Source of the DNA: Gammaproteobacteria bacterium
GTDB lineage: Bacteria; Pseudomonadota; Gammaproteobacteria; Pseudomonadales; Azotimanducaceae
DNA length: 49,531 nucleotides
Direction: 5' to 3'
NCBI GenBank assembly: GCA_027297435.1
Contig: JAPUIA010000266.1
Span: 1-49,531, forward strand
Under the pieces are notes generated by a model that was not told the DNA's origin, ran no database searches, and worked only from the letters and a program-made list of their open reading frames with translations. The translations under genes were made by a program, and so were the position numbers. Every line of letters starts with the position of its first letter. Within the stretch, counting starts at the first letter, position 1. This document shows, piece by piece, positions 1 through 49,531 of the stretch.

Positions 1-446
1 TTGCGGAGTGGCGCGCCAACACGGTCGGGTTCGTTTTTCAGTTCTACAACCTGCTGGGGGTGCTAACAGCCCTCGGTAACGTGGAACTGCCGCTGCTGTT
101 GACGCCGCTATCGAAAAAGCAACGGCATCAGCGTGCCATGCTGGCACTTTCCATTGTCGGTTTGACCGATCGGGCCAAGCATAAACCGGGAGAACTTTCC
201 GGCGGCCAACAACAGCGCGTCGCGATCGCTCGAGCGTTGGTTGCAGACCCTGCTTTGTTGGTGTGCGACGAACCAACCGGTGATCTCGACCGCAACACGG
301 CTGACGAAATCCTCGAGCTTCTGCAAATTCTCAACCGCGAATTCGGCAAAACGATCATCATGGTCACCCACGACGCAAAAGCTGCGGAGTACGCGCGATC
401 GGTTTTGCACATGGACAAGGGCAACCTGTTGGAGATTGCCGCATGA
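1..446 (+). CDS. ABC transporter ATP-binding protein, LolD/MacB type (3' part only)
   Basis: The reading frame is already open at the left edge (codons begin at base 3), so the N-terminus and Walker A lie outside. The visible part shows a Q-loop ([10 protein letters not shown]), the ABC signature [15 protein letters not shown], Walker B with catalytic Glu ([12 protein letters not shown]) and the switch His (MVTHD). This is the LolD/MacB/FtsE class of ATPase that pairs with FtsX-like permeases and drives lipoprotein release or mechanotransmission rather than classical import. The stop TGA overlaps the next start (ATGA at 443–446), so it is translationally coupled to the permease that follows. 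The substrate cannot be told from the sequence; a periplasmic adaptor gene upstream of the window would be expected if this is a tripartite exporter. Confidence 0.93.
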
Positions 447-1606
447 CCGCCTTGTCGCTTATCCGCACGGGCCTTTTTTCCAAGCCCACCAGAACCTCGC
501 TGACGTTTCTGTCGCTCTGTATCGCGTTCTTGCTGTTCATGTTGCTACAGGCGATCACCAGGGCTTTTGCGGGCGGTACTACCGTTCCCGGGGTGCAACG
601 CGTCATGACCGACGCGAAGTACTCCATGACCGACAACCTGCCGCTGTCTCACGTGCGGGCAATGGAGGAACTCGAAGGCGTCCGTGATGTTACCCAGATG
701 GTCTGGTTTGGCGGCTACTACCAAGATCCGAAAAACCAATTTGCGAAAGCACCCGTTGATCACACGCGCATTTTCTCGGTTTTCCCAGAACTGATCGTCA
801 GCGACACTGTGGTGGAGCGCTTTCACGCATCGAAAAGGGCGGTCGTCGTCGAGGCGGCTATGGCGCAGCAGTATGGTTGGCAAACCGGCGATGTCATTCC
901 GATCGCGGCCGATATCTGGCCCAGAGATGATGGCTCGTGGCATTGGGAGTTCATACTCGCCGGGACCTATCAGATTCCACCCGGTAGTCGTATCCAACCT
1001 TGGTTCTTCCTGCGCTGGGACTACTTCAACGAATCTGTTATGGATTGGGTAAAGAACCAGATCGGCTGGACGGTCTTGCGGGTGAACGATGGCGTCGAGC
1101 CAAAGACGGTGATCGACCGCATCGACGAACTTTTTGAGAACTCCTCGGATCCGACCAAGTCGCTCTCGGAAGATGAAATGGCTCGGCAGTTCGCCAACCA
1201 AATCGGCGACATGGGCGCAATCGCGACAATGATTCTAGCGGCGGTATTTTTCACCATCCTCTTGCTCACCGCGAACGTCGCGGCGTTGTCCTTTCGCGAG
1301 CGGGTCCCGGGTCTCGCGGTAATGAAGACTCTGGGCTTTCAGGACCGTTACGTCGCGATGCTGATTTTTGCGGAGAGCGCCGGTTTGTTCCTCGTCGGCG
1401 CGATCGGTGGAATTGCGGCTGGCTTCCTTCTAGAGCCAGTACTTCAAGAGAGTCTTGCTCCTGCGACGGGGCGTTTCCAAATGACGTGGCAAGACGCAGC
1501 ACTCGGAATGGTCCTTGCCAGCGGCCTTGCCGTCGCCATCGCGATTTATCCGACTTGGGCGGCCAACCGCTTGTCCATCGTGCAAGCACTCAGGGAGGTT
1601 AGCTAG
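443..1606 (+). CDS. FtsX/MacB-family ABC transporter permease (first of two)
   Basis: A 387-residue inner-membrane permease with MacB topology: one N-terminal membrane segment (about residues 15–40), a large periplasmic domain (about 45–255), then three C-terminal membrane segments (about 262–285, 310–335, 352–375) forming the FtsX domain with the conserved stretch around [13 protein letters not shown]. The ATG overlaps the ATPase stop. A strong Shine-Dalgarno-like AGGGAGG sits at its 3' end (1592–1598) but is now separated from the following permease gene by an inserted repeat. Its TAG stop (1604–1606) is also the first three bases of that repeat. Family assignment is firm; substrate is unknown. 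Confidence 0.9.
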
Positions 1607-1768
1607 TGCTTGTCCAGAATGCACAGCATTCTCGGACCGCGCCAGTGGAGGGCAGGGATGCCCGACCATAACGCGTAAAGAAAAATGCGAGGTTTTCGCA
1701 GAAAACCGACAGGGCAAATTCGCGGCGCCTGCGGTGAAATCAGGAGCCGAATTTCCGGAAAGGAACTA
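1604..1768 (+). mobile_element. Non-coding terminal-inverted-repeat element, copy 1 (165 bp)
   Basis: The left end reads TAGTGCTTGTCCAGAATGC; the right end read on the other strand is TAGTTCCTTTCCGGAAATTC, an imperfect terminal inverted repeat. A second copy lies at 29076–29171 on the opposite strand. The first 27 bases match at 26 positions and the last ~65 bases differ at only a few. This copy carries about 70 extra central bases with two small stems (GGGCA/TGCCC and TGCGA/TCGCA). There is no coding capacity, so it looks like a MITE. It supplies the TAG stop of the upstream permease, and its right end (AAAGGAA at 1759–1765) is now the Shine-Dalgarno of the downstream permease. Confidence 0.75.
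1759..1765 (+). promoter_or_regulatory. Ribosome binding site provided by the end of the inserted repeat
   Basis: AAAGGAA lies 6–7 bases before ATG 1772 and belongs to the right terminus of the inserted element. It decides the start of the second permease: the frame is open upstream to an ATG at 1685, but that extension lies wholly inside the repeat and gives a basic, non-membrane leader, whereas a start at 1772 gives a normal permease N-terminus. Confidence 0.6.
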
Positions 1769-1771
1769 AGT

Positions 1772-2923
1772 ATGTTGAAACAAACCATCGGCGTCATGGT
1801 CCTCAACTTCTCCAACCTCAGAAGCCGCAAGGCAGGCAGTGCTATTGTCGTCGTGGGCATTGGTGGTGTCGTAGCGGTGCTGTTGGGCTTACTTGCGATG
1901 TCGAGCGGATTCAAAGCGGTTCTTGTCGACACTGCCAAACCGGACAGAGCAATTATTGTGCGTAACGGCAGCAACGGCGAAATGGACGGGTGGATTAGTC
2001 GTCAAGAACTGGAGGTGCTCAAGAGCTTCGAGAGCTTGGACGTCGTCAGCGGTGAAACGTATGCCACCGTCACGGTCCTAAAACGCGATAGCGGTACGGC
2101 CGCGGATGCCATTGTGCGGGGGGTTACGAAAGACGCGTTCGAATTGCGGCCGGAAGTCGAGATCGTTGCCGGTCGAAAGTTTCAGCCCGGAAAATACGAA
2201 GCCATCGTGGGGGTGCAGGCAGCCCGGCAATACAAGGGGCTCAACGTTGGTGAAACCATCGACGTACGGCACGCGCGTTGGACGGTGGTCGGTCATTTCA
2301 GGGGCGCGGGTTCTTCTGTAGAGTCTGAGATCTGGGTCGACTTACCCGTTGCTCAGGATGTCTTTCGTCGCACCGACCTCAGCGTTGCACGCGTTCGCTT
2401 GCATCCCGACGCGATGGCGTCGACAAACCAAACGATCGCCAACGATCCGCGTGTTACGGGTGTGTTGATTCCAGAAACCCTGTTCTACGCATCTCAGGCA
2501 GCAGCGCGCGCGGGATTGATCGAGACGTTCGCCTACGTGATTGCGGGCATTATGGCTTTGGGTTCCGTTATCGCTGCTTTGAACACTATGTACACCGCTG
2601 TGAGCCGTCGAACGCTTGAAATAGCAACCTTGCGGGCGCTCGGCTTTAACAATTTTGCCGTCGTGACATCGGTCGTGGCTGAGGCAACCGTACTGGCAAC
2701 TTGTGGCGCGCTTATCGCAACACTCTTTGTTTACCTGGTTTTCGATGGTGTCGGCGCGTCGACCGTCAGTAGTGGTTCGCAGGTAGCCTTCGCCTTTCGG
2801 CTGACGCCAGATCTGATCATCACCGGACTAGGCTGGGCGCTTGCACTGGGTTGTGTCGGAGGCTTGTTGCCCGCCTATCGGGCCGCGCGATTGCCCATAA
2901 CCCAGGCTTTGCGAGGTGAGTAA
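1772..2923 (+). CDS. FtsX/MacB-family ABC transporter permease (second of two)
   Basis: A 383-residue permease starting MLKQTIGVMVLNFSNLRSRK. It has an N-terminal membrane segment (about 20–43), a periplasmic domain (about 50–250) and three C-terminal membrane segments (about 255–280, 300–330, 345–370), ending with the family-typical LPITQALRGE. It is the partner of the permease at 443–1606, so the transporter is probably a heterodimer driven by the ATPase at the left edge. The gene ends 14 bp from a convergent membrane-protein gene. Without the inserted repeat it would begin two bases after the preceding stop. Confidence 0.9.
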   Translation: MLKQTIGVMVLNFSNLRSRKAGSAIVVVGIGGVVAVLLGLLAMSSGFKAVLVDTAKPDRAIIVRNGSNGEMDGWISRQELEVLKSFESLDVVSGETYATVTVLKRDSGTAADAIVRGVTKDAFELRPEVEIVAGRKFQPGKYEAIVGVQAARQYKGLNVGETIDVRHARWTVVGHFRGAGSSVESEIWVDLPVAQDVFRRTDLSVARVRLHPDAMASTNQTIANDPRVTGVLIPETLFYASQAAARAGLIETFAYVIAGIMALGSVIAALNTMYTAVSRRTLEIATLRALGFNNFAVVTSVVAEATVLATCGALIATLFVYLVFDGVGASTVSSGSQVAFAFRLTPDLIITGLGWALALGCVGGLLPAYRAARLPITQALRGE

Positions 2924-2937
2924 AACCCTATGACGAT

Positions 2938-3585
2938 CTATTGGATGCGATCCCCCTCTATATCGGTCACGGCCACCTCCCAGTAGTGCGCTGCATCATA
3001 GAACTGCCATACGAGCACGCCGTTTGCCGCCAGCAAAGCGAGCATCGCAGGCAGCCCCTGATCGCCGCTGATCAGCACATAGGCTCCCGCCGACGCCAGG
3101 CCCAGCACAATTGCGATCGCGGGATAGAAGTCGCGCAACGTAGCCGGCTCCAGCATGCTAAAGAAGGCGTCGTTTTCAGCGTCCAGTCTCGCCCGTCGCA
3201 TGGATGCCCACGCGACCCAGTTCATCAATCCGAATACCAAAGCCATGAATGTCAGCCACAATCCAATATCACCCGGTCCCAGGGTTTCGATGAGCATGAA
3301 CTCGACTAGACCAATCAGGAATGGAAACACTGATTCGCTCGTTGCTGGCACCCAGCGAAAACGCATCACGTTGCTGGCGTAGACGACCCAGATCAGGATG
3401 ATGCCGAGGAAAGTCGCGGCAATCTGAACCCACGACAGGATCGCGATCCACGACAGCTCAGACAAGTAGTCGACCTCGTGGAGATGAGACCAGAGCAGCT
3501 CCAGCGCCAACGCCTGCACGATGCTGAGCAGAGTGAGCAGCACGGTGGGAAAATGTTCCTTGGCACGGTCGCGCATCGCGTTCAT
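2938..3585 (-). CDS. Polytopic inner-membrane protein of unknown function
   Basis: About 215 residues with roughly six hydrophobic segments (starting around residues 14, 45, 75, 100, 150 and 175) and short charged loops. I chose ATG 3585 rather than the upstream in-frame TTG at 3603 because a strong GGAGGAGG sits 7–8 bases before the ATG and would be inside the gene with the longer start. It converges on the permease operon. I do not recognise the family and see no catalytic motif. Confidence 0.7.
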   Translation of the reverse strand: MNAMRDRAKEHFPTVLLTLLSIVQALALELLWSHLHEVDYLSELSWIAILSWVQIAATFLGIILIWVVYASNVMRFRWVPATSESVFPFLIGLVEFMLIETLGPGDIGLWLTFMALVFGLMNWVAWASMRRARLDAENDAFFSMLEPATLRDFYPAIAIVLGLASAGAYVLISGDQGLPAMLALLAANGVLVWQFYDAAHYWEVAVTDIEGDRIQ

Positions 3586-3618
3586 GCGGCTGTCCTCCTC
3601 CAAATGCGGCTCAGTGGC

Positions 3619-3840
3619 CTACGAGTCCCATTCGACCACGCCTTTGGGCCACGTCTCACTCTGTACCGGCACGACACAGAATGGATGTCCCCCGGGGGCG
3701 ACCATGACCCACCAACCCTTCACTTTTTCTCGTCTTCGAGCGCCGAGCTTCTCTAAGCGCTCGCCTTCGGCTTCAACATCGTCCGTCTCGATATCGATGT
3801 GTACGCCTTCGCGACCTGGCTCGACGTTCTGTATGAGTGG
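3619..3840 (-). pseudogene. VOC/glyoxalase-like protein, C-terminal relic
   Basis: The minus strand encodes an uninterrupted glyoxalase-like C-terminal half: VEPGREGVHIDIETDDVEAE, then LEKLGARR, then WWVMVAPGGHPFCVVPVQ and a terminal EWDS stop. These are the beta-strand and metal-ligand regions of a VOC fold (the HIDIE stretch is the usual strand with a ligand). Immediately upstream in frame is a TGA (3841–3843), there is no start codon near the break, and the N-terminal half is missing. It is therefore a truncated remnant, not a gene with another start. Confidence 0.65.
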
Positions 3841-3852
3841 TCAAGCAGCGCT

Positions 3853-4000
3853 TCAGGTGTTCCCGCGAACTTGCTGGGCCTTGTCGACAATAGGTGGATC
3901 ATACGCATCGAACTGCTCCAACAACGGCGTTGGGCTGCGATCAACGAGCACCATAGGTCGACGCGGGCATAATAAAGCGTTCTTCGACAGCCTTGTCTAG
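3853..4000 (-). pseudogene. Unrecognised coding relic with a frame break
   Basis: Two adjacent minus-strand frames read like one protein split by a frame change: LDKAVEERFIMPASTYGAR followed by a stop, then in the next frame VDRSPTPLLEQFDAYDPPIV and DKAQQVRGNT, stop. The second part alone is a 33-codon ORF (3853–3954). The amino-acid usage looks coding, but I cannot name the family; it may or may not belong with the VOC relic next to it. The remaining ~110 bases up to the acetyltransferase gene hold nothing I recognise. Confidence 0.35.
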
Positions 4001-4112
4001 GAATGATCAGAGTATCAAAAATAGCCACATACGTTCAGAAGTCCGCGTGGTTTGGTGTGTATCCCAGATCCTCCTCATCTCTAGCTTGCTCCCAGCAGAC
4101 CGAGTTGACTGG

Positions 4113-4553
4113 CTAGACCGCGAAGAGTTTCTCATGCGAAACCCTTGGTCGACCGTAAACGGGTGAATAGCCACGGGCGATATAGAAGTGGCTTGCAGTC
4201 GCCGACGTCGTATACAGCTGAACCTTTGAGAAGTGGCCACGAGCGATCCTCTCGATCTCGTCCATCAGAACCGAGGCGACGCCCCGTCGTCGGACCGCAG
4301 GTGCTACGAATACCCGTCTTACTCGCGCGACAACTGCGAGATTCTCAAACGGATCGATGTTGACGCCGCCTATTCCGACGATGGTTGTGCCGTTGTAAGC
4401 CCCAAACAGCGCCTCACCAGGCTTGTCGAAGCAGTTGACCCCAGCTTCGAATTCACTGATGAGCGTGTTGATGTTCCGATGCCCATCGGCTTCCGCGATT
4501 GCTGCTAGATTGCGGATTCCTTTGGACACTCCGGTGATGAGCGAAAGTTTCAT
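4113..4553 (-). CDS. GNAT-family N-acetyltransferase
   Basis: A 146-residue single-domain acetyltransferase. The acetyl-CoA-binding motif A is clear (VRRVFVAPAVRRRGVASVLM, with the RRRGVA pyrophosphate loop), followed by ASHFYIARGYSPV, the usual beta-6/beta-7 region with the Tyr often used as general acid. The N-terminal part (about 1–60) is the substrate side and does not reveal the substrate. It stands alone, transcribed away from the MerR module, between two stretches of gene relics. The frame is intact and length normal for the family. Confidence 0.85.
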   Translation of the reverse strand: MKLSLITGVSKGIRNLAAIAEADGHRNINTLISEFEAGVNCFDKPGEALFGAYNGTTIVGIGGVNIDPFENLAVVARVRRVFVAPAVRRRGVASVLMDEIERIARGHFSKVQLYTTSATASHFYIARGYSPVYGRPRVSHEKLFAV

Positions 4554-4722
4554 ACGCTAGGTCTGCTTTCCAGAGGGTACCAAACGTTGCGCTAAGCAAT
4601 AAGCGCGTTTCCGCCACGCGATTTATCGCTCGTTGTCTATCTCCTGCCTCGTTGGTAGGAGAGGCTAACTTAGATCTGCCACAACGGGCGAATACTCGGT
4701 GGACTGTCCGCGACGAAATCTC

Positions 4723-4753
4723 TTGACTTAAAGTCGACTTTAACTAGTAGCCT
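4723..4753 (+). promoter_or_regulatory. MerR-type promoter/operator (19-bp spacer, perfect palindrome)
   Basis: TTGACT (4723–4728) and TAGCCT (4748–4753) are separated by 19 bp, the overlong spacer typical of promoters activated by MerR-family DNA distortion. The spacer carries the perfect 16-bp palindrome TTAAAGTCGACTTTAA (4728–4743). The start codon of the next gene follows 34 bp later behind a strong AAGGAGG. The obvious regulator is the MerR protein encoded 0.6 kb downstream in the same transcript, giving metal- or redox-controlled autoregulation. Confidence 0.85.
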
Positions 4754-4786
4754 AGATTCGAACTATTCTAGAAGGAGGCAAACCTC

Positions 4787-5380
4787 GTGACCGATACCAC
4801 CACAGAGTCGGCCTGTTCCCTCGATGCGGAGGCCATGAACGAAAGATGGGTGCTTTTTCAGGAGCGGCTGTTGGGCCATGCGTTACGCACTACTCGTATC
4901 GACGGTGGTCTGCGGGTCACGTTTCCCAACGATCCGGCCCTTCTCGCCGAACTACGGGCGCTAATCGCCCTCGAACGTCAGTGCTGCGGATTTCTCGATT
5001 TCCAATTGACCAAAGATATCGATGATTCCCGATCGTTGTTGTCCATCACGGGTCCCCGTGAAGCCCAGGCAGTGCTCCGTCAGCTCGAATCGGCCTTCGC
5101 TGGCAACGATGACAAACAGACCGGTGCGGCAAGACATCTATCCAATGCCCTTCTAAAACGCACCGGCCTTTTGAGCATTACAACCGGTCTTGCGTGCCTG
5201 CTCGTCTGCGAACTGCCCGTGTTGCTGACGGTGATCGGCCTCACCGGTATCGCAACTTCGTTATCCTACCTTCAACCCGGTCCCGCGATCGAAGCAGGGG
5301 CCAGTGTCCTGATCGTTGCGGGCTCGATCGTGTACGTTGTCTGGCGGCGACGATTCCGCCACACTCGATCCTCCACCTAA
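4787..5380 (+). CDS. Cys-Cys domain membrane protein controlled by a MerR promoter
   Basis: 197 residues starting at GTG behind AAGGAGG (4772–4778). Residues 1–100 form a soluble domain containing ALERQCCGFLDFQL, a vicinal Cys pair in an amphipathic setting. Residues about 127–180 hold two or three membrane segments, the first with CLLVC, and the C-terminus is very basic (WRRRFRHTR). I do not recognise a named family. The vicinal cysteines, the second Cys pair in the membrane and the MerR operator suggest binding, sensing or transport of a thiophilic metal (inference). The gene is 24 bp from the regulator gene and should be co-transcribed with it. Confidence 0.75.
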   Translation: MTDTTTESACSLDAEAMNERWVLFQERLLGHALRTTRIDGGLRVTFPNDPALLAELRALIALERQCCGFLDFQLTKDIDDSRSLLSITGPREAQAVLRQLESAFAGNDDKQTGAARHLSNALLKRTGLLSITTGLACLLVCELPVLLTVIGLTGIATSLSYLQPGPAIEAGASVLIVAGSIVYVVWRRRFRHTRSST

Positions 5381-5404
5381 CCTGGCATGTGAGGTACCGT
5401 CACC

Positions 5405-5806
5405 ATGAAGATTGGGGAACTGTCAGACCAAGTTGGAATCGCACCGTCCACGATCCGCTATTACGAAAAGGTTAGGCTGATTGACCCGCCGGAACGCATC
5501 AATGGCCAGCGGAGCTTCCCTGCGAGTGCATTGCAATCCCTTCGTTTCATACAGCTCGCTCAGGCAGGCGGCTTTACCCTAGCCGAGATAAAGACAATCT
5601 TCGATGGATATCCGAACACCAAGCTCGGCGATCAGTGGCACACTCTAGCGAAGACGAAGAAACTAGAAGTTCGCAGCAAGATACAAGAACTCAAGCGAGT
5701 CGACGCGCTGTTGGACGCTTTGCTAAAGTGCGAATGCGCCTCGATCGATGAGTGCGTGGGCCAAGCGTGGCAAGTACGTCCCCGAGAACAACGGCGTGGG
5801 TTCTAA
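5405..5806 (+). CDS. MerR-family transcriptional regulator, metal/thiol sensing type
   Basis: 133 residues. The N-terminal winged helix-turn-helix is canonical (MKIGELSDQVGIAPSTIRYY, then the RINGQRSF wing), followed by a long dimerisation helix (about 80–108). The C-terminal effector region has C109, C111 and C117 (CECASIDEC). The C109-x7-C117 spacing equals the C-x7-C loop of CueR/ZntR/PbrR-type metal sensors, with an extra Cys. The protein lacks SoxR's four-Cys cluster. It most likely acts on the palindrome at 4728–4743. Which metal, or whether it senses another thiophile, cannot be told. Confidence 0.88.
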   Translation: MKIGELSDQVGIAPSTIRYYEKVRLIDPPERINGQRSFPASALQSLRFIQLAQAGGFTLAEIKTIFDGYPNTKLGDQWHTLAKTKKLEVRSKIQELKRVDALLDALLKCECASIDECVGQAWQVRPREQRRGF

Positions 5807-5841
5807 CGGCTTCCGTTTATATCCAATCGAGCGGGTTGTAC

Positions 5842-6140
5842 TTAGGAGGTCTGCCCCGCGGTCGCCTCATGGATTTCCACCGCACGCGCGCGCGTCTCTA
5901 CCACTGATGCGTCCCCAGTATTCCTCGAGTCTGGGTCGCTTGTCGATCGTGCCAAACTGCAGGCCCAGACCTATTTGTGCACCAACTTACACGTCCGCGG
6001 CTGAGAAGCTACTACCGGCAATGTAGGGAGTCCGCGTCATGACGCCTACCCACCTCTGACTCTTGTCTGGGACTTCGAGCCCGAGCGATCGGTTTGTGGT
6101 TGCAGCTTCCAAAGACCCAGCGGCAAAGAACAACCAACGA
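5842..6140 (-). pseudogene. Glutathione S-transferase relic (deletion, nonsense and frameshift)
   Basis: Read on the minus strand this is a GST C-terminal domain: YRWLFFAAGSLEAATTNRSL, GLEVPDKS, then TPYIAGSSFSAADV, a TAA in place of the usual Tyr codon, and onward in the same frame VGAQIGLGLQFGTIDKRP and EEYWGRISGRDAR. Frame is then lost in a GCGCGCGCG run near 5885 and recovers as AVEIHEATAGQTS before a TAA at 5842. A stretch that normally separates the two blocks around PYIAG is also deleted, and the N-terminal thioredoxin domain is absent. At least three lesions make this a dead gene. It accounts for most of the 5807–6145 gap. Confidence 0.75.
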
Positions 6141-6145
6141 TAATT

Positions 6146-6885
6146 GAGGCTTTCGAGCGCGGCGAGTTTCACTTGTACTTTCAGCCCAAGGTGCACGCTG
6201 TCTACAGATCGACGGTAGGTCGGAGGCGTTGCTTCGCTGGCTATCTCCGCAACGGGGCCTAACCCTTCCGGCGTTTTTCATGCCCCATATAGAGCGCAGT
6301 GCAATAGTCAAGCCAGTTACCTGGTATTGCATTCGCTCGGCAGCCGGTACCTGTCGCCATTGGCCGAAGCATGTATCGGTCGCGATCAACGTATCGCCTA
6401 ACGTACTGGTGGACAGCGAAATCGTGCAGGTATTGCAGGACACACTCGGTTTGTATGAACTCACGGGGGAGCGCCTCACCATCGAGGTGACCGAAAGTGC
6501 CATGATGGAAGACCCACTTCGCTGTTTCGATATCTTGCGGTCGATTCGCAGCCTCGGCGTCAAGGTATCCATCGACGATTTCGGCACTGGCTACTCATCG
6601 CTTTCCTACTTTCGCAACCTCCCAGCCGATGAACTCAAAATAGATCGCAGCTTTGTCGCGGCCATGCACAACAGCCCCCAGGACGCATCGCTCATAAAAT
6701 CCATCATCGACCTTGCCCGCAATTTCGGGCTCCATGTGGTTGCCGAAGGCATCGACGACGAAACGACGGCTGACGCGCTAAAGGACCTGGGTTGCGACGT
6801 ATTGCAAGGATTGCTGTTCGGTGAGCCTTGCGCAGGCAGAGATTTTGCCAGCTATCTCGAAGGGAAGCCCAGCCGACCGACCTAA
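6146..6885 (+). pseudogene. EAL-domain cyclic-di-GMP phosphodiesterase, truncated and frameshifted
   Basis: The start of an EAL domain (EAFERGEFHLYFQPKV, from 6146) is in one frame; the signature SEALLRWLSP and everything after is in another (from about 6220). The break corresponds to one lost base near 6210–6220. The rest is well kept: AINVSPNVL, EVTESAMM, SIDDFGTGYSSLSYF, DELKIDRSFV, VVAEGID and LQGLLFGEP, so the metal- and substrate-binding residues survive across the two frames. No N-terminal sensory or GGDEF part is present, and the 5' boundary abuts the oppositely oriented GST relic. A short product starting at TTG 6229 would lack the EAL glutamate. I read it as a pseudogene; a recent frameshift or an assembly error is the alternative. 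Confidence 0.75.
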
Positions 6886-7081
6886 TTCAATAAAGCTCAC
6901 GGGTATAGATTCGCTTGCCTTCCTTGTTCAGTGGTCAATACGGATCCACTAGCCGCTAATCCGTAGCCAACGGATGAAAGACTAATCACTTTATTGATGC
7001 GCCAATGCGCGATCCTTCACAGAAACAGTACAAATGTCTCAATAACAGGGGGGTGAACGGTCTGTCGGGCGAACGAGCCCC

Positions 7082-7969
7082 TTAGCCTTTGAGCGTCTCG
7101 CACACCTCGAGTAGGGCTTCGACAAACGCGAGTGGCTGGTCGAGAAATAGGTGATGTTGAGCATGCTCGACGGCCACGTGCGGAAAATCCCGATCGATGA
7201 GTTCGATCATGTAGTCGAGGGTCCGGGCAGTAAACAGCTCGCTGTCGGCGCCGTAGATCAAACCGAGGGGCAGTTTTAGGTTCGTATAGTCCTCGGCAAA
7301 GCGCTCCGCGTCCTTCAACGTATCGGGTAGATCTTCGTCGAATTTCCACGCCCAACCACCGTCCACCGGCATCAGCGAATGCCGAGCGATGTACTCTAGG
7401 ATATAGGCATTTTCACAGGTTTGGGGCGGCTGTAGCCGGAAACGGCCAAGTGCCGTTGCCTTGTCCGGGTAGGCTTTGGCCCGGCCACCCATGTGGGGTC
7501 GGTCGGGGATCGGTTCATCGGGATGGCGAAGACCTGAGTCGACAAGAATCAAGGCGCCAAACCGCTCCGGGTATAGATTGGCCGCCTTGGTGGCCATATT
7601 GCCGCCAAAGCTATGCGCGACCACGATAACCCGGTCGTTCAATTCAGACGCATCGCACACGCTCACGATCTCGTCGGCATAGGTCGTCGCATCGTAGGCG
7701 TAGCGATAATCCGAGTCGCCCATACCCGTTAGATCCATCGCGACGACTCGATAGTTATCGATGAGTCGCGGCGCGATAAAATCCCACCAGTGAGAGTGCG
7801 CGTTCATGCCGTGGATGAGCAACATCGGGGGTTTCTGCGCATCCCCCCACATTCGGAAGGTTACGTCACATTCATCCACCTCCACCGAGCCTTGCTCGCT
7901 CGGCGTTTCGACCGCCTCGAAAAACCATTCGGGAATGCTCGTCGTTTCCGTCCTGTCCCAACGCGCCAT
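7082..7969 (-). CDS. Alpha/beta-hydrolase
   Basis: 295 residues with a standard alpha/beta-hydrolase fold: oxyanion-hole motif LLIHGMNAHSHWW (about 51–63), nucleophile elbow VAHSFGGNM (Ser about 118), acid Asp in the YGADSELF loop and catalytic His in VEHAQHHLFLDQP near the C-terminus. It starts two bases after the stop of the upstream acyl-CoA dehydrogenase gene, so it is the third gene of a tight operon. The context suggests hydrolysis of an ester, lactone, ring-cleavage product or acyl-CoA in the same degradation route; the actual substrate is not visible. Confidence 0.9.
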   Translation of the reverse strand: MARWDRTETTSIPEWFFEAVETPSEQGSVEVDECDVTFRMWGDAQKPPMLLIHGMNAHSHWWDFIAPRLIDNYRVVAMDLTGMGDSDYRYAYDATTYADEIVSVCDASELNDRVIVVAHSFGGNMATKAANLYPERFGALILVDSGLRHPDEPIPDRPHMGGRAKAYPDKATALGRFRLQPPQTCENAYILEYIARHSLMPVDGGWAWKFDEDLPDTLKDAERFAEDYTNLKLPLGLIYGADSELFTARTLDYMIELIDRDFPHVAVEHAQHHLFLDQPLAFVEALLEVCETLKG

Positions 7970-7971
7970 GA

Positions 7972-9102
7972 CTACAGCGACCCGAACCGTTTCAAGTGAA
8001 AGTCGACATTGCCGAACAACGTGTCGATCATCGTCAGACGCTTGAAGTAGTGGCCGATGTTGAGCTCATCAGTCATCCCCATACCGCCGTGCAACTGCAC
8101 CGCGTTCTGGCCGACGAACCGGCCGGACTTGCCCACCTGCACCTTGAATGCAGACACCGCTTTCTGGGCTTGCTCATCGTATCCCTCGTCCAACCGCATG
8201 GCGGCCATGAACATCAACGACTTGGCTTGCTCATGTTCCATGAACATGTCCACCATGCGATGTTGCAAGACTTGAAACTTTCCGATCGGCTGGCCGAACT
8301 GTTCCCGAGTCTTGCAGTATTCCACGGTGTCTTTGTACAACACCTCCATGCAGCCCACCGCCTCGGAGCCAACCGCAAGCGTGCCTTCGTCGATAGCCTG
8401 CTGTAGAACGGGAAGACCCGCGCCGGCCTCGCCAAGCAAGGACGCATTTCTGACCTTGACGTCTTTGAGCGTCACCTCGGATGCCCGAAACGCATCGACG
8501 GTCGGATAGTCGCGGCGCGTCAACCCTTGTGTATCGGTCGCCACGATAAACAGCGAGACCCCGTCTTGATCTCGTTGTGCCCCGGACGTGCGGGCCGAAA
8601 CGACCAGCAAATCAGCGGCCGGACCGTTTAGCACGACGGCCTTATAGCCGTTCAAAACGTAATCGTCACCGTCTTTTACCGCTGTCGTCGTCAGATCCGC
8701 CAAGTTGAAGCGTCCTTGCGGTTCGGCGTAGGCAAGCGCCGCTTGAGTAGAGCCGTCAATGATGCCGGGCAAGTGCGCGGCCCTCTGTTGTTCAGTGCCA
8801 CCGATCTTGATGGCACCACCGGCGAGCACGACCGTCGCGAGGAACGGCTCGACGACCAACCCCTTGCCGAACTGTTCCCACGTGATCATGCTCTCGATGG
8901 ACCGTCCACCGAAGCCCCCGTCGTCCTCCGGGAACGGCATGCCAAGCCATCCGAGTTCGGCGAACGTTTGCCAATGGGCGGCGCTATAGCCGATCGCGTC
9001 TTTGATGACTTTTTGCCTAGCGGCGAACGGATAGTCCTTTTGGATGAAGCGCTCGATGCTGTCTTGCAGGAGCGTCTGCTCCTGCGAGAACGAAAAATCC
9101 AT
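7972..9102 (-). CDS. Acyl-CoA dehydrogenase, PimD-like small subunit
   Basis: 376 residues spanning the three acyl-CoA dehydrogenase domains: N-terminal helices (MDFSFSQEQTLLQDSIERF), middle beta domain, and C-terminal four-helix bundle ending VQLHGGMGMTDELNIGHYFK and RLTMIDTLFGNVDFHLKRF. That C-terminus resembles pimeloyl-CoA dehydrogenase small subunits. The position where MCAD-type enzymes carry the catalytic Glu shows no Glu, as expected for one chain of a two-gene heteromer. The upstream gene (9123–10268) is the likely partner. FAD-dependent alpha,beta-desaturation of an acyl-CoA would feed the enoyl-CoA hydratase encoded divergently. Confidence 0.9.
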   Translation of the reverse strand: MDFSFSQEQTLLQDSIERFIQKDYPFAARQKVIKDAIGYSAAHWQTFAELGWLGMPFPEDDGGFGGRSIESMITWEQFGKGLVVEPFLATVVLAGGAIKIGGTEQQRAAHLPGIIDGSTQAALAYAEPQGRFNLADLTTTAVKDGDDYVLNGYKAVVLNGPAADLLVVSARTSGAQRDQDGVSLFIVATDTQGLTRRDYPTVDAFRASEVTLKDVKVRNASLLGEAGAGLPVLQQAIDEGTLAVGSEAVGCMEVLYKDTVEYCKTREQFGQPIGKFQVLQHRMVDMFMEHEQAKSLMFMAAMRLDEGYDEQAQKAVSAFKVQVGKSGRFVGQNAVQLHGGMGMTDELNIGHYFKRLTMIDTLFGNVDFHLKRFGSL

Positions 9103-9122
9103 GGATTCCCCTAATGAGAGAC

Positions 9123-10268
9123 CTAGCTTTTTTGCGGCCCCAGAATCCGTTCGGCAACCCGGTCCCTTTCGAGCTCGGGGTTGCCGCTGTACGCTGACCA
9201 GGACCGACCGAATAGCATACCTCGTATGGCAGGCAAGGCGTAGCCGGGGCCGATCGGGCCTTCATTATCGAGCAAGTGCTCGTCCGGATACGGCATCGCG
9301 TAATACCCGAGGCTTTCGACGATCAGTTCGCCAACCTGGATAGCCAGCTCCCCGCCTTTGATCTGCAGCACCGATGCTTCCGGCCCTGGTACGGCGCCCC
9401 GGGCGAGATCGGAGAGTACGCGCAGTTCCAAGCCCTCCAAGCTCATGAGTTGAACGTCAATGGCGGCCACCTTGCGACAGAGATCCTCGTCTTGGTCCAA
9501 CATCAACCCGTTGCCGTCCGGCGTTCGGCTCAACAGGTTCTTGAGTTTGTCGAGCTGGACGCGCACAGATGTTACCCGCCGGACGGCCGTGCGCTCGTGA
9601 TCGAGCACCGCGACGGCGCAATTCCAGCCTTGACTTTCGTCACCGAGTAGTTCGGCATCGGCAACGACCACTTCATCCAGCGTGACGGTCATCCCCTCAA
9701 CGGCAATACCGTCGCCGTGGAGATCGACGATGCAAAGGCTCAGCCCCGCCTCGGCGCGCTGGCTGGGGTCCGTGCGTATCAGACCCATCATATAGTCGCT
9801 GTCACTCGCACCCACGACCTCCACCACGCGCCCACTGGCGAAATACCGCTCGCCACGGCGCACTGCGAGTACCTCAATCCGGGTGGGGTCGCGCGCAGCG
9901 AAGCTGTGACACCACCTTGCCTGCAGCGCGCGAATCCCGGGAAGAAAGCGCTCTCGCTGATGGTGATTGCCGAAACTGTACAGCAACGGTCCTGCAAGTG
10001 CGGTGCCACACGGGTCCCACGTGGGTGCTTCGGCCCGGGCAACGGTGCGCTCCCAAATGAACTTCTGGGTCGGCGTCCAATCCGTGCCGCCCATCGAGGT
10101 CGGCCATTGCGGCACCGACCAGCCCTTCGCCACCAGCGCGTCGAACCAACGCCGCGCAAATTCGAGGCTTGCCCGGCCGGAGCGGATGGTTTCCGGCCAA
10201 TGTTCGTCGACGAACTGTACAACGTCCTTCTCGAACGCCAGTTCTTCCTCTCGAAAAGACAGTTTCAC
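9123..10268 (-). CDS. Acyl-CoA dehydrogenase, PimC-like large subunit
   Basis: 381 residues from GTG 10268 (VKLSFREEELAFEKDVVQFV, a typical family N-terminus). A TTG at 10304 would add 12 residues but leave only 14 bp to the divergent hydratase gene. Conserved regions include VPQWPTSMGGTDWTPTQ in the N-terminal domain and the C-terminal YSGNPELERDRVAERILG, where the active-site segment differs from the usual YxGxxEI pattern. It ends 20 bp before the second dehydrogenase, and I infer an alpha/beta heteromer with it. Substrate class (dicarboxylic, branched or steroid-side-chain acyl-CoA) is open. Confidence 0.87.
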   Translation of the reverse strand: MKLSFREEELAFEKDVVQFVDEHWPETIRSGRASLEFARRWFDALVAKGWSVPQWPTSMGGTDWTPTQKFIWERTVARAEAPTWDPCGTALAGPLLYSFGNHHQRERFLPGIRALQARWCHSFAARDPTRIEVLAVRRGERYFASGRVVEVVGASDSDYMMGLIRTDPSQRAEAGLSLCIVDLHGDGIAVEGMTVTLDEVVVADAELLGDESQGWNCAVAVLDHERTAVRRVTSVRVQLDKLKNLLSRTPDGNGLMLDQDEDLCRKVAAIDVQLMSLEGLELRVLSDLARGAVPGPEASVLQIKGGELAIQVGELIVESLGYYAMPYPDEHLLDNEGPIGPGYALPAIRGMLFGRSWSAYSGNPELERDRVAERILGPQKS

Positions 10269-10318
10269 TCGGGCACCATAGCGCGTTCCATCCGCGTGAC
10301 TCAAAAGAAGATCAGCAT

Positions 10319-11173
10319 ATGTACGACACCATCATCTACAACGTCGACAACGGCATCCTGACATTGACCCTCAATCGTCCTGAGAAGCTGAACGCGTTCA
10401 CCGGGGATATGTTGCGGGAGATGATGGATGCGCTCGACCGCGCCGACGCGGACGATGATATACGCGCCATTATCGTCACCGGTGCCGGGCGCGCATTCTG
10501 CGCCGGCGCCGACCTGTCATCCGGTGGCGATACGTTCAATGCGGACACCCGCGACGATGGCGCCGGCGGCTTACAACCGGACGGTGGTGGTCTGTTGACG
10601 TTGCGCATCTATGAATGTCGCAAACCGATCATTGCGGCGATCAACGGCCCGGCGGTCGGTGTCGGCCTGACCATGACCCTGGCCATGGATATTCGTATTG
10701 CCGCGGACGTCGCCAAGTTTGGATTCGTTTTCGCCCGGCGCGGTCTCGTTCCGGAGGCCTGCTCGAGCTATTTCTTACCCCGCGTGGTGGGCATCAGCCA
10801 AGCGCTGGAGTGGTGTTACAGCGGTCGCGTGTTTCCGGCGAGTGAGGCACTCGATGGTGGCTTGCTCAGAAGCCTCCACGACAAAGACGCGTTGCTGCCG
10901 ATGGCTCGGAACATTGCTAGAGACATTGCAGACAACACGTCAGCCATCTCGGTCACGCTCATTCGCCACATGCTGTGGCGCATGCTGGGCGCCGATCACC
11001 CGATAGAAGCCCACAAGATCGACTCCCGCGGGATCTATCACCTCGGCCGTAGCCGCGATGCCAAAGAAGGTGTCGAAGCGTTCCTCGAGAAACGGCCCGC
11101 AGAGTTTCAGGGTAAGGTATCCGAGGACCTGCCGGAATACTTCCCCTGGTGGCACGAAGAAGAGTTCTCCTGA
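10319..11173 (+). CDS. Enoyl-CoA hydratase/isomerase (crotonase) family protein
   Basis: 284 residues from ATG 10319, behind AAGAAG; the frame is open further upstream but homology begins at MYDTIIYNVDNGILTLTLNR. Crotonase landmarks are the two oxyanion-hole segments (AGRAFCAGADLSSGGD and INGPAVGVGLTMTLAMD) and the catalytic-loop Glu in RRGLVPEACSSYFLPRVVG. The C-terminal tail (residues about 230–284) is longer and more acidic than in short crotonases. It is divergent from the dehydrogenase operon with 50 bp between starts, so the two sides probably share a control region and act in one beta-oxidation-like pathway. Confidence 0.9.
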   Translation: MYDTIIYNVDNGILTLTLNRPEKLNAFTGDMLREMMDALDRADADDDIRAIIVTGAGRAFCAGADLSSGGDTFNADTRDDGAGGLQPDGGGLLTLRIYECRKPIIAAINGPAVGVGLTMTLAMDIRIAADVAKFGFVFARRGLVPEACSSYFLPRVVGISQALEWCYSGRVFPASEALDGGLLRSLHDKDALLPMARNIARDIADNTSAISVTLIRHMLWRMLGADHPIEAHKIDSRGIYHLGRSRDAKEGVEAFLEKRPAEFQGKVSEDLPEYFPWWHEEEFS

Positions 11174-11216
11174 TAGCAAACGAGCCCCTTACACAGCAAA
11201 ACAGACAGGAACGACC

Positions 11217-11456
11217 ATGAGCGAACCCAATATTGCCCAGAAAGCGCCCTTTCCAATCGAGGTCACAACCGGCGAGAAGTACTTTTGGTGCGCATGCGGA
11301 AAGAGTGCCAACCAACCGTTCTGCGATGGTTCGCACAAGGACACCGAATTCACACCGTTACCCTACACCGCTGAGCAAGACCGCACGTTGTACTTCTGCG
11401 GCTGTAAGCACTCGGGCAACGCACCGCTGTGCGATGGAACCCACAACAGTCTGTAA
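11217..11456 (+). CDS. CDGSH-type iron-sulfur protein (two motifs)
   Basis: 79 residues with two consecutive CDGSH [2Fe-2S] sites: CACGKSANQPFCDGSH and CGCKHSGNAPLCDGTH, each giving the 3-Cys/1-His ligand set. No membrane anchor is present, so it should be a soluble bacterial MitoNEET-like protein in redox or Fe-S traffic. It lies 43 bp after the hydratase gene and 9 bp before the DUF349 gene, all on the same strand. Confidence 0.95.
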   Translation: MSEPNIAQKAPFPIEVTTGEKYFWCACGKSANQPFCDGSHKDTEFTPLPYTAEQDRTLYFCGCKHSGNAPLCDGTHNSL

Positions 11457-11465
11457 GCGCATGTG

Positions 11466-14195
11466 ATGTTCTTTCGGCGCAGTAAGAATCGGCTGGACAG
11501 CGAACTGCCCGAAGAGCGCTTGAGTGCCATCGCCGAGATCGACGAGGACAAGGCGCCTAAGTTCAAAGAGCAGCTGAGTCGTTGCGCAACGTCCGACCCC
11601 GACCTCAGAGTTCGGAAGGCCGCTCTTACCTGGGTGGATGACCAGGCTTTGCTAGTGGCCATGTTGGACGACGCCACCATCGATGAAGCCGCCGCCACGC
11701 GCTTGACGGCCCTGGGCAGAGCGCCCAATCATCCGGTGATGTCCCGTCATCTCATGCGTTCGGCGACCTGTCTGGATGATGCCCTCAACTTCATGGAGCA
11801 GGCGAGTGACGTAAGCCTAAGAGCCGAGTTGTTCTGCGCTTCGCCCGAGGAATTTCGGGAAGGGCTCATAAAGGCGATCTGCCTTACCGGGGAGGCAGGT
11901 CTCGGGGCGTTGGAAAAACTGTCCCGCAATCGCGATAAGCACTGCAATCGTCTCGCTCGCGACGAGCTGGAGCGTTTACGCAAGCTAACGAAAGACGTGG
12001 ATGACGATCGTCGGCGGGCTGAAGAACTCGCCGAAGCCTTGGGCAAGGTCACGTCAGGTGATCCTCGCCAGCGCCTCGAACACCTCAAGCGAGAGCTGGA
12101 GGCCACCATCAGCCGTCTGCAAACGAGCGCTCAAGCGCTGGCGAACTACGGCCTTGACGCTCCGCAAATTCACGACTACGCGGCATTGGTCGCCGCGGCT
12201 GAGGCAGCCGCGGCTGAGGCAGCCGCGGCAAAACCAGCGGCAAACGAAGATCTGGCTTTTGCAGCGATGGTCACCGAATTCGAACGACTGGACGCCGCGC
12301 TGCTGGAAGTCTCTGAGGCAGACGGTTTCGCGGCCATTGAGGTTGCGCAGCAAGAACTCACTGAACGGTGGCGCGCCGCCGCAGACAAAGAGGCGCCGAA
12401 ACCAGACCAATTACAGATTTTCGAACGCGTATGCCAGCGCTGTGAAGAACTGGCAGGCGCTCTCGAACGTATGCGTCGTATGGATTCTTCAACCGTCACC
12501 ATCCCCAACCTGGACCCGTTGCCCGACGATCCTTCCGCACTTCAGGCTTTGTGGGTGGCACAGCGCAAGATGATGAGTGATCGCAAGGCGCTGCAAGCTG
12601 CGCGGAAGACCCTCAATTGGCCGGACTGGGCGCACGCATTTTCCGAAACCGTCCGATTGGAAGAACGCGCCGAGGCGCTTACCGTGGCCATCGACCGTCT
12701 GGATGAGCATCGAGCGAATCTCCAGGACACGTTTACAGATGTCGTCGCCGCAATCGCAGGTTGCGTCGAAGAGGGTCAGCTGCAGCCCGCCTTGAGCGCT
12801 CTGGGCCAGGCGCGTCGACTGGAGAAATCACTACCGGACCGAGCGGCTCCTGAGCAACGGCACGCCTTGCTTCGGGAGGCCGCGCGCATTGAGGAACTGA
12901 AGGACTGGCAGAACTTTGCGACCTCGCCAAAACGGGAGCCATTGATCCAGGCGCTGGAGTCGATGCTCGAAACACCCCTCGACCCCAAGGTTCAAGCCGA
13001 GAAGATCAAGGCGTTACGCAGTGAATGGAATGCCCTCGGTCCCGTCACACGACATCAAGACAAAGCGCTCGCGAGCCGATTCAACACGCTTGCCGAGCAG
13101 GCCTTCGAGCCATGCCGCGAGTATTTCTCGGACCAAGCGATGCATCGCAAGCAAAACCTTGTCGAACACCAACGCATCTGCAACCAGTTGGAACAATATG
13201 TATCGAGCGTCGACTGGGTAACGACGGATATGCAAGCCGCAGAACAGATCATGCGGACCGCCCGTCACGAGTGGCGCGAGTACCACCCGGTGGACCGCAA
13301 CCGAGGCAAAACGCTCGAACAACGGTTCGAGGCCTTGCAACGACAGATCCACGGTCGCGTCAAACAAGCGTGGGAAAACAATCTCGAACGGAAACGCCAA
13401 ATCGTAGCGGAAGCCCAAGAGTTGGCGGCAGGCGAAACCGCCACCAACACCAAGGTCGAGGGCGCCAAATCCTTGCAGCGTCGCTGGCGGGAAGTCGGCA
13501 TGACGCCCCGCAAACCCGACCAGCAACTATGGCGCGAATTCCGCCGCCACTGTGATGCGATCTTTGCTGCACGCAATGTGGACAAGGAGCAAGCAAACCA
13601 GCAGATAGAATCGGCGATCGCTCAAGCCGAGAGCATCTGTGACGCATTGGAGGCGGCGCTCAACCAAACCCCCGCAGACAAAGCCCTACTGAATCGATTG
13701 CGCGGCGAACTCAACGCGGTGCGCCTACCTGAACGACGCGAACGGGCGCTACACAAACGCTTCGATGACCTCGCGAGGAACTACAACCAGCTACTTCTGC
13801 AGCAGGAGGCCGCAGCCTCAATAGCCGAGATCAAGCAAATCAAAGCGTGGGATCGTGACGTCAGCCAAGCCGAGGTAGCCGGCCAGGCGATAGACGCACC
13901 AGCACCGATTTTCAGCGCACGCGTCGAGTTGGATGAGGAACCGTTCGACGAATTGGCCCGCTTGACCCTACAGGCGGAGATCTTGGCGGGTATCGAATCA
14001 CCGGAACGGGATCGACAGGTGCGCCTCGAGGTGCAGGTTGCGGCATTGAACGAAAGCATGGGTCAGCGCGGTGCAGCCAAAGAACCCATGGATTTAGTAG
14101 AAAGCTGGTGCTGCCTCAGCCCCAAGTCATCCGCATGCGACGAACTGAGGGAACGCTTCTTCCGGGCTGTGGTCGAGTTGATACGGTCGGGCTGA
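11466..14195 (+). CDS. DUF349-domain coiled-coil protein
   Basis: 909 residues from ATG 11466 (a GTG directly before it is also possible). Residues about 15–180 look like HEAT-type helical repeats, 180–460 are charged helices with an alanine run near 245–260, and three DUF349 repeats follow (about 495–555, 575–640, 655–710), each with the RSEWNALGP/RHEWREYHP/QRRWREVG-like core. A further helical tail closes the protein. No enzyme motif is seen; the whole reads as a cytosolic alpha-helical scaffold. The function of the family is not established as far as I know. It begins 9 bp after the CDGSH gene, suggesting co-expression. Confidence 0.9.
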   Translation: MFFRRSKNRLDSELPEERLSAIAEIDEDKAPKFKEQLSRCATSDPDLRVRKAALTWVDDQALLVAMLDDATIDEAAATRLTALGRAPNHPVMSRHLMRSATCLDDALNFMEQASDVSLRAELFCASPEEFREGLIKAICLTGEAGLGALEKLSRNRDKHCNRLARDELERLRKLTKDVDDDRRRAEELAEALGKVTSGDPRQRLEHLKRELEATISRLQTSAQALANYGLDAPQIHDYAALVAAAEAAAAEAAAAKPAANEDLAFAAMVTEFERLDAALLEVSEADGFAAIEVAQQELTERWRAAADKEAPKPDQLQIFERVCQRCEELAGALERMRRMDSSTVTIPNLDPLPDDPSALQALWVAQRKMMSDRKALQAARKTLNWPDWAHAFSETVRLEERAEALTVAIDRLDEHRANLQDTFTDVVAAIAGCVEEGQLQPALSALGQARRLEKSLPDRAAPEQRHALLREAARIEELKDWQNFATSPKREPLIQALESMLETPLDPKVQAEKIKALRSEWNALGPVTRHQDKALASRFNTLAEQAFEPCREYFSDQAMHRKQNLVEHQRICNQLEQYVSSVDWVTTDMQAAEQIMRTARHEWREYHPVDRNRGKTLEQRFEALQRQIHGRVKQAWENNLERKRQIVAEAQELAAGETATNTKVEGAKSLQRRWREVGMTPRKPDQQLWREFRRHCDAIFAARNVDKEQANQQIESAIAQAESICDALEAALNQTPADKALLNRLRGELNAVRLPERRERALHKRFDDLARNYNQLLLQQEAAASIAEIKQIKAWDRDVSQAEVAGQAIDAPAPIFSARVELDEEPFDELARLTLQAEILAGIESPERDRQVRLEVQVAALNESMGQRGAAKEPMDLVESWCCLSPKSSACDELRERFFRAVVELIRSG
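12192..12230 (+). repeat. 15-bp tandem repeat inside the DUF349 gene
   Basis: GCCGCGGCTGAGGCA occurs at 12192–12206 and 12207–12221, followed by a partial third unit (GCCGCGGCA). It encodes the AAEAAAAEAAAAK run. The unit is a multiple of three, so copy-number change would lengthen or shorten a flexible Ala-rich linker without breaking frame. Confidence 0.85.
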
Positions 14196-14228
14196 CCCGG
14201 TGGATACGTGGATACGGCCCGGCCGCTT

Positions 14229-15545
14229 CTAGAGCATCAACTCGATTGCGGCACCGCCCAACTCGCTCGTATCCAGGTTGAGAGAGCCGTTATATAGCGT
14301 CACGAGTTCCGCCACCACCGCAAGTCCTATTCCTTGACCCGGCTGCACCTGATCGGCGCGCGTACCCCGATTCAGCACCTGATCCCTTATTTCGGGACCA
14401 ATACCAGGACCATCGTCCTCGACTCTGATGGTTGCACGCTCACCGGCACACCCCGACAGCCGCACCCGCTTGTGGGTGTACTTGAACGCGTTCTCCAACA
14501 CGTTGCCGAGAATTTCCATGAAATCGCCTTCATCGCCCCTCGCTTGTAGATCTTCCGGCACGCGCATTTCAACTTGTATGCCCTTTTCCACGTACGCGGT
14601 CTGTAGCGCAACCGTCAGGCGGGTGAGCAGCGTGTGCAAGTTGACGGATTTACTGACGACGACCGGCCCGCTCACCGTCGCACGTGAGAGTTGGTGCGTC
14701 ACCGTGCGTTCCATCCGGTCGAGTTGCTCGCTCAACAATGCGGGGTCGCCATCGGCCCGTTCACCGAGCGCGTTACGGATTACCGCCAGAGGTGTTTTGA
14801 GGCTGTGCGCCAGATCTTCCAGGGCATTTCGGTAACGTGTCCGGCTGCGCTGTTCATGCTCTACGAAGCGGTCGAGGTTCACGGCCAGCCCCTGTAGTTC
14901 TCTAGGGTAGTCCGCCGAAAGCTGTTCACGGCGTCCTTCCTCGAGATCCTTGACCTCTTCGGCCATGACCCGCAGCGGCCTCAGTCCCCAACGAATGGCG
15001 AGTATCTGAACGATCATCACGAGCAGCGTGACCGCGCCCAGACCAAAGTACAGGTTCTGCCGAAAGCCCTGAATTACGGCGCGAAACGGCGCCTGGTCCG
15101 TCGCAACTTGGAAAACGAGCACCGACTCTTGCGCGTCCTCCCAAATCACTGCATAGGTCAGCAGATAGCGCGCAACCCCACCGGTCGCGACTTCGCCAAA
15201 CAGGAACTCGCCGAGATCGGGCCGCATCTCAGGAAAATCAACGTTGGTCGTCAAGGCTGACGGCGAGCGCCAGGCGTGATCCCCATCGATCTCTTTAACC
15301 GCCGCGTACAGACCAGATTCCGGTTGGGATAGCCGCGGCTCCGGCAATTCGCCAAACACCACGTGATTTTCGTACTCCTCCGCCACTCCCATGAGGGAGT
15401 AGATCACAAGCTTCAGCTGCTCTTCGGCACCGGCCAGGGTGCTGGCCTTGAAAGACCGGTCAAGGACCACACCCGCCAACGTTAGAAAAGTCCCTAACAC
15501 CAGGGTGGTCGTGACCACCAAGCGGGACTGGATACCTAAAGTCAA
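14229..15545 (-). CDS. PhoQ-like sensor histidine kinase
   Basis: 438 residues. TM1 is about 8–28, a periplasmic sensor about 30–165, TM2 about 166–186, HAMP about 187–235. The H-box is LEDLAHSLKTPLAVI (His about 247), whose SLKTPLA form is typical of PhoQ-type kinases; then the N-box (LGNVLENAFKYT), G1 (DDGPGIG) and G2 (GQGIGLAV). The sensor domain contains acidic stretches (for example AVIWEDAQE), which in PhoQ relatives can bind divalent cations; that parallel is inference. The start is TTG, directly after the regulator stop (TGATTG), behind GGAAG. It is convergent with the DUF349 gene. Confidence 0.9.
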   Translation of the reverse strand: MTLGIQSRLVVTTTLVLGTFLTLAGVVLDRSFKASTLAGAEEQLKLVIYSLMGVAEEYENHVVFGELPEPRLSQPESGLYAAVKEIDGDHAWRSPSALTTNVDFPEMRPDLGEFLFGEVATGGVARYLLTYAVIWEDAQESVLVFQVATDQAPFRAVIQGFRQNLYFGLGAVTLLVMIVQILAIRWGLRPLRVMAEEVKDLEEGRREQLSADYPRELQGLAVNLDRFVEHEQRSRTRYRNALEDLAHSLKTPLAVIRNALGERADGDPALLSEQLDRMERTVTHQLSRATVSGPVVVSKSVNLHTLLTRLTVALQTAYVEKGIQVEMRVPEDLQARGDEGDFMEILGNVLENAFKYTHKRVRLSGCAGERATIRVEDDGPGIGPEIRDQVLNRGTRADQVQPGQGIGLAVVAELVTLYNGSLNLDTSELGGAAIELML

Positions 15546-16214
15546 TCAGGAAACTTCCAGGCTAAAACGGTAACCCTGACCGCGAACGGTACGAATCGGG
15601 TTGACCGGGTCGAACTTCTTGCGCAATCGGCCGACGAACACCTCGATGACGTTGCTGTCCCGATCGAAGTCCTGTTCGTAGAGGTGGTCGGTCAACTCGC
15701 TCTTGGAGATAACACGACCGGGGTTCAACATCAGGTACTCCAACACCTTGTACTCATACGCCGTGAGTTCTATGAGGCTATCGTCCAAGCGTACTTCTTT
15801 TTTTGCGGTGTCCAAGGCAATGGGGCCTTCGCTAATCACCGGTGAGGCATAACCCGCTGCACGGCGGACCAAGGCATTGAGTCTTGCCATCAACTCTTCC
15901 ATGTGGAACGGTTTGGTCAGGTAGTCGTCGGCACCCGCCTCCAAACCCGACACCTTGTCTTGCCAATGGCCGCGCGCCGTCAGGATGAGAACCGGAAACC
16001 GGCGATCCTCTGCCCGCAACGCACGGATAAGTTCGCTGCCGTCCATTTTCGGCAAGCCAAGGTCGATGACGGCTGCGTCGTAGTCATACTCGCGGCCAAA
16101 GTACAGACCCTCTTCTCCGTCACCGGCCACATCGACGACATACCCTGCACCCTTGAGCTGCCGGTGCAGCTGGTCCTGCAGAGCCTGCTCATCTTCTACG
16201 ACTAGTATGCGCAT
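15546..16214 (-). CDS. OmpR/PhoP-family response regulator
   Basis: 222 residues from ATG 16214 (MRILVVEDEQ). The receiver domain has the acidic pocket ED, phospho-acceptor Asp 51 in VIDLGLPKMDG and Lys in LTKPFH; the C-terminal winged helix has SNVIEVFVGRLRKKF and ends RTVRGQGYRFSLEVS. It is the cognate partner of the kinase that follows. A longer frame upstream runs into the inverted-repeat element and is not the start. That element's end lies only 15 bp upstream of the ATG, so the present 5' leader and possibly the promoter derive from it. Confidence 0.93.
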   Translation of the reverse strand: MRILVVEDEQALQDQLHRQLKGAGYVVDVAGDGEEGLYFGREYDYDAAVIDLGLPKMDGSELIRALRAEDRRFPVLILTARGHWQDKVSGLEAGADDYLTKPFHMEELMARLNALVRRAAGYASPVISEGPIALDTAKKEVRLDDSLIELTAYEYKVLEYLMLNPGRVISKSELTDHLYEQDFDRDSNVIEVFVGRLRKKFDPVNPIRTVRGQGYRFSLEVS

Positions 16215-16228
16215 GATCGAAAGGTTCG

Positions 16229-16463
16229 GTGTCCTGTCCCACAAATAACTTCAACAATTCGCAGGTCTTTTTCGCTCCTGTCGGCGTTGCTCGTCCTTGT
16301 GTGGGGCCTACCACACGGCGTCCTCGGCAACCCAGAGGGTTGCTGGCAGTTTGCGGCTGTGCCGTGCTCAGCTAGCAAACTGCGTCGCGCCCCGGGGCGC
16401 GCCCTTGCCATGAACGAAAAATCCCGTGCGCCTCGTCCAACTTATTTGCGGGACAGGACACTA
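16229..16463. mobile_element. Structured inverted-repeat element between regulator and PepSY genes
   Basis: The ends are 23-base inverted repeats (16229–16251 and 16439–16461) matching at 21 positions; both begin GTGTCCTGTCCC. The interior has no sensible ORF but contains four exact stems: GTGTGG/CCACAC (16299–16316), GCAACCC/GGGTTGC with a 3-base loop (16327–16343), GCAGTTTGC/GCAAACTGC (16346–16383) and the 16-bp palindrome CGCGCCCCGGGGCGCG (16386–16401). Outer A/T-rich arms (TTTTTCG near 16268, CGAAAAA near 16415) also pair. It could be a MITE, a decayed insertion sequence or a structured RNA. Its right end supplies the TAG stop of the PepSY gene. Confidence 0.7.
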
Positions 16464-16763
16464 ACGCCCCTTGCGCACCCCGCCGCTGCGGTCGATGACT
16501 ACGGTCGTGACCCGACCGCCGTCCAACAGAACTCGCACGCGATAGCCACGGTTGCCACCATCGACTGGCGTCGCCGAGAGTACCCGCCCGCCGGTCTGGC
16601 GACGCGCGATGGCGGTGGCCTGCTCAACGGAAATAGCTGGCTGCTGGGCAAAGTTGGAGGGGGGGACGGCATCGCTGCCACGCGCGGCAACGGTCTCCGA
16701 GGCGTAAAAGGGGAGTACAAACACAAACCCGAGGATCCACTTTTTGAACGAGGGCGCAATCAT
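16461..16763 (-). CDS. PepSY-domain periplasmic protein
   Basis: 100 residues with a signal peptide (MIAPSFKKWILGFVFVLPFY, cleavage near ASETVAARG) and one PepSY unit: ISVEQATAIARRQTGGRVLS followed by a strand pair ending TTVVIDRSGGVRKGR. PepSY proteins often accompany two-component systems as periplasmic modulators, and this one is upstream of a regulator/kinase pair on the same strand, probably once a single transcription unit. The TAG stop is shared with the terminus of the inserted repeat. Confidence 0.85.
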   Translation of the reverse strand: MIAPSFKKWILGFVFVLPFYASETVAARGSDAVPPSNFAQQPAISVEQATAIARRQTGGRVLSATPVDGGNRGYRVRVLLDGGRVTTVVIDRSGGVRKGR

Positions 16764-16820
16764 GCTGAAGTCGCCAGATCCTCAAAAAAGCCTACTGCGT
16801 GCATTGTACCCCCAAATCCT

Positions 16821-17339
16821 CTAGGACACAGGCGTGACGCGAACCCGAACTCGGATGCTGTCGCCCGGGTGATTGCGCATACGCGTGGTGTAGGTACTGC
16901 CCGCGTATCGATAGGTCACGTCGTAGCCGGCAAGGCGTTCCTCATCAACGATATCCTGCACGACGTTGCAGACCTCTTCGGTGCGGTAGCCGACCGGCGC
17001 ATCGTAATATCGGTTGCGGCGCGCGACATCCGCGCCGATGCTGCCGCCCAGTAGAGCGCCAACCAGCGTACCGACCTGTTTGTTGCTTTTATGGTGGCCC
17101 ACCGCATTACCGATGGCCCCGCCGATGATCGCGCCGATGATCGGCGCGGTGATAGAACGAGCGCGTGCCGGTTGCCGGTACTCGACGCGCTGTTCGTAGC
17201 ATTGCTCGCGCGGCACCGTGTGGGTCACGATTTCGTAAACGGGTTCCACCGCCACGACCGAGGCACGATCGTAATTCGTGCCGGCAAAGGCGACCGCCGG
17301 GGCGAGCAGCAAAGGTACGATAAATTTAGCGACCGACAT
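16821..17339 (-). CDS. Glycine-zipper 2TM (17 kDa antigen-like) outer-envelope protein
   Basis: 172 residues with a cleavable signal peptide (MSVAKFIVPLLLAPAVAFAG), a Tyr/Arg-rich segment, and a glycine zipper (APIIGAIIGGAIGNAVGHHK and LVGALLGGSIGADVARR, about residues 65–105) that forms a membrane hairpin. Two Cys (about 47 and 123) may pair. No lipobox is present. Family members sit in the outer membrane or periplasm with a loosely defined envelope-integrity role. It is on the same strand as, and just upstream of, the PepSY–regulator–kinase group. Confidence 0.82.
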   Translation of the reverse strand: MSVAKFIVPLLLAPAVAFAGTNYDRASVVAVEPVYEIVTHTVPREQCYEQRVEYRQPARARSITAPIIGAIIGGAIGNAVGHHKSNKQVGTLVGALLGGSIGADVARRNRYYDAPVGYRTEEVCNVVQDIVDEERLAGYDVTYRYAGSTYTTRMRNHPGDSIRVRVRVTPVS

Positions 17340-17395
17340 GGGTTGTCTCCAAGGACTCCAATTTGCGGAGTAGCTTAACGAGCACAGCCTGAACG

Positions 17396-18238
17396 CTATC
17401 TGAATACCGACGAGGTTTGGCTGCGGGCCTGAAGCCCGCGTATTTCATGGTTTTCCCCGAGTTTCACGAGCCAATCGACGTGGCCTGGAAGTTGTGATTT
17501 GAGCCACAAAGTCAGCCGTTCGTAGTGTTGAACGAAGCGTTCGAGGTCGGCGTTGGACATGCGCTCGGCGACCGGCAAGTCCTGTTCCTGCTCGGCACGC
17601 CAGCGCCGGACCGCCTGCATACCCGGAACCTCCAGGTAGATCCACCAATCGATCATCGCCCAGAGAGGGTGGTAGCGAGCGCTGGCCTCGTTGACGAACG
17701 CGCGCCAGACACCGGATGGGTCCTCCGAGCGCTCGAGATCATTCACCGGAGTCTCGAGTTGGGAAGCGGGCTGTGGGGTCGCGCCCAAGCACCAGCCTTC
17801 GAAGACGACGACGTCGACGTTCGGGCCAACCGCAGGCCAGACGGTTTCCGGCGCACGATCATCCCGTCCTTTGTCGAATCGCGGCAGCGCGACCACTTCG
17901 CCCCGGAGCAGGGCGCCCAACACAACCTCGGCAAGCTCTATATCATGAGTCCCCGGCACCCCGCGGGTTGTCAATAAAGGGTGCACATCGAGGCCGAGTG
18001 AGCGGCGTTCTTCGCGAGTCAGATAGAAGTCGTCCAGCGAGACGCTGACGCAGCTAGCGCCCACGGCGTGGTACGCGGCGATCAGTAATTCCGCGAGCGT
18101 GGTCTTACCCGCCCCCTGACCACCGCTTAGGCCTACAACATGCACTGTGGGCAGCCGTATTGCGGTCAACGCGGCAAGTTTGCGCCAATCATCGGGCCCG
18201 GCCGGTAGCTGGCGATGCACACGTTCGACCTCAGCCAC
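17396..18238 (-). CDS. Glycerate-kinase/YggC-like P-loop kinase
   Basis: 280 residues from GTG 18238. P-loop GLSGGQGAGKTT, then SLDDFYLTREER, LLTTRGVPGTHD, LPRFDKGRDDR and VFEGWCLGA: the order and wording seen in D-glycerate 3-kinase/YggC-type proteins of the PRK–uridine-kinase-like superfamily. The likely reaction is ATP-dependent phosphorylation of a small hydroxy acid; specificity is not proven. The frame stays open ~75 bases upstream with coding-like sequence (LERFCRELAPEVD) and a GGAGG near 18290, but without a standard start codon, so the true N-terminus may be a little longer or have lost its start. Confidence 0.82.
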   Translation of the reverse strand: MAEVERVHRQLPAGPDDWRKLAALTAIRLPTVHVVGLSGGQGAGKTTLAELLIAAYHAVGASCVSVSLDDFYLTREERRSLGLDVHPLLTTRGVPGTHDIELAEVVLGALLRGEVVALPRFDKGRDDRAPETVWPAVGPNVDVVVFEGWCLGATPQPASQLETPVNDLERSEDPSGVWRAFVNEASARYHPLWAMIDWWIYLEVPGMQAVRRWRAEQEQDLPVAERMSNADLERFVQHYERLTLWLKSQLPGHVDWLVKLGENHEIRGLQARSQTSSVFR

Positions 18239-18350
18239 ATCGACTTCGGGCGCAAGTTCGCGACAGAAGCGCTCTAGGTGTAAAACAGGGAACCTCCGGA
18301 GCCCATTGAGTCTAAGACTGGCAAGTTAAGGAGCACCACGAGAACACACC

Positions 18351-19040
18351 ATGAGCACCATCATAGAAACAGCAGGCAGCGTTTACGACCGCGCCGTCAA
18401 CGCCATTGGGCACCTTGACGGCGTCGCGTCGCTGCTCATCCGATTGATTCTCGGGCCCGTCTTGATCGCCGCCGGTTGGGAAAAGCTCACGGGAGACAAC
18501 TGGTTCGGCTTTCAACTGGAATCGTTCCCGTTTCCTTTTAACGTGCTGCCGCCGGAACTCTCGTGGTTCCTCGCTTCCTGGACCGAATTTCTGGGCGGTA
18601 TCTTGTTGCTCGTCGGCCTAGGCACGCGAATCGTTGCCATGCCATTGGCCGTCACGATGTTCGTCGCCGCCTACTCCGTGCACCTCGACAACGGTTGGGC
18701 GGCGATCGCGCCATCCAACCCGCCGGCGGTCTGCGTGCCGAATACGGATGCCAACGCCAATTCCAACGTCTTCGAACGCTACATCAAATGCTACAACGTC
18801 AACGAACGTACCATCGAAGCCTCGGAACGGCTCGCGCGGGCGAAATCCATCTTGCGTGAGCACGGCAACTACCGGTACCTGAACGGTAGTGGCGCAATCG
18901 TGAAACTCAATAGCGGTATCGAATTTGCGGCGAACTATCTGGTCATGCTCTTGGCCCTGCTAATCATCGGCGGCGGCCGTTACTTCAGCCTCGACTACTA
19001 CGTAAAGCTACTCCTGAAACCCTCTCGCGACACGCCGTAG
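18351..19040 (+). CDS. DoxX-family membrane protein
   Basis: 229 residues with the DoxX membrane core: TM near 24–45 (SLLIRLILGPVLIAAGWEKL), 75–95 and 98–120, and a last TM at about 190–210 (YLVMLLALLIIGGGRYFSLD). Between the third and fourth segments lies a ~70-residue non-membrane insertion with an Asn-rich stretch and the block ILREHGNYRYLNGSG. The insertion is a known variant of larger DoxX proteins. Function is probably membrane redox or stress related, but unproven. It is divergent from the kinase gene, with 112 bp between starts. Confidence 0.85.
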   Translation: MSTIIETAGSVYDRAVNAIGHLDGVASLLIRLILGPVLIAAGWEKLTGDNWFGFQLESFPFPFNVLPPELSWFLASWTEFLGGILLLVGLGTRIVAMPLAVTMFVAAYSVHLDNGWAAIAPSNPPAVCVPNTDANANSNVFERYIKCYNVNERTIEASERLARAKSILREHGNYRYLNGSGAIVKLNSGIEFAANYLVMLLALLIIGGGRYFSLDYYVKLLLKPSRDTP

Positions 19041-19106
19041 AGGCGCCCATAGGGCGCCGCCATGCACATTACCTGCTGATTGCGTGATCGATTCATAGCG
19101 GTGCCC

Positions 19107-19112
19107 TATAAT
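19107..19112 (+). promoter_or_regulatory. Putative -10 element for the M16 protease gene
   Basis: A perfect TATAAT. No good -35 is found at 16–18 bp (TTGCGT at 19080 is 21 bp away). Transcription would begin near 19119, which rules out the in-frame TTG at 19080 and supports translation from TTG 19149. Confidence 0.4.
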
Positions 19113-19148
19113 CCCGACCCTTCAACCAATGCCCTTAGGAATGATCGT

Positions 19149-21959
19149 TTGAGAAGTTTTTTCGGATGCGTGCTCGGCGTCACGCTACTCGCCTCAGGTC
19201 TTGCCAGCTGCCAATCGGTGTTACGAAACGAGATCACCGCAACGCCACCGGTGATCGTATACAAGAGTCCCAACGACGATCGCGAGTATCGCTACCTGGA
19301 ACTCGACAACCATCTGAAGGTCTTGCTGGTATCGGATGCCAGGACCGACAAGGCGGCGGCGGCGTTGGTCGCGTTTCGCGGACAACACCACGATCCCGAG
19401 CAGTACGGGGGGCTTGCCCATTTCCTGGAACACATGCTTTTCATTGGGACCGAAAAGTACCCGAAAGTAGACGGCTACCAAACATTCGTCAGCACCCACG
19501 GGGGTTCATCCAACGCGTACACGGCCGCCGACCACACCAATTACTTCTTCGACATACAACCCGAGCACTTTCGGGCAGGCATGGATCGCTTCGCTCAGTT
19601 CTTCATCAGCCCTTTGTTCGACACCGGGTACGTCGAGCGGGAAAAGCACGCCGTGCACTCCGAAACCCAACTGCAGATAAAAGACGACCGGTGGCGCGCC
19701 ATGTCCGCTCAACGCATGGCGCTCAATCCGGATCATCCCGCCTCTCGATTCCACATTGGCAACTTGGAGACCTTGGGCGACGGCGTAGGTGAAGCGTTAG
19801 TGGAATTTTTCGAACGCAACTACTCCTCAGACCAGATGGCATTGGTCGCCATGAGCAACGAGAGTCTCGATGAACTCGAGACCTGGATCACGCCCATGTT
19901 CGAAGCACTGCCTAACCGTAATCTGGGTCCGGCACCCACAACACCCCCGCTGTTTCGAACCGATGACCTACCAGCTTCGTTGCGTCACAGACCACTCAAA
20001 GAATCACGCTCGATAACCTACAGCTTCCCGATACCGTCAGTCACCGAACACTACGCGAGCAAGCCTGAGGTGTATCTATCGAACCTTCTCGGACACGAAG
20101 GCGAGCACAGCCTACATCACGACCTGAAAAACCGGGGGTGGATCGAATCGCTGGGCGCGTCGGCCGGTCGCTTTGACGACGACACCGCGCTGGTGACGAT
20201 CGACATTGGCCTTACCGAGCCCGGCTTTGCCCACATCGACGACATCACCTCGGCTCTGTTCGCGTACGTTGACTTGTTGAAGGCCAATCCTCCGGAGGCT
20301 TGGCGTTACGCCGAACAAGCGAAAGTGGCGGAGCTGGGTTTTCGCTTTCAAGAACAGTCATCGGCCACGGCCTTCGTTTACTTGGTGTGTCCACGGCTCA
20401 GACTCTACCCGGCGACGGATGTATTGCGCGCGCCCCACATGATGGATCAATTCGTTCCGGAGCTGATTGATCGCTACCTCGGCTACCTCAGACCCGACAA
20501 TGTGCTGCTCGAAATCGTTGCGCCAGAAGTTTCCACCGATCAGGTAGAGCGGTTCTTCCAAGTGCCCTATGCGTTGCAACGCGGGCCGCTGGAACTCGCC
20601 GAGCGAACGGACCATGACTTCAGGCTGCCGGATCCCAACACTTTCCTGCCCGACAGCCTGGATCTTAAAGCCCGCGATTCCGAACCGCCGCGCCGGGTAA
20701 TCAAGACGCAAGTAGGCGAAGTTTGGGTAGATACCGATATGGAGTTCGGAACCCCTCGAGCAAACCTGAATTTGACCCTGACCGTGGCGGGGGGGATGCA
20801 GTCGCTGGACGACGTCGTGGCCGCGCGTATCTATAAGCAGCTCGTGCAGGACGAACTCAACGTGTTCACCTACCCCGCCTACCTCGCGGGATTGAACTAC
20901 AGCTTGGCCGTCGTGCCGGCCGGCTTTCGCATCAGCTTGAACGGCTATTCCGACAAGCAAGGGGTGTTGCTCGACGCGGTTCTCGATGCCTTTAGAAATA
21001 CCGAGATCGACGCCGAGCGTTTCGACCGGTACCGCCGCGAACTGACGCGCAACTGGCGCAACTTCAAGAACGAGAGACCCTACTCGCAAGTTTACGCGTC
21101 GCTCAGTCATTTGCTGGTCAGCAATAGCTGGCCGCCTGAACGGTTGGCCGATACGCTGGATACTTTGACGGTCGAAGATCTCGTGCGCTGGCGGCGCTCA
21201 CGCTTGAACGAGCATGGACTTTTGGCTCTGTTGCATGGCAACGTCGATGCGACCGACGCCTCACGCCTAACCGCGACGGTAACCAAACACCTGCAGCTGG
21301 GCGATATCCCACCCCGAAAACCGGACATCGCTCAGATCACCGGCAACTTCCGCGTACCAGTAGACGTCGACCACAACGACGCTTCGATGGTGCTGTTCGT
21401 CCAGGACACAACGGCGGGACTGCGCTCTCGCGCCAAAAGTGCCTTGGCGGCACAGCTGATGCGTCAGTCGTACTTCACCGAACTGCGCACAGAACAACAG
21501 CTCGGCTATGTGGTGTCGTTGGCCAACAGCACGTTTCGCGATCAAGCGGGCGTGGCCTTCATCATCCAAAGCCCCGTGGCGTCACCCAAAGCCCTCGAGC
21601 TGGCGACCCATCGATTTCTGGATGGACAAGCGTCGGCGATCGCCAACCTGCCGGCCGCTACCTTCGATGCGCAAAAAGCGGGACTGATTGCCCGTCTGAC
21701 CGAACGCGACAAAAACTTGGGTGAGCGAACGCGACGCTTGTGGATCGATCTTGATCTAGGCAACACCGCTTTCGACTCACGCTTGAAGATCGCCGAGTTC
21801 GTCGAGGCAATCGACCGAGAGGAGCTGGTTGAATTCGTCGAGACGTTGAAGACCCGGGCTCGCGAGCAACGCGTGATCCTCTACAGCACCGGTCAGTTTG
21901 ACGAGGCCCCTGGGGCGGGTGAGCTGATCACCGACCTGACGACGTGGAAAGACCGGTAG
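19149..21959 (+). CDS. M16-family zinc metallopeptidase (pitrilysin/insulysin type), lipoprotein
   Basis: 936 residues from TTG 19149, behind AGGA. This start gives a lipoprotein signal (MRSFFGCVLGVTLLASGLAS then Cys 21, lipobox LASC). The zinc motif is HFLEH (His 91, Glu 94, His 95; inverted HxxEH) with the third ligand region in HAVHSETQLQIKDD. Four M16 half-domains follow in the full-length insulysin/protease III pattern, including the C-terminal TELRTEQQLGYVVSLANSTF. It should degrade peptides in a closed chamber. Protease III of E. coli is a soluble periplasmic enzyme, so lipid anchoring is a difference. Confidence 0.92.
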   Translation: MRSFFGCVLGVTLLASGLASCQSVLRNEITATPPVIVYKSPNDDREYRYLELDNHLKVLLVSDARTDKAAAALVAFRGQHHDPEQYGGLAHFLEHMLFIGTEKYPKVDGYQTFVSTHGGSSNAYTAADHTNYFFDIQPEHFRAGMDRFAQFFISPLFDTGYVEREKHAVHSETQLQIKDDRWRAMSAQRMALNPDHPASRFHIGNLETLGDGVGEALVEFFERNYSSDQMALVAMSNESLDELETWITPMFEALPNRNLGPAPTTPPLFRTDDLPASLRHRPLKESRSITYSFPIPSVTEHYASKPEVYLSNLLGHEGEHSLHHDLKNRGWIESLGASAGRFDDDTALVTIDIGLTEPGFAHIDDITSALFAYVDLLKANPPEAWRYAEQAKVAELGFRFQEQSSATAFVYLVCPRLRLYPATDVLRAPHMMDQFVPELIDRYLGYLRPDNVLLEIVAPEVSTDQVERFFQVPYALQRGPLELAERTDHDFRLPDPNTFLPDSLDLKARDSEPPRRVIKTQVGEVWVDTDMEFGTPRANLNLTLTVAGGMQSLDDVVAARIYKQLVQDELNVFTYPAYLAGLNYSLAVVPAGFRISLNGYSDKQGVLLDAVLDAFRNTEIDAERFDRYRRELTRNWRNFKNERPYSQVYASLSHLLVSNSWPPERLADTLDTLTVEDLVRWRRSRLNEHGLLALLHGNVDATDASRLTATVTKHLQLGDIPPRKPDIAQITGNFRVPVDVDHNDASMVLFVQDTTAGLRSRAKSALAAQLMRQSYFTELRTEQQLGYVVSLANSTFRDQAGVAFIIQSPVASPKALELATHRFLDGQASAIANLPAATFDAQKAGLIARLTERDKNLGERTRRLWIDLDLGNTAFDSRLKIAEFVEAIDREELVEFVETLKTRAREQRVILYSTGQFDEAPGAGELITDLTTWKDR

Positions 21960-22042
21960 GAGGCGGCTGCGCGTCCAAAGGACGCGACGCCGCGATGTAG
22001 GCCGTTGATTTTTAGAAATAAATCGCGGCTAAAGCCGCTTGT
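21957..22042. repeat. REP-like palindrome pair between convergent genes
   Basis: Unit 1 starts GTAGGAGGCGGCTG and folds as GCGGC…CGCGTCC-AAA-GGACGCG…GCCGC (21963–21993). Unit 2 in opposite orientation is TCGCGGCTAAAGCCGCTTGT (GCGGCT/AGCCGC at 22025–22038). The paired, inverted layout is that of a BIME. They lie between the ends of the protease and dinG genes and may protect or terminate both transcripts. Unit 1 has a relative at 28034–28073. Confidence 0.7.
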
Positions 22043-22063
22043 ACCCGGGAACTCCGGATTCCC

Positions 22064-24169
22064 TCAAGACGCTCTGAGGTCCAACCGGTACGGCGGCAGC
22101 GACTCGAGCAGCACCCGTCCATACGCTTGAGTCACGATGCGCTTGTCCAAAACCGTGATACGTCCGTGGTCGTCCTCGTGGCGTATCAGTCGTCCGCAAG
22201 CCTGCACCAGCTTCAACGCGGTATCCGGAACGGAAATCTCGTAGAACGCATTCTTGCCTCGGGATTCGGCCCACTCGGCAATGGCTTGATCGATCGGATC
22301 GTCGGGCACGGCGAAAGGCAGCTTGACGATGACGACATGCCGACAGTAGTCGTCGGGCAGGTCGACCCCTTCGGCAAAGCTTGCCAGGCCCATCAAGTAG
22401 CTCGCTTCACCCGCATCGATACGCTTTCTGTGCGCTTTGAGCAATGCTTGTTTGGACCGTTCACCCTGAATGTGCAGTTCTCCGCTCAAGCGTTCCGGTA
22501 ACTGGCGGCACACCCCGAGCATTTGTCGCCACGACGTGAACAAAACGAGCGCGCTGCGTTCTTGGGCAAGCAATTCGGGTAGCAGCTCGGCCACCTCCGC
22601 AGTGTGGGTTTCAAAGTCGCGCGGATCCGACCGCATGTCGGGTACCGCGAGCACGGCGATGTTGGGGAAGTCAAAGGGGCTCGGAATTCTCACCCCAGCA
22701 ACATCATCCAAACCGGCTCGTTCGAGGAAACGGTCGAAGCGACCGAGTGCAGCCAAGGTTGCCGAGGTGGTGATTGCCGCAAAGCAACGAGACCAAAGGT
22801 TGTCCCGCAACAACAGACCCGGTTCTATCGGCGCACTGACCAGCTCGAGGTCCTGCTCGGTGCGATTGACCCAGCGTGCGTGTCTTGCCCGGTCGGATCC
22901 GTCGCCGCCGGCCGCCGCAAAGTCGTTCAACAACTGTGCCGTCGCTTGCGCCCGGGTTTCTAGCTGACCAACCGCTGGCAACCAATCTTCCGCCTCGAAA
23001 GCCTGGGCCCAATCGCTTTCTCCGTCTACGGCCTTACGCAACAGTTCGTGAACCCTTTCGACCGCATCGGCGATCTGCGTGACCGGAACGCTCGCGGCCA
23101 GCGCAGCATCCGCCAGATTCTGCTCGACCCTACCGAGGACGAAACGATGGGTCTCGAGCTCAGCGTCCCGCGCGTTGAACTGCAAGGTCGACAACGTCGC
23201 CGCCAGCACTTCAAAAGCCTGTTTCAGCCCATCGCAGTGGCCGCCCAGCTTGGTGGCTATATCGGTCAACTCTTGGGGCCGCCCAAATCGCTGGGTTAGG
23301 CTCGAGACAACCGTGTCGACGTGATCGACCCAGGCAAGCGTTCCGCGAATACGTGTGTTGACGGCAAAATGCTGTTGGGTTTTATCGGGGAGATGGTGAG
23401 CTTCGTCGATGATGAAGATGGCATCCTCGGGTTCCGGTAACACCACGCCGCCACCGAGGTTGAGATCGGCGAGCATCAGGTCGTGATTGGCGACAATCAC
23501 CTCCACGCCATCGAGTTGATTGCGCGCCTTGAAAAACGGGCACTGTCGAAAGAAACTGCAGCGATTGTTGGTACATCCACGGTGGTCGGTGGTCACCGCG
23601 CGCCACGCACTGTCAAATGCATCCGCTGCCGCGCCACGGCTAGCCGCGGCACCGACCGACCAGCTGTCGAGCTCACCGTTCCATTGGCCATTGGCGAAGG
23701 TGCGGAGCATTTCCTGATAGGTCACCGTATGGTCGGTACTGTCCGCCTCGAACAATGGAATCTCTTGCTGGTCCTGATACCTCAGGCGCTCGTCCAAGCG
23801 TTTCAGGCACAGGTAGCGTCCGCGACCCTTGGCCAACGCAAAATCGAACTCGAGGCCCGCATGTTCCTGAAGATCAGGCAGGTCGCGCATGACCACCTGT
23901 TCTTGCAACGCGACCGTTGCGCTACTGATGATCACGGTCTTGCCCAACGCCTTGGCAACGGGAATGGCGGCCAAGCAATACGCCGCCGTCTTACCGGTAC
24001 CGGTACCCGCCTCGATCGCGGCGAGCCTGGGCGACTCTCCGGTTAGCGTGCGAGCGATTGCGGCGATCATCTCCCGCTGCCCGCGACGCGCCCTGAATCC
24101 GCGCGCGGCTAACCAGGCGCTATAAGCGGTTTGAATCTCTTTTTTGAGCTCTTCGGTGAGCATGCTCAT
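22064..24169 (-). CDS. dinG: ATP-dependent helicase, DinG/XPD family
   Basis: 701 residues from ATG 24169 (a second ATG at 24163 is equally plausible); the longer frame to 24340 reads through a REP-like hairpin and is not coding. Walker A is AAIEAGTGTGKTAAY, DEAH box IIDEAHHLPD. Four Fe-S cysteines occur in the expected place between them (GRGRYLCLKR, then GCTNNRCSFFRQCPFFKAR). The C-terminal helicase domain has LVLFTSWRQM-like motif IV, LMGLASFAEGVDLPDD (motif V) and QACGRLIRHEDDHGR (motif VI). A 5'-to-3' Fe-S helicase that resolves R-loops and unusual DNA structures is expected. Confidence 0.92.
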   Translation of the reverse strand: MSMLTEELKKEIQTAYSAWLAARGFRARRGQREMIAAIARTLTGESPRLAAIEAGTGTGKTAAYCLAAIPVAKALGKTVIISSATVALQEQVVMRDLPDLQEHAGLEFDFALAKGRGRYLCLKRLDERLRYQDQQEIPLFEADSTDHTVTYQEMLRTFANGQWNGELDSWSVGAAASRGAAADAFDSAWRAVTTDHRGCTNNRCSFFRQCPFFKARNQLDGVEVIVANHDLMLADLNLGGGVVLPEPEDAIFIIDEAHHLPDKTQQHFAVNTRIRGTLAWVDHVDTVVSSLTQRFGRPQELTDIATKLGGHCDGLKQAFEVLAATLSTLQFNARDAELETHRFVLGRVEQNLADAALAASVPVTQIADAVERVHELLRKAVDGESDWAQAFEAEDWLPAVGQLETRAQATAQLLNDFAAAGGDGSDRARHARWVNRTEQDLELVSAPIEPGLLLRDNLWSRCFAAITTSATLAALGRFDRFLERAGLDDVAGVRIPSPFDFPNIAVLAVPDMRSDPRDFETHTAEVAELLPELLAQERSALVLFTSWRQMLGVCRQLPERLSGELHIQGERSKQALLKAHRKRIDAGEASYLMGLASFAEGVDLPDDYCRHVVIVKLPFAVPDDPIDQAIAEWAESRGKNAFYEISVPDTALKLVQACGRLIRHEDDHGRITVLDKRIVTQAYGRVLLESLPPYRLDLRAS

Positions 24170-24213
24170 AGCGAAGAGCTTACGGGCAACCGACCCTCCG
24201 CCGCCAGCGCTCG

Positions 24214-24241
24214 GGGGCAAATTCCTGTAGGAGCTTGCCCC
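24214..24241. repeat. REP-like hairpin between dinG and the sorbosone dehydrogenase-like gene
   Basis: GGGGCAA (24214–24220) and TTGCCCC (24235–24241) form an exact 7-bp stem; the loop contains CCTGTAGGAGC, resembling the conserved head of GTAG-type REP sequences. It sits in the 131-bp divergent gap. Confidence 0.5.
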
Positions 24242-24300
24242 GACCCTGGGATTGAGCCTTAATGTCGGCCGGCCCAATTTTGCGTGAGAGGGACACCAAC

Positions 24301-25392
24301 ATGTTAGCCAAGCACTCATGGTTGCTGCTCGCCGCGGCACTGGCGATGGCAGCCTGCGGTAACGCAGACGTGACTGCGCTCGAGCTACCCGAAGGCTTCT
24401 CGCTGCGTGTAGTTACCATCGAGGTCAAGAACGCAAGGCAAATGGCGTTGGACGATGATGGCACACTGTTCGTCGGAACTCGGCGGCAAGGCAGCGTTTA
24501 TGCCATCGCCAATGCGTTGACCGACGCGAACCCGCAAGTGATCGAGCTGGCGACGGGGCTGACCATGCCAACTGGTGTCGCGGTCAAGGACGGTCAACTT
24601 TATGTTGGCGCGACCAATCGGATACTCCGCTTCGATGCCGGTAATCTGGTTGCCAACGCACCCTTTGAGGTCGTCACCGAAGATCTGCCCGACAAGCGCA
24701 TGCACGGTTGGAAGTACCTGAAATTCGGACCTGACGGTGCGCTGTACGTTCCGGTGGGCGCACCCTGCAATATCTGCTTGTCGGAAGATCCGCGGTTTGC
24801 CTCGATACTGCGCATGAACGCCGAAACCGGCGAAACTACCATCTTCGCCCAGGGCATCCGCAACAGCGTCGGCTTCGCATGGCACCCAACCACGCAACAT
24901 TTGTGGTTCACCGACAACGGGCGCGACCTCATGGGTGACGACGTTCCCTCTGAGGAGGTCAACGTGGCAACTCGGCCGGGCCAGCATTTTGGCTACCCGT
25001 TTATCCACGCGGGCGACGTGCCCGACCCCGAGTACGGCAAGGGCGTCGATGCCGCCACCTACCAGCCGCCCACCGTCAAGATTCAAGCCCACTCCGCCGC
25101 CTTGGGCGCAACCTTCTACACGGGCTCGCAGTTCCCTCCCGAGTACCAAGGTGCTCTCTTCATCGCCGAGCACGGCTCATGGAACCGTTCCGTTAAAGTC
25201 GGTTATCGCATCTCCGTCGTCACAATGGACCGGGACGCGCCACACTACCAACCGTTCATCAGGGGTTGGTTGGAAGGCCAGCGCAACTGGGGGCGCCCGA
25301 ACGACGTACTGGTTGCACCCGATGGCTCTCTATTGATCTCGGACGATCAGGCCGGCGCCATCTACCAGGTCACCTATCAAGCACCCCGATGA
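24301..25392 (+). CDS. PQQ-dependent sugar/sorbosone dehydrogenase-like beta-propeller lipoprotein
   Basis: 363 residues from ATG 24301, behind AGAGGG; it begins with a lipoprotein signal (MLAKHSWLLLAAALAMAAC, lipobox ending MAAC). The body is a six-bladed beta propeller of the soluble glucose/sorbosone dehydrogenase type: LPDKRMHGWKYLKFGPDGAL, YVPVGAPCNIC, FAQGIRNSVGFAWHP, LWFTDNGRD, AEHGSWNRS and GRPNDVLVAPDGSLLISDD. PQQ binding is known for some relatives only. It should act in the periplasm or at the outer membrane on a sugar or aldose. It converges on the SLT-like gene. Confidence 0.87.
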   Translation: MLAKHSWLLLAAALAMAACGNADVTALELPEGFSLRVVTIEVKNARQMALDDDGTLFVGTRRQGSVYAIANALTDANPQVIELATGLTMPTGVAVKDGQLYVGATNRILRFDAGNLVANAPFEVVTEDLPDKRMHGWKYLKFGPDGALYVPVGAPCNICLSEDPRFASILRMNAETGETTIFAQGIRNSVGFAWHPTTQHLWFTDNGRDLMGDDVPSEEVNVATRPGQHFGYPFIHAGDVPDPEYGKGVDAATYQPPTVKIQAHSAALGATFYTGSQFPPEYQGALFIAEHGSWNRSVKVGYRISVVTMDRDAPHYQPFIRGWLEGQRNWGRPNDVLVAPDGSLLISDDQAGAIYQVTYQAPR

Positions 25393-25412
25393 CTGTCGGC
25401 CCGAACCCAACA

Positions 25413-28026
<2,614 letters not shown>

Positions 28027-28033
28027 CTATACC

Positions 28034-28073
28034 GCGGAGCCCCGTCCCGAGGACGGGCAGCCGCCTCCTACGC
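28034..28073. repeat. REP-like hairpin between zipA and ligA
   Basis: On the minus strand it begins GTAGGAGGCGGCTG, as at 21957. The stem is CCCGTCC-CGA-GGACGGG (28041–28057) with outer GCGG/CCGC arms (28034–28037 and 28061–28064). It lies in the 67-bp gap just upstream of ligA and could uncouple ligA from zipA expression. Confidence 0.7.
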
Positions 28074-28093
28074 TAGTTAGTTAGGCGTTGGAA

Positions 28094-29008
28094 TCACGCT
28101 CTCTTGGACAATCGGCGTCGAGAAAAGTCCGCGATGCGCTGACGATAGTGCTCAATCGTCTGCCCCGTCAAAACACTCATGTTCTCGTCTTTGAGCTCAC
28201 CGCCAAGCTCCAGCGCCAGTTCTCGCGTCACGCGGACCATTTCCTCCAACGCCTCTCCGGGGCTTTCCGGTCCCGGCAATTGCAGGAAAAACGTCACACC
28301 GGGCGAGACGAAGGTATCCATCTCTGCAAGGTCGAAGTAGCCGGGTTCCACCGCATTTGCCACGCTGAACTGCACCACCTTCGACAACGGGTCGATGCGG
28401 TGGAAAATGTTCATGTCACCGTACTTCAGTCCTCGGGCTCGAAGTCCCGCCAACAGCGCATCACCCGTGAACGGCGCATCGGACAGTGCCAGCAGATGGA
28501 TGACCAATAGCTCCTCGACCGCGCCTTCCCCCGAACTCTCGGCTAGCGGCTCCGGATCTCTACGCGTGCTAAGGCGCCGCGGCCGCTTGGGTTCATCGGC
28601 GACGCCCGGTGGTACATCGGGAATGACCACGTCGGCTACCCGCGCTTTGACGCGGGCTCCCTTCTGTGCCTGTTGCATAGGCTCCTCTTCCATAGGATCG
28701 GGCAGCGGCTGGCCGAAGAGCTCCTCATCGAGCCGATCGCTTGAAGGGCCGTCCGCGGGCTCCAACAACAAAGGTGGCGATTCGAGCGCTAAATCGGTCT
28801 GCTCGGGCTTGGTGACGACCCGTGCACCGCCGTTCGGAAGCTCACCGCGCAAGCGCGTGAGATCGTCGACATCGTCGGTAACTAGGTCGGGCGCGATGTC
28901 CAGGCGCAACGGTTCGCGCCGCGCGCGCCACGCTATCCAGAAACCGTGGGCAACGACGGCCGCGATCAACAAACCGCCGCCAACGAGAATGAAGTCCTTT
29001 ATATCCAC
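28094..29008 (-). CDS. zipA: Cell division protein ZipA
   Basis: 304 residues from GTG 29008, behind GAGGAG. One N-terminal membrane anchor with periplasmic tip (MDIKDFILVGGGLLIAAVVA), a charged Pro/Glu-rich linker (about 35–160) and the globular FtsZ-binding domain (about 163–300: LLVIHLLALSDAPFTGDALL … YGDMNIFHRIDPLSKVVQFS … FVSPGVTFFLQLPGP). It tethers FtsZ to the inner membrane. It is separated from smc by the second copy of the TIR element. Confidence 0.95.
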   Translation of the reverse strand: MDIKDFILVGGGLLIAAVVAHGFWIAWRARREPLRLDIAPDLVTDDVDDLTRLRGELPNGGARVVTKPEQTDLALESPPLLLEPADGPSSDRLDEELFGQPLPDPMEEEPMQQAQKGARVKARVADVVIPDVPPGVADEPKRPRRLSTRRDPEPLAESSGEGAVEELLVIHLLALSDAPFTGDALLAGLRARGLKYGDMNIFHRIDPLSKVVQFSVANAVEPGYFDLAEMDTFVSPGVTFFLQLPGPESPGEALEEMVRVTRELALELGGELKDENMSVLTGQTIEHYRQRIADFSRRRLSKRA

Positions 29009-29075
29009 TTGAGGCTCCTCGACGGCATATTGCCGCCAGCCACTTCTGTCAATTCACGCGCACGCGCCACTTAAC

Positions 29076-29171
29076 TAGTTCCTGTCCGGAAATTCGGCTC
29101 CTGATTTCGCCGCAGGCGCCGCGAATTTTACTCTGTCGGTTCACAATGCTGCGCATTCTGGACAAGCACTA
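29076..29171 (-). mobile_element. Non-coding terminal-inverted-repeat element, copy 2 (96 bp)
   Basis: On the minus strand the left end reads TAGTGCTTGTCCAGAATGC and the right end is TCCGGACAGGAACTA; the two are imperfect inverted repeats, and the sequence matches copy 1 (1604–1768) apart from a ~70-base central gap. TAACTAG stands at both edges (29072–29078 and 29170–29176), which looks like a 7-bp target duplication. The TAG at 29171–29169 is the smc stop codon. Taking out the element and one repeat restores a TAA stop at the same place. Confidence 0.78.
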
Positions 29172-32100
29172 ACTAGCCGCCATCGCGGCAGCCTCTTCTA
29201 CGTCCACCGAAACCAAGCGCGAAACGCCCGGTTCGTTCATTGTGACGCCCATCAAGTGATCGGCGGTCTCCATCGTTATCTTGTTGTGTGTGATGACGAC
29301 AAACTGTACATCAGCGGACATTTCTTGAATCAACTCAGCAAAGCGTGTGACATTCGTATCGTCTAGAGGCGCATCGACCTCGTCCAACAGGCACACCGGA
29401 CTTGGGTTGAGCTGGAAGATGGCGAAGATCAGCGCTATCGCTGTCATTGCCTTCTCGCCACCCGACAACGACTGAACGCTTGCGTTGCGTTTTCCCGGCG
29501 GTCTCGCCATGAGCGTGACGCCGGTGTCAAGTAGGTCCTCCCCTGTCAGTTCCAAGTAAGCGTGCCCCCCGCCAAATACCTTCGGGAACAGCGCCCCCAA
29601 GTGTGCGTTGACCGCATCAAAGGTTTGCTTGAAGCGCGCACGCGTCTCCTTATCGATGCGCCTGATGGCTGTCGACAAGGTGTCCAACGCCTTTGCTAAA
29701 TCTTCGTGTTGGGCATCGAGGTAGGTTTTTCGCTCGGACTGCGCCTCATACTCCTCTATGGCCGCCAGATTGATAGCACCGAGGCGCTGTATGCGACGGT
29801 CGATGCGTTCCAGCTGTTCCGACCAGCCCGCATCGGTTGCATCTTCGGGCAATCCGCATCGCACCGCGTCCAGCTCGTGGCCCGTCTGAACGACTTGCTG
29901 CTTGATGTTAGCCTCCTGGACGTTGAGCCCCTGACGCTCTACCCGAACCGTTTCGAGCTTGGTACGAACGGCGTCGACGAGCCCTTCCGCTTCGCCGCGT
30001 TGACCTTCTTGCTCGCGGATGGTTTGGTCCAGCTGTTCCAACCGGCTACGCACGTCACCCAGCTGGCGCTCTACTGCCAAACGTTCCGCAAGCTTGGATT
30101 CCAACTCGACTTGCAACCGCGGTAGTGGCGTCGCGCTCGCTTCAATACCTCGTTCGAGCGCATGTTTGCGCTCTGACAGCTCTTGTTGTTGGTTGATCAA
30201 TCGCTCGTGGGCTGTCTCGCTGGCTTCGAGACGCGAAGCGAGGCTTTGGCGGGTCGAGTTCAAAGCGTGATACCGATCGTGAATGGAGCGGGCGGCAGGG
30301 CGAGCGACATCGAGTGCGGCGAGCATCTGATCTTTGGCTTCGACCAACTGCCGACGCTCTTGCACCTCGCTCTCACGGGCGTGTTCGGCTTGGCCCAAGG
30401 CAACTCTTGCGTCCGACAACTGTGCGGATTCTTGAACGATCTGAGATTCGATGTCCTGACGATCCCGGCTCAGCCGGTCGCGCCGCGCATCCGCCTCATC
30501 AAGCTGCACTTGGCGAACACCGTGATCGGCTTTTAGCTCACCCAACACCTTGTTGAGTAGAATCACCTTGGCCTGAAGGGTCTCTCGCTCTTGCTCGAGC
30601 ACGTTGATTCGCTCACGACCCTCGACCACATGATTTTGCAGTTCGGCGAGGGTGCGTTCCGCTTCCTCCACCCTGAGGTTCAATGTCTCGACCTCCTGCG
30701 CACGCTGAATGATCCCGGCATCTTCGGCGACGGCCGGGAGTTTACGCATCCAATCAGGGCCAACCCAAAAACCTTCGCGCGTAATGATGCTCTCTCCGGG
30801 CTTGAGCCCCGTGCGGGTCGCCAGCGCAACTGCTGCCGATTCGGCGGCGAATACGCCGTGCAAAATGGAACCGAGTTTCAAATCGTCGCTGCGCACCAAC
30901 GATACCAAGCTAGGCAGTTCGCCGCGTACGCTTGAATCGATGCGCGCCTCGACCAAGGCCACGTGGCCGTCGGCAAAGTCGGCCAACGCTTCGGCATAAC
31001 TCGCCACGTCATCTACCCGCAAACTTTGCAGAAACTCACCGAGCACCGATTCGACGGCGCGCTCCCAACCGGGTACCACGCTGAGCGTCTCGCCGAGCCG
31101 CTCGGATCCTTGCAGGTCGTTGTCCGTCAGCCATTGCTCGACCGCCTCGTCCGAGCGGCCCAACGCTGCGCGCTGCACGGCCTGTAAGTTCGCGAGATCG
31201 TGACGCAGGGCGTGTACCTCGTTACGCGCCTCTTCCAACACATTTTCGCGCATCAGCACGTCTTCGCGCGCCGACGCCAGGTTCGTCAAACCGCGATCGA
31301 TATCGCCCTCGGCCGCCAGTTGTTGGCGCTGATGGGTCTCGATCTCCTCGGCCAAAGTGTGCACGTGATCGCTTTTGATGCTCACGCCGGTTTGCGATTC
31401 CTCTTCGAGCTGGTTGAGCCGCGTGCGCAACCTTTGTATGAGTTGCATGAGGTGATCGATACGCGACGACTGAACCTGGGCTTCGCGTTCATTGTCCGCC
31501 GCGCGTTTGGTGAAGATATCCCAGTCGTCCTGCCATTGCCGGTAGCCTTCCTCTAGTCCCACAAGCGCGTCACTCGCGGTACGATCTTCGAGTTCCGCTG
31601 CCACCAGCTGAGGCACCAATTCCGCAATCTCGTCGTGCAGTGCACTGATCTGGGCTTCGTCCATCGTCAACTGACGATTGGTCTCCTCATTGCGCTGGCG
31701 CACGCCGTCCAGGTCGAGCTCCAACTCCTTTACACGTTCTTGATTGAACTGAATCGCTTCCTCGACGCGGGCGATGTCGGCGCCCAGCTGATAGTAACGA
31801 CCCTGAACGTCGTTGAACTCATCACTCGTTTCACCGTGACGGGTTCGGGATTTCTCAATCTCGAGATCATGGGCGCGCTGCGCGGCTTGCACCCGTTCTA
31901 GCTCCACCTCGAGCCGGCGAAGGTTCTCCTGCAGTGCATCGAGCTCGCTCGAGAGTGCCATATGGCGGATCGTGTACAACTGGGCGGTGCGCAGCTTTTC
32001 TTCCTCTTTGAGCACGGCATAGCGTTGCGCCGCCTTGGCTTGGCGTTGCAATCGATTCAGCTGTTGACCGAGCTCATCACGAATGTCCTGCAAGCGTTCC

Positions 32101-32672
32101 AAGTTTTCTCTGGTGTGTTTGATCCGGTTGGTGGTCTCGCGGCGGCGTTCCTTGTACTTGGAAATACCCGCCGCTTCCTCCAGGTAGACCCTCAGCTCTT
32201 CGGGCCTGGCGTCGACGAGTTGACCGATCATGCCTTGCTCGATGATCGAGTAGCTGCGCGGGCCGAAACCGGTACCGAGAAATATGTCGGCAATGTCGCG
32301 ACGCCGGCACTTGCTGCCGTTCAGGAAGTAAGCGGATTGCGAATCGCGTGTCACTTGGCGGCGGATGGCAATTTCTGCATACGCTGCGTAGGCCCCGCCG
32401 ATGCGACCATCGGAATTGTCGAATACCAGCTCGATGCTGGCTACGGCAGTGGGTTTCCGCGAGCTGGAGCCGTTGAAGATGACATCGGTGAGGTTCTCAC
32501 CCCTGAGTTGCTTGGCAGAGCTTTCACCCATCACCCAACGAACCGCATCGATGATGTTGGACTTACCGCATCCGTTAGGACCTACGACAGCACAGCGATT
32601 CCCAGGGAGGTTGACCGTTGTCGGATCGACAAATGATTTGAAACCTGCAAGCTTGATCTGCTTTAGGCGCAT
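29169..32672 (-). CDS. smc: Chromosome segregation protein SMC
   Basis: 1167 residues with full SMC architecture: N-terminal head with Walker A ([15 protein letters not shown]), a long coiled coil (about 170–500), hinge (about 505–680, with GREG/HGVF-like glycine turns), returning coil (about 680–1010) and C-terminal head with signature [17 protein letters not shown] and Walker [14 protein letters not shown]. It forms condensin-like rings for chromosome organisation. It heads the smc–zipA–ligA run; ATG 32672 has AAGGA at the right distance. The TAG stop is shared with the inserted repeat. The 243 bp upstream (32673–32915) show no promoter I trust, only a weak AGCGCC/GGCGC stem. Confidence 0.97.
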
Positions 32673-32915
32673 CTAGTCCTTGCTACGTACCACGAGCGTC
32701 TAGCGACAACCGCACGCACCAACAATAGCCTCAACGCTTATTGTCCGTGCGTGCCCGTTCGCGCACTAGTGAGTAAAGCCAAGCAACCAGCGCCCGATGG
32801 CGCGCTAGTCTAAAACAAAATATGTTCGGATATTAGTACTTTTTCCTCTACCTTCAGGGTCTTGAGGAGCACGGTTCTCCGCGTCATGAGCCGCGGACTC
32901 GCAGCGAGAGGCCCT

Positions 32916-33602
32916 TTAACTGACTCGACGAATGCGGTCCTGGCAAACCGTGTCCGAGTTCAACCCCATTCTCGATTCGCGCCGCGCATAGGCGCTCACC
33001 AATTCGTTGATACGCGCTTCGTCGCGGTTGCCGATCGCCGCGTAAAGCGCCTGGTGGAAACGCACGCAATCGCGGGGATCGAAATCCGGGTGACGCGTCA
33101 CAATGAACGACAGGCGCTGACTGGCGGGCACCAAACCGTGGACCACGGACCTTAGAAAATAGTCGTCCACCAACGCCAACAAGCCCTCCAGGAAGTACCC
33201 GCGCGCTTCGATTAGCCGTTCGATCGTCGATTCGTCGGCGGCTTTTACGGCATTTTCCATCATGGTCACGGCTTCGAGAAGCTCCGTGTGGTGTTTGGCC
33301 GGATTTTCGATGATCGAGCTCAAACACATCCCCAAGAGGCGGGAGAATAGTGCGGAAAAGCTCGCGATCTGGTCAGGCTGCAACCCGTTCACCACGGCCC
33401 CGCGGCGCGGAATGATCTCGATGAGGTGGCGGCGCTCGAGAATGAGGAGGGCCTCGCGAACCGAGCCCCTCGAGACGCCGAGGCCTTTGGCGACCTTGAG
33501 TTCTTGTATACGGCTTTGCGGCTCTAGCCGCCCGGTAATGATCTCATGGCCGATGTGGTCCGCTATCTGCTCGGTCAAATTCACCGTTGGTTTGAACCCC
33601 AT
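32916..33602 (-). CDS. GntR-family regulator, FCD (FadR-like) subfamily
   Basis: 228 residues. The N-terminal winged HTH is clear (ADHIGHEIITGRLEPQSRIQ … GVSRGSVREALLILERRHL), followed by an all-helical FCD effector domain (about 85–215) with Asp/His residues that usually bind a metal and a small organic acid. It lies between ccmI and smc on the same strand, 57 bp after ccmI. It may be a stand-alone regulator of distant genes; nothing ties it directly to cytochrome maturation. Confidence 0.9.
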   Translation of the reverse strand: MGFKPTVNLTEQIADHIGHEIITGRLEPQSRIQELKVAKGLGVSRGSVREALLILERRHLIEIIPRRGAVVNGLQPDQIASFSALFSRLLGMCLSSIIENPAKHHTELLEAVTMMENAVKAADESTIERLIEARGYFLEGLLALVDDYFLRSVVHGLVPASQRLSFIVTRHPDFDPRDCVRFHQALYAAIGNRDEARINELVSAYARRESRMGLNSDTVCQDRIRRVS

Positions 33603-33633
33603 GGCGGAACCTTAAGCGCAATCTACGTACCGG

Positions 33634-33642
33634 TTGGACCAA
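33634..33642. promoter_or_regulatory. Possible GntR operator
   Basis: TTGGACCAA is an exact short inverted repeat in the 57-bp gap upstream of the GntR gene. FCD-type GntR proteins often bind TGGT-N-ACCA-like sites near their own start. The match is short and could be chance. Confidence 0.25.
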
Positions 33643-33659
33643 GAGAAGAGAGAATGGTT

Positions 33660-34838
33660 TCACCCATCCGGTGGTTTTAGGTTCGCGGCGAGGGTTATCG
33701 TGAGATCCACCTCGCTCAATACCAGCGGCTCCGAGCGCCACTCCCAATCACCAGGGTGTGCCATGGGCGTACCGGCGAGACTGATGCGGGCGACAACCTC
33801 TATCACTTGCGCCGTCGACAGCGGTGCGGCCGGGTTCATGCTGACCGCATCATCGAGCCGGATCGAATCAGGCAACGGGTGCGCCGGCCGGCGTACCACG
33901 GCAAATGGCATGCCGCCGCCGACGGGTCGGGCGATAACGAACAACGTGGTATTGGGTGGCGGCGTCTCGGTCGCGGACAGTCGCACGTCGATGCTGGGCT
34001 TTAGATCGCCTAGCAACGACCGGGCCTGTTTCAGACCGGCCAGAAGTGCCGCCTGTTGCAACGCATCCTGTGGGATCGAGAGCGCCCGATTCAGCAAGCC
34101 GACCGCTCGTTGGTAAGCGCCCGCCCGATAAGCATCTATGGCCAACATCTCGAGCACCACCGGCTGGTTGGCTTGGCGGCTCAAGATGCCCTCGGCGAGC
34201 TCGCGACTGGCGTTGTCCAGCACGCCATCCGCGGCGAGGTAACGAGCCTGCAGCCAATACAGATCGATGCTCAGATCGTTGCCGAACACACCGTGGGCCA
34301 TCGCGAACGCTTCCGCCGCACGCTGGAACCTCGAAGTCTTGAGATAGATGTGCCCGAGGAGATACCAACTCTCCGCGTCATCGGGTTTATTCGAGACGCG
34401 CTGCATGAGCGTATTGCGCCAGCGATCCAACGCTAGAGTATCGTTCTCGGGGTCTAGCTGTATGATTTCGGCCCCGCGCTGCAACACGTGTGCGTCCGGC
34501 TCGCCAACCTGTTGATAAATCAACGCCGCGAGGACCGGGACCACCAACCCGACGGCCATCCAAACCCGGCTCCGCTCGCCGTTTTGCACCTCGACATCTG
34601 GTTGGAATTCCTTGAGCAGGACCCCGCCGAGTTCCTGCTCCATCTCCTCTAAACTCGCCGGATTGACGATGCCGGCAGCGGACTCTTCGTTGAGTTCGGC
34701 TACGCGCTGACGATACAGGGCACGCAACGTCGCGCCCCGGTGAACCGCGCGCGTTCTAGCGCCAGGCCGCAAGAACGGCAGCACCGCAAAGCCTATGGCC
34801 AGGAGGGTCAGGCCGGTTAGTACGGTCCAGAAAATCAC
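33660..34838 (-). CDS. ccmI: Cytochrome c biogenesis protein CcmI (CycH), TPR type
   Basis: 392 residues from GTG 34838, overlapping the ccmH stop (GTGA). Two N-terminal membrane segments (about 1–25 and 95–112) flank a short basic cytoplasmic loop, followed by TPR repeats (about 140–265: WYLLGHIYLKTSRFQRAAEA and similar) and a periplasmic beta-rich C-terminal domain. It holds apocytochrome c for the CcmFH haem ligation complex. Last gene of the operon. Confidence 0.93.
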   Translation of the reverse strand: MIFWTVLTGLTLLAIGFAVLPFLRPGARTRAVHRGATLRALYRQRVAELNEESAAGIVNPASLEEMEQELGGVLLKEFQPDVEVQNGERSRVWMAVGLVVPVLAALIYQQVGEPDAHVLQRGAEIIQLDPENDTLALDRWRNTLMQRVSNKPDDAESWYLLGHIYLKTSRFQRAAEAFAMAHGVFGNDLSIDLYWLQARYLAADGVLDNASRELAEGILSRQANQPVVLEMLAIDAYRAGAYQRAVGLLNRALSIPQDALQQAALLAGLKQARSLLGDLKPSIDVRLSATETPPPNTTLFVIARPVGGGMPFAVVRRPAHPLPDSIRLDDAVSMNPAAPLSTAQVIEVVARISLAGTPMAHPGDWEWRSEPLVLSEVDLTITLAANLKPPDG

Positions 34839-35320
34839 TCGTCGCTCAACGCGTCGTCGAGTTCTTCAGCCGTTTCGTCACCGAGGATGGCCTGCAGTCG
34901 AGCCTGATCTTGAGAGCTCAACTGCGCGGCTTTTTGGTGGGCAAGCCGAAAGCCGACCAGCACCAACCCCAGCACGACGAAAACGCCCGGTCCGAACCAC
35001 AACAGGTAAGTGCCCGGCCGAAACGGCGGATCGTACAACACAAAATCACCGTACCGAGCTTGCAGAAAGGCGCGCACCTCGGCGTCGGAGAACGCCTCTC
35101 GTGTCACGAGACGGTGCACCGTGACCCTCAGGTCCCGGGCGATCGGAGCGTCACTGCCGGCCAAGTTGGTGTTGAGACACTTAGGACAGCGAAACTCCGC
35201 AATCAGGCTGCGGTAGCGCGCTTCGAGCTGGGCGTCGGGGAACTGAAAGACGTCCACAGGACTCGCCGCATGGACGGTCACCGCCATCAGCAAGGCGACC
35301 CACGCAAGTCGCCTAAGCAT
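34835..35320 (-). CDS. ccmH: Cytochrome c biogenesis thiol protein CcmH
   Basis: 161 residues from ATG 35320. GGAGG 9 bases upstream decides this start over GTG 35341. Signal peptide ([18 protein letters not shown]), the redox motif FRCPKCLN (Cys 45, Cys 48) and a C-terminal membrane anchor (about 105–127). It reduces the haem-binding cysteines of apocytochrome c together with CcmG. The start lies 8 bases inside the 3' end of ccmG. Confidence 0.94.
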
Positions 35321-35858
35321 CGCCGAGCACCTCCAGCTCACGCAGCCTGGGAACGAGTTCCTGCTGCCAGATACGCTGGTTTATCTCGCCGACACGTTTG
35401 TAGACGATGATGCCTTCAGCATCTAAGAGAAAGCTTTCAGGAGCGCCGTATACGCCGAGTTCTACGCCTAACGTACCGTCCAGATCCAATAGGTTGAATT
35501 CGTAGGGATCACCGAACTCCTGCAACCAACGCAGCGCCTGTTGCGGGTCGTCTTTGTAGTTGACACCGACGATACGCAAACTCGTCGTCGCGCGTATTCG
35601 CATGAGCTCATCGTGTTCGGCCTTACAGGTTGGGCACCAGGTTGCCCAAACGTTGACGAGTACCGGGCTACCCACCAACCTCGAGCGGTCGACGCTGACC
35701 CCTTCGGGCGTGAGCAGCGTGGATGAGAATTCGGGAAACGGTTTGCCAATGAGCGCCGAGGGCAGTTGATGCGGATCGGTAAGCTGGAACCCCGCGAAAC
35801 CAACCACCAGAATCAACGCGAACACGCCCAGCGGTACAAACAAACCGGCTCTGTTCAT
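35313..35858 (-). CDS. ccmG: Thiol:disulfide interchange protein CcmG (DsbE)
   Basis: 181 residues: membrane anchor (about 7–25) and a periplasmic thioredoxin fold with active site WATWCPTC (Cys 75, Cys 78) and the conserved cis-Pro loop [12 protein letters not shown]. It supplies electrons to CcmH and apocytochrome c. The ATG overlaps the ccmF stop (ATGA). Confidence 0.96.
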
Positions 35859-37807
35859 GCACCGGCCTCTGCCAACCGTCTTGCCGATCTTGCTTGCAGA
35901 CGCCGATACCGCTTATCTGCGACGGCCAACGCGCCGCCAAAAGCCATCATCAGACAGCCGAACCAGATCCATCGCACGAACGGCTTTATGTAGATCCGTA
36001 CGGCCCAATCGCCGTTTGCGAGAGGCTCTCCCAACGAGACATAGATGTCTTTGAAGAAACCGGCGTCGATGGCGGCCTCGGTCATCACCGAGCCGCCCGC
36101 CAGATAACGGCGTTTTTCCGGAATCAACAAGAATTGGCGGTCGCCGTCGCGAATCTCGAAGCGACCGCTCTCAGCCGTGTAGTTGGGACCGTTCGTGGTC
36201 ACCACGCCGTTGAACAGGAATGCAACGTCGCCGTGCACGACCTCCTCCCCCGGCGCCATGCGCATGTCTTCCTCGATCGAAAGTTCGTGGGTCAACGCGA
36301 TGCCCAACACGGTGACCGCAAATCCGACATGGGCCAGTGCCATTCCGCAATAGGCAACCGGAACGCGGCCAAGGCCCAAGCGTGCACGACGCACGAAGTC
36401 GAGTAAATGCGTGCCGACGATCCACAGCGCCAAGCTCAGCGCCATCACAATCGTCAACTGCAACTCGCCGCTGAGGATGAGCGGCAACACGACGCCGATC
36501 ACGACACTCGCCACCAATACCCAACGCAAGCGCCTCACAAGCTCCCGCATATTCGTGCGCTTCCAACTCATCCAGGGGCCAATGCCGAGCGCAAAAGCGA
36601 CCACCAACATCAGCGGCACGAAAAACTGGTTGAACCAAGGTGGGCCGATACTGATCTTGTCGCCCCCGCTAATGGCCTCGTAGGCCAACGGGTAAAGCGT
36701 ACCCAGCAGCACGATGCCCAAGGCAACGACCAACAACAGGTTGTTGAGTAGTAGAAACGTCTCGCGGCTGAAAAGGCTGAAGCGGACGTTGGCTGCCACG
36801 GCACTGGCACGAAGTCCATAGAGCACCAGGGAACCGCCCACGACCACCGCCAAGAAAGCGAGAATGAACATGCCCCGGGCGGGATCGACGGCAAAGGCGT
36901 GCACCGACGTGAGCACGCCGGAGCGAACGATAAAGGCCCCCAACAGGCTCAACGAAAACGCACTGATCGCCAGCAGCAGCGTCCAGCTTTTGAACGTGCC
37001 GCGTTTTTCCGTCACCGCCAGCGAGTGCACGAGCGCCGTGCCCACCAGCCACGGCATGAACGAGGCGTTTTCGACCGGGTCCCAAAACCACCAGCCCCCC
37101 CAACCCAGTTCGTAGTACGCCCACCAGCTGCCGAGCGCGATTCCCACGGTCAAAAACGCCCAGGCAATGTTGGTCCAAGGACGTGACCAGCGCGCCCAAG
37201 CGCTATCCAGGCGGCCGGACAGCAACGCCGCTACAGCGAAGGCGAAGGCCACGGCGAAGCCCACATATCCGGCGTACAACATGGGCGGATGTACGATGAG
37301 CCCGAAGTCCTGCAACAGCGGGTTGAGATCGGACCCGTCCATCGGCACCAGGGGGACCAAACGGTCGAATGGATTGCTCGTAAAGATCAAGAAGCTCAGA
37401 AAGCCGAGATTCAACAGACCCATCACGCCGAGTACCCGCGCCAGGAAGCGCAACGGCAAGGCAGCGCCCTTGAGCGCCACCGCCGACATCCACACCGTCA
37501 TGATCAGCGTCCACAACAGGAACGATCCCTCGTGCGCTCCCCAAACGGCACTGACCTTGTAGGGCCACGGCAATAAGCTATTGGAGTTGTGGGCAACGTA
37601 AGCGACGGAAAAATCATCCGTGACGAAGGCATGCGCGAGCACGACGAACGCTAACGCCACAAACACGAACTGACCGACCACCGTAGACGCGGTCGCCGCC
37701 ATCCAGGCCGGCCGGTTGAGATGTGCGCCGGCCAAACCCAGCACGCTCGTCAACACGCTCAAACAAAGCGCCAAGATCAGAGCGAAGTGACCGAATTCGG
37801 GTATCAC
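35855..37807 (-). CDS. ccmF: Haem lyase subunit CcmF
   Basis: 650 residues, about fifteen membrane segments. The haem-handling WWD domain is present ([20 protein letters not shown], about 233–252) with the flanking conserved His regions ([12 protein letters not shown] and [16 protein letters not shown]). It joins haem to apocytochrome c with CcmH/I. Start GTG 37807 overlaps the ccmE stop (GTGA). Confidence 0.97.
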
Positions 37808-38241
37808 GGTGCTGATCCGCGATCGAGATCGAGGTCTGCAAGTTCCGGCGGCATGTAGCTTTCATCGTGCTTGGCGAGCACCTGCTCGGCCCGAAACACC
37901 CTTGAGGCGTCGAGTTGCCCTTGAACCAGAACGCCCTGCCCCTCCCGGAATAGATCCGGCAGTATGCCGCTGTAAACGACTGTAAAATCGGACCCTTGAT
38001 AGTCCGTCAGTACGAATTCGACGTCCAAGTCGTCGCCGGTTCGCTGTACGCTGCCCTCCACCACCATGCCACCGGCGCGAATGCCGGTGCCGGTGGGTGC
38101 CTCGCCATTGACGACCTTTTCCGGAGGATAAAACAGATTCAGGTTCTCGTTGGCGGCCAACAGCAACAAGCCCACCGTCAGGGTGGCGCCTGCGAACAAG
38201 AATGCGACGGTGATGAGTCGGTTACGTCGCGTGCGTTGCAT
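37804..38241 (-). CDS. ccmE: Haem chaperone CcmE
   Basis: 145 residues from ATG 38241. Membrane anchor about 9–29, then an OB-fold beta barrel and the haem-attaching motif [13 protein letters not shown] (His 125 covalently binds haem, Tyr 129 axial). The start is 20 bases inside the end of ccmD; longer upstream frames lie within ccmD and were not used. Confidence 0.96.
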
Positions 38242-38407
38242 CGTCCAATACCGCTTGGGTTGCTTTGAGCTCGCGCAACAGTTGCCGTCGCGCACGCCGC
38301 AATTTCATCAGGTTCAACACCAACAGCGGCACGGCGCTGCCGTAGACCAACCACACGTACAGACCGTGCCCGCCCATGTCTAGGAAAGCCTGGAAGCTGT
38401 CGAACAT
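38222..38407 (-). CDS. ccmD: Haem exporter protein CcmD
   Basis: 61 residues from ATG 38407 (TGATG overlap with the ccmC stop). One membrane segment ([20 protein letters not shown]) followed by a basic helix ([15 protein letters not shown]). It bridges CcmABC and CcmE for release of holo-CcmE. Confidence 0.92.
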
Positions 38408-39156
38408 CACGTCAAAGGCCTCGCAACCAATTCTCGTACCCACTTTGTCGCTTGCTCGCGCCGCAAGATCTCATTGCGCAGATTGGCGATCAGATTAGCG
38501 CCAAACAGACAGTAGATACCAATGACATTGACGAGCAAAGGTGCCCACATCTCGATCGGCATTGCCGGTGCTTCCGTCAGCTTGAAGGTCGCTCCCTGGT
38601 GCAACGTCGTCCACCACTCGACGGAGTACTTGATGATCGGAATATTGATGGTGCCGACGATGGCCAGTAGCGCACAGGCGCGACCTGCCGCCTCGGGGCG
38701 CGGGATGGCTTGGCGTAGCGCGTACAGGCCAAAATAGAGGAACAACATGACCAACGTCGAGGTCGTACGTCCGTCGAACACCCACCAGGTGCCCCAAGTC
38801 GGTCGGCCCCACACTGCGCCGGTAAACAGTGCCAAGGCGGTCATCGCGAGCCCGAAAGGCACCATGGTCTGGAGCACCATGTCGGCTAGTTTCATGCGCC
38901 AGACCAAGAGCAGCACGCCGGCGGCACCGAGCACCATATAGACCGATTGCGCCAGTATCGCGGTGGGTACATGCACGTACATTATTCGAAAGCTGTTACC
39001 TTGCTGGTAGTCGGGCGGTGCAAAAGCTACGCCCCAAATGATACCGACCAGCAATAACACGCCAGCCGCGACCGTGAAGCCCAGCTGCCAGGGCCCGCTC
39101 ATCTGATAGAACCACCTCGGTGAGCCGAGGCGATGCCAAAACTCCTTCAACCTCAC
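38407..39156 (-). CDS. ccmC: Haem-handling membrane protein CcmC
   Basis: 249 residues, six membrane segments, WWD-type domain ([18 protein letters not shown], about 115–132) and two conserved His ([10 protein letters not shown] and WWTTLHQGA) that coordinate haem. It loads haem on CcmE. Start GTG 39156 overlaps the ccmB stop. Confidence 0.96.
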
Positions 39157-39818
39157 GTTTGCTCCACGCTGATTCGGATCGCTGCAACGACGGCGAATGG
39201 GGCCGCCGTAACGGCAAGCATACTAATCGCTGCAAGCCAATAAATCTGTGCCACGGTGTCGATCCCCGCCATCACATCGACCACGGCGCTCACGCCGAAG
39301 ATCAGCACCGGCAGGTAGAGGGGCAGCACCAACAACGCCAGCAAAACCCCTCCGCGGCGCAATCCTACCGTCAACGCTGCGCCTACCGCACCGACCAAGC
39401 TGAGCGCCGGGGTACCGAGCAACAAACACACCATCAAAGTAGGCAATGCGCTTACCGGCATGTTCAACATCAGCGCGACAACCGGCGCCAGCAGGGTCAT
39501 GGCGAACCCCGTCACGCACCACTGCGCAGTAATTTTGGCCAACACCGGCAGGAACTGGGGATCGGCCAGCAGTACCATTTGCTCGAGGCTGCCGTCCTCG
39601 AAGTCGCGCCGAAACATCGCCTCGAGCGATAACAGATTGGCTAGCAACACGAGCACCCAAACGATACCCGGGGAGAATTCGCCAAGCACCTTGGCGTCGC
39701 CGCCGAACCCCATCGCAAACAACGTGACCGCCAAAAACAAGAATACCAACGGGTTCAGAACTTCGTCGCGCGACCGCATCATCGACAACCATTCACGATG
39801 AAACTGAACTCGAAACAT
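39153..39818 (-). CDS. ccmB: Haem exporter membrane protein CcmB
   Basis: 221 residues from ATG 39818, six membrane segments; N-terminal [20 protein letters not shown] and the cytoplasmic [16 protein letters not shown], the EAA-like ATPase contact, are typical. It forms the CcmA2B2 ABC unit. TGATG overlap with ccmA. Upstream open frame lies inside ccmA and was not used. Confidence 0.95.
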
Positions 39819-40390
39819 CAACCCAACCGCAAAATTGTCGCGTCCTGCCACCCAAGCGACTGGTGGGTCGCGCACAGCACCGCACCGCCGCTCGCGCAAT
39901 GCTCGACAACGATATCGTGGACGACTCGATGTCCATCGATGTCGAGCGCGGTCAACGGTTCATCGAGCAACCACAGTGGCCGCTCGCATACGAGCAACCG
40001 AGCCAAGCTCACCCGGCGTTGCTGTCCTTGCGACAGCTCCGCACAAGGGCTCGTTAATCGATGGTCGAGCCCAACCCGGGCAAGCGCAGCCGCCACGTCG
40101 GCGTCCGAACCGCCCATCCGGCAGTACCAGCGCAGGTTCTCAACCGGCGTAAGCAACGCGTTGATGGCGGGTTTATGCCCCAAGTATAGTGCCGGGCTAG
40201 CTTGCACCTCTCCGTCAAAGTCCGGAAATAGGCCGGCCAACGCGCGCAGCAACGTCGACGTGCCGCTGCCGTTGGGGCCGTGCACCTCGATACACTGGCC
40301 CGGATGCAGGGTCAGATTCAGATCCTGGAAGAGACTCAGTCGGTCGCGCGTACACGCCAAGCCGCTCGCGGTGAGCAGGGGTTCGCTCAA
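39818..40390 (-). CDS. ccmA: Haem exporter ATP-binding protein CcmA, Walker A Lys replaced by Thr
   Basis: 190 residues from TTG 40390 (MSEPLLTASGLACTRDRLSL); a TTG at 40408 would be only about eight bases from the -10 box. Signature LSQGQQRRVSLARLLV, Walker B LWLLDEPLTALD and switch His (LCATHQS) are intact, but the P-loop reads GPNGSGTST instead of GxxGxGKS/T: residue 44, normally the ATP-phosphate-binding Lys, is Thr (ACG at 40259–40261 on the minus strand). An AAG-to-ACG change of one base would explain it. CcmA powers release of holo-CcmE, and this Lys is needed for ATP hydrolysis in ABC proteins generally. First gene of the operon. Confidence 0.92.
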   Translation of the reverse strand: MSEPLLTASGLACTRDRLSLFQDLNLTLHPGQCIEVHGPNGSGTSTLLRALAGLFPDFDGEVQASPALYLGHKPAINALLTPVENLRWYCRMGGSDADVAAALARVGLDHRLTSPCAELSQGQQRRVSLARLLVCERPLWLLDEPLTALDIDGHRVVHDIVVEHCASGGAVLCATHQSLGWQDATILRLG

Positions 40391-40415
40391 GGCATCGCAC
40401 CAGAACAAAGCGCGA

Positions 40416-40421
40416 ATTATA
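40416..40421 (-). promoter_or_regulatory. Putative -10 element of the ccm operon
   Basis: Perfect TATAAT on the minus strand, about 26 bases before the chosen ccmA start; no convincing -35 at 16–18 bp. The rest of the 172-bp ppnN–ccmA gap shows nothing else I can name. Confidence 0.4.
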
Positions 40422-40562
40422 CGTAGCGGACCCGATAACCTATAGCGTAATTAGCCGGCCCTGATTAAGGGTTCGAGCATAGGAGACATCTATACTTCTC
40501 GTGGAACACCAGCGTGGAATATGCGGCGGCCACGAGCGAAGCTCGGCGCACCCTATAGCGGG

Positions 40563-41930
40563 TCAGATAACTCGATAACAGGGTTCATACTTTTCGCCGG
40601 CCAGCTTCATACGTCCTTGGTTGGCCATCGTATCGAGCAACCCGTCGAGCGCGCGTTTGACCCGTCGGTCGCATTTGAGTTCGAACGGACCGTCGCGTTC
40701 GATCATGCGGATGCCATAGTCCTTGACGTTACCCGTAACAATGGCAGAGAACGCCCGGCGTAGGTTGACCGCAATTTCGTGATCGGGCAAGGCAGGGTCG
40801 AGGTCGAGGCCAGCAACCGATTCGTGGGTCACGTCGAAAGGCACCTGGTGGGCAAACGGAATCTTCAGCAGCCAGTTGAAGTAGTAGGCATCGCCATCGC
40901 GACGCCGTTGTTTGCGGACACCCCGAATGGCATCGCCGAGCGTTCGAGCCACGTTTTCCGGCTGCCCGATGATGACCTGGTAGCGCTCTGCAGCCGCATC
41001 GCCCAACGCAATACGCAAGAATTTGTCGAGCTCGGCAAAGTAGCCGGTACTGCTCTGAGGGCCCGTTAGGATGACCGGTAACGATTGTCCCGCGTTGGCA
41101 GGGTCGAGCAACACGCCGAGCAGGTAGAGGATCTCTTCGACCGTACCCACACCTCCGGGGAACACCACAATACCGTGGGCAAGGCGCAGGAACGCCTCCA
41201 GCCGCTTCTCGATGTCCGGCAGGATGACGAGATGATTGACCATGGGATTGGGTGGTTCGGCAGCGATGATCCCCGGCTCGGTCAACCCGAGATAGCGCGC
41301 GTCGTTAATCCGCTGTTTCGCGTGGCCAACCGCTGCACCCTTCATGGGACCCTTCATGGCACCGGGTCCGCAACCGGTACAGACATCAAGACCGCGCAGC
41401 CCCAAGTGGTAACCGACCTCTTTACTGTAGTCGTACTCGATTCGAGAAATGGCATGGCCACCCCAGCAGACCACGGTTTTGGGCCGTAAATCTGGGTTGA
41501 GTATTCGGGCGTGCTTCAAGATATGAAACACCGAGTCGGTAATGCCTTCGCTCGCCCCCAAATTGAAACGATCGCTGTCGCTGATCTCGGTGCCGATATA
41601 GACGATGTCGCGCAGCACCGCGAACAGGTGCTGGCGGATTCCCTCCACCATGCGCCCCTCGACGAAAGCGCTCGCGGGTGCATTCTCGATGATCAGCTTC
41701 AGGCCCCGGGTACGGCGCGCAATCTCTATCGAGAAATCTTCGTGAGCATCGAAGAACGCTGCCGCATCGTCCAATTCATTGCCGGTGTTGAGCACGGCCA
41801 ACGCGCAACGCCGAAACAGATCGTAGAGGTGGTGGCGCTGCGACGTGTTCGTGAGCGCCGCGACTTCTTTCTGTGACAAGAGCTCCAACGTGCCTCTCGG
41901 CCCGACTTGGACGCTCACCCTGTTCGACAT
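40563..41930 (-). CDS. ppnN: Pyrimidine/purine nucleotide 5'-monophosphate nucleosidase PpnN (LOG family)
   Basis: 455 residues from ATG 41930. N-terminal regulatory domain (about 1–140), central Rossmann LOG domain with [29 protein letters not shown] and the catalytic [16 protein letters not shown], and a C-terminal domain ending [13 protein letters not shown]. It cleaves nucleoside monophosphates to base plus ribose 5-phosphate; the E. coli enzyme is (p)ppGpp-controlled. It starts two bases after the receptor stop, so it is the last gene of that transcript. Confidence 0.93.
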
Positions 41931-41932
41931 GA

Positions 41933-43966
41933 TCAAAGCGTCAGCGAGACGCCCAAATATCCCTGAATGGGCATTGCCGGGAAGTAACGGTAGCTGCCGA
42001 ACGCGAAATCGGCCCGATCAGCGTAGCGTTCGTCCAAGAGATTGATAACCCGGGCGAACACGTGGACGCGGTCGTTGATCTGATACCCGCCGCGCCAATT
42101 GACGACGAAATGACCGTCATACTCGGCCGTGTTCGCAGCGTTCAAGTAGTACTTGGCCAGGTAATTGATTTCGACCTCGGAGTACCAGGCCTCACCGGGC
42201 TGATAACGCCACCGAGCGTTGCCAATCCAGCGCGGGGCACTGTCGATCATGTTGCCATTCTCGATCACCTCTCCGAGCGCTGCCATCCGGTCGAAATCAT
42301 ACTCGTGCACAGCATAGGTGCCGGCGAGGCCGAAACTGTGATCGTCGATACCCCACTCGAGCGCGAACTCGACGCCAATGGCCTTGGTTTTGGCGTCGCT
42401 GACATTGAAGCCATCGGCGTCTCGCAAGATGAAATGTTCGGTGCGCTCGCTGAAAACGGCGACGGACCAGTGATCGTCTTTGAGCCCCGCTTCGAAGGAC
42501 AGGAGGCGCTCGCTCTCTATATCCGGGACGCTTTGTCCATTTTGCAGCCTGTACAGCTCGGTGATCTGCGGCGGGCGAAACCCGGTCGCGAACATCAGGT
42601 ATCCCGTCGAGTCGCCGAAGTCGTGTTCGATTCCGAGACGACCCGCAACTTCCGTGAAATCGTCGTCTCGCGAGGCCGGACGCGTGTACAAACATCCGCC
42701 AAAACCACACGTCGTTCCATCGTCACGCGTGTTGCCGATCAGATGGTTGTTGTCGTAATCATACTCCAACCGCTCGACCCGCAGGCTGTGCAGTAGCCGG
42801 GTACCATCGTCGAAAGCCCAGCGCACGTCGTAGTACGCCGCGGCCATGCGTGAATCGACGTCGTAGTCGTAATGCAGCCCCTGCGGTCGCGTCGCGACTA
42901 GAAATGCCGATCCGGTCGTCGGTGCTTCTTGGAACTCTTTCAGGCTACCCTGCATGAATTCCAACTGCCCGCCGGCAACGCCACTCAGCCGCTCACCCTC
43001 TAAGTTGAACGTCGCCATCACCCCACCACTGGTTTGCTCGTTGGTTTCGGTGGGTTGCCCCGGCAGGAAGTGCTGCAAGAACACCATGCGCGATCGCCGC
43101 AGATACGGCGATACTTGCCACGCGCCATTTTGCCAATGACTGGCCGCTCTAACCGACCAGGCATCCCGATAGGCTTCGGGGCTTGGATTGGTGTCCTTGA
43201 GATCGCCATCATCGTAGGCCTCGAAACCCCGCACAAAGGCGCCGGTTTCCTGGTTCAAATTCGAGGCGTTCAAGGTGTTGCGTACCTGCCACGCGCCGAG
43301 GTTGGTTTGGTGCACGAAGGACATTTTTTGTTGCCCATAACCGGTTGCGTCACGATAGCCATCCGACTCGGAACCGTGAAGGCTCAACCCGACCGTGTGA
43401 TCGCCGAATTCGCCAGCCAACTCGCCGCGTATTTGGTAGTAACCGTTCGAACCGCCCTCGAGGCTGACCCGATTGGTGGTCGGATTGGGCGTCAGCACAT
43501 TGATCGCACCGTGCAGCGCGTTACCACCCAACACGGCACTGGCGGGTCCCCGCCACACCTCGATGGCCGAGGCTTGTTCCGAGTTCACTTCAAATAGATT
43601 GTTGATGTTGCAAAACCCTACCGGTCGGATCGGAATAGCGTCCTCGAGAAACAGAAATTCCCCGCACGCGCCTGCACCGGTCAGCACCGCAGAACGAATC
43701 GCGGTCAGATGTTCCGCTCCGGATCCTCGCGATATCCAGACCCCGGGTATGCGCACGAGCGATTCGTGAATGTGGTTCGGTCGTATCTCCGCCAACGCAG
43801 CGTCATCGACGACCCCCACACTTCCTGCCGTGCCCAACCTGGTCCGCAACGACGCGTCGCCTTGGACGATGACCTCTTCCACGAGTGCTTCTGCACCGGC
43901 CGGATGGCTTATCAATACCAAGCCCGCCACCGACAACGCGACAACCAGATTACGGTTTATGTGCAT
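41933..43966 (-). CDS. TonB-dependent outer-membrane receptor
   Basis: 677 residues with signal peptide ([20 protein letters not shown], cleavage after GAEA), a TonB-box-like VEEVIVQGD near the mature N-terminus, a plug domain (about 45–165, with [20 protein letters not shown] and [20 protein letters not shown]) and a 22-strand barrel ending SLTL. Two Cys in the plug (GACGEF, GFCNIN) and two in a barrel loop ([11 protein letters not shown]) may form disulfides. Substrate not evident; no haem-type FRAP/NPNL box seen. The start overlaps the nrtS end by 17 bases. Confidence 0.92.
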
Positions 43967-44174
43967 GACTCTTTATCGCTCCAACGCTCGAGTAGGTAGA
44001 AACCGCATACGGTATGAACAAGGTGAGCAGCATCTTCGACAGTCGAACGCCGTCTATGTCCCCGGTCAGCAACGCATCACCATGGTTGATCGCGATGAGG
44101 ATAGGCCCCACCACCGCGGCCAATTTGAGTGCGCGCAAAACCACTTCCCGGCTGAACACGATCGACCAGAACAA
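43950..44174 (-). CDS. nrtS: NrtS-like small nitrate/nitrite transporter
   Basis: 74 residues from TTG 44174, with GAGG seven bases upstream; GTG 44159 is the alternative. Two membrane segments with the family pattern REVVLRALKLAAVVGPILIA, INHGDALLTGDIDG, then LLTLFIPYAVSTYSSVGAI. NrtS proteins form small oligomeric nitrate/nitrite channels or transporters. The gene overlaps the receptor start, so the two are coupled. No nitrate assimilation genes are in the window. Confidence 0.82.
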   Translation of the reverse strand: MFWSIVFSREVVLRALKLAAVVGPILIAINHGDALLTGDIDGVRLSKMLLTLFIPYAVSTYSSVGAIKSHAHKP

Positions 44175-44264
44175 CTAATACCTCAGCAGTGACTAGCTAC
44201 GAATTATCCAATGTGTTTCGAATACGAGGCGCGGACCTTACCCTTCAGGCAGGTCGGGACGCAA

Positions 44265-47200
44265 CTAACGGGCACCTGTCACCGGTTCAGCGAGACTCGA
44301 CCTGACCCCCGCGAAGCTCAAGAACTTGCGCAAGAGGTCCCGGTCGAACTTCATTCTGAGCTTCAAAAACGGACCCTTCGCCGTGTAGTCGGCGCCAACG
44401 AAGTCGTCGTCTTCGAAGCCTAAGAAGTTGTACCCGAGGCTCACCCACATGTTCTGCATGACGTTGTAGCCGACCGATATCCCCGTGGAATAGCGGTATA
44501 GGTTACTTTCCATCGAGATCAGCATCGCACCGCGCACGCCAACGTCCCATTTCGGCCCGAGGTCATAGCGGAATTCGGCGCCAACGAGTCCCGTATTGCC
44601 GGCGTACTCGTCGCCGTCTATGTCCTCGACGACGTATTTGAAACCCAACTGCAGGCTGAGTTGAGCATCGTTGGGCTTGTAGTTGGCATTGAAATTGTTG
44701 ACGAGCTTGCGCGTACGAGTGTCGAACACGAGATCGTCGAGTTTGTCGAACACCAGATCCAGGCGGTTGAGGAACATCCACGCATGACCCGAGGGCCGCC
44801 AAGCGACGCCCCAGCGAAGTTCCGTCTGGTCGCGCCGTGCCCCCGTTTCCCGATCCTCCAGCAATACCGCTAGAGAACCAGACATGACCTTGCCGTCGGC
44901 GAGCTGTCGCGATGCACCTGCGAGAAAGTTCCACTTGTCGGCTTCGTCGCCTTGATGGAACTCGAGCCTCGAGGACACGTCCCACGAATCACGACGGTAG
45001 CCAAAGCCGGCGTAGAAGGCGCTGAAATCGTCGTTCACGCTACCCGATGCCGGGGGTTGGCTGGCGTTGAACAACAACTCGTTGCTGTCGTTCGCCGCAC
45101 CGCTCTCCTTGAAGGTCTGCACCCGATCGGCGCCAAAATCGAAGCGCCAACGATCATTGAACTGCCATTGCTGGATCAACCCGGTCGTCGCAAACAGGCG
45201 CTCACCGTTTTCCGTCATATGCCGACCCAGACTCGTGTCGATGCTGGCTCCGGTCCACGGGCGGGCGCGAATGCCGAAGCGCGTATCCTGTGTGTCTCGC
45301 TCGGAACCCCAGGTCACCTCCTGTTCGGCGATCAGGCTGACCCGGCTGGTGACATCGTATTCGGCACCGAGGACGGAGCGCGTCGGGTAGTCGGTCGTCT
45401 CGCCTTGTCCAAAGTCAATTTCCGCGTCACCTCGTAGCGTCAGCTTGCCGTTCATGAAATCTCGGCTGGCACCCAACGTCACCTGCTGGGTCCGGCGTTG
45501 CTCGCCGCTCGCCGTCTTCTCATCGATGGCTTGAACGCCAGCCTTGACGAAAGAGCTACCGATGCGCTGCCGCGCTTCGGTGAGTACCACGGTGCGATCG
45601 CCAGCCTGTTTGAGCGACTCTTGACGAATCACCTGGCCGCGAATCAAGAGCTCCTCATTGACCCGGTATTCGCCTTCCGCGCCATATCGACGCGTATCGG
45701 CTTCGAGAGTGGTCTGCTGACCCAACCCGAAAGCCAGTTCTTGCTCGCGCACGAAGAGTCGACCCGCCAACTTCTCGGAGCGATGCTCAACCTCGACGAG
45801 ATAGGCGTGTGCCGAGCCTTGCGCCTCGGTATCGGTTCGAGCCACCTCGACCCGCACCTGCCTCTCGGGTGTGACTTGCCAGTTGAGATCGACACCCATC
45901 AGTTCACCCCTGGAGCCCTCGGCGTCGTCGTTGATATAGGTCAGCGCTGCTTCGCTATCCACGTCGTCCAGTCGGTAGGCAATTCTGGTACCGGCAACTA
46001 ATTCGTCCGAAAAACCGTCGCGTTCGACTTCATACTCCACCTCGATGAAGATCGGATTGAACGACGCATCCTGCGAGAAGACGGGTTGCTTGAAGATCAG
46101 GGTGCCGGCATCGAAGTCGATGCTGTAGTCGAGATAACGGGCCAGCTGTAGCCGTTCGATTACCCGATCCAACTGCAGACGATCACGTGTTACCAGACTC
46201 ACCCGCTCGCTGTTGATCACCACATCGCGCTTCGAGAGACGGTACACGCCCGACGTTCCGTCGCCGCGTATCTCGTCGAACTCGAGCCCTTGATTGGTAT
46301 CGCTGGCGAAGGCTTCCACCTTCACCCGCTCGCCGTAATAGCCGGCCTTTATGCCATTCAGCGTGCGCGTGTACTTGGTGACCTCGGTGCGGTCGAATGC
46401 GGTATCGAAGTCGCCGACCAAGGTCTCGAAGTCGGCGCGTTCAAGTTTGAGATACAGCTTGCGTTGGCTTTCCGCATCGTAGCGCTGGTTCGTACCATCA
46501 CCGTAAAGCGTATAGAAACGGTTGGGGTCGATCTGTTGTCGTAGCTGCCGCTCGGTGTCTTTGTCTGTGTCGTAGGCCGCCGTCAGGAGCCACTCGCCCT
46601 TGATCATGCCTTTGGCATAGAAGGCGATCCGGCCGTCGGTCACCACGTCGTCTTCGACGTCGGCGCTTTGAAGATTGCCGGTTACGTCGTTGTGTCCCAG
46701 CACACCTTCGGCGAGCCCGACCAGAATCCAGCCCCTCACTCCGGGCTTCAAGCGCGCCCGCACGATCTCGCTGCGGTGCTGATCGAAGCTGAATCTGAGC
46801 GTTACTTCGCCCGTGTCGGTGGTCGGCTCCAGCTGTATGTAGGCGATGCCGTCCCGCAACACCTGGTAGTTCATGCTGGCGAGCCCGGCTTCTGTGGCCT
46901 CCAGATGCTTGGTCTTGTCCAACGGCCGGTAGGGGGCATCTATGGCGAACTCGCCGGAGATGCCGGGGCGCGCGGGGTAGCCACTACGATCGTAGAGCCT
47001 GACAGCCAGCATCGGCGGATGAATGCCGTCGGCAACCAAGTAGGAAGCGTCACGCACCAGCTCGGCTCGAACCGGGGCCTGGCCAAAGTGCACGGTACGC
47101 CGCTTGCTCGCGATGAGTTGGCCATCCGAGCCCAGCACTTGCGCTTCAATCACGCTGTCGAGCTCGCTAATCGGTACGTTGTCCCAAATCGTCACGGACA

Positions 47201-49531
47201 GACCGCGTTCGTGATCCGAAACCGTGCCCTCGAAGGTGATGGGATTGACGATCCTATCGTCGACCAGCACCAGTGGACGCGTGCCCTTGGGATGTTTGAC
47301 CGCGATGAGCACCGACGGAACACGCGGGTTGTATCGTTCCGGCGGCCAGACGAGTTCGATTTGTTCGTTCTGTTGAGCCAGCCAGTTGTGATCGAAGGCG
47401 GGCGCCTCAGCATTGTCTACTTCCGGTAGCTCGTAGGGGGCCGTCGCGACGACCTCGGTGACCTCGGTAAGCACCAATCGATCGACCTCGCTCGCCACGC
47501 GTAGATTGTTGCGGGTCGGTTCGAAGGCCTGCACCTCGGAATCGGACGTCTGCGTCACGTCCTCCATACTCGATGGCCAGAACACACTGAGTTCGTTGGT
47601 GACCACGCCACTGCGATGTCTTCCCGCGGCATTGCTCAACATGGTGATGGCCTTCGTGACGATCAACGTCGTTGCATCGTGAGCGTCCACGCGAAATTCG
47701 AGTTCGTAGCGGAAAACGCCTTCGGGAGCCGGCAACCTGAAGGTTACGGCACCCATCTCGATACCCGTCGGCTCGTCGATCGCACGACCATTCAACGTCG
47801 CGCTGGCCGGCACATAACCCACCTGATCGGACAGCATGAGCGTGGCAGACAGAGTATCGACAGACAGCGCGTCTCCCTCTATTACATACCGATAACGTAG
47901 TTGCCAATCTTGCAGTTCGGCATGCAGTTGGGTGGTGATAGCGCCTTGTCTGTCCGGTAGAGGCGCTACAGTGAAATCCGCACGCCACAATGCGCCGGGC
48001 TGCAGGTCGACAAACTGCGAATAGCTGGAACCCGCAAAGCGCGTATTCGCATCACAAGTCAATACCTCATAGCCGGCGGGCAGGCTCGCGACATCGAGCT
48101 GCACCACATGGCTGCCGGGTTCCACCCCTTCGAAATGGAACTTGCCCTGTTGGTCGGTGACCACGTAAGTCCCGTCCTCGAGCCACAGCCGAACGTCGCG
48201 CAGCCCGCCTACCGAACGTCCAGCGGATGCCTTGGATCCGCAGGCCCCGTCGTAGACTTGGCCGGCGATGAACGACTTACTTTGAAACAGATCTTCCCGC
48301 ACCGTCACGTCGGCGTACGCGACGTTGGCGCCCGCCACCGCCGGACCACTGGCCGTGACGCTATTGCGAGCGCGCCCGAGTTCCGCACCAGCGGTGATTT
48401 CCGTGACGTAACGGAGTTCTACGCGGTCGGCAATAGTGCTCGGTACGACGGCAAAGGTGAGCGTGCGACCGTCGACGGAGACGTAAGGATCCGGCGCCGG
48501 AGCGCCGTCGAGACGCGCTGAGCCTTCCCTGTAGCGGAAGCCCTTCGGCAACGTATCCGTGACATCCATGGTCGTGACCAACCCACTGGAATCATTTGTC
48601 CGCACCAGTACTTGGTATTGCACGAAATCGCCGATGGAGGCAGAGGGTTTGCTGACCTGTTTCGTCACGAACACAGATTGTTGCGCCACGTCCAACGGCA
48701 AGTCGAAACCGGGCACCGATCCAAGCACGACGTCGAAATCTGCACCTCGAGAGCCCGGAACCAAGGTGTAGGGGCCGGTCGGTAAATTGTTCAGATCGGC
48801 ATCGGCAACCACCGAGGGGAACGTGAAGGTCGCCGGCGCGAGCACGTCGAGGCGATACGTACCGGGCGGGATGACTGGAAAGTAAAATGCGCCCGGTGCG
48901 AAATCAAAGTCCATCCCGTTGGCGTCGGTCGCTGCCCCACCGCTCGGCACCGTGGCCGGGAAGCTCGTTACGCCATCGAGACTGAACACTTGCGCAGGCA
49001 GACCAGTCGCAACGTCTATGAGCGTAACGTCCACACCGTCGATGTGTGCACCCGCAGCACTTTCGAAGAGCGTAAACCCCGGATCCAAGACAACCGATAC
49101 GTCATTGGTATCCGAGGCATCATCCGGGTCGGCGTACGCCACCAACACCACGCTCGACGGATCTGCGGAGAGAGCACAGTCGTTGACTTGGGGTGATGCT
49201 GCGTTGGTCTGCGCGTAGCCGGTGAAGATACCGGTGCTGGCGCCGGTCTCGGTCAACAGAATCCGTTCGGTATCGAGCTGACCGACGACGCTCAAGTTCA
49301 GTTCCAGCGTATCCGCGGCAAACGGATTCAGGTCCTGGTCCGGGTCTTCGAGCCGGAGGTAAATCGCCTCGCCCCTATTGAAACGCGCCGCCTCGACCAG
49401 TTCGAGGTCTTGCGGCACGACGGTCGCGGTTCCGAAGCGATCTGTCGGGTTTGCCGCCAGAACGAATGTCTGGCCATCAAAACACTGCGTCGCCTGCACG
49501 GATTCCGTCACCGCGAGCGGATTGCCAGGGT
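44265..49531 (-). CDS. Giant surface protein: DUF11 and SdrD/Cna-B-like modules plus large outer-membrane barrel (5' end outside window)
   Basis: At least 1755 residues; the frame is open through the right edge. Positions below count from the GTG at 49511. About 1–270: beta-sandwich modules. 275–405: a DUF11 repeat (VTKQVSKPSASIGDFVQYQV … MDVTDTLPKGFRYREGSARL). 412–500: a carboxypeptidase-regulatory/SdrD-B-like domain (GLRDVRLWLEDGTYVVTDQQ, FHFEGVEPGSHVVQLD). 515–650: a second DUF11-like region. 720–925: Ig-like domains. From about 925 to the end: alternating polar/aromatic strands typical of an outer-membrane barrel, with RFYTLYGDGTNQRYDAESQR and LDYSIDFDAGTLIFKQPVFS as conserved-looking blocks. 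It probably displays the repeats at the surface. No recognised named family. Confidence 0.8.
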   Translation of the reverse strand, partial: PGNPLAVTESVQATQCFDGQTFVLAANPTDRFGTATVVPQDLELVEAARFNRGEAIYLRLEDPDQDLNPFAADTLELNLSVVGQLDTERILLTETGASTGIFTGYAQTNAASPQVNDCALSADPSSVVLVAYADPDDASDTNDVSVVLDPGFTLFESAAGAHIDGVDVTLIDVATGLPAQVFSLDGVTSFPATVPSGGAATDANGMDFDFAPGAFYFPVIPPGTYRLDVLAPATFTFPSVVADADLNNLPTGPYTLVPGSRGADFDVVLGSVPGFDLPLDVAQQSVFVTKQVSKPSASIGDFVQYQVLVRTNDSSGLVTTMDVTDTLPKGFRYREGSARLDGAPAPDPYVSVDGRTLTFAVVPSTIADRVELRYVTEITAGAELGRARNSVTASGPAVAGANVAYADVTVREDLFQSKSFIAGQVYDGACGSKASAGRSVGGLRDVRLWLEDGTYVVTDQQGKFHFEGVEPGSHVVQLDVASLPAGYEVLTCDANTRFAGSSYSQFVDLQPGALWRADFTVAPLPDRQGAITTQLHAELQDWQLRYRYVIEGDALSVDTLSATLMLSDQVGYVPASATLNGRAIDEPTGIEMGAVTFRLPAPEGVFRYELEFRVDAHDATTLIVTKAITMLSNAAGRHRSGVVTNELSVFWPSSMEDVTQTSDSEVQAFEPTRNNLRVASEVDRLVLTEVTEVVATAPYELPEVDNAEAPAFDHNWLAQQNEQIELVWPPERYNPRVPSVLIAVKHPKGTRPLVLVDDRIVNPITFEGTVSDHERGLSVTIWDNVPISELDSVIEAQVLGSDGQLIASKRRTVHFGQAPVRAELVRDASYLVADGIHPPMLAVRLYDRSGYPARPGISGEFAIDAPYRPLDKTKHLEATEAGLASMNYQVLRDGIAYIQLEPTTDTGEVTLRFSFDQHRSEIVRARLKPGVRGWILVGLAEGVLGHNDVTGNLQSADVEDDVVTDGRIAFYAKGMIKGEWLLTAAYDTDKDTERQLRQQIDPNRFYTLYGDGTNQRYDAESQRKLYLKLERADFETLVGDFDTAFDRTEVTKYTRTLNGIKAGYYGERVKVEAFASDTNQGLEFDEIRGDGTSGVYRLSKRDVVINSERVSLVTRDRLQLDRVIERLQLARYLDYSIDFDAGTLIFKQPVFSQDASFNPIFIEVEYEVERDGFSDELVAGTRIAYRLDDVDSEAALTYINDDAEGSRGELMGVDLNWQVTPERQVRVEVARTDTEAQGSAHAYLVEVEHRSEKLAGRLFVREQELAFGLGQQTTLEADTRRYGAEGEYRVNEELLIRGQVIRQESLKQAGDRTVVLTEARQRIGSSFVKAGVQAIDEKTASGEQRRTQQVTLGASRDFMNGKLTLRGDAEIDFGQGETTDYPTRSVLGAEYDVTSRVSLIAEQEVTWGSERDTQDTRFGIRARPWTGASIDTSLGRHMTENGERLFATTGLIQQWQFNDRWRFDFGADRVQTFKESGAANDSNELLFNASQPPASGSVNDDFSAFYAGFGYRRDSWDVSSRLEFHQGDEADKWNFLAGASRQLADGKVMSGSLAVLLEDRETGARRDQTELRWGVAWRPSGHAWMFLNRLDLVFDKLDDLVFDTRTRKLVNNFNANYKPNDAQLSLQLGFKYVVEDIDGDEYAGNTGLVGAEFRYDLGPKWDVGVRGAMLISMESNLYRYSTGISVGYNVMQNMWVSLGYNFLGFEDDDFVGADYTAKGPFLKLRMKFDRDLLRKFLSFAGVRSSLAEPVTGAR

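Follow-up and report, generated by a model that had tools for sequence, protein, structure and literature searches.

A MITE-like repeat between two permease genes, with a TAG-containing palindromic target and copies often placed at stop codons

Small dispersed repeats that meet the 3′ ends of bacterial genes have been described before. In pneumococcus, BOX elements overlap 58 CDSs, 36 of them at the extreme 3′ end, where BOX encodes the stop codon, and the sections of that report available to us state that there is no strong evidence of truncation (PMC3049150). Likewise, the Coxiella burnetii MITE known as QMITE2 measures about 190 bp and carries terminal inverted repeats together with 7–9 bp direct repeats, and its C-terminal overlaps of 1–10 bp are listed for five genes (PMC5896051). 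REP/BIME, ERIC and Correia elements are also small repeats that may sit in operons and affect transcripts (PMC3049150 and, in part, general background). The accessible part of PMC3119063 describes no stop-codon target, and in a literature search, which was not exhaustive, no element of this kind turned up with a palindromic target that contains a stop.

Here we describe a repeat in a 49,531-nt stretch of gammaproteobacterial DNA (the window), in which an ABC ATPase fragment is followed by permease 1 and then permease 2. Positions 1599–1773, where the two permease genes meet, hold one copy of a dispersed repeat with 13-bp inverted ends. We consider it highly likely that this feature is a copy of a MITE-like non-autonomous transposon, and that a TAG-containing palindromic target together with selection places its copies at stop codons. 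The features of the junction are as follows.

443–1606, plus strand: permease 1 gene (FtsX-like), an open reading frame with Pfam FtsX (PF02687) and stop TAG at 1604–1606
1592–1598, plus strand: the sequence AGGGAGG, 173 nt from the permease 2 ATG
1599–1606, plus strand: left target copy TTAGCTAG, whose final three bases are the permease 1 stop
1607–1765, plus strand: element proper, 159 bp, delimited from aligned copies; no called gene overlaps it
1607–1619, plus strand: left terminal inverted repeat TGCTTGTCCAGAA
1753–1765, minus strand: right terminal inverted repeat TTCCTTTCCGGAA, as read on the minus strand, matching the left one at 9/13 positions
1759–1765, plus strand: AAAGGAA at the right element end, 6 nt before the ATG, a putative Shine-Dalgarno sequence
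1766–1773, plus strand: right target copy CTAAGTAT, 4/8 like the left copy and overlapping the permease 2 ATG
1772–2923, plus strand: permease 2 gene (MacB_PCD and FtsX by Pfam), with homologues aligning from the residue at 1772

The stop-to-start gap of the permease pair is 165 nt in the window. In 24 of 27 relative loci it is −4 to 19 nt, with gaps of 85, 88 and 114 nt in the remaining three and a median of 5 across all 27. This set derives from 30 loci, less two that lacked permease 1 and the window itself; starts were extrapolated where a match began after the first residue, and the empty form of the junction is that suggested by relatives of about 30–57% protein identity. As the permease genes are nearly adjacent in these relatives, the 165-nt spacer is a derived state, which bears out the proposal of a first-pass annotation that an insertion had occurred in an operon junction at a stop codon. 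The printed tails of permease 1 homologues stop within about two residues of its end. Upstream of 1772 the permease 2 frame stays open as far as an ATG within the element, at 1685 (ORF 1685–2923), which would add 29 residues; a start at this position is possible, and homologues favour 1772.

That the spacer is a dispersed repeat, also proposed initially, is confirmed by 28 matches at E ≤ 0.001 in the host genome (a 311-contig draft of 4.22 Mb). Besides the window copy, nine of these cover 118–163 bases at 74–88% identity, and the rest are shorter. An alignment of thirteen copies, some near-full and others with internal deletions, shows the ends to be conserved, and the 13-bp inverted ends have the consensus T[T/G]C[C/T]TGTCC[A/G]GAA. 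A second, internally deleted copy lies within the window itself.

29071–29078: target copy TTAACTAG of the second element
29079–29168, minus strand: second element, internally deleted, 90 bp
29169–29176: target copy CTAACTAG of the second element, 7/8 like TTAACTAG, in which CTA is the smc stop TAG on the minus strand
29169–32672, minus strand: smc gene (ORF; TIGR02168), whose stop codon lies inside the second-element target

With respect to distribution, the element consensus was matched in 5 of 97 genomes, host included (E ≤ 1e-5, with at most eight candidates scored per genome). Of 390 genomes drawn from the order, 3 contain the exact pattern TAGTTCYTGTCCRGAA, with six sites in the host and one in each of two others; the draw left out the genomes G012, G025, G038 and G055. 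A search for the ends alone, allowing up to two mismatches, revealed a broader family with diverse interiors. Specifically, end-pattern matches relative to the reversed control numbered 234 versus 9 in G012, 107 versus 13 in G038, 51 versus 8 in G055, 31 versus 8 in G025, 51 versus 22 in the host and 15 versus 12 in G037. Regions examined for ends comprised 20 from the host and 100 more, hand-picked among the matches listed (40 from G012, 20 each from G038 and G055, 14 from G025, one from G037 and five wider regions of the host), so that the 234 G012 and 107 G038 matches are represented by those inside the 40 and 20 regions, respectively. These regions, the window and loci from the homology search of the host genome yielded 63 inward-facing pairs of TAGTKCYTGTCCRGAA-like ends, 30–450 bp long, which provide the terminal inverted repeats characteristic of MITEs. 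The elements are also short and non-coding (96–293 bp between pattern ends in 56 elements, with a single called gene overlapping, by 36 bp at its 5′ end) and dispersed in multiple copies, with empty sites found only in diverged relatives.

Several arrangements of these copies stand out. Two copies (L009 and L010, on C239 and C113) have near-identical flanks on both sides, which points to a duplicated or misassembled segment. At positions 1552–1844 of L091 (host C117), two tandem elements lie at a yggS stop, with CTAGTTAG at the outer edges and at the middle junction. A mini-element of 20 bp, TTCCCGATTCTAGACAGGAA, consisting of almost only the two ends, sits between CTAGCTAG and CTAGCTAA at about 2277–2312 of L243 (G055 C183), and also occurs in L132.

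Comparison of the element flanks identified the length of the target. Direct duplication of the flanks at 8 bp exceeded shuffled pairing by 41.6 matches across 55 elements, versus −2.9 to +9.9 at 2–7 and 9–12 bp. The constant-length target duplication of a MITE is therefore found at 8 bp across copies, the window copy alone agreeing at only 4/8. A 2-bp (TA) duplication, as implied by the join in the first-pass annotation, showed no excess at 2 bp and was rejected. The target consensus is the palindrome CTAGCTAG, with C or T at the fifth base; the strongest duplication signal comes from its two central positions, and in the 55 elements the bases beyond the 8 bp show no clear preference. Target pairs identical at 8/8 positions include CTAGTTAG, CTAGCTAG and CTAATTAG. 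With so specific a target, copies paired at random already agree at about 5/8 positions. The 55 pairs were drawn from the 63 by dropping five shorter than 90 bp, the outer pair in two nested cases and one lacking a flank, and they still included L182, a duplicate of the L179 locus. As the collecting pattern contained TAG, the three target bases beside each end are biased and the others are not. Given an 8-bp flank duplication with a shared consensus, the TAG and CTA at the element ends are target sequence, and an element-encoded stop was rejected on this ground. Target-like sites are also depleted in genes: 53 of 123 sites with a target score of at least 5 are coding, versus 425,322 of 492,418 positions overall.

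At the window copy, the flanks joined without the element give AGGGAGGTTAGCTAAGTATGTTG, as initially written, and this join reads GAGG TTAGCTAA GTATG, in which the palindrome TTAGCTAA is a good target. We infer that TTAGCTAA was the original target and that the right copy has probably since been shortened by 4 bp. Such a loss from the right TTAGCTAA copy would leave CTAA, with AGGA then 7 nt from the ATG. Permease 1 does end in the TAG at 1604–1606, as had been claimed, and this TAG is part of the 8-bp target rather than the start of the element. Nor does the element ‘repair’ the stop, as the same annotation suggested; the stop lies within the 8 bp of target that become duplicated when the element inserts, and consequently it is not lost.

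The first-pass annotation had made its reading depend on a preference for stop codons across copies, and this preference was observed. Among 55 distinct elements from six genomes, 32 have a target overlapped by the stop of a neighbouring gene, versus 13.6 (24.8%) expected from score-matched non-coding sites, and none of 200,000 simulations reached as high a count. For reference, the stop share is 6.2% at random non-coding positions and 14–33% at target-like non-coding positions (score thresholds 2 to 8), the score-matched background containing few high-scoring sites (10 at a score of at least 7). Elements at a stop number 9/17 in the host, 10/20 in G012 (a duplicate included), 6/11 in G038, 4/5 in G055, 2/2 in G025 and 1/1 in G037. 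Of the 32, 17 lie at co-directional junctions, 11 at convergent ones and four where the contig holds no second gene. Counted by gene ends (56 elements, using the outer of each nested pair; removal of L182 leaves the 55 above), 34 of 60 neighbouring 3′ ends have a stop codon that overlaps the target. As many as 31 of these 34 fall at the two TAG positions of the target (19 at distance 0 and 12 at distance 4), the others lying at distance 5 (one) or 7 (two), with none at 1–3, 6 or 8–11. TAG is the stop in 29 of the 34 overlapping cases, versus 147 of 383 called genes. Gene calls were made with a codon-usage caller written for this analysis. In a sample collected by homology only, without requiring TAG, half of the distinct copies (6 of 12) lie at a stop, leaving out L010 as a duplicate and L012 and L015 onward as partial copies.

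The excess of 32 over the 13.6 expected from the target word is what would be predicted if the transposase or a partner recognised gene ends themselves, for example through the termination complex or the transcript end, beyond the 8-bp word. We consider such active targeting unlikely, however, as there is no clear preference outside the 8 bp, and no new mechanism is needed for the excess when purifying selection acts against insertions elsewhere. The question of safe sites is testable, since the contributions of target word and selection can be separated using unoccupied target words, a comparison started in this analysis.

In a different account, insertion near gene ends would be random and would cut off the final codons, with the TAG of the target or element end providing a new stop. 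Whatever its origin, an open frame running into an end rich in TAG will stop there, and in one Coxiella strain EnhC is extended by a QMITE2 copy, according to the available part of that report (PMC5896051). Truncation, however, predicts that about one third of cases would read into the element in the third frame, and no called gene reads into an element at its 3′ end. Profile alignments are also informative in this regard. Thirty-six proteins lie within 12 bp of an element, and NCBIfam profiles were run on 30 of them. Alignments above curated cut-offs extend to or near the profile end at the protein terminus for YggS (229/229), ArgH (454/455), TrmB (192/194), PgeF (222/223), DegP-like (433/434) and NudE (181/186), as well as SMC (TIGR02168, 1181/1181 at residue 824 of the 833 submitted). 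Below the curated cut-offs, MoaD reaches 80/80 at residue 91 of 91 (65.4 bits, cut-off 66.15), and COX3 (189/190) and the DMSO reductase gamma subunit (206/206) reach the profile end. In all, these ten named proteins end within five positions of the profile end. RuvX (101/130), CvpA-like (142/162) and GlpD-like (440/508) proteins fall short of the ends of their best profiles, as truncation would have it. Five of the 30 proteins (L270, L178, L184, L212 and L213) match no NCBIfam family at 1e-8, and several more hit just distant or internal profiles that are uninformative on the C-terminus.

MoaD requires a terminal Gly-Gly. The GG is retained here, with the stop TAG inside the target, and at all 28 relative loci that have moaE in place the protein ends at the equivalent residue (26 alignments run to residue 91, and two to residues 88 and 89, with 3 and 2 more residues, respectively). 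The moaD–moaE gap is 174 nt here, versus at most 41 nt in 25 of these 28 relatives; the other three have gaps of 145, 156 and 166 nt, in which no such ends were seen by eye. Gaps between yggS and proC range from −13 to 287 nt in 29 relatives, so this junction is not a clean empty-site case. Junctions were read at 30 loci each of 38 moaD and 41 yggS matches, one moaD locus lacking moaE. Separately, congeners without an element match have spacers of about 100–290 nt at L274 and L275 (moaD–moaE) and at L307–L310 and L317 (yggS–proC), the L308 spacer consisting of GC-rich tandem repeats. Taken together, the lack of read-in and the profiles that end with their proteins indicate insertion at real stops rather than truncation. 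C-terminal truncation is accordingly rejected on the read-in, the profile ends and the MoaD relatives; that account is largely contradicted, and we regard it as highly improbable.

In terms of translation of the downstream gene, the AGGGAGG at 1592–1598 is probably the original Shine-Dalgarno sequence of permease 2, now stranded upstream, and from its position the element end AAAGGAA plausibly serves as the present one. The suggestion that the element supplies a Shine-Dalgarno sequence is thus plausible at the window copy and does not extend to copies in general: a called start lies 6–8 nt past an AGGA-bearing end in only 3 of 55 (the window, L272 and L213). Judged from these spacings, Shine-Dalgarno supply is an occasional by-product rather than a general feature of the copies.

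The RNA of 1592–1775 folds better than its shuffles (z −2.73), and the family-A core has the same orientation to transcription in 8 of 10 copies at co-directional junctions. Both observations would fit a host-useful 3′ element, such as mRNA-stabilising hairpins or a terminator, that is retained at gene ends. Terminator-like hairpins on either strand are present, however, in just 19 of 55 elements, and the distribution is patchy, with none of eight congeners matched by the element consensus (E ≤ 1e-5, at most eight candidates scored per genome). We therefore think it improbable that usefulness to the host accounts for the placement. Within the permease junction, a scan gave two terminator-like hairpins, both on the strand opposite the operon; the operon strand itself had none, and no sigma-70-like promoter was detected. 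Rfam 15 models gave no match at gathering score anywhere in the window, and a known structured RNA family was rejected as an identity for the element.

Returning to a MITE-like transposon directed by its target, we envisage mobilisation in trans by a transposase that would recognise the 13-bp inverted ends and make cuts in the target staggered by 8 bp. The preferred target CTAGCTAG presents TAG on both strands, at two offsets; as this word is rich in TAG and depleted inside genes, gene ends offer it mostly at TAG stops. Duplication of the target leaves the upstream gene with its own stop and, it appears, at full length. Selection would then purge insertions in coding sequences or promoters, raising the share at stops. 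Between co-directional genes, the element would become a transcribed spacer, and where the next start lies 6–8 nt past its end, the AGGA of the inverted repeat may replace the Shine-Dalgarno sequence, permease 2 being an example. The window copy illustrates how an operon can take in a mobile element with both reading frames unbroken, sometimes lending what may be a ribosome-binding site.

Candidate sources of transposition were sought in five draft genomes. Transposase family PF01609 has six matches in four of the five, and the end-like sequences nearby all have at least 4 mismatches in 16; PF12762 has no match in the five. No autonomous partner was found among long inward-facing end pairs in the loci examined (450–6000 bp, target copies at least 6/8 alike). 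The sole long pairs were two neighbouring elements in L202 and one pair in L088, which by eye encloses an EngB-like GTPase gene and a cytochrome c gene.

As a more tentative extension, which we rate as possible and somewhat doubtful, the family may have evolved a stop-shaped specificity that combines an AGGA for the next gene with a palindromic target reading TAG on either strand and a duplication by which the stop is preserved. If true, this would amount to a ‘safe-harbour’ strategy inside the operons of compact genomes, perhaps common to a second repeat family (family B) with other ends. Family B repeats in the host (L017–L025 and L028) have a hairpin core in common with the window element and differ in their ends, TAGAAGCGGTCTC and TACAACCGATCTC. 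Across ten loci, two of them unplaceable, the neighbouring called gene stops at the first TAG in L020 and L022, and a gene ends 3 nt before that TAG in L019 and L028. The window contains further repeats. A different element-like stretch at 16229–16461 has inverted arms GTGTCCTGTCCC...GGGACAGGACAC followed by TAACG, and positions 21956–22000 and 28027–28071 form an inverted pair of 45-nt sequences starting GTAGGAGGCGGCTGCGC, which we take to resemble GTAG-type REP palindromes.

Relative to the systems described at the outset, small repeats that overlap stop codons are already known in BOX and QMITE2. BOX resembles the window element as a small dispersed repeat at gene 3′ ends; it differs in its hosts and its modular build, on a comparison by description without sequences, and the available sections describe no palindromic stop-containing target (PMC3049150). 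QMITE2 shares a gammaproteobacterial host, inverted ends and short C-terminal overlaps, whereas its direct repeats are, again by description, unique to each copy rather than the shared CTAGCTAG seen here (PMC5896051). MITEAba12 is likewise small and non-autonomous, with inverted ends and a fixed target duplication; its 9-bp duplications, however, show no sequence trend and are attributed to ISAba12, and the accessible text describes no stop preference (PMC6382973). REP/BIME, ERIC and Correia elements are defined by other sequences, and the window has no Rfam match. The palindromic-target explanation is sharper than the BOX and QMITE2 precedents as far as the available sections describe them, in that a TAG palindrome gives a simple molecular reason for repeats that end exactly at stops, a pattern reported there without one.
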